A DNA stretch of 64,000 bases, taken from positions 4,623,001 through 4,687,000 of the forward strand of contig OY718807.1 in assembly GCA_963070105.1 (NCBI GenBank), given 5' to 3'. How positions within the stretch are numbered: the stretch's first letter is position 1; every line of letters begins with the position of its first letter. Under the pieces are notes generated by a model. That model was not told the origin of the DNA, did no database searches, and saw only the letters and a program-made list of their open reading frames with translations. Position numbers and translations under genes: made by a program. Shown one piece after another: positions 1-64,000 of this stretch. The stretch is from Litomosoides sigmodontis. Its lineage: Eukaryota > Nematoda > Chromadorea > Rhabditida > Onchocercidae.

Positions 1-934
1 GGACACACTTTTCCTCTGTGGTTTGAGAAGCCAAACCGAGTAAATTCAAAAAATGCAGCAAAACATGATGAAGTGTCACCAAGACACCCCATGCTGAGAC
101 TATGTATTTGGACCACAACGCAGAGAACCATGGAAAACAGCTAGTTTGTTTTAAACGACCCATAAACTTTTTAGCTAGGAATGACGAAGACCCTTTCCCT
201 TTCCATAATCCACATTAGGTCACACAGTGAAGCTCCTTCGAAATATCTTATTGAAGCGCTACGAGGTCATAAATACAAACTTTAATTTCCTAAATATCAT
301 TGAACAAACAAACGGAGCATACATGTGCAACACAATTCCATATGACAGATGAAATATCAGGAATTAAAGTTTTAGTGGAAAATGTACAAAAACAAGTGCC
401 GATAGGTCCAATCATATAAAATTATATAATAAATTTATTACTGCAAAAGCTCCAACACATTAAAATTGAAACGGCATTAGAAATACTTGACGCGGGACCG
501 GGTATAATAATTATGCTATTCCGCACCTTTGTTTGTTACTTTGACTTATTCTTCGAGTCATATGAAAACTAAGTAATACAATCTGAGACCAATGGAAGTC
601 GCTAGTGGTGGGTAACGAAGGTGGTCACCAAATTTTCCACAAGGAAAACGGAAAAACCTTATCTGACCGAACCAGGATTTATTACGGGCTAAGTATGAAA
701 ATTTAGGATTGGGGATGGCTTCACGTACTACTGAAAAGTGACATGCTTCAAATATTAATTGTAAGGTTATTTTCGTCAATATATGGAGGACAGGTGGTTA
801 ACATCCTGACCTTGTTAAACAACAAACAAAATACGAGGTCATGACGCTAATTAAACCCGACTTTTCCACGATCCTCTCACTCACATAATTTCTCTGAAGC
901 GGACAGAAAGGAAAAGAAAAATGACTGCAATTTT
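1..934. other. Non-coding flank, probable BiP 3' UTR
   Basis: No open frame here resembles a known protein and none is bounded by convincing splice sites. The right part should be the 3' untranslated region of the minus-strand BiP gene. TTTATT at 434-439 reads as AATAAA on the minus strand and is a possible but distant polyadenylation signal, about 500 bases after the stop codon. The rest is unassigned. Confidence 0.4.
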
Positions 935-4158
<3,224 letters not shown>

Positions 4159-4611
4159 ATTCTGAAATATTCATTAACTAATTAAATATTAAACTGGCTG
4201 AAAAACAGTACAACTTTTCATCTTTAATCAAAGTATAAATGAATACCATGACCTGATATAACTAGATATTCGATTCATCTCACAACAACTAAATTAAGCA
4301 AGATTCCTTTTTTTGATTTTTATTGGATGCCAAAAATCAAGTGAAAAATTAACTTGAATGATTAGGGGAGAGGAAAAAGGGGTAATTCATTTCGTGAAAA
4401 GTGGATCAAATAGCTTCAAAAGAGGAAGCTCATCTAGAGAGAGACAAAATGAGAGTAAGTAATTCATTTCGAAATGCACACAATAAAATGAAAACACGTA
4501 ACCAGAAACAGTAATGAACTACGGAACCTCAACATGCCACGCAATACTCCAACAATGTATCACCACCGGTGAAGCCGTTGTCTGCTATAGAGGAGGCGGA
4601 GACGCGCGCCG

Positions 4612-4698
4612 CGCTTATACCAGGACGCTAGAAGGCGTTGCTGGACGTGCTGTGCGATGATTGGCTGGGATGGACTAATGACGTTGCCTTACTGACGT
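4612..4698 (-). promoter_or_regulatory. BiP promoter with ER-stress-element-like site and TATA-like box
   Basis: Read on the minus strand, 4664-4646 is CCAAT, nine bases, then GCACG. This is the CCAAT-N9-CCACG architecture of the mammalian ER stress element (NF-Y plus ATF6/XBP1) with one mismatch. Two TGACGT cores lie just upstream at 4679-4684 and 4693-4698. A TATAAG motif lies downstream at about 4612-4619, about 30 bases from the CCAAT site. The block is GC-rich compared with its surroundings and sits about 450 bases before the BiP ATG, leaving room for a long 5' UTR or an untranslated exon. The function is inferred from the motifs and from BiP being the classic ER-stress target. Confidence 0.55.
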
Positions 4699-5401
4699 AT
4701 GATACGAATCGTTTGAAGATGAAGGTGTAGCACGTTTAACTGATTTTGGGTACGTTGGGGACGTTTTGTGGCCATATAAAGCATAAGATGTTTTGGAAAT
4801 GAAGATCTGCTGCGTAAAAGCGTAAAGTGTTACGTTTTTAAGGATCAAGCAGAGCTTAAAACTATTATATTGCTTGTTAAGTTGAATATCAGTTCTGATT
4901 CCAGAAGGTATGAAGTTGCTGAGAACCGATTCGATCTTGCGAAATGAATCAGTCTGCTGCTAGTAATACTTTATGTCCGTATATTGTTCGCTTTCTTACT
5001 GAACTTTATTCTTGTCATACACCAGAAGAATTATGAATTTAATTTGGTATTTGCAGCATAGAAATGAATAATAAAACAATATTTTGACGATGGAACTAAA
5101 GTACGGATGAAATAACTATAGAATAACAGGAACACTAAAATATAATCGATCTAAGAAAGATATCGAATAGTAAGTGGCACTGTGTCAAAACCTGAAGCTC
5201 ATTTAGAGAGACAAAAAATAACTAAAGTCACATAAGGCGAACAAAATTCCGGAGTGATGAAAACTGAAACGGCACTGCATTTATGAAATGTTCCTCTAAA
5301 CAATACGATTACAGCTGCAAAAGTATCGAGACCATATGTATGATGCAAAAAAAAAATCCAATGCGTGTAATTATCGGTGCACTATGGGGCAGTACTATAA
5401 T
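4699..5401. other. Intergenic, nothing recognised
   Basis: AT-rich sequence between the BiP promoter and the 3' end of the CLCC1-like gene. I see no coding exon, RNA gene or repeat. Confidence 0.5.
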
Positions 5402-7049
5402 TTACTCAAACTTTGCAAAGGGAGTATAAGAATGTGCTTTTTGATAAAGCTCATTCACCAACAATAATCCTTTAATTTCTCTTTCTCTCCTGCATTCGAC
5501 ATACTTCTTGTCCAGTAGCTGCTTGACAGTGTCACGAGACGATACGCTTTCAGCAGGCCTGTAAGCAATCATTAATAAACGAAGAAATAGCTCAAGTGGT
5601 CAACTAAGCAACTTTCCAAGTCATTGCGAAAAATAACTCGACATACTTACAAGTAACAATAACATCTAACATTAATGATGTGGGAAGTTATTACATCGAG
5701 TTTAGTTATTTCTTACCTGTACCCACTTCAGCTTATGCCATGCTATAATACTAGATAATTATTCCTCTTCATAATATCAGCATAATTGACGGACAACATA
5801 ATTACATTTTTTTGCTTCTCAATGTACCTGGTAATTTGTTGCTTCTCAATTCGGATTAATCCATAGAACAAATTGAAGCGGTAATCAAAAAAGGCAAGAA
5901 TGCTTAATAAGATGCAAAGTAAAATTCCAGCGAACATAGGTATATAAAACAGCCAATGAAGTTCACTGATAAATGATTGCAGAAATTCACCAAGCGCTTC
6001 ACCAAACTACAAACAGAGTTTGCCTTCCGAAAAAACGAAGTAATTATTGGCGATAGATATCTCGTTACCTCTTAATCAATTTACGAGAGTTTTTAGCCAT
6101 CTCTATCTGTGTATCTGACAGTTTACTTAACAGTTTCATGATTTCACCTGCACAAGCTACAACCCCCTGATCACTTTTTCAGACGTTCTATCGTCGCCGT
6201 ATTATTAAATGTCCGTACCCTTAATTATATCACTTCTCTCAACAATAATAACGAAGTCTTCATGAATTCCATGTTAAGAATCTCCTAACATTACTAACAA
6301 TAACTTATCATTCGTACCAGAAAATTTGAAAATATTGCACGGAAAAGGACGAAAAGCGCACAAAAATGCCAAAACCTTACCATTGACGTGATCAAAATCA
6401 GGGTGTTCTTGAATAATATCCCCGAAACGTAGACAACATTAAACTCCCAGAAAATGTTCCTTTGAAGAGCCTCATAGTACTCGGAACACGAATATGATGA
6501 CAGTAGACTGATAAACTAGAAGAAAAAAAGTATAAGTAAATAAACATGTGTAACTGTACTGGAAAAAGATGGGATTTCATTCCACCAATGCAAAGCAGAA
6601 GACTTGTTTCTAAAGTAATAATGACTGAAAGTCAGCGTATATATTTTTCTAATTTCATCAATCCCCTACCAGAAATGAAATCTACCATGCAATCCAAAGG
6701 TGGCCCTTTGTCCAGGATCATTTTTCGAGCCGCTATACTTTTTTCGTAAAGAGTTACAAGCTGGAAAATCAGGGAGCTGAAAATACATTTTAAGAGAAAA
6801 TAGCAATGAGAAACTAAATTTAAAAAATTATTCAGTATTCATAGGAAACTCAGCAAAAAGGCAAAAATACAGATTCAATTACCTAGAAATAGCGAAACCA
6901 ATAACATTACAAGCAATTGGACATAAGTGATTGGATAAAACGAAGCGTACAACAGCAAATATGCCCATAATAAATATAATCCAAACTCCGCAAAAAATTA
7001 TGAACTGAAAAAATATCGACAGAGACAAGAGGAATGATACGACAGCCAT
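5402..7049 (-). CDS. CLCC1-like (CLIC-like / Mid-1-related chloride channel) ER membrane protein
   Basis: Five exons, 6883-7049, 6686-6776, 6381-6515, 5828-6006 and 5402-5558, join in phase to 729 nt (242 residues). Family resemblance is to human CLCC1, an ER membrane protein proposed to act as a chloride channel. SCSEYYEALQRNIFWEFNVV lines up with the CQKYYELLLVNPIW segment; FGEALGEFLQSFISELHWL, followed by a hydrophobic stretch, lines up with the segment before the last membrane helix; LYEKSIAARKMI fits the loop before them. Two hydrophobic helices lie in residues 4-35 and a third in exon 4. The tail is charged and ends ...YTPFAKFE. Human CLCC1 is about 551 residues, so this model lacks the lumenal N-terminal region. 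Its ATG lies two bases after a TTTCAG acceptor, which suits spliced-leader addition, but unseen upstream exons are possible. Confidence 0.7.
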
Positions 7050-7650
7050 TCCTGAAATACAAAAATATATACATTTTCCTTATAATCATTAATTCTCCAT
7101 CAGAAATAAAATTTAAGCAATCTAATCAACTTTTAGAAAATATCTTCTTGCAACTTTGCATGAATGAAGACAATTAAGGAGCAAAACACAGAGTCTGCAT
7201 GCTGGTAATGTTAATCGTCTCTTCTGAATCTTTTCAATATTGAAATTGAAAGGCATTACTGGATCCAAAAGATGGTACGTTCAATCCTTATCTTTATGGC
7301 TTGAAAAATGAGGCAATTCAAAAAAAAGAGATTGACCTAATTAAGTATACTTAAAAGGACTATTTCCAGCAAATCAAAAATGCCTGCACAGCTCATTTCC
7401 ACATATTTAAAAACGTGTTAAAATGTGATGCACTAATTTATGAAAATACTGAAAATATATTCACTATCGATGGAAAAACTATTCAGTATTATCTGCTCTA
7501 TCAAGTATAGGATGTTAAATCTCACAAAAAGTCTTCAGAAACATAGGACTACATGAAATGTTTCATTTCTTTATATGTTGAAGAGCTCGGCAGCTTTAGT
7601 AACTAATTCAATAACAAAAAGTATACAACATTCTCATGTACCGATATTGC

Positions 7651-8333
7651 TTATTCCTTCCAACGGTGGGCACATTCGGAATTGGCACAACGATAGAAAA
7701 TAGTCATTGGCTCATCTGCACTACGTGTTTGCAATTGCATAAAGTATGCTCGAGCACCAGCACAACGGGGACAACGTTCTGTAACATTAAATAAAAGTTA
7801 TTAAGAATACAATATCATTAAACTCATTTTCAACGTTTTCAAAGGTAACCGTTTGTAATCTGAGCGTTCTCCCAGGCACCAGGACCACCCAGAACTTCGT
7901 CCAAATCTTTCAGTTTCGGATAATGCCGACTCTTTATCTGCAAAATTTTCTAATTCGTTACATTTACGAAAAACCCCATGACAAAATAACTTTCGAAATT
8001 AGACATCAAAAAAAAAGAACATTTTACAGTAAAATGTATACGGAACAGCAAAAAATATTTTGAATTAGAAATTCACATTTGAATACTCTGGCTCACTTAA
8101 CGAAAATCTAAATATTGGCCTTAACAAAGAGAAGAAACTGTTAAAAAAATACGAACGAGTTAATTTGGGAATTTTAGTCAGAAGTTAGTACTAAACAATA
8201 AATATCTTAAATAAAAACCAACAAGCTTTGTAATTGGTTGTACGTATGGGCAGTTATGACAGTTGAACTGATAACAATTGGGACCCTCCTCAACTTGCAA
8301 GGATGAACCGCATTCTGGGCAAAACAGCAGCAT
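7651..8333 (-). CDS. POLR3K: DNA-directed RNA polymerase III subunit RPC11 (POLR3K / Rpc10)
   Basis: Small Pol III subunit needed for RNA cleavage, termination and re-initiation in the nucleus. Three exons, 8223-8333, 7850-7937 and 7651-7778, give 327 nt and 108 residues, the same length as human POLR3K. The N-terminal zinc ribbon is MLLFCPECGSSLQVEEG, with a second Cys pair in CHNCPYV. The middle segment is YPKLKDLDEVLGGPGAWEN. The C-terminal TFIIS-like zinc ribbon has its two Cys pairs (CPRC, CANSEC) and the invariant acidic hairpin QLQTRSADEPMTIFYRC, whose Asp-Glu pair promotes cleavage. The ATG lies five bases after a TTTTTAG acceptor, again compatible with spliced-leader addition. It sits about 690 bases downstream of DcpS and about 600 bases upstream of the CLCC1-like gene, all on one strand. 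Confidence 0.96.
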
Positions 8334-9024
8334 ATATTCCTAAAAATAGTGCATGCCAATTACAGTGCCATAGTCAGACTAATGACTAGTTATCATTAAG
8401 TTTGCCAGAAAAGTATCTATGAAAACAAAAGCAAATTAAACTGTTGACATCCAAGCCAAATTGATGAGAGGCTAAAATTTCTTAGAATTAAGTCGAAATA
8501 TGAGAAAAAACGTTTAAAACGACAGAAATATTAGAAACAGATCTTTAAATCTGGGTAGGGTTTACGGACCAGAAAGACCAGGTAAATCATGTACCAAATG
8601 TAACTTTACTATAGAATCAATACTATTACCAGAACAAAAAAGCAACAATATTTCGAATTACTTTCTGCAAAATTATTTGTGTAAACAATCAATTTGTTAG
8701 TTAAGTATATAACAAGTATACAACCAACACTGTCACATGGTCATTTAACAGAAGAAAAATGGGACATAAAAAACTAAAGTAACCATAAAACAATAAACGA
8801 AAACACTTCTAAAGCATTCAGTGATAATGCCAAATAAAAAAGTAATAGAACTTTAACTGAACTATTATGTACAAGAAACAAAGAGATTCTGCAATGTAAC
8901 ACTAATATAAAACTGGGAAAAATTCATTGAAGAAGTGTCAACTACTTTAACCAAAAGATTGCACCCAAAACGGTTAAACAAAAATTGAAAGTTAACATTC
9001 TTCTACCGAACGAATGTTCAGATA

Positions 9025-10317
9025 TTACCATTGATATGCGTCGCGATATAACTTTAGCAGTGGGCTATTTTCCTTCGCAGTAAAAGTCAACGTAGAACGC
9101 TGATAATAATTGGAAATCAATTTTATATTGTTAATTACATCTTCCAGAAGATAAGCCTTAAAATAAAAGAGAACAAATAGCAATAATCAGAAAGAATTGC
9201 TATCAATATCTAATTTTTTCAAATCTAAAGATACAAAAACAAAGGAGAACGAAAATCACGGAATTGCAATATAACCGACTATTATTCTTTATTGAGAGAT
9301 CACCGCAATTTATATCACAGCTTTATCTTGCAATTGAAAACACTATATTGTAAATTTGAAAAGCTCTCTTTAAACGACTGAGTTAAATAATCACACGATA
9401 TTTCCTCTATAACAACTTTTAAAAACGCTACGTTTAATTTTTCAAAAATTTTAAACTCTTCTAATCGCATGTAAACACCGGAATTGAATTATTAATGAAA
9501 ATAGGAATTGAAAAAGCAAACCATCGCAACACTACTAGCAGGTGCATCATATGATACGTTGATAAAATGAACATGCAAATGATAGAAGGTTGGCTGATAG
9601 TGAAAATAAGCTCGAATCTAAAGGTAAGCATTATATAACTGCCATATGTTTAATAAATATTTAATGCTAAATATTTAACATATAAGCTATTTCGTTTTCC
9701 AAATAACCAATGCGCATTCCACGGACAATATATGAAATTGATTTAGTTTCTTATGCTACCATTAAACTCGACGAGAACTTGGAAATTCCGTAAAAATTCT
9801 CAATGAATGACAACCATGTACTACACTGTCATGCTCTTTGTGATATCAGTTATGCATTGTGGTATATTCTTCTGCACACGCAGCATCATTCCAGTATATG
9901 AAAAATTACAAAAAGCGGAAGATAAGAAACTCAAGATCATCAGTCAATTACGAAGCAACACCTATAAACTACCTGATGCTTATCAATGCCATACTGCTCT
10001 TTAATCGCCTTATAACTTTTTTGAGAAATATTCTCCAGCAGCGGAAGATCATCAGCAGTCAAATCCCTGAAAGAAATAAGACCATCCTTTTTAATATTAA
10101 CGAAATAAGAAAAAACACATTGTCAGTGGAGTTTTCTAGCTACTGGACTTGTGAAATAAAACAGAAAAGTTACAACTTCTGAAAAAGTTAAGGTAAAATA
10201 ACCAATCCTTTCAGACTTAAAAAAGCAAAAACTAAAAGAACAACTGAGGAAAAAGTTTTAGATCTATTCCGGAAATTTTCATCCTAAAATTGAAAGTCAT
10301 CATTTCCAATTTGCAGT

Positions 10318-10384
<67 letters not shown>

Positions 10385-11610
10385 TAGTACCGTCTTTAGT
10401 AAACCGGTCTGCTGAAATGATGTTAAGTCATAGTTTAGCAACTTAGAAAAAAGGATATATTCAAATACCGAATGGATTTAATCCCTTTTCGTCTGATTAT
10501 TGCTAAGACATAAAGATTTGCCAAATTCTTGCCATCCCATTTGATATCTAGAGCAAGCACAAAACCATTCTGTCGATCAGGATCATCAAAAATAACACGG
10601 TCTACTTCAGCTTTGTGCTCCAGTAGGTTAAAAATCCACTAAAAGCAGAAATAAAAGTAGAATCCACTTATTCGGAACAAAACTTTACATTTATTCGAAT
10701 TTCTAATTAGATAAAAAAGGATACCTTTAATGTGAACTGATGTTCCTCTAGATATGGTAGAGTGATGGACTTGTAATCATCCCACGTTTCATGGATGACG
10801 TATCGCTTTTGATCCCGATACTTCAAAATATGCTTCTCGGTGCACGGATTTATTAACGTCGTCTTGATCCCTTAAGTATAATTTTATACCTCATTATCTT
10901 ACAGAACACTAATATACATAGCTACATCGACTGTCTGATCAAAGTAGTGTAGAGATAACTGTGTTCCATTCCGGAACTGTACTTGAGTACTTGTCCAGAA
11001 GGTAAAATTGCTATAAAACAGCCACTGTAAGATTATCATACAGGCTCTACGAAACCATCTAGCTTGCCATTTTCGAGATAACGAATCTCGATAATCACAA
11101 AAAATGACTAGTAATGGAAACGGAAGAAAAAGGTCGTACCAGCAAACTTCTCCGGTGGGAACAAAGTGAGATTCGAATAAATGTCATTAGTTGACACAAT
11201 TTTCAATGAACAGTTAGAAACAATTGTGTTCCAATCCTCCTCATTCACAGGAAAAGGAGTTTTTTCCACGATCAGAACAGCTTGATTACTGCAATCGTTT
11301 ACTGCATCCAATAGTACAAAGGCAACCTTAAAGAGAATCAACTTTAGCAGCATAACTAATATACCACTGCTTTATGGGAATTATTTAGCTGAGTAATTTG
11401 CAATTTCTTCAGTGCATCAAGATGTTTCACAACGTATTGAATTAATGACTAATTTGTTCCGATATTTCACTTTACATATTAAGAGAAAATAATCACTTTA
11501 CGAGCAGCATCCTCGCCAAGTATTTCCTTGAATTTAAAATCTCCCATGCTGATAGAAACTTTCGTATTATCGGCATTTTTGCCTTCATCAGCTTCTGCGG
11601 AGATGCTCAT
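9025..11610 (-). CDS. Scavenger mRNA-decapping enzyme DcpS (HIT family)
   Basis: Hydrolyses the cap dinucleotide or short capped fragments left after 3'-5' mRNA decay, releasing m7GMP. Seven exons, 11497-11610, 11140-11326, 10725-10870, 10469-10638, 9973-10066, 9522-9617 and 9025-9156, join in phase to 939 nt, 312 residues (human DcpS 337). The N-terminal domain-swapped part shows AVLIVEKTPFPV and NDIYSNLTLFPPEKF. The cap-binding part shows NPCTEKHILKYRDQ, HETWDDYKSITLPYLE and WIFNLLEHKAEVDRVIFDD. The HIT catalytic motif is YHLHVHF, with the histidine triad pattern H-x-H-x-H intact. The C terminus YQRSTLTFTAKENSPLLKLY matches the family end. The ATG at 11610 begins a short variable leader (MSISAEADEG), as usual for DcpS. 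A dinucleotide repeat sits in the intron at 10.3 kb. Confidence 0.96.
10319..10381. repeat. (CA)n microsatellite, about 31 copies
   Basis: An uninterrupted CA dinucleotide run inside the fourth intron of the DcpS gene. Likely length-polymorphic. Confidence 0.98.
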
Positions 11611-12037
11611 ATTATTGACGAATGATTTCCGCCTTTTTCTTCAACGAACTCTATATCACCAACAAATCAAGCATCATAATGCCTCCGTCAAGTCCTCACT
11701 TCGAAACTTACGTTTTCCGAAATAAAGCACCACAGATGAAATCTGCAAAAGTCAATTAGGTGTTGATTTCATTGTTTGAACTTCTTGTTCGAATAAAGAA
11801 CCACGACCAACGCACCTAAGTGAACATACGAAATTTAAATTGGAGTGTTAAGTCTCTAAAATTGTGTTATGTAATTTGAACTTCAACAACACTCAAACTT
11901 CGAATACCCGCTCAAATTTCAGCTGCATAACAATATTTTTGAGTACATTTGCTTCCCTGTGTTTACGCATTATCCATAAAAGCTCTCAACATGAAGTATC
12001 TAAAGATGAAATAAACCGTTGTAAGCAGAAGCAATAC
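11611..12037. other. DcpS upstream region, no gene recognised
   Basis: Contains the presumed 5' flank of DcpS. I see no convincing exon on either strand; short open frames here lack splice context or family resemblance. Confidence 0.4.
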
Positions 12038-13382
12038 CTAACTTCCTTTACTCTTTATTGCTATCTTTTTAATTAATTTCGGAGATTTCACTACTCTGTA
12101 TACAGTCCATAAAATTATAACAAGGAGGATCACTCCGCAACTGAACGCAATTTCATACCACAAATAATGCATACGTTCGCGGTAATTGTGAAATAAGCTT
12201 GAGATCTGTAACGGTAACTAAAAGAAATGTATATAACTAACATTTCGGTGCCTTGTCTATATACTAAAACAATAATGAAATGCATTTTATGCTTAAAAGA
12301 AATACGGAATTGGTAACATCGCCGAACAAAAATAACAGTGAGGAAGGATTAATGTAACTGCAACATTTCTCTTAGAGTATCGTCCCGGAGCACCTAATAA
12401 CCCATGCAGTAATAATTGCAATCGCTTATTTTCCAGCACTTTTTTTCACAAGTTCTCCTTAGTTTGTCTGACAGAGAAGATACCTCCTAAGGACTTCACA
12501 AGATAGGACTGAAGCAGACAGATTGCAGGTTGCCGAGCAGATGATGTACACAGTAACAATCATAATAATTGACAGTAAATGTGTGAATAATGAGGAAACA
12601 AGATATAACATGAACAAATAAAAATCAAGAAATACGTGCGATCTCTGCACTCCTCACAACAAAAGACGCACAGGAATCGAGAAAATGAAGACAGGAATAG
12701 TTCAGAAGCTATCCTATCCAATCCAGACTAAAATACGGGAGAAGACAACCGATAAATCGAAATTGTCGCTCATGCACCTATGAATAAGATAGCATCGTAA
12801 CACACTAAACTTCACTAATAAATGCCAGAAAGAATGATAAAAAACAATTATGTCAAGGGACCAATATTGAAGTCTGCCACAGTAGTTTCACTTTACAAAT
12901 GTAGGAATGATGTAAGTGATATAAACTGTTAAGAAAAACATTTTTCATAAAACCGAAATGAAACGAACTGCATTACCGAATTCAAATACATATCCCATAT
13001 CAAAAAGGCAATATATAAATAATTATTAAAATTAATTTCAAGAATTCAAAAAATTAAAGTGATTTTCTTGCGAGAATTGAAATCAATATGCAAAAAAATA
13101 AAATATTTCACAAAACAAGTAATCAACACGGAATGCTACATTAATGCTTCACAATAAACGACAATCAATTTCACAATTTCAAAGTATCAGAAAAGCTTTC
13201 CTTAAAAGCATTTCAAAATCGATTTCAGAAAACAGTGCAAAATATAAAAACTGTAAATGCGACCATGTAAAAGCTAAATAGCATTTCTTCCCTGGCGCTT
13301 AACATATCTCACGCCTAAAATGTTCGATAAATGGTTCAACATTATCTTGAAAATCAGCGATATCTTGTCCCGAGGTGAACAT
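12038..13382 (-). CDS. Tentative small single-pass membrane protein (incomplete model)
   Basis: A minus-strand exon at 12038-12205 follows a good acceptor and ends in TAG. It encodes a Tyr/Trp-rich lead (NYRERMHYLWYEIAFSCG), a hydrophobic membrane helix (VILLVIILWTVYRVV) and a basic tail ending IKKIAIKSKGS, like a C-terminal anchor with a cytosolic basic end. A second TTTTAG acceptor 12 bases upstream would add LPLQ. A possible first exon at 13313-13382 reads MFTSGQDIADFQDNVEPFIE and ends at a GTGAGA donor, but its phase (1) does not match the phase-0 start of the membrane exon, so a middle exon is missing or the pairing is wrong. I recognise no family. Existence of the membrane exon is plausible; the joined gene is speculative. 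Confidence 0.3.
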
Positions 13383-13996
13383 TGCAATTCACTGTACTTT
13401 TCATATGACATCTCTGTTAAGCCTCTTCGTTAGCTGATAAATTTAGAACTATATTGTACTGACACGCAAAAATGACAAGTATATTTCGATCTATTAAAAA
13501 TAAATATCATCAAAAAGGCTTTAAAATAACAAAGCATCAACTTTTTCGAAAAATAAAAATAAAGTTGCAAACAATAAAACTTATAGCAACAGCTTCAAAG
13601 CCGCAAAAGGCAGATATTGGAAGTTCAAGAAATGCACTTCGCATGCCTAGAGGCCTGAGAACAACTCTGCTACAACAATAACTCTCAAACAACAACTGGT
13701 TAAGGAACAACATAGTACTTCAACCAAAATGCTTTTTCCTTCAAACGACAAAATCAGAAACCTCCTCATCCATTTTGCAGCTGCGGTGGGATTGCTTCAG
13801 TTATGATTTGCAATGAAAAAAATGTGTTTGGTCTCAAAATTAAAACAGTATCCTAAAATTGCCAGGTATCCCAACTATGCGGCATCGTTTGAATAATGAA
13901 AAAATGAATAACCAATCATCTTCTCAAGAGTGCACATTCAATGCACGAAAAATTTCCAAGCAGTACTGTGCACGTTAATCTCAATGAGAAAATCCT

Positions 13997-16301
13997 TTAT
14001 CCGTTGTTGAATTCAGGAGATCGAGTGCCTTTGTTGGGAACCGTCCAAGCACTGTTTGAGTTAGGCAAATACTGTTGTCCTGAATAAAATGCCTGCTGAA
14101 GTGCTGATGGCTCGGAGTTTGCAGGACCCTTGTTTCCTTCCTGTTCCAGCATTGCTATTGTCACACCACCATCGGCGAATGACTGTGCCGATGTATTGGC
14201 GCTCAAAGTATAAGCGAAACCATCCTAAAAACAAAAGTCGAAGAGTTTGGCATACATGACTGAAGAATTTAGTGTGAGTCAGGTTTATACACATAATTTA
14301 AGCATTACGGCTTAAATGCCGAATGATATGACAATGACTTCGTTTGATACGTTTAACATATACAGCAACCATAAGGTTTCACAGTTCAAAATAAAAAAAG
14401 GAGAAATACAGAGCACATCAGCTGCAAATTAACTACAATAATGTATTCTTTTCTTTAGGATGCAAGTACTTCCCTTTTCCATTTCTCGTTCACGGATGAA
14501 AAAAGCGACAAAGAGGCAAGAAAACCGACCTGTGGGAAATTACTAGACTGCTGTTGTGGGATCATAAATGCCGGAGCTATCTGCATCTGCCCATGCGAGG
14601 ATGGTAAGACAAATGGTGCGTGGAGGGTAACTAAAGGATGTGTCTTTCGTGCATATGACCGAACTGAACTGGTAGATTCGGTTGTTGGCGTGAGTGCGGA
14701 TGATGTCAAACTGAAGAAGTTCCTACAATAGTACAAGCAAATTAAAAAAATTACAAAGCTGCCAGCTTACATCTAATTTATAAAATATTGCATACAGAAA
14801 CGTCAAATGAACCAATCCTTTTCGCATAGTAAAGTACAAATGAGTTCCTTTACTCCAGAGTATAGTTCAGTCATTGCAATCGATGCCCAAATAAAGTTGT
14901 TTCTAGAGCTTTATTCGGCAAAATATAATTCATAAACAAATAAATTACTCTAGAACACCTACTTGCTTTTCTTATCTGGTGTGATAAATCGTGCGCACCT
15001 TGGTAAATGCTTGTACTTGATGTGTTGTTGCAAATGAGGCAGAAGTGAGAATGATCTGCAAAATGTTCAATTTTTAAAACAATATTCAAGTTATTAAATG
15101 TACCAATTTTGACGGTTCCATAATCACAACTGATGCATAAAACTTTTGCAGAAATATTAAGATAATACTAATCAAAATGTCGGTTGAATCCGTTCACTGA
15201 GAAAAAATGCTCAATAAATCAAATAATTACTTTTTTTTGTAAAAAAAATCACCAATATTACTTTCCCTATCAAAGTCCAAGTTAGCTCACCTTGGATATC
15301 GCTTGTTTCTGAAACATGTAGACCACAAACAAGCATAGCGTTTTTCGCCTTGCGCTAAAAAGAAATTTTTAAAATTTTCTGCAATATCTCCGAACAAAGA
15401 TGGAAATCATCCGGTTTGTTCTGAAATGCAGGACGATGTATTCAAATATTAGATGAACCGTCGGATCATTAACATTTTAATCTCTATCACTGCCGAATAT
15501 GTTGACAAAACGAATTAATTACAGAAATATTCCATGTTGTGTGTAGTTTTGATATGTTCATAAAGAGCTTCAGAAGTATCCGCTTGGATGTCACATTTCT
15601 GCCACATGCATTGATAAACGAGAATCCTCCCAGGAGGTGGCTGAAAAGAAAACAACTTAGCTAAACAATAGAACTACTCTACTGATCAGTCTTTGATAAT
15701 AGAATGTGAGGGAGAAATATCTACCAAAATGATTTTTTGACTGTCGTCCTCTTTTGCTTCTTTTGCAATCTGTTCTGCGCGCAACTTATATTTATTCTTT
15801 TCTTCAGCTGATACTTTAGCCCACTGCAAATAGTTCATGAATTATTATAATATCAACCGAGAACTAGTAATTATGACTATACATGCTATATAAGCTCTCT
15901 AATCAGAATAAATCACATGCATTACAACTTACCTCTTCCCCGACACGTTTGCTCACTTCAACAAAGTTCAGTTCAGGGTGTGCTGCTCTTATGCGTTTTC
16001 TAGCCTCACCGTGGAATAACATGTAACCAGTTCTTGCGCGACATGCTTTCTTGGGTTTCTAAACAGTTCAGGATTAGAAATTCGAAATTCACTAAATTCA
16101 ATCAATGCCGAAAACATTGATAAGCTAGAGATTCCCACTATCCACTATAGTTTTTGAATATAGAAAAAAATCCTGAAAAACCTTTGCAGGAGTGCCGCTA
16201 CTCGATGTTTCCTCCGTTGCAGGAGCCACTGGTGTCCCACACACCGCACCACCTGACGTAATATTATCTGATACGAAATCACCTGGGCCAGACATCTCCA
16301 T
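13997..16301 (-). CDS. HMG-box protein with two C2H2 zinc fingers, resembling the polybromo C-terminal region
   Basis: Eight exons, 16182-16301, 15933-16058, 15725-15823, 15523-15640, 15291-15354, 14999-15055, 14530-14722 and 13997-14224, stay in phase and give 1005 nt, 334 residues. After a 40-residue Ser/Thr-rich start comes an HMG box (residues about 48-110: GYMLFHGEARKRIRAAHPEL, then WAKVSAEEKNKYKLRAEQIA). Next is a C2H2 finger with spacing C-x4-C-x12-H-x4-H (YQCMWQKCDIQ ... HIKTTH) and a second, looser one (ACLWSTCFRNK ... HIKYKH). The tail is Ser/Gln/Pro-rich and ends SPEFNNG. An HMG box followed by such fingers is what I remember at the C terminus of insect polybromo (PBAF chromatin remodeller). 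Here the tail is a gene of its own, with no bromodomain or BAH exons nearby. Predicted nuclear, DNA- or chromatin-binding. The orthology is inference. Confidence 0.8.
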
Positions 16302-17472
16302 CACATGTCGTGTTGAAAATTTCGGTTAACAGATTGACCACAGAATAAAATAACGCGATATTACTGCACTGTATGAGTACCTTAAAAACGTCCAACAGCA
16401 CTTTTAAAGCACCGTGGCAAAGAATGTATCACTATCATTTATGTTTATAATTAACACTTGTATTCTTTTCTATTAAAATCAACCTGCTATATCAATGTAA
16501 TGAAAGACCGACAAATGCAAATAAAAATCTCTTTAAAAGATACTATTGACATCCTGTTACCTACGCCTTAATGCAACGACACCTAAACATTACTGTAAAT
16601 TCTACTCCTCGCTCAATAACTTCGATATCTGATTTGGTGGAATATCGGTATGATTGCATATGCGACTCCATTTTCTCCTATAAAACGGCCATTATCTAAC
16701 TTGTTACGCATCGTTCAAAAAGTACATTTCTATTAGAAAATTCCGGAACTCAAATAATATCAATACCTACAACGTAGCGCAAAAATGTAACTTCACGCAA
16801 TTTACTTTCAAAAATAACCCTCAGTGTTAGAGTCCCAAAACTCCTTGTTTGATAAATGAGAAAGCGCCGATTAGAAACGGATCCAAAACGAATAAAAGAC
16901 TTCACCGAATTTAAATCTGTACATTTTATATAGAAGCAAATAGATAAAAGCTAAAATTAACACGCGATACAAAGTTAAATCAATGCGCAAACGAATAAAC
17001 AGAATTGAAAACAGACCCTCATTAAATGTATATCACATTTTCAAGGTAAAGTTGTGACAAATCTCGTTAGTATTACAACCACAAAATTTATGCCAAACAT
17101 ATTTAAGAGTTCAAATACTACACTTATATATGATTTGATTGGGACGCTGTTGCTTAAGGATGGAAGGCAGCTACACAAACAGAAAACAGACCGACCACGA
17201 GAACTATACCTAAATCACCGACTTGTCCCATCAATCCTTCTAGCCTCAAAAAAAAGACATAAATTATCACATATTGCTTGACGAAGAATGAGATGCTTTG
17301 AGATATTAGGTTAAACAGTACATATTTCAAGAGAACAGAAAATTTTCCCTTTTACCTACCTTAAAACTCATGCCATTACTTCAAAACCTAGTTTAGTTGA
17401 TCAAAACGACGTTTGTCAACAGTAGCAAAATAAGCGAAGAAAATAAACATAAGCGCTTCAAGTCCAAATCAT
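16302..17472. other. Intergenic, no gene recognised
   Basis: AT-rich interval between the HMG/C2H2 gene and the next minus-strand gene. Short open frames on both strands show no family signal. Confidence 0.45.
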
Positions 17473-17478
17473 TTTATT
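17473..17478 (-). terminator. Polyadenylation signal AATAAA
   Basis: TTTATT on the plus strand, AATAAA on the minus strand, about 80 bases after the stop codon of the gene at 17557-19850. The distance fits a nematode 3' UTR. Confidence 0.5.
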
Positions 17479-17556
17479 GAGCATTACCAGCAGCACCGGC
17501 ACCTCATTCGTCGTGAAACAATCACAAACATCACTGAACCAAACGACAGAGGGAAG

Positions 17557-19850
17557 TTAAAGAGCAGAATCATCGGCTTTAAATTTCTTCAAATCCTTAA
17601 GAACTCTTTCAAAAGCGGCTGCGCGACGATCCTGATTCTCGATCAGATTCATAAGACATGATATATCAGACGTTATTTCTTGCGCCAAAACTTTGACAAC
17701 TGTTGAATGAATGGTTTCCTTCGCCAGCATTAGCTGACTCGGATGTAACTCCCGAAGCACTTCCGCCAACCTGTTCGCCCAGTCTGCTTCTGAGCAACTT
17801 CTTCTGTTCGCTGAAGGACCAGCCTCAGAAGTACCACTAAGCAAAGGTGTGTAAAATGGACGTCGCCTGAGACGCAGCGTCCATACTGATGGGTCTCTCG
17901 CCCTAGTTCCAGGAACTATCGGTGATGATACAGCAGATGCGTACTTGTCAAGCGGTGGAGGCGATGCACTGTCGTCACCGTATTCCCCATGGCTTTCTTC
18001 ATCCATTAGACTTGATGCAAATGAAGAGCTCTGTATAAAAATTTTTCAAAAAAAATTATCAGTAAGTAAATGGCAAAAATTCGATCTCAAACGATTCCCA
18101 CACTTTCTGAAGCATATGAACAAACTTACAACTTGCGCAGCTGTTAAACGAGGTGGTGTATCGTCTGAATAAACTGAAGATGTCGCTGCCGATTCAGGAT
18201 CGGTGCCGTTGTCTTGTCCTAAAAAACCACATCATCATCATCATGGTCAATAACTAACATATTTAAAATTTTCTTCATAATTGATAAAAATCCTGTTTGC
18301 AATCCTTTGCCATATTGGTTGGATCTTTCCGCAAAGTGAATATGAGTAGGACAAAGTCGTACTTCAACGCGATGCAAAGTTTATTAATTGGTGAAAAAGG
18401 CATGAATTCCATCACCGTTGCCACTCTAGAGAATGAAGAGACATTTACCCATAATTGAAGTAACGAGATGATGATTGAAAATTTGAAACTTTACCACATG
18501 CAGCATTTTGACATTCATTGTCGAGCTGTGGCATTTCTTGTTCAGCGTTCTAGAAACCATGAATGAATTTCGAAACTTATTCTTGAAATAAAACCATATG
18601 GGACTGTTCCCTTATTAACCTACGTGGACACTGAAATCGACAAATCGACAGCAACATAAAGAACTTATAGAATTTAAGCTGCGTCAGTATAAGAGCTTCC
18701 TGCTAAAACTAATCAAAAAATGAGAATCTCGCAAGGCTAACGTTTCCTCGAATAGCTTAATAAAAGTTTCTTATCTATCGCTTTGTTAAATTCATCCGTT
18801 ATGATCTAATTTAAGATACAACGATGTCCCCGATATTAAATGCTTTACAGACTTGAAGGCAGCTTTTCAAGGTCGTTTAATGTCTCAAAATCTTACTTTG
18901 GAAAGCAGCCGCTGAACTTCATCTTTTCTATCCAGCACTGATGACTGATTATCATCGTTATTTTTCGGAAGCAATACGCACGGTTTCATAACATCGGCAT
19001 TACTGCTGTTCCTGTTATCTGGGGAAACACTAGGATTATTCGAGAGATCATCAACTGCGGGCGACTGTAAGAAAAGTTAAAACAATTTTCAGAAATGTTT
19101 TAAATGCTGTTCCTCCAATTCATGGAAAAGTTACCATCCCATTCACGCTTCATGTGTCTTTTGCTTATTTATGTACAGCGTACTGCTGCTATCACATTTA
19201 ATCAAAATTCTGCTTTCGCTTTTCTGCACTTTATGCTTATTCTTATGCTTTCCCATAACTGTTCTTTTTTTTGCTTTACTTGCTTTAACTTTAATGAGAA
19301 AATCTCCATCAAAAAATCGATGACATACCAAACGTGGTGGTGTTTCGCGTTGTTCATGTTTCAACAGTTTTCGAAACATTTCTAAAATCTTGAGATTAAC
19401 TCGAAGGAAGCAAATTTCGGAGATAATTATCACCTAAAAATGATCCTGTAAATGTATGGGATTCATACAGGTAGTTGTACACGTTCACAAAGTGTTTTGA
19501 ACATGTAACTATCTATATAAATTCTATACATCAGAATTCTTCGCAGTAACAAATTATCCTCGATAAGAGTATCTGCTAACAGCAACAAAAACCTGTCTTA
19601 CTAACAAAATTTCTGTCTTACTAACAAACAAAATTTCAAAACTCACTCCATTAATTGCATTTCCCAATTACAAGTTCTGAACTTTGCGGAATAATCGAGC
19701 AGTAAGTAATTTACCTGGCTGAGAGTCGTTCTCCTCAATTAAACTATCGAGTAGAAATTGCTGTGACATTGGTCTTGTCTTCTGTTTCCTTCTATTCCTT
19801 ACTGCTAGCAACTTCCTTTCAGCGCATTTCTTCCGGGGTGCTCCTGGCAT
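17557..19850 (-). CDS. Basic, probably nuclear protein of unknown family
   Basis: Exon 1 (19715-19850) begins MPGAPRKKCAERKLLAVRNR, a strongly basic nuclear-localisation-like start, and ends at GTAAAT in phase 1. A second exon starts at about 19390 in matching phase (FRKLLKHEQRETPPRLV, then Lys-rich); I could not fix its donor, so the join to the next exon is uncertain. Then come 18897-19064 (Ser/Asn/Asp-rich), 18495-18549, 18130-18218 and 17557-18030, which join in phase. The last exon has an acidic Ser/Pro stretch, an Arg-rich patch and a probably helical C-terminal region (EADWANRLAEVLRELHPSQL through LKDLKKFKADDSAL). I do not recognise a domain. The low-complexity middle with a conserved-looking helical end suggests a regulatory or scaffold protein; that is inference only. 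Confidence 0.6.
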
Positions 19851-20751
19851 TGCTGTACATTTTTTACGACCTGAAATTCACTCAGCACTAATTGCGCTCA
19901 AAGTACAGCATCAGCATTACTGTACCTCAGCTAACCGCACACAGTTCAACATCCCGAAATACGCCTCTCCAATTACCCCTCGCACACTCACACGCCACCT
20001 GTCCGCACGCGCGCGTTCCCTATCCATTACAACCGCCTGCCTGCCTACAGAACCCAACAATATTTGCGCTGTTAGAGCTGCTACAGTCCGTAGAGCCCTG
20101 TATGATGCAGCGGAAAATTGACTGAAGTGTTGGAAATATTGGGTGCGTGAGATGGGTGCGTGGCAAGGATGTGCTGGTATTTCTCAATACTTTTATTGAC
20201 AAGTAAGTTAGACTGAATCAATAAATGTTCGCTGGAGTAATATTAAGAAATATTAACATCGAAGAGATGGACACAGTTTTTTCCTCAGTAATTATTGGAA
20301 GAGGCTTAAAAGGGGAATTCAGTCCATACACTGGTACTTTTTAAGTAATGGGGTTAATGAGTAAATCGATAAACTTACTTCAAACGACGGATGTAGTAAG
20401 GTCACATGTTTAGCAGCAGAGGTGAAGGAGGAAATGGTAATTGGAAAGCACTGGTTAGTTTAGGAGGAAAAAGAAGGACTTTTCAGTTTGAGGGAGAGGT
20501 TTCGCTTCGCATTATGAAAAAATTCAAGTTGGAAATAAGAGAGCTTCTTAACTTTTGACTAACTTATTTTTACTTAATTCAGTGATAATAATTAACTAAC
20601 GCTCGGAATAACTTGTATGTTTCATGTTTCGCATCGCTCGTAAAATGAGAATTATAGAAAAAAAAATGGTTTGGCCTAATTTCAGTTTTTGTTTTTCTTG
20701 TTTTATCCCATTTTGATTTGGTTGTTTTATGATATTGGAGAATTGGTGTGT
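19851..20751. promoter_or_regulatory. Shared 5' region between two divergent genes
   Basis: About 900 bases separate the ATG of the minus-strand basic-protein gene (19850) from the ATG of plus-strand OGG1 (20752). The left part (about 19990-20160) is richer in GC, with CGCGCGCG-like and CACACGCC-like runs. I see no TATA box I would trust. A bidirectional promoter is plausible from layout only. Confidence 0.35.
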
Positions 20752-23079
20752 ATGCCGCTGTTGAAATGCTCAAAAGAAGAATTGAATCTTGGAGCGGTGC
20801 TGTTAAGTGGCCAGTCATTCAGGTGATGTTTTAAATTTCTTCTACATTTTATGATCATCTGAGTTTCTGGTACCTTTAATTTATTTTTACAGTTCGACTG
20901 TAATTCCGGATTTGATTTGTAAGCACATCTTGTTCTAGTCAGGGCATTTCCTGTGTGCCAATATTAATGAGAGCCCGTCAGATTTTTTCGAATCAAGGAA
21001 ACGTATATGATTTTCTTGGAATTTTGTTTTTCTAACTGAATTTTTTTTGTCTCAATAATAAAAGGTGAAGAACAAATTGCGAGTTATTATTTCATAAAGT
21101 TCTTGAAATTTCTTGATTATTTTAATTTTAAGGTGGAAAAAAATAGTGAAAAGTGATGGTGAAAATATCGCTCCTTCTACAAACGACCTATTTTATGGTG
21201 TTGCTAAACATCGAGTGTGGAAGGTTTGGCGGGAAAATGATGAACAAATAGGTTATGAAGTGTTGGCAAAGTTTTCGAAGGCGTGCGGGGACGACTTGGA
21301 TATTCTTAAGGATTATTTTCAGGCTAGTTGGTTCATCGATGATTGACTTTAAATGGGAACTTTGATATTTTTAGTTGAGAAGTGATGGCATATTGTAAAG
21401 TAACAAATTAATGACTGTGTTGAACTAAAGTTTCTGTAGTTTGAACTTTTTTGTAGTACACGAATTAGGACTTTGATAGGATTGGTGGTCCGACTGCTTC
21501 CTTTGCGATTGCATTTATATATACTTTCAGTTTAAGTCTCCCGCCATTTTACTCCACTGCCGTACGCAATGAAATACCAAATACTCTTATTCCATCATCT
21601 AGATAAAATAGCACTTTTCTGGCAATATATAATTCGTGATATGTTATAGCTTAATATCAAACTAGTGCCACTGTATAAGTACTGGACTGAAAATGATAAG
21701 TATTTCGCTCATCTTTTGGAGAATTACCGGAGGAAGGTGGAAGGAATTCGTATCCTTGGACAAGATCCATTAGAAACTGTTTTTGCGTTCATTTGTTCTG
21801 CAAATAATCATATCCGACGTATCACAAGTGCACTTTAACACTTATTGATTTGTTACTTCCATGAGCTTGGTTTTATTTTTCATCAAACAACTTCTATATT
21901 TCGCTTAATTTTAGATCCTCTGAAAGGGTTTTTGAATAGAGAATATTAACGCGTTTTCGCCTTAAAATTACTTCTTAGTCCTTTAAAAGTCATTGTTCTG
22001 TAAATTTAGATATGGTTGAAACATTGTGTGAACTGTATGGCGAAAGCGCAAATGTCCTTTGTTCGAATGGTATTATGACGACGTTTTATGATTTTGCTGA
22101 TCCAAAGCGTATGACTGATGATCCCATGTTAGAAACAGTTTTACGAGATCGTGGTTTTGGTTACCGCGCATTGAACATTGCACTTGCCTCTAAAGCACTA
22201 GTAGGTTCCTTCCCAATAGCTGGAGAGCGTCAAAATCTAGCTTTCATATCAGACAGCTTCTAGAGCTGCATTTTTGATGCTAAATTATTTTCATTCATTT
22301 TGAACTACATAGATTGATAATAAAAGTGTAATTTTCACGGCAGGAAAACAATGGAGAGCAATTTCTGGAAATTTTGGCGAAAGGTACATACGAAGGTGCC
22401 GTGGAACAACTTAAACAAATTCGGGGGATTGGTGCAAAGGCTAGTTTGTTTTGCTTTAGTACCTGGAGGGATTAAAAGGACCAACTGAAGAAATCTTAAT
22501 ATAATGGCTTACGCAAGGAAAAAAGACTGGCATTGTGGTCATCCGCTTCATTAAAATTTGTTCAAATTGGATATATCATAAAATATTGTGATTCAAGGTT
22601 GCGGATTGCATATGTTTAATGGGACTACGCATGCATTCTGTTGTACCACTTGATACTCACACATTACAAATTACAGCAGAAAATTATTTGAAAATAATGC
22701 CACAAAGAATACAAGGGAAAGATCGACAACAAATTGGTACGACTTCACTTAGTTCCAATTTATTTGAAGTTTTTAAAAGTCTTAATAAAGTAATAAATCT
22801 GTGAAACCGTGCTTTGAACTCTCTTTAATGACGTGTCGCCTAAATTATTAGCAAAATTTATAGTGAATGCCAACGTCCAGTTGTCACTGCCCCAATGACG
22901 AGTACTTTCATTTCACTATAGACCATTGTAGAACATTTTCAGCAGCTATATGGCAAGAGAAATTTGGACCATTCGCCGGTTGGGCTCAAGCCGTTTTGTT
23001 CGCAGCACATTTACGACAAATGAATATCAGGCGACCAGTAAAAAAGACATTATCAAAGATAAAAGCAGTAAAGCCATAG
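20752..23079 (+). CDS. OGG1: 8-oxoguanine DNA glycosylase OGG1
   Basis: Removes 8-oxo-7,8-dihydroguanine opposite C and nicks the abasic site in base-excision repair. Seven exons, 20752-20822, 21133-21326, 21666-21827, 22010-22200, 22344-22439, 22598-22736 and 22943-23079, join in phase to 990 nt, 329 residues (human OGG1 345). Signatures in order: LLSGQSFRW; VWKVW; LGQDPLETVFAFICSANNHI, containing the Asn-Asn of the damage pocket; the helix-hairpin-helix loop IRGIGAKVADCICLMGL with the catalytic Lys (human K249); VPLDTH with the catalytic Asp (human D268); and FGPFAGWAQAVLFAAHLRQ near the end. The tail is basic (RRPVKKTLSKIKAVKP), NLS-like. Intron 5 uses a GC donor (AAG then GCTAGT) exactly between the catalytic Lys and the following Val. 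The start is the only ATG ahead of the LSGQSFRW exon. Confidence 0.95.
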
Positions 23080-25037
23080 CCGAGACGTGTAATTAATCTC
23101 ATTAGAACATTATGGTGTCGTCAATATGCAAATGTATAGTTCACCAGGGTATCCACTGATCGTCTTTGACGATTTTCTTAGCTTTTATCCTGTTCCTGTT
23201 TCTTTTTAAATTAGTGGTACCACTTCAAGGATGGTAGTGGAGCATGAACTGTTTGAAAGACAAGTCGGATGTCTGAAGCGTTTGTATCGATCTGGATTAT
23301 TTGGAAGTGCAAACTGAATAGTATATTCGGATGAGAAAGAACATCAAGCCCTTGGAACTCAATTTAGTAAAAAGTTTGCATATGTTACAAAACGAAGTGT
23401 TATAATCAGATAAAAATTTCATTTTCACAACAGGTAAGGGCGCACAATTGCCAAAGAGCATCAATGCTGTACAACAAGAAAGAGCACGATATGAATGGAA
23501 AAGATTAAGTTGCTGCAAGCAAAGCTGTTCCATGCGACAAATGTAAATTTTAATAATGAAATAAAAAAATATGGAATAACCTGTAGATATAAAGGACTCA
23601 CTCCCTTCACCATGTTGTGCTGTCTTATAAAACACAAAAGCAAATTACAGTAGCCCTTCCACATATTTTTAAGTGCCGATTCACTATATAAAACAATGAT
23701 TTTCCTATTTTATTGCTAAGTTAGTCGCATATGCAGTCCGTGAGAATGAAGGAGCCTAGCTCTAACCTGTAGATTAGATCATTCGTGGACCGTCATACCA
23801 TACAGGCGCACCGGTAATGAGATCAGTCCATTATATTGCAGAAATAATGATGGCAGAGAGAAAACAACCTCCCTAAATATCTGTATAAAAACGAGAAGTA
23901 AAAATTCTGAGACCAATAAGAGTAATCAAAAATGCGCAATCAAAAACTTTAACACCACTGAGTATGCGTACCCTAATACGTCGTACCTTGCTTAACAAAA
24001 ATAGAGTTCTTCTACCTTCAGTTTCACAAATGAAACATTTCATCTTTGTTTATAAAAATGATAAAATTATCTTTTAGTAAATACCTTATAAAAAACAAAA
24101 TATTCAGAACAGCAAAAATAAAACAACCGCACGAAAATAATGGAGTCATCCGATGCTACATCGAGATTATATATTTGAAAAAGTTACATATTCAAAACGA
24201 CTAACTGGAACTGTTTGAAGAAATATTAAGCAAGACCTTAAGAAGCGGCCTCTTGGACCAGTACATATAGTTTACAGCGAAAGACAGTTATCTAGCTTTA
24301 ATCTCAAAAGATGTATTGGCACGTTCAACTTCCTCGAATAAGCCTGGAACTCTCAGGATTTTTTGATAACAAAAACAGTGTCTTGGGAGTCAAGCGATCT
24401 CGGAAATCTTAACGAAAAGTATTATAAAGTAATATGAAAAAATAAAACTTAGCAAAATAAAGTAATACTAAAATAAGCCTACTAATTGCTAGTTGTTCCA
24501 ATTCCGTTTACAACTTCACAACTTGTTGTACCTTAAGTGCATTTCGAGCAGCACCTACTGACTTTAATAACCACTCTCAGCTTCCCCTCTCACTTTTCGA
24601 TAGCAAAATGAGATTAATTCATATGAATTAAACAAGAACGAGACATCACATAGAGGAAGAATAATTTGGGTGCTACTGGTAGGATGAGTACTTTCGCCCA
24701 CATGATATGACATGTAACATATGGAAAACTTATTTTGATAACGGATAACGAACGAAAGTTCATCAGGATTTTACTGTTTTTCTAGACATTTTCTTAATCA
24801 GTACCGTCGACCTTTTTAATGGCCAACTAATTTTGCATAGAGTCTTACTAAGATTATAAGAAAGAAAGATTATAAGCATCAATATATCTAATACAATAAT
24901 AAAAGCATCTATAAAATAAAAACGCAGTAAACTGCACAACTTTTCAGAATTAATACAACCCCATCAACCAATAATATCCGTAAAATGTTTTTTGTAGATG
25001 AATCGAAGGATTTTGCTAACACTTTTAGTACAGATGC
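23080..25037. other. Intergenic, no gene recognised
   Basis: About 2 kb between the 3' end of OGG1 (plus) and the 3' end of the BED-finger gene (minus), a convergent arrangement, so both 3' UTRs lie here. No exon, RNA gene or mobile-element signature seen. Confidence 0.45.
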
Positions 25038-28032
25038 CTAGATATCATTATCCGGGGTATTTGATAAGTTAGCATCACAGTTAGGCGTATCAACATGATT
25101 TGGAGTAACACGTTCATTGCTAACATCTTTTTCATTACCAGCATCACCACTGTCATTATCATCATCGTCATCGTCATTGACATCATTACTGTAATGATGC
25201 TCCTCATCCTCTTCTTCAAACTCATGTGATATCACATTCCCTGTCAACGATGCGTCACCATTGCTCGTTGCAGCGGCTATCATAATCGCTTTTTTCTGGA
25301 GCTCATCTGCGACTTTTACCCAATTCACATTTTTCGTTCTTCGAGCCAAATAATGAACTTTACTGCGACGTTGATCACGAACTGCTTTTTTCAGAATATT
25401 CATAACACGCTTTTCCACTTTTGTATCAGCTTTGACGTCGTTTGCATTTAGTGTTTGTTTCAGATCTCTGTTTGGATAAGAAGATGTCAACAACCCAGCA
25501 ATATTGACACAATTATCCTCAATCTGCGAATCATCCGCCCCACTTCCTATGGATTCCACGTTTTCTTCAAAAGACAAATCCATACAATTTAGGTTTTCAT
25601 CTTTATCTGCTTCCACTTTCATGTTCCCTAGAAATGACTGAAAACTCGGCGGTAAACATCCAGCTATTGCTTGTAACCCATCTAATTCGTTTCGCTTAAT
25701 TTTAATTGGTGTATGTGAAACCGGTGATGAACGATTTGATGAAATATCTGTCTTTCTCTTGTTCTCGTCAATCTAAAAAGTTTAAAGAAAAAAAAATTGA
25801 AGAGCAACGTCAAAAGAGTATTATTTTCGTACGATTTCATCTGACGTATATAAACTTACCAGTTTCTACTGGAAATACCCCCACACCGTACTTCACCTCG
25901 TACAATTATAATTGCACAGTCACCAAAAGTAGTTATCACTGTGTCATTTTTAAAGTAAAAAGGCTAATATACTGCACTGAAATGAATGATGACAGTTTTA
26001 AAACAGCGACCAATGATTGAAATTCCAACTTTTTTCAAACGTGATGCTTTTGGCTTGTAGCAGTGAACAGGTATTCCTCCGGTATTTCGTTTCGATCCCA
26101 CTTCGTATTTTGTACCCTTAACATAATGGAATAAGACATAACCCGCATCTTCATATGTAGTTGTGACTTCATAACGCCTGCAATTCAATTTTTTTTTTGA
26201 ATAGCTTATACTTATCATCAAGTCTTGTGCTTAAACTACTGATAGTTGTTCCTCAAGATTCAGCTGCACTAGGTTAAATTTCTTTGCCTACAAATGATTA
26301 CTTACTTAATTTATAAAGATAAATGTGAAAAAGTACATGATTCGGCCATCCTCAAAATCGTCCCCATTCCCACTGAAAAAACGTGTTATGTACAAATTAT
26401 CGGGCAATAAACCACTATCATTGTTGTCGAATGAATAACCGTCTTGCCTTAAGTGCTCACGCATCTGTAATAAAATTCACGAGTACAGTTAAGCTGCAGG
26501 TTCAAAGCCAAAAAGCAAACTGATCTTGAATTCAGAAATACTACTGTATTATAAGAATGCACGCCACAACATAATAAAATAAAATATAATTATTCCTCTC
26601 CAACCTACGATAATTTATACCACCAATAATGCCAGAAAACGAGATTTTTAATATTATGAAAAATTAACCCGTAGCATATCAAGATCCAGTTCACCGTAGT
26701 CTTTACTATCATAGATTACTATTGTTCCTGGCTCTGGCAACATTAACGGTGCTTCGCGACACACAAACTGTGTTGTTGTTTTGGCTTTCGCTGTAGAACA
26801 AGATGGACAAATTGGTAACAGATAACGGCAATTTCATAGATCGATCACAAAACAAGAATGCTGAGGGACTCCTCTATGTTGTTATAAAAGTAAAACTCCT
26901 CTATATTGTGTGGATTTATTCCGCTGTAGTGCTCATGACAACCAGTTAAACTAGCATCAATATCCACAAAAGGTAAGTGATCAGGTTAAAATCACAAGAC
27001 AACCCAGATGTAAAATATAACGACTATCCACAGCTTCCTAATAACTTTTCTACAAGAATAAAATAAGTTAGCGGTACCGACACAGTGAATATTAAATACA
27101 CTTGGGAATATTTAAGGATTTACCGAGTAAGCGAGCATAATCAGCGAACGAAAGTAGGCTATACTGATCGCTGATATGTACTCGATCCTCACATTCCTGC
27201 ATACTTTCTAACAGCTTTCCAATTAACCGATGGATTATTTCGTATTTTTTCTCATCGACCAAGGAAGAATACGGAGCATAAACATCGGATATTAAACGAC
27301 TCGGAGCCGCAAATACTTGAGGGATCGAAACCACTGCACTTTCCATCGCTCCTGCATTGTTTGCTGAAAGAAACAAAATTACCACTATGAATGAGACACT
27401 AACACGTTAACTGCAAATGCGTGACAAAACGAATTACATCTCTCTCTCTCTCAGTGCTGACTCCTCCTAACTCGATAAATGATGCCCACCTTGTGACTTT
27501 TATTTCATTACTTAATTAAGCAACCACAAGAATAAATGCACAAAGTTTACATATTTTTTTCCCGACAAGCTGACTGCCACACCAAACATTTAAGTGCCTA
27601 CTGCCATTAGCAATTCTGCTGTTCAGACGTTGCTACTGTTAAAAAGTTGGATAAGGAAAAGCCGTAAAAAGACTGCTTACGTTCATCTTGCGGAGCTAGC
27701 AAACCATTCTCACATTTCAAGGCTTCATCAGGATGCTTGTTACGCAAGTGTTCCCACATTCCTTTAGTCGATGATTGAGCATCTAAACGCAATTCTTTCC
27801 GCATGCAGCTCATCAGGCGACATTTAACGATTCTTTCCGTATCGGCTCGACTATAGCCGTCCGATTCGTAGAGGTCGAAATAACGCCAAACCACACTTTT
27901 CTTCGGAAAATATGGCATGGAAAGACGCAACCAAGTACCACTAGTACTGAGAATTGCCGGTGCTATCTCATCCGAGCACATCGCAACGTTCGAGTTCGGA
28001 TTTTCCGATGATGATGACGGTCCTTCGTCCAT
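25038..28032 (-). CDS. BED-type zinc-finger protein of unknown function
   Basis: Six exons: 27681-28032, 27124-27363, 26669-26790, 26337-26464, about 26010-26177 (low end uncertain) and 25038-25772. All other junctions keep phase. After a Ser-rich start (MDEGPSSSSENPN) comes a BED-like finger at residues about 45-105: aromatic lead SVVWRYFDL, a Cys pair C-x4-C (KCRLMSC) and a His pair H-x4-H (WEHLRNKH). Exon 2 is helical (KYEIIHRLIGKLLESMQE). Exons 3-5 form a compact, possibly globular unit (FVCREAPLMLPEPGTIVIYD; RYEVTTTYEDAGYVLFHYVK) that I cannot assign. The last exon has basic patches (VRDQRRSKVHYLARRTKNV) and a long Asp/Glu/Asn-rich acidic run before the stop. BED fingers bind DNA in chromatin-boundary proteins and in domesticated hAT transposases. 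No transposase catalytic region is visible. Confidence 0.75.
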
Positions 28033-28334
28033 CGTTTCCTTAAAACGAAAGAGTAAAAAGTGCGGTAGAAAAATGGTGTAATTCACTGATCATTTCGTAA
28101 GTCTAGTAGTAGGCGGTAGAAGAGAGAAAGTCTTAGAGGGAACTGAGCTTGCGTTAAGCAAACGAAAGTTTGCAGACACTGTGATAATGAGAGCTCATGG
28201 ATTTGTAAGAGGTCGGAAATGCTTTGAAAATACCGCTGAGAAATGAGTTGACACCTGCACAGAAGGGACTCTGCGGAAAGGTGTGAAAGGCAATGGCTGA
28301 GTGGCGGGAGGATAGCGGTACCGATGGATGGGAT

Positions 28335-28456
28335 GGATCGATCGATCGATAGAGAGATGCTACTGAACCGGTGAGAAAGTTGCTCGTTGTAGTTGGGAGA
28401 GGATGGCGTGACGAGGTATCGAGCCGACCCACCAACAACTGGATCGATCGATCGAT
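28335..28456. repeat. Pair of short (GATC)n palindromic arrays
   Basis: Two nearly identical runs of four GATC units, at 28335-28350 and 28443-28456, each preceded by TG and followed by ATAG. They lie upstream of the BED-finger gene. Confidence 0.8.
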
Positions 28457-28517
28457 AGGCGAGAGGAATACGAAGGAATGCATCCACGCACCGAACGATC
28501 AATAATTCCCAGGGCTA

Positions 28518-28521
28518 GGAC

Positions 28522-28555
<34 letters not shown>

Positions 28556-28558
28556 ATA
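28518..28558. repeat. (GGAT)n tetranucleotide array 1
   Basis: About ten units of GGAT with one early interruption (GGAC). Translations on either strand give only low-complexity peptides, so this is treated as non-coding. Confidence 0.95.
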
Positions 28559-28713
28559 TAGTAGGTGGGATGGGAAAGGAAGCGAAGCGAAGTGAGCACT
28601 CTCCTTCCACCTGCACGCACGGTCTGATCGATGGTATCGATGGTGAACGGGGGAGGAGGCAGGGAAATGTCGGGGCGGAAGAGGATGACGCGGGTAATAT
28701 GAAAGCGGCGCCT

Positions 28714-28721
28714 AGCAGCAG

Positions 28722-28759
<38 letters not shown>

Positions 28760-28777
28760 GCAGCGGCAGCGGCAACC
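28714..28777. repeat. (CAG/CAA)n trinucleotide array
   Basis: CAG run interrupted by CAA and CGG-type triplets in a GC-rich block. It would encode poly-Ser/Gln/Ala or poly-Leu depending on frame, but no splice or family evidence places it in a protein. Confidence 0.9.
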
Positions 28778-28829
28778 GCATCCTTTTGAGGCGGAGGAGG
28801 GTGAAAGAAGGAAGTGCGTGGGCGGGTAA

Positions 28830-28871
28830 GTGGATGTATGGATGGATGGATGGATGGATGGATGGATGGAT
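28830..28871. repeat. (GGAT)n tetranucleotide array 2
   Basis: Second GGAT array, about 280 bases from the first, on the other side of the CAG array, in the same orientation. Confidence 0.95.
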
Positions 28872-29280
28872 TACTAGTATTCCGCTTCCGCTTCCTCTCA
28901 CTTCCCTCGCGCGTACGGATGCATGTAGACGTCAAAGTTTAATTGCCAGCGTTTTAGAACTTTCCTCGAGAGAAGTTCAACTTGAGGAGATTCGTAGGAA
29001 TCAGACGCTCAGTTCTTTCCCTCTTCACTAAGTCCTCTCATCCCACGGCAAATATGGAAGTAGCTCGGAAGCAGTGATCAAGCGAAATGCATCGCGAATT
29101 TCAGTTTTAAAACCCAACGACACTTTGATGATTATGACAATCGTGCACAGTGGGAATCTCACTTCCTCAGTGCACTTACTGATCCACACAAATTGTTGAA
29201 AAATTAAATGGGAATTTTCATGACATTTGCATATGCCGCGAGGAGTGATGTATTGCAATGAATTCAAGTCAAAATTTTAA

Positions 29281-29300
29281 TTCTCTCTCTCTCTCTCTCC
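29281..29300. repeat. Short (CT)n run
   Basis: About nine CT units. A shorter CT run also lies at about 27440-27452. Confidence 0.85.
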
Positions 29301-29790
29301 ATACGATTATAATGAAAAGCGTCGCTTATACAACGTTGTCGTTCTTTCACTGTTGCAATCTCGTACGGTTTGTTTTTCAACTTTGCGCAAGACAATTTGA
29401 TATATTTCAGTGATTGCAGTGAATTGTTCTTTTTTGTGTTTGTAATTTGAGAGTTTTTAAAACCGACCGGTTACTTTTACAGTTAAATTTATTTATCTTC
29501 GTCACCATTTCCAGTGAATTTTTCCAAGAAATGATTTAACGTTAAATGGCAATTTGGCAATGCTTCTGAGCCGTAGCGTAATGTTGTCAAATTTGTTTGT
29601 TACGCTAACAAAAGAAGCAAAGCAACAAAAAATGGCTTTATTATTTTTTTCTTCCAAAGTCGAATTGAAGTTGAAGTAGTGCCTCCAACACTGCTTATCC
29701 TCCAACGCTGTTCCAAGGAGAATGTATGAGGGCGAAAGGACAAAATACTTTTGAAACAGAAGCAGTGGCCTTCTCCTGGAACGTTCGCAT

Positions 29791-30245
29791 ATGAAACATA
29801 CGTGCAAAATATTTTCAGCTTCTCTCTTGGCACTATCACTTCTTGCGTTACTATTTCCGTTCTCTGAGCAATCCGTGAGTTTTCAATGTACATTTCTTCA
29901 ATTCGATGAGCATCCATCCGATGGGTATGCTTCCCTCTATTTTGCGTTTCCATTATTACTATTAAAAGTTAAAAAATTGATGACACATTAAAACAGGAAT
30001 TATCGTTAAAAGTGAAGGACAATGGAGGAACGACCGGTCGGTTATAAGTCATTAAAATTCAGTTTCACTGTCTCACACTTTTTTTTGTTGGTTTGTTTGT
30101 CAAGGAAGGTCTCTTTTTTGCTACAGCTTTTCGTAATCAAGTAACATTGAAAGTTTTTTTCGACCATCAGCAATTACGGAGCATATTACGCATGAAGGAA
30201 TGCGGCATGCGCTACGTGGATCTCCTCATTTTTATCAACCATTAA
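29791..30245 (+). CDS. Tentative small secreted peptide
   Basis: A plus-strand first exon (29791-29874) encodes a textbook signal peptide (MKHTCKIFSA followed by a Leu-rich core and FPFSEQS) and ends exactly at a GTGAGT donor in phase 0. A possible second exon (30171-30245) follows a polypyrimidine tract and CAG acceptor, also in phase 0, and encodes QLRSILRMKECGMRYVDLLI plus four residues and a stop. Together that gives 52 residues. The CGMRYVDLL core is reminiscent of an insulin-family B chain, but the second Cys expected 12 residues later is Asn, and I found no convincing A chain. The signal-peptide exon is the firmer part. The second exon could be wrong, and other exons may lie between here and 31.5 kb. 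Confidence 0.3.
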
Positions 30246-31516
30246 CCTTTCGTCTTCGGAAGTGACGTTAAATCAAAAGATTCAGTGCCTCATACTATAC
30301 AGAGAGAACACGTATACCGTAGGATATAGTTTGACAAATTAGGAAGATTCGGTACTGTTGTAGTTGATCGTTGAATTCATAATTGATTTAATTAAATAAA
30401 ATTAATCGTATGTATGAAATGATCTTTACCAAAGTTTCACACCGATCAGTCTGACATCTCGATTATTAAAGCACATGAATTATTTCTAACTTCCGAAAGG
30501 TATTTTTTTTCTAATTTTCTGAACTCAATTTAGGAATACAATATTTCAGACACTCATGAATTCAATACTTAGCAATTAGCAATTTAAATTTCTACCTTTT
30601 TCCTAAAACAGTCTCAGCGAGAAAAGAGGATAGAAAAACATGCTGTAAAGATAAACTACGTTTGATAACTGATAAGGATAGAAAAGTTCAAATTGATCAC
30701 GCCGCATCCGATAACGTTGACGACTCATTCCTACGTTCACGTTCTTTCATCTGACACACCTTCAATAAGAAAAAAGCACTTCTTATCAGTACCGGAAACA
30801 TCGAAATTTTAGATGGAAAATTCACGTGAAATTTTGAATCATAAGAATTGACTTTCTAAACATTCTCAATTCTACAGTTTGATTGTGGCCATATCTTTTA
30901 AATTTTATTAAAAAAAATTAATTCTGAAATAAATATATATCAATGGACTTTCCTACCAATGCCATTTCCTGACTCTTTAGTTTAGTTTCTCAAATTTATA
31001 ACTTGAAATTTTATTAGTTTTCAGAAAAAAAATGACGTGCTATTTGTTCCTATTACTTGAATAACAAATAATTAGTCGTAAGAATTTAGATTACAAAATT
31101 TGATGAAGATAATTTATAAGACATCTCAAAACCAAAGTTGACAACGAGTGTTTAGGGATTAGCTTGTAAGTACCACTAATTAAATGTAATTTTAGAAAAA
31201 GAAAATTCATTTTCTTTAGAAACGAAATAATTTCGTCATAAAATGATAGATAGACAAATAAGAATGATTAAGTAAATAAATAAAAAAAACCTGTAAGAAT
31301 GAAAGCATTGGGAGAGATCTTAATTCGTTGTCAAAACAGACATGCATTTCAACTATTCTCGTAAACTAAGAAAAGTGCTTCTTAGCAAGAAACGATGTGA
31401 TAAGGCCATCGGACAACAAATTTTGTTGAAGAACCAAACTTCGTCATCATCATTTCAGAATCGGTTGCCACTCATCTCTAGCAGTTTGCCATTCTTGTAG
31501 AAATCTACTTGAATTT
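30246..31516. other. Intergenic, no gene recognised
   Basis: AT-rich interval before the secreted-protein gene at 31517. One open stretch around 30610-30750 contains adjacent Cys codons but no supporting context. Confidence 0.4.
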
Positions 31517-35491
<3,975 letters not shown>

Positions 35492-35551
35492 TCGTTGTTA
35501 CTTTCGTTTGCCGGAAATTTGAAAGTTATTTGAATTGCTAATATTGGAATT

Positions 35552-35557
35552 AATAAA
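35552..35557 (+). terminator. Polyadenylation signal AATAAA
   Basis: AATAAA 60 bases after the stop codon of the secreted-protein gene. A second copy lies at about 35575. Confidence 0.55.
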
Positions 35558-36461
35558 AATTTCTGCTTGCTCGAAATAAATTTAAAAGCTACTTGAATAA
35601 TGGAAGTAATGAAAAGAAGCTAGGAGAATGCGTGCAGGATGCATGCAGCTCTTAATCAAATCAACTTAATTTCATACGCCCCTGCAATAGTTTCATTTTT
35701 CAAAGGTTTTCCTTAATCCTATTCGGAATGATATTTTAGAAAGAAAGAAACAATAATAAATTCATTCATTTCGCAAAAAATTTTTGGAATTTTGACATTT
35801 CAATTTTGAAACATTTTATCCATTCATTTATCAAGAATTTTTTCTGCTAAAATTGTGCTTCATTAATGTTATAATCAACGTGCGGTGTCTAGGAAACAGT
35901 AACGGAAACGGATCGATTTCAGTATCATTAAATTAATGAATATAGCCTTCTCTTCTCGATGACTGCAAATTCAATTTTGATAGAGCAATTGTAGCACCCA
36001 TTTTTCTTCAACTTTTTTCCCCCTCAATTTTTACACTTATTGCTGACTCATCTTTTCTGTCGATTATCATCAAATAAATTTAAACTTTTTCAAGTGCACT
36101 TATTTCTCAGTGTACTTTTTTGCTCACTTCCTCATCACTAATTTGCAATAACTCTTCAAATGATTTCAGTCATCACAAATTGATGCTCTAATTATTGTGC
36201 CTTCAACAAATTGCATCAATTAATCTTTATTATTCCCTCTAAATTAATTAATTAATCAGTTAATTTTTTTCTCAGTCTAGCAAAGAAATGCCACAGCACA
36301 TTTCTTTTACAAATACAACGAAAAAGCTGTCGGTGGGAAAGAAAAAAAAAGAAGGAAAAGCAAATTTCCATTTCCATCAGTGCTTTTATTGCTTTAACTT
36401 TTAGTACGGAAGGACAATTTACTGGACGAACGAATTAATTCTGAAAGATGAAATTATCGAC

Positions 36462-37059
36462 CTAATCAACACATTGCCAATTGTTGTGTGTTCCGTGCTC
36501 ATTCCAACAGGTTGCATAATTCTCACTTACTGTCCATTGTCCATCCACAACGAACAGAAATTCATATCGCCCCGGCGGTATATCAACCCAAACGCCAAAT
36601 TTTTCACTATCGTTCTCCAACTGCTGGCATAGTAAAAAGCATTCCCAACTGACAAAACTTGCCTAAATATGAAATTTAGAGAAAATATCGATAAATATAT
36701 GTAACAGTGAGATGAACTGAATTTTTGCAATAAAAATTTTAAAATGCTTCTTACAGATGGACAATTTCATTTGAAACATACGCTTAATAATACAATTTTA
36801 GCTGCTGGCGCTCTAATTTCAAACCATATTCGTCGATAATCTTTCAAATCATCCGGTGAATTATTATTCCTAAATTTAAAAATTTTTGAAATACACTGAA
36901 ATAGAGTGGAGAAGGAAAAATAGGAAAGGAGGAGAAAGTGTAGCCTACCACATAGCTAAGCGCCACTTGTATCTATCACCGGTGGGTTGCTTTTTAATCA
37001 GAAAAGCACCATCCAAAACACTTTTTGTTGTGTCCCGAAAATAACACATTCGATCAAGT
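36462..37059 (-). other. Exons encoding the CBM48/AMPK1-type glycogen-binding domain
   Basis: Three in-phase exons give RYKWRLAMW, then YRRIWFEIRAPAAKIVLLSA, SFVSWECFLLC, and FGVWVDIPPGRYEFLFVVDG followed by QWTVSENYATCWNEHGTHNN before the stop. The order (strand with aromatic Trp, W/F-rich loop, 'v.l.lppG.yeykFvVDG.W', then a short post-domain Asn pair) is that of AMPK beta carbohydrate-binding modules. The VDGQW core is nearly invariant in that family. Carbohydrate binding is inferred. The residues corresponding to the canonical Asn-Trp 'ndW' loop are only partly kept (SFVSWEC). Confidence 0.75.
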
Positions 37060-40000
37060 CTGTAAAGCAACTTAGAAATGTTGCAAAAAAATGAAATTTA
37101 ATTTTCTTCATACATCAAATTGATCCGATCGAAAATCGCTGCTATTTTCAACCACTGAAATTGCATAGAATTCGGAGAGAAATGAGATGCAATTTAGTCC
37201 TCTCCCATTATCATAACAAATGAATTCTAACTCGTAGATTTTTTGATTTGCCTGATCCAACAGCCACTCCTTATGCGCCATGCCAGCTTCCAATTCACCA
37301 ATTCTAAATTAAACATTGCTTAAAATCTTCGCCATCACAGATTTTATCATTGAATTCCATCAGCTTCTCAATCTCTGACTATCTGATCAATCAATTATGG
37401 ATAATGAAGTTCACTAGAAATAGTTTACTATTGATAAGTGACCAATCAGGCTAAATTACGCTATTGCACTCTAACGATAAGTAAATTTTACTTCCATTTT
37501 GCATCATTCCAATATTGCGTCACTTCGCCTAGCCGCCATTCCACCTTACTCTTCTCGTCTCTCAACGTATTCTCTGCTTGCTTCATTTCGTCAATTTTTG
37601 ACCAATCAATGCCGCCATTTTCAGCGTTCTAAAAATTAGCAAAAAGCTTTTTCAAACGTTCAAGGAAAGCAAAAAGAGGGAAAAAGATCAACAAATTGTC
37701 GGAAATCAAAGCAAAATATAAAATGAAAAAAATTGATTTTAATAAGCGACAAATTTATCAGAACGTTGGCTATCACTACCGATAAACAATTGAAATTATT
37801 GAAAATAACCACTTACCTTTTTCCGCTCCTCCCCTAATTCTTTCTCCAAACGTGCATTTTCATTACGTAACCACGAGCACTGATCATATAAATCGTGCAA
37901 TTCACGCTCCTGATTTGCAACACGTTCTTTGGCGAGCCATACTTCCTCACCTGTTCTACGTTGTTCATTTTCAAGCCATTTTATTTTTTCGTGTGATTCT
38001 AGCAGGTCATTTTCCGCCCGTCTCGCCTAAAAATTCCACTACGCAATGATCAGGAAATTAAGTGCCTTATTAGTTAAACACATGTGATTTTAAACTTTTT
38101 TTGAAATTTATTTTCAAGCACAGTAAAATGGGACGGTTATTTTGTAGGTTTCATTTACCATTCACTTTTATTATGTGACATTTCTGTCATTGTGTGCAAA
38201 CAATATAATCGAATGCAGTTCATTTTATTTGTGAATTTGATTAGTTAGTTTAAAATTTAGTTAAATAATTCAAACGTATAAAATGCGTTCGAAGTGTAAT
38301 GTTTAATTAATAATGCTTTCAACAAGGCAGAAAACCTTTTTTTTGCTAATTTAAAGCAAATTTTACACTTACCTTTTCCTCCAACTCATACTTTTTACGA
38401 TTTAAAATAATCAATTCTGAGGATAATTCGTGATATTCATCTGACATCGTCGGGTCATCGATCCCATGCGATTTTAAAAGCAAAAAATTCAATCACTTTT
38501 GATAATATTACAAAATAATGAATAAGCTAGTTTTAACTGATAAAAACGATGTGCAAAATGATAGGTTGAAATGAAAATATGAATTTGGAGGAGCCTGAAA
38601 ATTTTACTTCCCTAATGACAGCTTATCAGAGCAACTTCTTACAGTCACAGTCATAATCCAAACAAATATTTTCCTCGAACTAATTCCGCCATTTTTTCTC
38701 TTCCGTTTCAAATATGTGTTTTTCTTTTGTTTATTAAATCATAAAAAAAAATGAAATAGTAAAAAGAACACACGGGTAACAGCACTGGTTAGCGACACGT
38801 CACGTTGTTTATTTGTTAGCGTTTCCACGTGCTCCTCAAATGAGTCATTTTTATAGAATAACTTTCATAATTCATGCAATTTTTCAAATACGAAATGCAT
38901 CAAGAAGAGCGATAAATGTGTAATTGAACTATTAAGCATTGCTTTTCCCGATATGTCTAAGTAACTCTCCAATTTCCGCCATTTTTGTTTCCTTTTATAA
39001 ATTTATCAAAAATAATATAAATTGATGTAAAATAATATAAAAAATAAAATAATATAAAAATAAAATGATATAATAAAATAAATTCAGATTATCGACAGTA
39101 TTATTTATTTTTTCTCAACTCGTATCTCTTTTTTTAGTATTTTTAGGCTATTTCAATTCCTCATCCTGAAATTCCATGCACTCTTTCTCGTACAAAAGTT
39201 TCTCCCGCAATGCGACTGGTAATTTCGACGAAAAATGTTGGAATGAACGATTTTTGATGCAAAATTGCAGGAAATAATGTTAATGCTTACGTTACTAAGC
39301 TTTACAACATGAAGAAAGCTTTGTGGAGGAAATTAAAAAAAAAATTAAATACCTCATTTGACATCATTTCTTTTTCCAATTCGAAATTAACAGCTGCTTC
39401 TTCCATTTTAGCTATTCTAAATTGAGTGAAAAATTGAAGGTATTTCTAATAATTGAATGTCTCACATCTTCTAAAGCATTAAAATTTATTTTTCATAGGT
39501 TGATGTTATTTTTTTGAATGCAATTTTACAATTAACCAAATGAACTAATAAGTACTTATCATGGAGTTGTGAAATTTTTGCATTTTTTTCATCAATTTCA
39601 TTAGCCAGCCTGTCCAGTTCAACCTTATATGTCTTCTCTCTCTGTCGGGCATCGTTTAATTCTGCTTCGAGAATACTTATTCTGAAATTCCACTGAAATT
39701 ATAAAACACTTTATAATACTCATTTTGGACAGATCAATTTATAAAGAAGCCTTAAGTTTGAATGCCTATGATAATTGTTGCAAAATTCACCGAGAGAAAT
39801 CATTGCCTCAACTGAGTAAGTCCAAAAGCTCACGAATGATGGATTTATTCCAGCACAAAATGATGACCGTAAAATATGCAAATGGAACAAACGCCTTACT
39901 TAGTGTTAGCATCTGTAAGCCATTGCCTATGCTCTCCGAGATTCCACTCTTTCTCGCTTGTTATCTTATTCAAATCATCAATTATTCGATTCTTTTCATT

Positions 40001-43000
40001 GATCACATTTCTTAGATCTTCGATAACATTATGCAAATTTCTGCAAATATTGCCTCTCGGAAAACCCGCATTGGAGTTTTTATTTTTAATATTTCACATT
40101 TAATTACAAAGGGTTTGGTTATAACTGCATAGCTCCTCTTCTGTAACGCTTTGTAAGCTTCTTCGCCTCACTTACTGCTAACGTAGCCTCACTCGTAGCA
40201 CATGGCTTTTGATATGTGTGGCCACTGCCATGCAGCCTTTGTTCAAAGTTATCGTCTTTCAGTCATAAAAGATTTATGTAAAATTTTAATAAATTTACAA
40301 AACTTACACAATCTCTTGCATCTTTTCAGCAATCTCAGTTGTTAAATGTTGCAATAAATTCTCCCTCTCACACAATCGAACCATTAATTCCGTCGCGTTT
40401 TGTCCCTTCATTAAATATTAATTACAGTATATTTCTGAATGCCAATAAGTCTCACTTAAATTAATTGTTTTAAATTAATCGCTTTTAACGAATAAATGAA
40501 CCAGAACGTTGACATAATATGAATTTCAACACCTAAGAAATGGACACCAAAGAGTGCGGTTCGTTTAACAGGCTTACTGTAATATGTAAACCCACTAGAA
40601 CTGTAAATAAAAATCAGCATAGAAATAATTGAATGTAAACGAATTGAAATATATTTACATATTTCCTTGAAGAAAAAGCAAAATATTCCCGAGCGATAAC
40701 AATAAGCCTATCGCTTCTTTTCAAGTAGGAACTAATCCAAAGCGAAACTTTTTAGCGCTTGAAGAAGTGTTTTGAAATGTTTGAACTGGTAAGGGGACAT
40801 ATTAACATGTGATAATTCAATTTCGTAAACTCTTCTCACTAATTAATTTTATTAAATTAATTACCTCATTGCTTGCAAAAGATGGAGCAGTTTGGCATTG
40901 ATGCTTCAAGTTATCAATTTGTTGCTCTAATGAATTGCTTTCCACTGCAATTGCGTTCTTTTCTTGAGTGATCGCATCAATTATCCGTTCCTTCTGCTCC
41001 AGCAACGCCGACATCTCTTCGTTCCTGAAATGTCTTTCCTAGACGTTCACGTCTCTCTCGGATCTCTCGTAACGAGTGGTTCAAGTCTCGGTGCTCGAAC
41101 AATGATAACATTATGCGTGACTGAGGAAGCAAAATGACACTGAAGATGGGAATGATAAAAGATACTTTCGTGTATTGCAGGAATGCCGACTGCTTACTGC
41201 ACCAAGCTTTTCAGTCAGCTTTTCATTCTTCATTAATTTAACGAACGTGTCGTTGTAGAAAAATGAAGCCAAACTTAACAACCAATTTAGTCTCTTCCTT
41301 AAATTACTCCAAAAAGTTCATTTAATTTTTATTCGATATGCTTAATGCTTTGATTAAACTAGCACTATCCCACATTTAAGTTCATCACAATAATCGTTAA
41401 ATAATTTTTTCTGATTCATCAACTATCAATAATTTAAACCGTCCAACATTTGTCAGTAACAGGAAAGTAATGCAATATTTCAGGTTTTTACTTAGGTATT
41501 ACTGCTATCTAGCAAGCAGAAACCTGAGGACCTCTTATTAAGTAAACAGTAGGTAAATGAATAATTGATAGTAAGGAAGATGTGAGAGCGTGAAAAGGAG
41601 AAGGAGGAAGGGATGCAGAGAAAAGCAGAATCATTTAAGGATTAGTAAAAGCAGGAAGATATCCACCCATCGTCCCATTTCTCTTATTAAATACCGGAAG
41701 AAATCAGAAATCAGTCAGCGCCGCGTGTCCTTTCTCTCCGACACATTACGTCAACGGTGATGTTCCGTATGACGTCATCATTCATGAAAAATGATGTCAC
41801 TTACGTTCACACAGGTTGCATCATTTTGCATAACAACACAATCTGAACAGATCAATTACAACTCGCTCAGCTGGAAAGAAATCGTTTCAAATTTGAAAAT
41901 AATTAATTGCAGGATGGATGCACTTTCCTTTGGAAGAACGCATATGAAATCAAACGGGGAAAACTTCAATTTCACTAAATGCTAAATGACTTAATATAAA
42001 TGGTAGTAGAGTCGGTAAATTTAATTAAAATATCTCTGATATAAAGTTATTCAGACATTAAATTTCACAACTTCGCAAATTAAATTAATACATCAAAAAA
42101 TATTACAATGTGAAAGGTTTTTTTTTTAAAAAAAAAGAAAAATGATGAAAAATTTTCTTTTTGAAATTGTAATTTTATGTAATGAATTACAGTTTGAATT
42201 CGAAACATCGCATAACCGACGAACGATCTATTAGCTTTATAGCATTCCATGTACGATTCACATTTATGCATTAGATATATGAAATGAAACATTTTTTTAA
42301 AACTAATTTACCAGCCTGATGTTCGGAACGATTACTGGGTACTATTAGAGGTCACTATAAATGCTAATGCAATATCAACGAGCAATACACACGTACCGTA
42401 ATAAGTCGATGAATGAATTATTCGATAACATTTGAATTTGAATTATTCTCTCATATGATTTAGTGTAAATTGATCAAACAAATTATGCCGTATTGTTACA
42501 TTCTTGTAGATCATTTTAATTAAAGTATTTTAATCAGTTCTTTAAAGGAATGAGAAAAGAAATTTATTGAACGGAAAATAAGTGACTCAATATTTTGGCT
42601 GAGAGACGCAGTAGGGAAGTGACTTGCCCGTTGCTAACACGTTTAGAGGACGTCAACAGAAAACAAGTACCACGCTTATGACCAGTCAAGCGCAACCTTA
42701 ACTAAAAGAGGCTTTTTTGCAGGGGAAACGCTTAATGGTATTTGTTTGATTTGTACGTAAATGGTCACTTGGCAAAATTGAGTTTACACAATGTCCGCAA
42801 CAACAAGAAATTCTTTCTTGTTGGATCGATCAAACTAAAATAAGCAAATATTAAAAAACTTAGAGCAATTATGGACCAATGATTACTGGACTTTGAATTA
42901 TCCGTTAGCGATTTTAGGACATTCCTATTTTGCTGAAAGAAAAAGATAGGATGAAAATTAGAGGACGAAGAATGAATTCCATCTCTAAATTCTCCATTGA

Positions 43001-46000
43001 TATTTTGTGCTTAAATTTGAACTTAAATTAGTGAAAAAAAAAAACTAAATTTGAAGCAATCAAGAAAGAGGAGAAACAAGAAAGCGCAGTAAAAAATTAA
43101 CAAGAAATTACAATTTTATGAACATTTCATATAACAAGTAAAGTAAAGTTGAAAAGATTAATTTCCTTCAATAAAGTCTAATTTAAAGCATTAACAACAA
43201 GCTTATTGCCACATAGACACTATGTTAATTTTTAAAATATTTTTTTTGAGTAATTAATGAGAGCATTGTTACCTAATAATGGCTTCCTTCAGGTTTCTTT
43301 CCAATTCACACTTCAATCCTACCAAATTTTCAACTTCAGCATTTCTATCACTCAATTGTTGCCGTATGTTCTCAACTTCTTGATGAAAGTTGCTACAAAA
43401 GGAATCAAAATTTAATTAATCGTTTTAATTTCATTTTACAGTCTTTATGTTAACGCATTTTAGAAAACTTTTTTATAAATCTTACTATTGGTTTCCATTC
43501 CTCTTAATTTCTTAAAAACATTGGAAAACAAAACCATTACAGTAATGTAACTCTTATTGATTAACAAATGCGCTTTTGCTATTTGCTGAAGGAACTTAAA
43601 ATTAAGTTGAAATTAGTTAGCAAAATTAATGATTGGATCAAAAGAGCTAGCTACTTGTGGACCTTTACAGTTAAGAATTTAGCATACATGAATTGTTCTG
43701 ATCGCAAAGATTGTGAGCGTGAAATATTCTCGGCTTCTTCTAAGGTTTCTGCAGTAATTGCTTTCCTGCAAAATTGCAATTTGAAATGAAAATTAAGTGA
43801 GCGAAGAGTGCGACGGTTAATTAAGGAAATTGATCGTCAAATGAAGGAACAGTTGACGGTCTCTTATTATCAATCAGCTCCGAGCACATACGGTACTTCC
43901 ACTTATCCATCCAAATATTTTCAGAAATAAAAAAAAACAAATCTTTTGCTCAATTTCTACTAAAGAAATATTTTGAATAAAAATAAAATTAGAAACTTTT
44001 AAAATTTGCTTGCAGTAAAGGAGAAGAAACTTTACATTTCGGTAACTTCAAATTGCTCTTCCACCGTATTTTCCGAAATTTCCTTTTCTAATTCAAGAAT
44101 TCTAAAAATTAATTCATCGATCACAGTATGTTGTTAGATTTTAGGATTTAGAAAATTCGCTGTGTAATGCGTGAATTTACGTGCGTCACACAACTCACAG
44201 GTGCTATCTTTTTTATTTGGTTCAAAAGAACAATTCAAACGTCATCATTTGCTTCACGGAAGTTCACGTATTCATCCAATATTTGGATTCATGAAAATTC
44301 ACGCATCTTTAGCTCATCAAAAATGTTGTTGCGAACATTTGCTATATACATTCTATCAGTAATTGAAATTTTCGAGAGAAAAATCTGAAATTAAAAGCGC
44401 AGAAAACAGATTCAAATTTAATCTAAAAGGGCGTCAATGTTGACCAGCAGATGCGGAATTGTAGCAAAAGTTAACTATTTAAAATTAAACGAACTTATTG
44501 TAGGAATCAGTGATGTATTCATTTCGTTCTTCTAATAACTTTTCAGCTGTGCTGCGTTCCGCCATAAGCGTATCGATGATTTTCTGATAATTCAATTCTT
44601 TGCATAAATTTTCCAACAAGCAGTTTATTGACCTGCCAAATGATAAGAAGTACTGTGGAGTTGAAATGAATATAATTGAATAGTGCTGAAATATTCCTCT
44701 CCCGAATGATTCGTCGAATCACTTCGGCGGAAACTTCTTACAATCCTATTTCACAAAAGTTCCAAAATTCTTTGAATCAAAGAAAGAAGACGCCGGGAAG
44801 TGTTCACTACTGCCCAGTACTTCTCATTCACTAAAAAAAGCTTCTGGAAGTGGTATTGCTTATCGTTCTGTTAATTAATTATCGGCAAATTTAACTTAAC
44901 AGTACCTGAGTTCTTCATCAATATTTTCAGAATGAATCAATGCTAAAACATGTTTACTTTTTTCCCAAAATTTCCAACAGGTTTCCTGAAATCAGTGCTA
45001 ATTTAAACTTTGTTAATTACATAAATGGATAAAAATGGTCTAATTTTTTACCTCTCCTCCCTCACCCGCTGCATTCATTAACAAATTTTGAATTTCATCT
45101 TGCAAACGCTTCACGTCTTCCTCTAATTGTGCATTTCTAGAAGAAATTTAGGAAATAATAATTTGCACAGATTTTAGTCAGTCATTGCTGCTACACTTTT
45201 GAATTGAGAATTACTGATTGAAGCTAAATTACCTTGTCAGGTAATGTCGGTATTATAAAATGTGCTGAACTGTTTCAGTGTGAAATGTCCAGTGTTTTAT
45301 TGTAATTATTTCATTTAACAATTGCATGCATTAACTATGATATTACCCGACAAGGCAATTTAGCATCAACCTTCTCCATTAATAATATTCTATTTAAATT
45401 AAATACAACTTATAATGCTTCATTTAAATATTTCACTGATTTACGTGGCTGAGATTAGATGACTGTCCAATTTAAAGCTTTTACTTGATGAAGAAAAAAT
45501 TTCCATGCAAGAGGAAGCAAAACAAACTTTTCATTTAATGCTTCATTTTCCACACGTAAAATTTCAAGTGCTCTTTTACCTGCTTCTTTCACGTTTGCTA
45601 ATTCTTCCTCTAAAGCAGTTATGCTGAAAAAACGATCGATTATGCTTCGATTGAGAAAAAAATTAAGTTCGTAAATTGAGGAAAAAGAATTGTGAAATAA
45701 TTTTCAAAAAACAAAATGATGAAAAGTAATAATTAGCATAGGTGAGGGTCACTCGTGGAAGGTTATTTCTCAAAGAGATGGAAAAGATCAAACGATGCAT
45801 TTACCGGTCGTTAGCACTGTGAAGCCATCCACGATGCTCTTCAAGTTGCCACTCCTTGTCATTTCTCTCTTTCAGCAAATTTTCATTTGCCGCCTTACTT
45901 TGATGCAATTCGTTGTTTAAATTTTCGATTACTTTCCATAATTCTCTTGAATAATTTTGAGTGAGTTAAAAACGATTTCAATAAAATTTCGGCATTTACA

Positions 46001-49000
46001 AAGGATTAAACATCACTTCAAAATATTTGTAAGCTGTTTGACAATGTCTGCTTGAAATATTTACAGAATCAAATTTAACACGCAAATTTTTTACTATCAA
46101 ACGAATTAATGTTTACTTGGAATTGACAAATTCTGAAGCTTCCATTTGTATTTTTGTGAGGTATTCTTGAATGCTTGCAAGAAGAGAACTTAATTGCAAG
46201 TATTTTGCAGAAAGCTAAAATGAAATTAATTTTTAAAGTACTCGTAGGCCTAATTAGAAATTAAATTTTCATCCAAATTTCTCTGCAAAAAATAATGACA
46301 ACAGGCTAATTAAAAATTATTCAAAAAAGGTAAGCCTTTTTGAATTCTTCGTCCAAATTTCCCGATCCTTCAGTTTCTCGCAAAATGTGCACCGTCGTTT
46401 TTGTGTCTTTCGATAGAGTTCCCAACAGAACTTCTGTTTTTGTCAAAATTTCTTTTAATTTCTTATTTCTAAAAAATGAAAACAACTTAAATATTATCAC
46501 AAAATAATTAATTTTAATTAATTTGGACAAAAATGTTGTAGAATTCTTTGTTAAAAACGAAAATTTAAGTGTAATACAACTATATTTAAGAAGCAAATAA
46601 GTTTTTTTTTTTTAAAAAAAAAAAAAATTTAGCAGATATTTCAGAAACATTACGAACGTGTGATGTGTTACGGTAAAAAGGAAAAGAATCGCTGAGCAAC
46701 AGCGTAATAAGATGATTGCAGTTGCAGTGTAACGAATGTAAAATGAGGAGGAGAAAGAGTGTAAATGGATTAATTGGCGACTGAATCCATGTGGCACGAC
46801 GTTACGTGAAAAGAAAGAAAAACGAACTTTTCACGCAACATAAACGTTTCATTCCTTAAATTCGAAACTATATCAGTATGTTTCACTTTCACACGTGTCA
46901 ATTCTTCGTCGAGCAGAGAGATTCTACAATGAAGCATAAAAAGTGCGTCATTTCCTTTGTACGATTTAAAGGAACAAATGAACTGAGAGATGGCGAAGGC
47001 GCAAAGTGGCAGATTCAAAATTTATTCTTAAATGACAGTTTGCAATAATATTTCCGTTGATTTTGAATGAGTTAATTTGCATCTATCTGATTTCACTTGT
47101 TAAATTGCAAGGATAAAATATACGTTTTCAAACGAAACTTTTCCTTTTGGCTGTTATTTGCAGTATTTGCAGCTAAGTTTTAAATGTTAGCACTGACGCT
47201 TAAACAGTAAGCACACCGCTCATTTGCATCCTTCAAACGCTGTCGTTCCTCAACAAGAAACCACTCAACGTCAGATCGCTTCTTCTCAGTGAGCACGAGA
47301 TTGGCATCCTTCTCATCCAAATCTTTTCGCAATTTTGCCATTTCCATTTCACGTTCACTTGAATTGTTAAATGTGAATTAGAAATCGTGGGCGAAGTGAA
47401 AATTCAACTGCCACTACATTTCCTATTTCATTAAATTTAATTGAAATGTCTGGGAATAAAATGTTTGGATACGATCACAGCAACAACAACATACTACTAC
47501 TTGTAAGTAAAAAAAAATGCAATCGGAAAATTTCGAAATCTTTGACTTCAGTATGTCCGTGAGTTTTTCAAGCGACTGTGAAATTTTTTCACTTGTTTGA
47601 ATTTTCGACTGCATTTGAAGCAATTGCAAGTTAACTCTAGCGTATTTGGCACTTACTTAATGTCAGCATTTCGATTTCCAATTTCTTGCCTTAATTGCTC
47701 GATGTAATCGTTTCTCTTGCACAATTGGTCCTCCAATTCTCGTAATCTAGTTAAAATAATCTATATTAAATTACTTAATTTCAAACTGGAATTATTAAGG
47801 AAGCCTGCCTGAAAAGTTTGTTTTAGAAAATGTCATTCGAAAATAAGAAAATTTAGGTAGGAAAACGCAAGAGAAATTAAGACATATTATATTTGTAATT
47901 AATGCTTTCCCTGATAGGTCATTTTCAGTGAAATTAGCCTTTCTTTGAGCGAAAGAAAAAGTCACACGTACGATTTGATGTAATCACTAAAATATGTAAA
48001 AATTTAAATTAAAATAAAAATACACAAATACGAACGATAAAGGAACGAACAGTTCAATAAGAGGAGCATTGGCGAGATATCAACATTTTGTAACGAAGAA
48101 GATAAACAACGAGAATATTTAAATTCCACTGCAACCGTACCTATCAGTCCTATCAGCTAACTTCTTATCTTATCACAACTGCCACACTAGAAGGTTCCTT
48201 TACAACTTTGTCTTGCAAATTGTAAAAACATTTTGCAGGAACTCGCAATGGAAGTGGGAATTGCAGTGTAAGAGCCCACTGATAGTGTTGTCACATCAAT
48301 GCATCGATGATAAGTCCGCAATTTTACGCTCTCTGACGACGTACGAGTGAGTTCTGAGCCGTAAGTATATGAATTATGTGAGAATTAATAGCTATAGCGA
48401 GGGATATGCTAGCGAAGAACCGAATGAATTCAATTCAATTCAATTAAATTGGAAGGAAATAGAATTCAGTTGGGAGTGAGGCGCTGCTACCTGTCGTTAG
48501 ATTCACGGAGCCATTGGCGATGTTCGCCCAGAATCCACTCGGCATCATTCCATTGCTTTGTTAGTGTTTTAATGCATTCATTTTTGCCGTTTAATTCATT
48601 CTGCAGCGAAACGACCGCAGAGCTAAGCTCACTGAAGGCAAAGGAAGAAAGCACATTGATCATCTGTGTATAACTTTAATTGGAAATTATATTCGAAATC
48701 ACCTAACACAATCTATTCCCAGTCTTTTGCATATTTTCAATGATTTGCAAAATTTTTTTTTTCACACAACCGATGCAAAAAAAGGGCAAAAATGTTATTG
48801 GAAATGAAAATATTAGAATAATTTACTTGAATTTGTGTTGGCTTGGTGCTTCAGCGAGTGCCTTCTCGGTGGTCTGAAGTTTTTCACGTAAACTTGCATG
48901 TTCCTCCTGTAGAAAAAGGATGAGTAGAATTGAAGTCAGTGGTCATTGAGAAGGAGTCATCAAATATTTTACTATTTTAATAGCAATTGAAATTTTCAAA

Positions 49001-52000
49001 ATTCTCAGCCCACTGACTTAGACCGTATTTTCAAGCTTACATCGAAAAAGAATGAAAATGGGAAGGCTAATTGGAAGATTGGAATAAAATGAAAAACGTT
49101 CCTCCTTACGCTTCTTCAACTCTTCAATAAAGCTACTCTTTTCAATCAGAGCAGTTTGCAGCTCGTTGATCCTGAAAATTTCATTCGATTTTGCATTTCT
49201 CTACTCGAATAATTGCTTTCTTTTCGAAATGACTTTTTTAATTTCATTTTTTCATCATTGTAAGATTCTTAATTAAATTTTTAATTATCAAATCAAAATG
49301 AATCAGCTAATTAAATTGATGGCAGAATGTGGCGAAAAAAGAATTGAAGAGCTCTTTCGTATAATCACAGTTATCAGTGCTAAATGTTTGAACCGTTCCA
49401 GTAATGAAGCAAATAAATTTATCAAATATTAGGTCGGTGAAATTCCACTCTTTTAATATTTAAATTGCTAAAATCATCGATTACTTGTGTGTGCTTTGAA
49501 TTCAGCAAAAATTGCGTCAATTAACTCAAAAATTTGATAATAAATCAATGAATTCGAGTAATTTGGGCTAAAATTCATGAATGCTGTCTTTTTCGGTGGT
49601 AAGCGATAATGAACCTGTTATCGGCATCCTTTAGTAACCGCTGCTTTTCGTCAAAATTCCATTCGGCATCCTTCTTCTGTTTCGTTATGCAATTGATTTG
49701 CTCGTTCTTATCGTCGACCTCTTTCTGCAAGCCTTCGATAGCTTCCATTGACTCGCTGAATTGCAACTGATAAGCAAACAAAAGATAAAAGTTAAGACGA
49801 AGGGGATTGAATTTAGAAAAAAGAACGTCAAATACCTCAAAAAATTTCACTATCTTGCGCAGCAACAAACAGAATATTCTAGAATTAACTAAATTTAAAT
49901 CCTTTTAAATGATCTTAAATTGCGATGAAGTGCGAAACAGTTTGAAAAGTGTGATAATTTTTCCGCGAATACCTAACATTGCCGCGTAGTGTTTCAATCT
50001 CTCGTCGTAAGCTAGCATTTTCATCACCAATTACTTGAAGTTTACTTTCAAGTTCATCAATTCTAAAATATTGATTAAAGTTACTGCGACATAAATTTGA
50101 AGGTAAATACTTGAAATTTGTTCCTTCTTCTTCCTTCCATCATCATCTCCTTACATATCACTGAAAATGGCTGCTTGAAAATGTTTTGAATTTCAAACTT
50201 TCAACTATCCTATACAAAGATATGAAATTCAATGATTGAAGAGCTAGAATTGAAAGTAAATTAAAAAAATTCTAGCTCATTGTTAGCATCTGCAAGCCAT
50301 TGACGATGTTCACCCAAACTCCATTCCGTGTCATTCTTCATTTGCTCGTTTTTTACGGCATTCCGATTTGCTGCGTCTAATTCACGCAACAATTCCTCTA
50401 TTTTCCATCTGTGTGAATTAAAATTTTAATTTTAATTCAATGACTTAAATCAAATTTCAGTTACAGTTTGTTCAAAATCAATCGTGTTTGATTTAAAGAA
50501 ATAATATCACAATTTCATAAATTCTTTGAAGTAGCAAGAAGTAAGCAATTGATTTCGAAGTGTTTAGTAAAATAAGATGCGACTTAATACTAACTTAAGT
50601 TCGTTCTGCTTGCCATTAAAGTCTTCTTCCAGTTGCACAATCTGTTGATCGTTCCGCAGCATTTCCTTCTTCAATTCTTCCACGTCGTGCTTGAAAATTT
50701 ATTTTTAGGAAATTTTTCCTCATTTGAGTTTCTATTGAATAAATAAAATTATTGAAATGGTACTTCCAGTTGTTGAATTTCATGAAGTTCCATTACATCC
50801 TTTGCAGTTGCAACACGTTGTGTGGCCTTTTCCATTCCTTTCATTCTATAGAAACATACAAATTAATTTACAATCCCAAATTAAACGGAAATGATTGATT
50901 GGTCGATTGTTGAAATCGACGCTTCAACATTCTTTCGCCATCATTTCCGTACTTTCTTAATCAATTTGATTCAATAATTTATTCTCATTTCAAGTAGACT
51001 TAATTATGTGATTTCAATTAATTTACATTAAACGGACTATTAATTTCATTGCAACTGACCGCTCCTTTAGATTTTGCAACCACTGCTTGTGTTCCGCAAT
51101 CGTCCAACTAGCGCAATTTCTCTGTTCAATTGAATCATTGAAATGATCGTTGTCGAAGTCAGAAATATTCTCAGCCAAATCTTTCACTGATCTTTTAAGT
51201 ACATTACAAGTGAATCTTTTCAAGAGGAATGAACTCCTTCATATTTGACCAATTTTAAGAGGGAAAAATTCAACAGACTAATTAAATTTGAATTATCAAG
51301 TTGAAAAGGAATGAATAGGGTTTTTTTTGCAATGTTAATTACGGAAAATCTTTTCGCAGTGGTTAAATTCTTCCTTTGCTAAACTTTGCCGAAATTAAAA
51401 TTATCACAAATTTTCACTAATTTCAGTAGTTATCATATCTAGAAATACTTTAAAAAACTTTTCCCCAGAGATAATTCTTATTTTATAAATTCGGTTAAAT
51501 TTAAAGAAAAAAACAAATTTCCACTAACTTATACTTGAAGTCCTCGCTGTTTAATTCAGCTTCCATCAACGGCTGCTGCTTTCCGTTCAAATGAAGTTCC
51601 AATTCGTCGAGCTTTGCGTGTAACTGTCAATTGGAAAGAAATACATTAACTTTAATTAATGGTGTAAAATTAATGAAATTAACTAATTGCATAAAGTAAA
51701 GAGAAAAGTTTCGGATCGTACAAAATTTTACCTGTCGGAATGCACCGTTTCGTATTTCCTTTAAATCGTCTAATTCTTTAATTATAACTGCAATCAAGCG
51801 ATCTTGTTCACTTTCCTTATCCTGCATATCTCTCATCCTTAAATTTCGATTTTAACAATAATTCGAATATTTCATTGGGTTAATGTGCCTTCACATAATT
51901 TCCATTTAGAAATTCAATTATTAAAATATGAATTAGGCTTGAATAAGCTGTTCATTGCACATTAAAAAAATAACAAAAGAATAAACAGCATTAAAGCTTC

Positions 52001-55000
52001 TAAATCTTAGATTTAATTAATCAATGAAATTAATTATGTCAGTAACTACTTTTATTTGAATAATACACATTTAATGCATTCAGCTGAGCTGAAAGTACAT
52101 TTGACCGATTGTGAGAAATTTTGTTAATAAAAGAATTACACTTCGCCATTGCTTGCAGTCAAACGAACGCTTAAATTAAATTGATCAACTAGCTCGGAGG
52201 TTGCAGAACTTCGAGTGGCTTGTCCCAAATGTAAATTTTGCTAGCTTTACTATGAATTAGGAATAGAAAATGAGACCTATTTTCGGCATCATTTAGCCGA
52301 GCCTCGCATTTGCTGATGGCAACTTTCGTTTCGTCGTTCTCCTTCTTCAACTCCTCACACTCACGTCTTTTTTCCTCCAACATTTGCTGCATCTCTTCCA
52401 TTTCGCTTAATTTGAAAATAATTATCGAATTTGATAAAATTACCTGTCGCAGGTTGAGATGCGACTAAATTCGCCCAATCTGCTAGTAGTGTGAAGTGCT
52501 AAAAGTTCCGTTCGAGAACGCTCTTACGCGTTTCAACCGTCAAATCTGCTTGAATAACGTACTTATTACAATCGCTGGTTGTGAGCGCAGTTCCAGCCTG
52601 TTTGAGCATTTCTTCGAATTCACAAGCTTTTCGCCATCCTTCTAATTTCTCATTTTCCAAAACGTCAATTCTGAACTCACATTTTAAAGCATCTAAATTT
52701 CAACCAAAGCTTGCGGCACATTAAAACAACTTCAGAGTTATGCACTTTTCCCTCATCTCCTTCTCTCACTGCTGGAACTTTCACTCACTTTAAATCATCA
52801 CCAACCTAAATTTATTAATTTTAAAAAGTAGCCATCACCTCGCGTTAGCGTCTTGTAGCCAACGTTGATGTTCGCCAAGGTACCATTGTGCATCATTTTT
52901 GGCCTTTTCTAGCTGTCCGATATAATCATTCTTCCCATCAATTTCTTTTCGTAAATCGTTAATTACAGAATTCAAATTACTAAAACATTTACTAATCAAT
53001 TTACTTTCAATTCGAATTTCCTATTTCATTTTGATGTGAATCTTTAAAACTCACTCATTGCTTTGATTAGAGTCAATAAGACGTTGTTCTAAGTCACTCA
53101 GTCTATCTGTTACGTCGGCAATCTCGTAATCCTTCTCTTTGCACACATTTTCCAGATGATTTGCCCTAAATAGATTTTGCAAAAAATTTAAAAAATTTCT
53201 GAATACAATGATAAAGTTACAACACAGAAGTGACCACAAGGCAACGCGCAAAAAAGCAATGTTTTATTTGCAAAAACACATGCAAAGTTCATAGTATCTG
53301 AGAGCTGTCATATTTGAGTTGATAATTTTTATTTTTAAAAAGAAGCGAATTCTTCGCCTGTAACTACTGGACAAAATAGCGGTCAACCTTTTGTTTGTGT
53401 CCTTTAACCATTGCTTGTATTCGCTAAGGCTCCGCTCCAAATCTTTGATCTGTTTGCTCATTTCATCAATTTCACAATTTTTCTCAGCCACTCCCCCCTC
53501 ACTTGACCACTGCTCTAGACTATCGTATTCCTCAAAAATAATTAATTTTTCACCAAATCAACTCATTATTGCTTTTTATAACTTCGAGCTTCAAGATTTC
53601 GGTTTAAAATTGCTAAATTTTCAATTTAAGCAACATTTTTGGATCTCAAAAGTTTTCGAAAGAAATTGTTCAACATTTCAAATTGTTTTTATAATTAAAA
53701 ACAAAAAGCGAATTTTAGTACGATTTCAGGCAGGTGACCAAGTGAAAGATTTTCGAATTCTGTGTTTAATTCCGCGTTGAGGTTTGCCAATAATTGTGCC
53801 TTATCAGTTACTTCAGCCGACATTATCTCCAAATCCTTAACCCTAAAATTATTCAAAATCTGTTGTAACTATTTTTAATTAAATTTAATATTGCACTTGC
53901 CTTGTCAACTAATTAATTAGGTCATAAATGTGAACTGCTTAATTTCTTTGTACCCATTTAAATCTGTCCTCTTTGAAATTCTAAATTAAGGTCAAAAGAA
54001 TAAAAAAAAGGTTTACCTTCAGTAGCATTAAAAACACTCCTATGCTAAATTCCAGTATAATTAATTCTTTTTCTCCCTCTTTCGATCGTCTAATGCTCAC
54101 CTCTCTTAAGTGTCTTTGCACTTTACTAAAGCATTTAAATTTATTAACATTCTTAAATTTTTTTTATAAATGCTCAAAAAGATAACGAACTCATCCGTTT
54201 GACCCTTCAATTTCTGGGGTACCGCCTTTACTTCCGTTCTTTTCTCCTGAAATGAAATTGTGGACTTTTCCGGCACGAACTGTTCTATAATTTTGGATTA
54301 TTTAAATTATTTGTAGTGGATAATAATTCTTTCAATTTCCGTCACAAATAAAATAAAAAATGTAACGGAATTAAAAAAAGGATATTTTAATTTCAAGAAA
54401 TAACGTACATGACGTCCTGAGTGATCACTGTACGTTGGTGGATGCATTTGTAAATTACTGGAATTAATTTCAAATTTACAACTGTTAGCTAAGCATATTC
54501 AGTTTCCTCATCGCTGTCACTCTATCACTTTCCTTTCAATTAAAATTTCATGCCTTTTGTGGAAATGAGCTTTTCCTCAAATGAAGAAATTGCATTGTTC
54601 GGAATTTCTTTCTTTCAAACCACCGGTCAAGCACAAATTGAAATTGCCTCCATTTTCTGGCCAATTCAATCACTTTTACTCAAATTTAATTTGCAATGGT
54701 TTGAAACGTAAAATTAATAAAAATAATCGCTAATACTAACCTTTGCTTCAGGATATCACCTTGCGCCTGAAGCTTCTGGCTTTCAGTTGATGTTTTTGAG
54801 CAGTCTCCGATGATAAGCTGTATTGTTCAAGGCAAATTAGGAACGTATTTTATATTAAATATATATTCAATTCTAGGACTTTGTTAAAACTAATACTTCT
54901 GCTCTAAAATGTAATTAAAATTAAAAAATTTCAGTAAATTACGAAAACTAACCGATCCATTGCTTCGTTCCTCTTCATCATTTTGAACGTCACATTCACC

Positions 55001-57574
55001 TTCATGAATAATTTGCGCATCACTCGACAGCAATCTACCACCACCATACCTCTGACGTAATGACCTGGCTGACGCATCCTCAAACATAAACGCATAACTG
55101 GACCTTTGAACTTCATTGGGAAAGGTTTGTTTAATAAAGAGAGTAGTCAGAGCATCGATGAAAGTTATGCAGCAAAGATTACAGGTAGCGTAAAGAATGC
55201 ATTAACTTGAAATCGAAATTATTTTCAATTATTACAGAAAGTCTTGGGAGACAGGTTCTTCTCAGATATTTTCTTCAATTCGATAAAAGCAGGTAGAAAG
55301 ATGAAAAATTTAAGAGCAATAAATGTTTTTAAAATTTCACCTTCCTATGTGAATGAGGTACGATCCATTGATCAGCTGGAAAATTCAACATTACCATTTA
55401 AATTAATATATTCCAGAAATCTTATAAAAATAACAAGGCAAGGATTCAATGCAATGTACCTATCGGACTTACATTTGCCTAGCATGCGTTGTATCAAATG
55501 AACAGTTTTTTCGAATCGTTCTGTAGCACTACAGTACTGTCCAGCACTGATACTGTTGGAATGTTGGCATCCATGTGCTGTAAATTTTAAGAATTTAAGT
55601 TCTTTTCCTATTAAATTTGAAAAGTGTTGCTTATACTGAAACAACGCAAATAATTTTTTTGTTGCCTTTTTTTTGAAAAAATTTCATCAAAATTTGAGCA
55701 GTAAAGATTGTTAGAAAACAATATTTTGGTAAATGTTCAATACGATGTTTGCAAAAAGAACGAAAAAGTTAAAAAAATCAGAATTTCATATTACATATTT
55801 TCATGATATTGCAGTTATTTCTATATAATTCACTATTACTATTAGAGAAAAATGATAATTAGTTACTCAGTTAATTAAGTACTGAGCTTTAGTTTTACAT
55901 TTGTTCAAGTTTGTTTAACATTAATTTCAAAATTTAATTCGTTCTGTTAACTTCAAGTAATATCAATTGTATTTCAATGCAATAACTACTTCCATTTCTA
56001 AAAAATAAAAATAATTGAATAAATATTTAACCTCCCTTCATTTGAAATTTACACAGTGATCGTTACTCGATTTATTCAATTTAAATCTTTTTCACTTCCA
56101 TATTTCCTTTTGGAAACTAAATTAATTAATCTAATTATCTTCAGTGTGATCATAAATCGAATTTACCATAAAAATTTGCATTTATAAAATTTGTAATTTC
56201 GCCACTATTAAAGATTAGCAATGGTAGTGCAGTGCTTTGTTTGCCTACCTGTGAGTCATGACAATTTATTTCAAAACTTTTTATTTACATTTTTTAGTTT
56301 AATATCAGTTCCTTCACAGCCTGTCTTTTGCCTGATCGGTCTCAGACAGATGAAAAACGATTTTGTCTGTTGAATTTTCCTAATAATTAATGGTTCATCG
56401 CTCCTTCAAAGATGTGAGCCTACACTTTTTTTGGCTGTAAAACAAAAAAAACTACAATAAATTTCAAAAAAAGAAGAAATGCATAGACAATTGCCAGTTG
56501 AACTGCAAATACTTCTCTGTCAGATGGCGAATAACGCTGGGTAATTAAATAGAAAGAAATGAAAAGAAGCAGCGAAACAAAAACCGAGCTGATTAATTTG
56601 AGCGTATTTTAATTTTAAATGAAATTTGATAATTGATTAAGTAATTAATTCCAGAAATGATAATGCTAGGAAGTGAATTTTATGCAGTTGCAGTACTAAA
56701 ACTTTAATCATTTTTATTCTGAAATTCATTTAAACTGAATTTATTTTGGAAATAATTTGAAAACAATTAATGATTTCTAACTTCACTGATGAACTTGTAT
56801 TTTGAATTATAAATGATAATATAAATTGATTATCATCGTGTACTATTCAAATATGCAAAGCGAAGCAAACCAAGTTCAACAAATATTGGCTTGGAATTCC
56901 AGCCTTGTGGACCTTTTGATATGCAGCCAGTTGCGCCATTATACCTGTAATTTAGACTTCAAAGATATCATTTTAATTTAAATTGAAATTTCTCTGTTTA
57001 TTCATTGTGAACAGATGTGAATCATGCATCTCCAAAATTTTCATTGTGATTTTTCTCTTCATTTTTTCGATAAACATAAAAGCTTTAATGGAAGCGAGGA
57101 AGTGAGGAAACGGAAGAGGGGGAGAGAGATAAAAAAGGAAAAAAGAAAGATGAGACAGGACTTTAGAGCCTTTTTGCAATTTTCCTCTTTGTAATAAAGG
57201 CCATGTGCACCAGGTATGACAGATTGTACGGCTGACAAAAGCACTGAATCATCTTCCTGTAACGGCACGTCCACCGGTTCCAATTCAATACGAGCCCATC
57301 CTAAACAACATTCACGTCAATCCCACCGCAATTAGTGTCATTAATTATAATCATTAATTTATTTCTTTTTTTTGAGTAGTGAACGTGCAGACTTTTAGCA
57401 AACGTGCGGATAGACAAATGTAGTACACGTAGGGAATAACGACGACCGTTCTACACTGCTCACTTATCGTTTCAATTAATTAAACATTTGTTTGAAATAT
57501 TTTTAATGCAGGTGAGTTGAAAGGAATCTACCTGGTGGTGGTGATGTGGAATCTATGACTGGAGGAACATCCAT
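36462..57574 (-). CDS. Giant coiled-coil protein with TDP-43-like N-terminal domain and C-terminal AMPK-type glycogen-binding domain
   Basis: About 50 exons, mostly 60-200 nt, read without strand change over 21 kb. Exon 1 (57532-57574) starts MDVPPVIDSTSPPP. Exons 2-3 carry a domain alignable to the TDP-43 N terminus (see separate entry). From about 55.6 to 37.1 kb the exons encode charged heptad-like helices, for example VINDLRKEIDGKNDYIGQLE and EELKKENDETKVAISKCEAR. At least ten exons end in a module of consensus EWxLxEHRQWLxDAN. The last exons (36949-37059, 36782-36869, 36462-36662) encode a CBM48/AMPK-beta-like domain and the stop. A 2.2 kb intron (about 41.03-43.27 kb) is bridged in matching phase (AIIR to NEEMSALLEQ), which supports one gene. 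Adding visible exons suggests roughly 1,800-2,000 residues. Not all junctions were resolved. Filarial 'major antigen'-type coiled-coil proteins and C. elegans LFI-1 are candidates to compare, but I cannot confirm either. Confidence 0.8.
41030..43270 (-). other. Largest intron of the coiled-coil gene
   Basis: Flanking exons (about 43272-43395 and 40865-41028) are in matching phase. The intron contains a perfect TGACGTCA palindrome at 41770-41777 in a GC-richer patch (about 41715-41810) with further ACGT cores. No intron-encoded gene seen. Confidence 0.5.
45216..45370. mobile_element. Foldback/MITE-like element with inverted repeats
   Basis: The left arm at about 45216-45247 (core GCTAAATTACCTTGTCAGG) is the reverse complement, with a few mismatches, of the right arm at about 45339-45370 (its complement reads GCTAAATTGCCTTGTCGGG). 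The roughly 90-base interior has no coding capacity. It lies in an intron of the coiled-coil gene. Size, terminal inverted repeats and lack of an ORF fit a non-autonomous DNA element. No clear target-site duplication is visible. Confidence 0.6.
54409..54427 (-). other. Candidate 19-nt micro-exon of the coiled-coil gene
   Basis: Bounded by a CGTACAG acceptor and a GTACGT donor. It adds S-D-H-S-G-R-H and exactly bridges the phase-2 end of exon 54741-54817 to the phase-0 start of exon 54191-54246. Without it those two neighbours would be out of phase. Confidence 0.45.
56871..57574 (-). other. Exons encoding a TDP-43-like N-terminal domain
   Basis: Exons 57532-57574, 57162-57300 and 56871-56944 join in phase. 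ELEPVDVPLQEDDSVLLSAV followed by QSVIPGAHGLYYK aligns with the human TDP-43 N terminus (E-P-I-E-I-P ... T-V-L-L-S-T-V ... F-P-G-A-C-G-L-R-Y). From that Tyr to the next Gly-Trp the spacing is 22 residues in both, with a shared Cys (EENC). The domain ends GWNSKPIFVEL. In TDP-43 this ubiquitin/DIX-like fold drives head-to-tail oligomerisation. No RRM follows here, so this is not TDP-43 itself. Confidence 0.7.
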
Positions 57575-60500
57575 GGATCACTTTGAACACAAAAAAATAT
57601 TTCATCATTAAAATGAAATTTTATGAATGAATATGCATCTGCATATTTCAATATACGATGAAACAATACGCGTAAATGATAGTGACAAATAGCGCATAAA
57701 TAGGTATAAATAAAATAAATTTTCAAATTTTATTGAATTTTTCAAAATTAAAAAAAGAGCAATTCGTTGGATAAATTACATTTACAGGAAAAAAAATGAA
57801 TAAATGTTAAAGATAAATGAAACAAATGAATATTTTTTTCTTAGCACAATTAATTTTTAAAAGCGAGGAGCAAATTAAAGGAAAAGTTTTCACTGAAACT
57901 ATAAGTTGAAATTTTCCTTCTCAAAAATTGACATTATTCTTTGAATGAAAACATCATATTTTCTTAGCTTATCAACTTAACTTATCACCTTGGACAATCA
58001 AAAAGTTTACATATTTGTATATTTCGGAGGGAAAAATTCCAAGAGCACTACATTTATGCGAATAAATTAAAATAAAAACAAAGAGTGCAAGCTTTGTTCG
58101 GCAAACAGTACTGTACAACACCGCCAGAAAAAGTATGATTTTTGAACATTCGTAATTTGACCAACCAGTATGTCTCACTAAACAGTAATTTTCCTTCTCA
58201 ACGACGTGCCTATTGGAATTGAATTTCATCGGTCAGCTCGAAAACACGCGTTCACTCGAACTAATAGTGAATTTTGCTATATTTAAAGATGTCAGATGGA
58301 ATTTTTAAGCGTAAAAGTTCAATGAGACGTTTATTTTTTTTTTGTTATTTACCAAACAATCAGTTATTTCTGTAGAAGTTTTTTTTTGGTGCGGAAAGTT
58401 TGTAATAACTTCTAATTCATCAAAAGCAATCGAAAGGCTCTCATAACGAATATCAATTCCTCTGCTCAATTACTATTCGCTTTTCTTGCTGGGAAGCAAA
58501 ACCTCAAATCTCAAAGGCAATTTTGATTAATTCACGACAAAAAACTAATTTCTACCGTTAAATCTAAGCTAAATGAAATTATTCACTCGTTTACTGATTA
58601 CTTAAAATCGAAATTTGACCAACTACACTTAACTGATAACACGTACATATGCTCAACATAAGCGTATCGGTTCTTCAATTATCATCCATCGCTTGAGTGA
58701 TATTCTTAATGAGGTAAGTTTTCGGATGCAAAGTCGTTGTTGTATTGTGTATAATGCGAAAACAAAGAAAAAAAGAAAAAAGAAATGTATTGCAAGTGAG
58801 GCGGCAATTGCACTAGCGGCGCAATCTGACATTGATCTCACATTGAAAGGACGGAAAGCACTGCGAAGAGAGAAGCGCTCGACTTTCTTTCCATCTAATT
58901 AATCAGACGCATTATTATTTTAATTAAAAAAAATAGTTTTTTCCTTGTGGGAAACTGCTCTAATCTCAGCAATGGCTGCGTGAAAAGGATAAACAAAAAA
59001 TTCCATTTTAAAACGTTTCATTCGTTTCACAGAATATTAGCTGAAAGTGATAAAATATGGAAAAGTGAGTTTTTCAAATATTTAGATTTAAGGAATCGAA
59101 ATTCACATGTGCAAATGAATAATTATTCAATTAATGAAAATTACTGTTAATATTCAAAGCAGTTCACTCTGAGTGAACGAAACGTTGCAGAAGAAGTGCG
59201 ACCCCATTGGAAGCTAATGAAATATGTAAAGCGGTACTATTCAAATGGAGCGGAATGCTTCTTCAGCCTACTTCTTCCGGCACTGTTTGAATATTGCGAA
59301 GGGCGGCATATATCAGTTAATTGCGCAAAATCAATTCATTCCTTTTTTGAACGACGGAAAACGTATGGAATGCCAATCCGATCGGAAGGCATCGTTCACT
59401 TCCCTTTTTCATAAAATTTAAATCAATTTTTCTCTTAGAACCTTTTGAAATAGAAATTTCAGAAAATTTTAAAATGAAAAGAGAAAAAAAGTGATAGTTT
59501 TGTCCTATGCATCTGAAACAACAATTTAAATTAGTTTTTTTTTTGCTTTTCGAAAGTTTTTATTTCAAAAAAAAAATGGGACAAAATACGTAAGTTGTGT
59601 TTTCTTGAGGATTAGAATGAAAAATTGGTCTGTTTTGCGCCACAATGAAGCGGCGATAGCTCACTTGAAGATAGTTGTTTATTACAAAAATGATATTAAA
59701 GTATGTTGAAGACCTCTGCCTCTTCGCCCTCTCTTTTTTTACTGTGAAAAATTTTTTAATAACGAATTTTTTCAACGAAATATTTAATTTCAATCCTTCA
59801 AATAATGCATAAACCAACGAGTAACTGCTAACTTCATAAAAAGCAACACTACCTTTATCGTCAAACGGCTAACAGCTGTAATGAAATGATTAAAATTATA
59901 ATATATTTCATACGAACAATAAGACTGAGTATCTGTGTAGAAGTCGCGTGAAATTACACGTGCAAGAAAGTTGGATGAGTGCAACCTTTCAACTTCTCAC
60001 GCATGATTGAATTGTACTCTGTGTAAAGTTAATATTCGTTTTCTTTACACATTTCGCCTATCAAAAATGGCATAAAATGAAATGACAACGAATTTCACTT
60101 CGAATTTTCTCCCACATTAATTGCGAACCAGAATTTTCATCTATTTTATTGAGCAGTCGTAAGCGAAGAGCTTTTCACTTTCGAATTTGAAACTATCACT
60201 TATTCTTTCACTTATTTTTTGCCTTTCTGTCAATCACTCATTTTAATGATTAAAGTTCCGTAGACGAAAGGAAAAAGAATTTCCACGTTCATACCACGTT
60301 CACGTTAGCTATCATACCTAATATTCTTTAACCACTGCGACAGACATCATCGTTATCGCGCCAAATTTGCATAACGGATGGATTTACGGCAAAGTAAGCA
60401 CAATTCGGGGTTGATAGGAATAATGGAATATGAACTCCAAATTACACTGTTGGACTGCGTGAATGCAGCTTTAGTGATACTCCAATTAAATACATTTGAT

Positions 60501-63500
60501 AAGAGTTAGGATGTGCAATGCGACATTTCCGCACTTACATTTTAATTGGCAATTAAACTGAATGGATGTAACTAGTGAGATAATGTGACTCAAAGATTCC
60601 AAAAATAAAACCGATTGTGAGATTTATGAAATTTGCTAAAATCGAATTTGTATGAAAATAAAAAGGAAAGGAGCAGTTACAAGGAATGCAAATTTGTTTA
60701 AATTTAAAGATATTTTCTGTTTTGTTAAGTTTCTTAGCAACTTTAAAAGAGAAGCAAACATGAAGCGCAAGTGATATTTAAATGACATACAAAACGCAGT
60801 GAATTTTTGCGCTAAAGGAATGAAGCGGAAAATGAATGCTTAAATGAACACGAAATTAGAAAAGTTCAAAAATAAATTCAAAACACACACTTCGAACTAC
60901 GAAAATAATATGGCAAGTGTTTTAATGAATGCTTTCGACCTAACTGTGATACCAAATGATCCTTTTGTATGTATAACAGTTGAAAGTAGCTTTTAATTTT
61001 GAAAGGAATAAATAAAGTAATTAGGGAATTTACTTTACAATTTACCTCTCCAATTAGCATAAATGATATGCGTTATTTCTGAAAAAGAGAAATTAGCAGG
61101 AAAACAGTTTGCTAAAGCAATTAATAGCTTAAATTAAAATTTCTATAAATGACTGATTGAAATGCTACGAATCGATTGGTAGCGATGGAACTCACTGAGC
61201 GAATCTTTGCTACTTAGCCTGAAAGTTGGAAAATGTTGCAATGATACTGATAAACGATGCTGAGATTTTTGCATAAATAACACTTTCCAAAGCATGTATC
61301 TTGTTACGATTACCCCAAAAGAGTTGGCGAAGTTTTAGAACTAAAAGTTTTGCCAGTTAAATTTTCAGTATTTCTAATTGCAACGAAGTTTTTATTAGAA
61401 AATTTGATTTATAAATGATTCGTTGGAAAATTCAAGTTTTCTTAGTTTTTGCATACTTTCATCTGCAACGCTCCACAGTTTTCCTTGTCGGAAGATATTA
61501 AAAAGAAAAGTTTTGCAATTTATGAACTTTGAAATTTTTTATGGATGAATAATTCCGTTCGATGAATTCATGTGAAGATATAATTGATGTTGAAATGCAA
61601 TACTACTCACTCGTTGACAATATTTCAATTATATACCCACAGTATTGCGAGACAGTAATAGTTTTTTTTTTTAAACAAAACTAAACCGAGCGATACTGCA
61701 AACCATAAATCGTTTTTAATGTGCCGAATTTATTGGCAGTTTAAAATTTACAAATTTTATTTTCTAAATATCGTTCATCAATCAATTACTGTACGATAGC
61801 AATTTGTAATTTCATCTGAGAAGAAAAATGCTGCTAACTAATACATATTCGACGCAACAAATTGCGCCAAACAGAACAACCAACGCGTTGCCCTCTTTTG
61901 TTATTGTTTTTTTGTTTAAATTCAAAGCCTTTAAATTTATTGCAGAAATTGAGGAAACGCATGCTGCTAACGTAGTGATATGACAAAAGCTGTCATCGGT
62001 CATTGGTAAGTGATAAGATGGCAATGAATTTTACACGTTCAAATAAAAATCTCTTAAAATAATTCACCAAAAAGCAAACGGCTCCGAGCACAATGATCAA
62101 TGATCATTACAAGCAAAAACTTGAAGCTTTCTAAACAAGCAAATTTGCAACGAAGCACTTCATCTAACGGAGCGCTTACATTTGATGATACAATCGTCGG
62201 ATCGCACGGCGCCTTTCAACGCTGCAAAGCTTAAAATACTCGGAAGGGGTCAGTTGTCCGTTAAATGCTTGTAAACGGTAAGTGATCAATGACCGCTTGG
62301 TTGACATTGAAACATTTTCTGACGCATAAAAAGACATTAATCAAATAAAATCAATTAAAAACGAGCAAACAGTTAAACTTCCCTTTTTAAATAAAAACCT
62401 CTTAATAATTTGCTATTAATATTTGTTTAAGTGTTAGGAAAAAAAAGCTGAACATTTAATTGTTGCCTTTTTCCTCATTTCATTAAATTATTATGAATGA
62501 TTGAAATGCTTATATTTAATTAATCAACAAATTAGATCTAATTATTCAATGAAAAATGCAAAATTGTTTTTATTCGAACAACCCTAACAGTGGCCTTTAA
62601 TAATTTAAACTCTTCACAGTTTTTTTTAATTAAAATAAAATTATTGCGAATATTGTGCAAAATTTCTGATTAAATTAACTACATATCATATTTATAACAG
62701 TACATTTAAAAAAAAAGTTCTACGATAGTATATTTATGTGATGAAATAAGCAATTTTTAACCACTCAACGAACGTAACATATACAACAGCTAATTTTGAG
62801 AAAACAATAAATTGAAAGCTGAAATTAGCTAATAGTATCATATATCGCATAGACTTATCGAAATTCACGGAGTGAAATAATAAGTGGAAGTGCCGCTTAT
62901 ATACTGAAATTTTTTTTAAAAAAAAGTGAACTTCGAAATAAGAGAAGGGTAATACGGAGTTATTCAGAATCTGTCTTTTTCTCTGTTCTTTTTCTTTCTA
63001 CCTTTTTTTCGCTAAAAGAATGAGATTATTGGTGATCAGTAGTGGAAGAGATTATTAGAAAAGCAGGACGCTAAGTAATTGAATTTTTTGGGAGAATTAA
63101 ATTTTCGTATCGATGAATTTGATTTGAAGCATTCCTATTCCAATTTCTCTACCACCTGAATTTAATATCTCCCAGACATTTTTGTAGTTCCTATTTGAGG
63201 GTTTTTTTTGAACGCAAAATTGCACAAGTGAGCTGCAGCAATAATTAAAGTGATGGAAATATGCGCCTATAATTAAACCGCGCATTTGTCGCAGCATTCG
63301 TTAGCGGTGAATTGTGATAATCAAATTTCCATGCTTCAATAGAACTAATTCATTCAGTAATCTGACTCTTCTTTTTTTTGCAGGATATTTCGCACTTTGT
63401 TTTGTCGGATGTAAAGGCTTACAACGGAAAGATTTGTCTTAAAGATAGAAAGAAGGAATGAGAGTGGAAGAGAGCGAAAGACGAAGAAGAAAGATTTCCG

Positions 63501-64000
63501 AATTTTTTTAATGAATAACACAGACTGACGAATGTTTTATTAAAAACTATGTTACAGCATTATTCGCTCATCCATCAAATTATTCCTCACAACATTTCCA
63601 CGCTTATCAGTCTTATCATATCAGTTAGTCAGTTTAAGTATTTCTAAGTAAAAATTATTACTTCCAATTTTGAAATTTTACAAAAAAAAGCTAAGTAAAC
63701 ACTAGTTTAGCGTTTGCAGAGTGATGAAGCACAGAATATGCATGCTGTAATGAATTGAAGATCGGAAGGAAAAGTAGGAACTGATTGAAAATACAAAGTA
63801 CGCTTTTCAACACGGAACACTGAGGAAATATTCATTGACTCTGAAATGACTAATAAATTACCATCTCATCCACCTCTCTCTTCCTGCGGTAGAAAAAAAA
63901 AGAACTAATGTTTCACACTCTATATTAGCTTAAAAGCTTGCGTGTAGTGGAAAGAGAACAGATCAAACGGCTAGACCTATTGAACTTCAAAATGCTGTGA
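57575..64000. other. Long AT-rich region without recognisable genes
   Basis: Upstream flank of the coiled-coil gene. Open frames on both strands are short and compositionally biased, and none shows splice-supported extension or a known motif. A GTAAGT donor-like site at about 58713 follows a short plus-strand frame, but no partner exon is evident. Promoter elements for the giant gene presumably lie at the left edge. Confidence 0.5.

Follow-up and report, generated by a model that had tools for sequence, protein, structure and literature searches.

A gene on the minus strand of the Litomosoides sigmodontis genome probably encodes a single protein in which a TDP-43-type N-terminal domain (NTD), a long coiled-coil rod and an AMPK-beta-type carbohydrate-binding module (CBM) follow one another. 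The window, the whole 64,000-nucleotide stretch analysed (C4:4623001-4687000), belongs to a genome of 65.9 Mb in 7 contigs. The predicted gene (36462..57574) comprises 46 exons encoding 1687 aa. Its frame remains open along the whole chain from 57574 to 36462, every internal border is flanked by AG/GT and the model is colinear with P0007, a predicted Dirofilaria immitis protein of 2309 aa (6 member sequences). In P0007 the two terminal domains are arranged likewise (65.3 and 45.4 bits), which argues for one protein. The initial annotation placed the start codon at 57574 and the stop codon at 36462, and both agree with our analysis. The same annotation described three parts on one strand, in compatible phase and in a continuous exon run. 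The parts are indeed real and lie on the minus strand in an open 46-exon chain, but the link between rod and C-terminal part is weakly supported, and the annotated L. sigmodontis protein P0006 ends before it, at a TAG at 39148.

Exon choice was guided by P0006 as far as 39353. The P0006-guided model of 39 exons (57574-39148) is identical to that protein at 1369 of 1377 aligned positions, with 43 extra P0006 residues left out. The first exon (57532..57574, ATG at 57574, MDVPPVIDSTSPPP) is identical to P0006 at 14/14 residues, and splicing by hand gave in-phase junctions at 57532|57300, 57162|56944 and 56871|55577. Splice matrices and the heptad scale were our own approximations, and the training set for the codon scores was 653 codons picked by eye. 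Elsewhere in the window, three minus-strand ORFs at 1475-3658 matched HSP70 (117, 179 and 159 bits), which places an Hsp70 gene close to the start of the window. A BED zinc finger ORF was found on the minus strand at 27607-28089 (27.4 bits, cut-off 20.6), and a CAA repeat of 41 copies, open in several frames, at 34547-34670.

The TDP-43_N domain (56871..57300) is encoded by exons 57300-57162 and 56944-56871. The ORF containing the first of these matched Pfam TDP-43_N (PF18694) at 52.5 bits (cut-off 27.1, E 4.6e-14) and the second completes the domain in phase. Over whole codons both exons are identical to P0006 (45/45 and 24/24), which itself scored 65.2 bits against the cut-off of 27.1. We modelled the NTD of P0002, the orthologue from Acanthocheilonema viteae, using 9 aligned sequences (pLDDT 68.8). 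The best 8 PDB matches to this model were all TDP-43 NTDs, with a best TMt of 0.73 and E <0.001 in 3. The modelled orthologue indicates that the domain has the TDP-43 NTD fold, and its identification as TDP-43-like in the initial annotation was right.

Polymer contacts reported for the TDP-43 NTD include E14, E17 and E21 against R52 and R55, plus Q34 (PMC5491494). At these positions the window protein keeps E14, whilst E17 is replaced by Asp, E21 by Gln (Glu in D. immitis) and Q34 by Val. R52 and R55 both align with Lys in MAFFT and in two gapped alignments to PDB sequences, and with Leu and Asn respectively in an ungapped alignment (5x4f). We counted E14, the Asp and the two Lys in favour of the scaffold reading given below, and the Leu and Asn of the ungapped alignment together with the changes at Q34 and E21 against it. 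A phosphomimic at S48 is reported to break TDP-43 assembly (PMC5830921), and in the gapped alignments the worm loop around this position lacks 2-3 residues. A Glu at the S48 position is present in one gapped alignment and absent in MAFFT, and we make no claim for it. Judged from its residues, head-to-tail assembly of the worm NTD is plausible.

No RRM was found at E 0.01 in any of five long homologues (P0010 without the NTD part). The whole genome contains 6 TDP-43_N matches. At two of these loci (L003 and L004) a Pfam RRM_1 match lies downstream, and at a third (L002) the sequence looks RRM-like by eye, its ORF having no Pfam match at 0.01. At C3:5999906 (L001/L010) the domain sits in a single exon, scores 73.9 bits and is followed, with no RRM noticed by eye, by a segment resembling the window's post-NTD exon and then by helical-looking ORFs. 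That post-NTD exon (55473..55577, HGCQHSNS...ERFEKTVHLIQRMLGK) is identical to D. immitis at 20/34 residues, and its similarity to the segment behind the domain of the L001 paralogue was judged by eye. In the 9.9 kb following the domain at C6:2697852 (L005/L014), inspection of the ORFs by eye likewise revealed no RRM.

Between the NTD and 39353 lies a putative coiled-coil rod of many small exons (39353..53842), identified from its heptad pattern and the exon model. By our own uncalibrated heptad heuristic and threshold, 43% of residues in the first spliced model scored above threshold, compared to 0-2% in 5 shuffles. The corresponding values were 52% for P0007 and 48% for P0009, with 0-3% in five shuffles of each. 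Six exons of the final model measure exactly 141 nt (47 codons). A W..GE motif, a pattern of our own, occurs 12 times in D. immitis and 11 times in O. ochengi, with 5 copies in Cercopithifilaria and 6 in P0006, and its commonest spacing in D. immitis is 77 residues (11 heptads). One repeat exon (50270..50408) is identical to D. immitis 701-745 at 28/46 residues, lacks the GT expected at its end and has no colinear match in P0006; it is apparently decaying. Gain and loss of such repeat exons would explain the different rod lengths of the homologues.

Comparison with C. elegans LFI-1 and the filarial 'major antigen' had been suggested, and it fails. The O. lupi major antigen is reported as an LFI-1 orthologue with a Rootletin domain (PMC7875354; PMC5137501). 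In this genome the Rootletin matches above cut-off lie on C3 and C6, away from the window, and none of the five long homologues has a Rootletin match at E 0.01. Identity with LFI-1/OVT1 was rejected on these grounds.

The critical point for a single protein is the join between the rod and the C-terminal part. The exon ending at 39353 ends in phase 0, and for the conserved exon beyond the gap two acceptors lie close to its start, at 38440 and 38416, each requiring an upstream end phase of 1. A candidate linking exon of 61 nt (38774..38834, EHVETLTNKQRDVSLTSAVT; splice scores -0.4 and 0.5) runs from phase 0 to 1 and joins 39353 to 38440 in frame. Together with the next residue it is identical, ungapped, to the D. 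immitis linker at 8/21 positions and lies at the colinear place. This exon, with the phase needed on both sides, favours one protein. Of 5000 shuffled versions of the exon, 7 reached its own score, and of 400 control stretches, each 700 nt long, 7 reached the best linker score (30) in the 700 nt between the TAG and the Met of the C-part. Some open bridge is nevertheless expected by chance, since 38834-38774 is one of 33 single exons that could close the gap, leaving 32 single alternatives in addition to 607 exon pairs. Starting the exon at 38861 instead gives a longer variant whose score is one point higher but whose acceptor is -5.3. The 31-nt link of the first joined models (38673-38643) was rejected as unconserved. 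At the linker, D. immitis is longer by about 25 residues. A segment at 39151-39210 (LREKLLYEKECMEFQDEELK, LREKLL...) is identical to D. immitis at 12/20 residues, but its phase does not fit that of its neighbours and it has a TAG at its end.

The same region also accommodates two adjacent same-strand genes, fused in the D. immitis prediction. Gene A would then span 57574-39148 and encode 1377 aa with TDP-43_N and rod, and gene B, at about 38447-36462, would encode 297 aa with a short coiled coil and the CBM. The P0006 TAG, a nearby AATAAA and the lack of a CBM in most long homologues make this arrangement a real, though less likely, possibility. P0006 ends in MMSNEDEELK, which equals the window sequence up to the TAG at 39148, and AATAAA follows 38 nt on (39104..39109); among the region's 1490 stop triplets, 131 (8.8%) have this hexamer within 60 nt. 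The Met at 38447 aligns with a D. immitis Met, and the stretch from the preceding in-frame stop to this Met contains no AG. Against separate genes stand the in-phase linking exon with its similarity to D. immitis, a TAG-to-ATG gap that at 700 nt is shorter than six introns of the model, and two out-of-frame ATGs directly upstream of the Met, with no leader acceptor seen by eye.

Both forms could also arise from alternative ends, a short TDP-43_N/rod protein ending in DEELK and a long one with the CBM. This possibility overlaps the other two and we regard it as unlikely. The last exon used in the P0006 annotation (DEELK-TAG, 39148..39165, acceptor score 3.9) and the linking exon 38834-38774 each continue exon 39353 in phase, but the short end is known from a single annotation.

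Conservation changes across the join. In the rod blocks, identity to D. immitis stands at 52-55% and 65-66%, and it rises to 82% in the C-part. The blocks include 22 of the 29 exon rows in 53842-43273, seven having been dropped because the start was wrong, the donor missing or the best match not colinear, and omit row 39210-39151; with all rows included, rod identity is 540/1036 (52%) and 139/213 (65%). The C-part looks in this respect as if it were separate, and we counted the step against one protein and in favour of two genes, although rod exons 40405 and 40040, just upstream of it, are identical at 25/32 and 41/46 residues.

Homologues bear on both readings. Searches were confined to proteins of similar length with 5-residue words in common, and one of them scored only the 7984 candidates sharing most words. 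The search with the C-terminus, confined to proteins of 1270-4040 aa, found P0007 alone among 535 candidates, which counts against one protein. Four of the five long homologues (P0006, P0008, P0009 and P0010) have no CBM, though some may be cut short. Nine of the ten homologues are named to species, and these nine come from filarial or related spirurid nematodes. Among the literature matches listed we found no paper on a nematode TDP-43_N coiled-coil protein.

The conserved C-part (36462..38447) is identical to D. immitis 2009-2309 at 245 of 297 aligned residues, and can also be read as a free-standing frame of 297 aa from the ATG at 38447. It ends in a CBM48-like AMPK1_CBM domain (36462..36869) encoded by exons 36869-36782 and 36662-36462. 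Pfam AMPK1_CBM (PF16561) matched the last exon at 45.3 bits (E 1e-11) and the two exons joined at 44.6 bits (cut-off 26.8 for both), confirming the assignment to the AMPK type made in the initial annotation. The sequence matched AMPK beta1 CBM structures 4yef (E 4.6e-6) and 1z0m (E 5.5e-6). Only the 66-residue last exon was used for structure prediction because the spliced domain is non-contiguous in the DNA; it gave a weak model, with a pLDDT of 57.2 from 2 sequences.

In AMPK beta1, W100G and K126Q are reported to abolish glycogen binding, K126Q as measured on the isolated domain, and W133L, S108E and G147R to weaken it (PMC6274970). By our own assignment of beta1 numbers to the alignment, the worm CBM keeps W100, W133, G147 and T148 and has Leu for K126 and Gln for S108. 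The glycogen-binding set W100/K126/W133 is thus incomplete. D. immitis has Leu at the K126 position as well, but an AMPK beta exon elsewhere in the L. sigmodontis genome keeps the Lys (EYKFFIDGKW). Given the loss of this lysine, a protein or some other ligand is no less likely a partner than glycogen. Glycogen binding by the worm CBM is doubtful, judged from these replacements. The proposal of the initial annotation, a scaffold that tethers glycogen, still has the retained W100, W133, G147 and T148 equivalents in its favour but is weakened by the loss of K126 and S108, and we consider it rather improbable.

If TDP-43_N, rod and CBM form one protein, as we think probable, the gene would encode a cytoplasmic scaffold of about 1690 residues. 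Its ubiquitin/DIX-like N-terminal domain may make head-to-tail contacts, as suggested by its family, and the rod, built from repeated exons, may dimerise as a coiled coil. The C-terminal AMPK-beta-type CBM sandwich would bind a partner. Linked heads and paired rods could then generate a network presenting many CBMs. In this scheme we infer the shared transcript of all exons, polymerisation, dimerisation, cell location and ligand.

The combination of TDP-43_N, rod and CBM looks like a new domain architecture. We tentatively propose a giant filarial scaffold devoid of RRMs, with a polymerising TDP-43-type head, a rod of repeated exons that varies in length between species and an AMPK-beta CBM re-tooled for a non-glycogen ligand, a combination not known to have been described for any of its parts. 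The TDP-43 NTD has been studied mainly within an ALS-linked RNA-binding protein. With a natural relative that sits on a rod and has no RRM, one could ask what the NTD does alone and which contact residues can change. If the join is real, the protein would also offer a test of whether a CBM48 can switch from glycogen to another partner. With 82% identity across two genera of filariae, the C-part stands out as a candidate for a conserved function that has yet to be characterised.

Several known systems resemble parts of this protein. With C. elegans LFI-1 and the filarial OVT1 'major antigen' it shares the character of a long coiled-coil protein of filariae, but these are rootletin-like and its five long homologues have no Rootletin match at E 0.01. 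Plant PROTEIN TARGETING TO STARCH also combines a coiled coil with a CBM48 and provides an analogy in how the protein might work; it is not known to carry a TDP-43_N domain. The AMPK beta glycogen-binding domain (AMPK1_CBM, CBM48) matches the worm CBM at E of about 5e-6 and shares both tryptophans, whereas the worm module has Leu at the K126 position and is C-terminal on a coiled-coil protein, with a separate AMPK beta-like locus in the same genome. TDP-43 (TARDBP) has an NTD of the same Pfam family and fold, and the worm protein mostly keeps its acidic face. The worm domain differs in that Q34 is replaced, the basic face and S48 loop depend on the alignment, and the NTD leads into a long rod.
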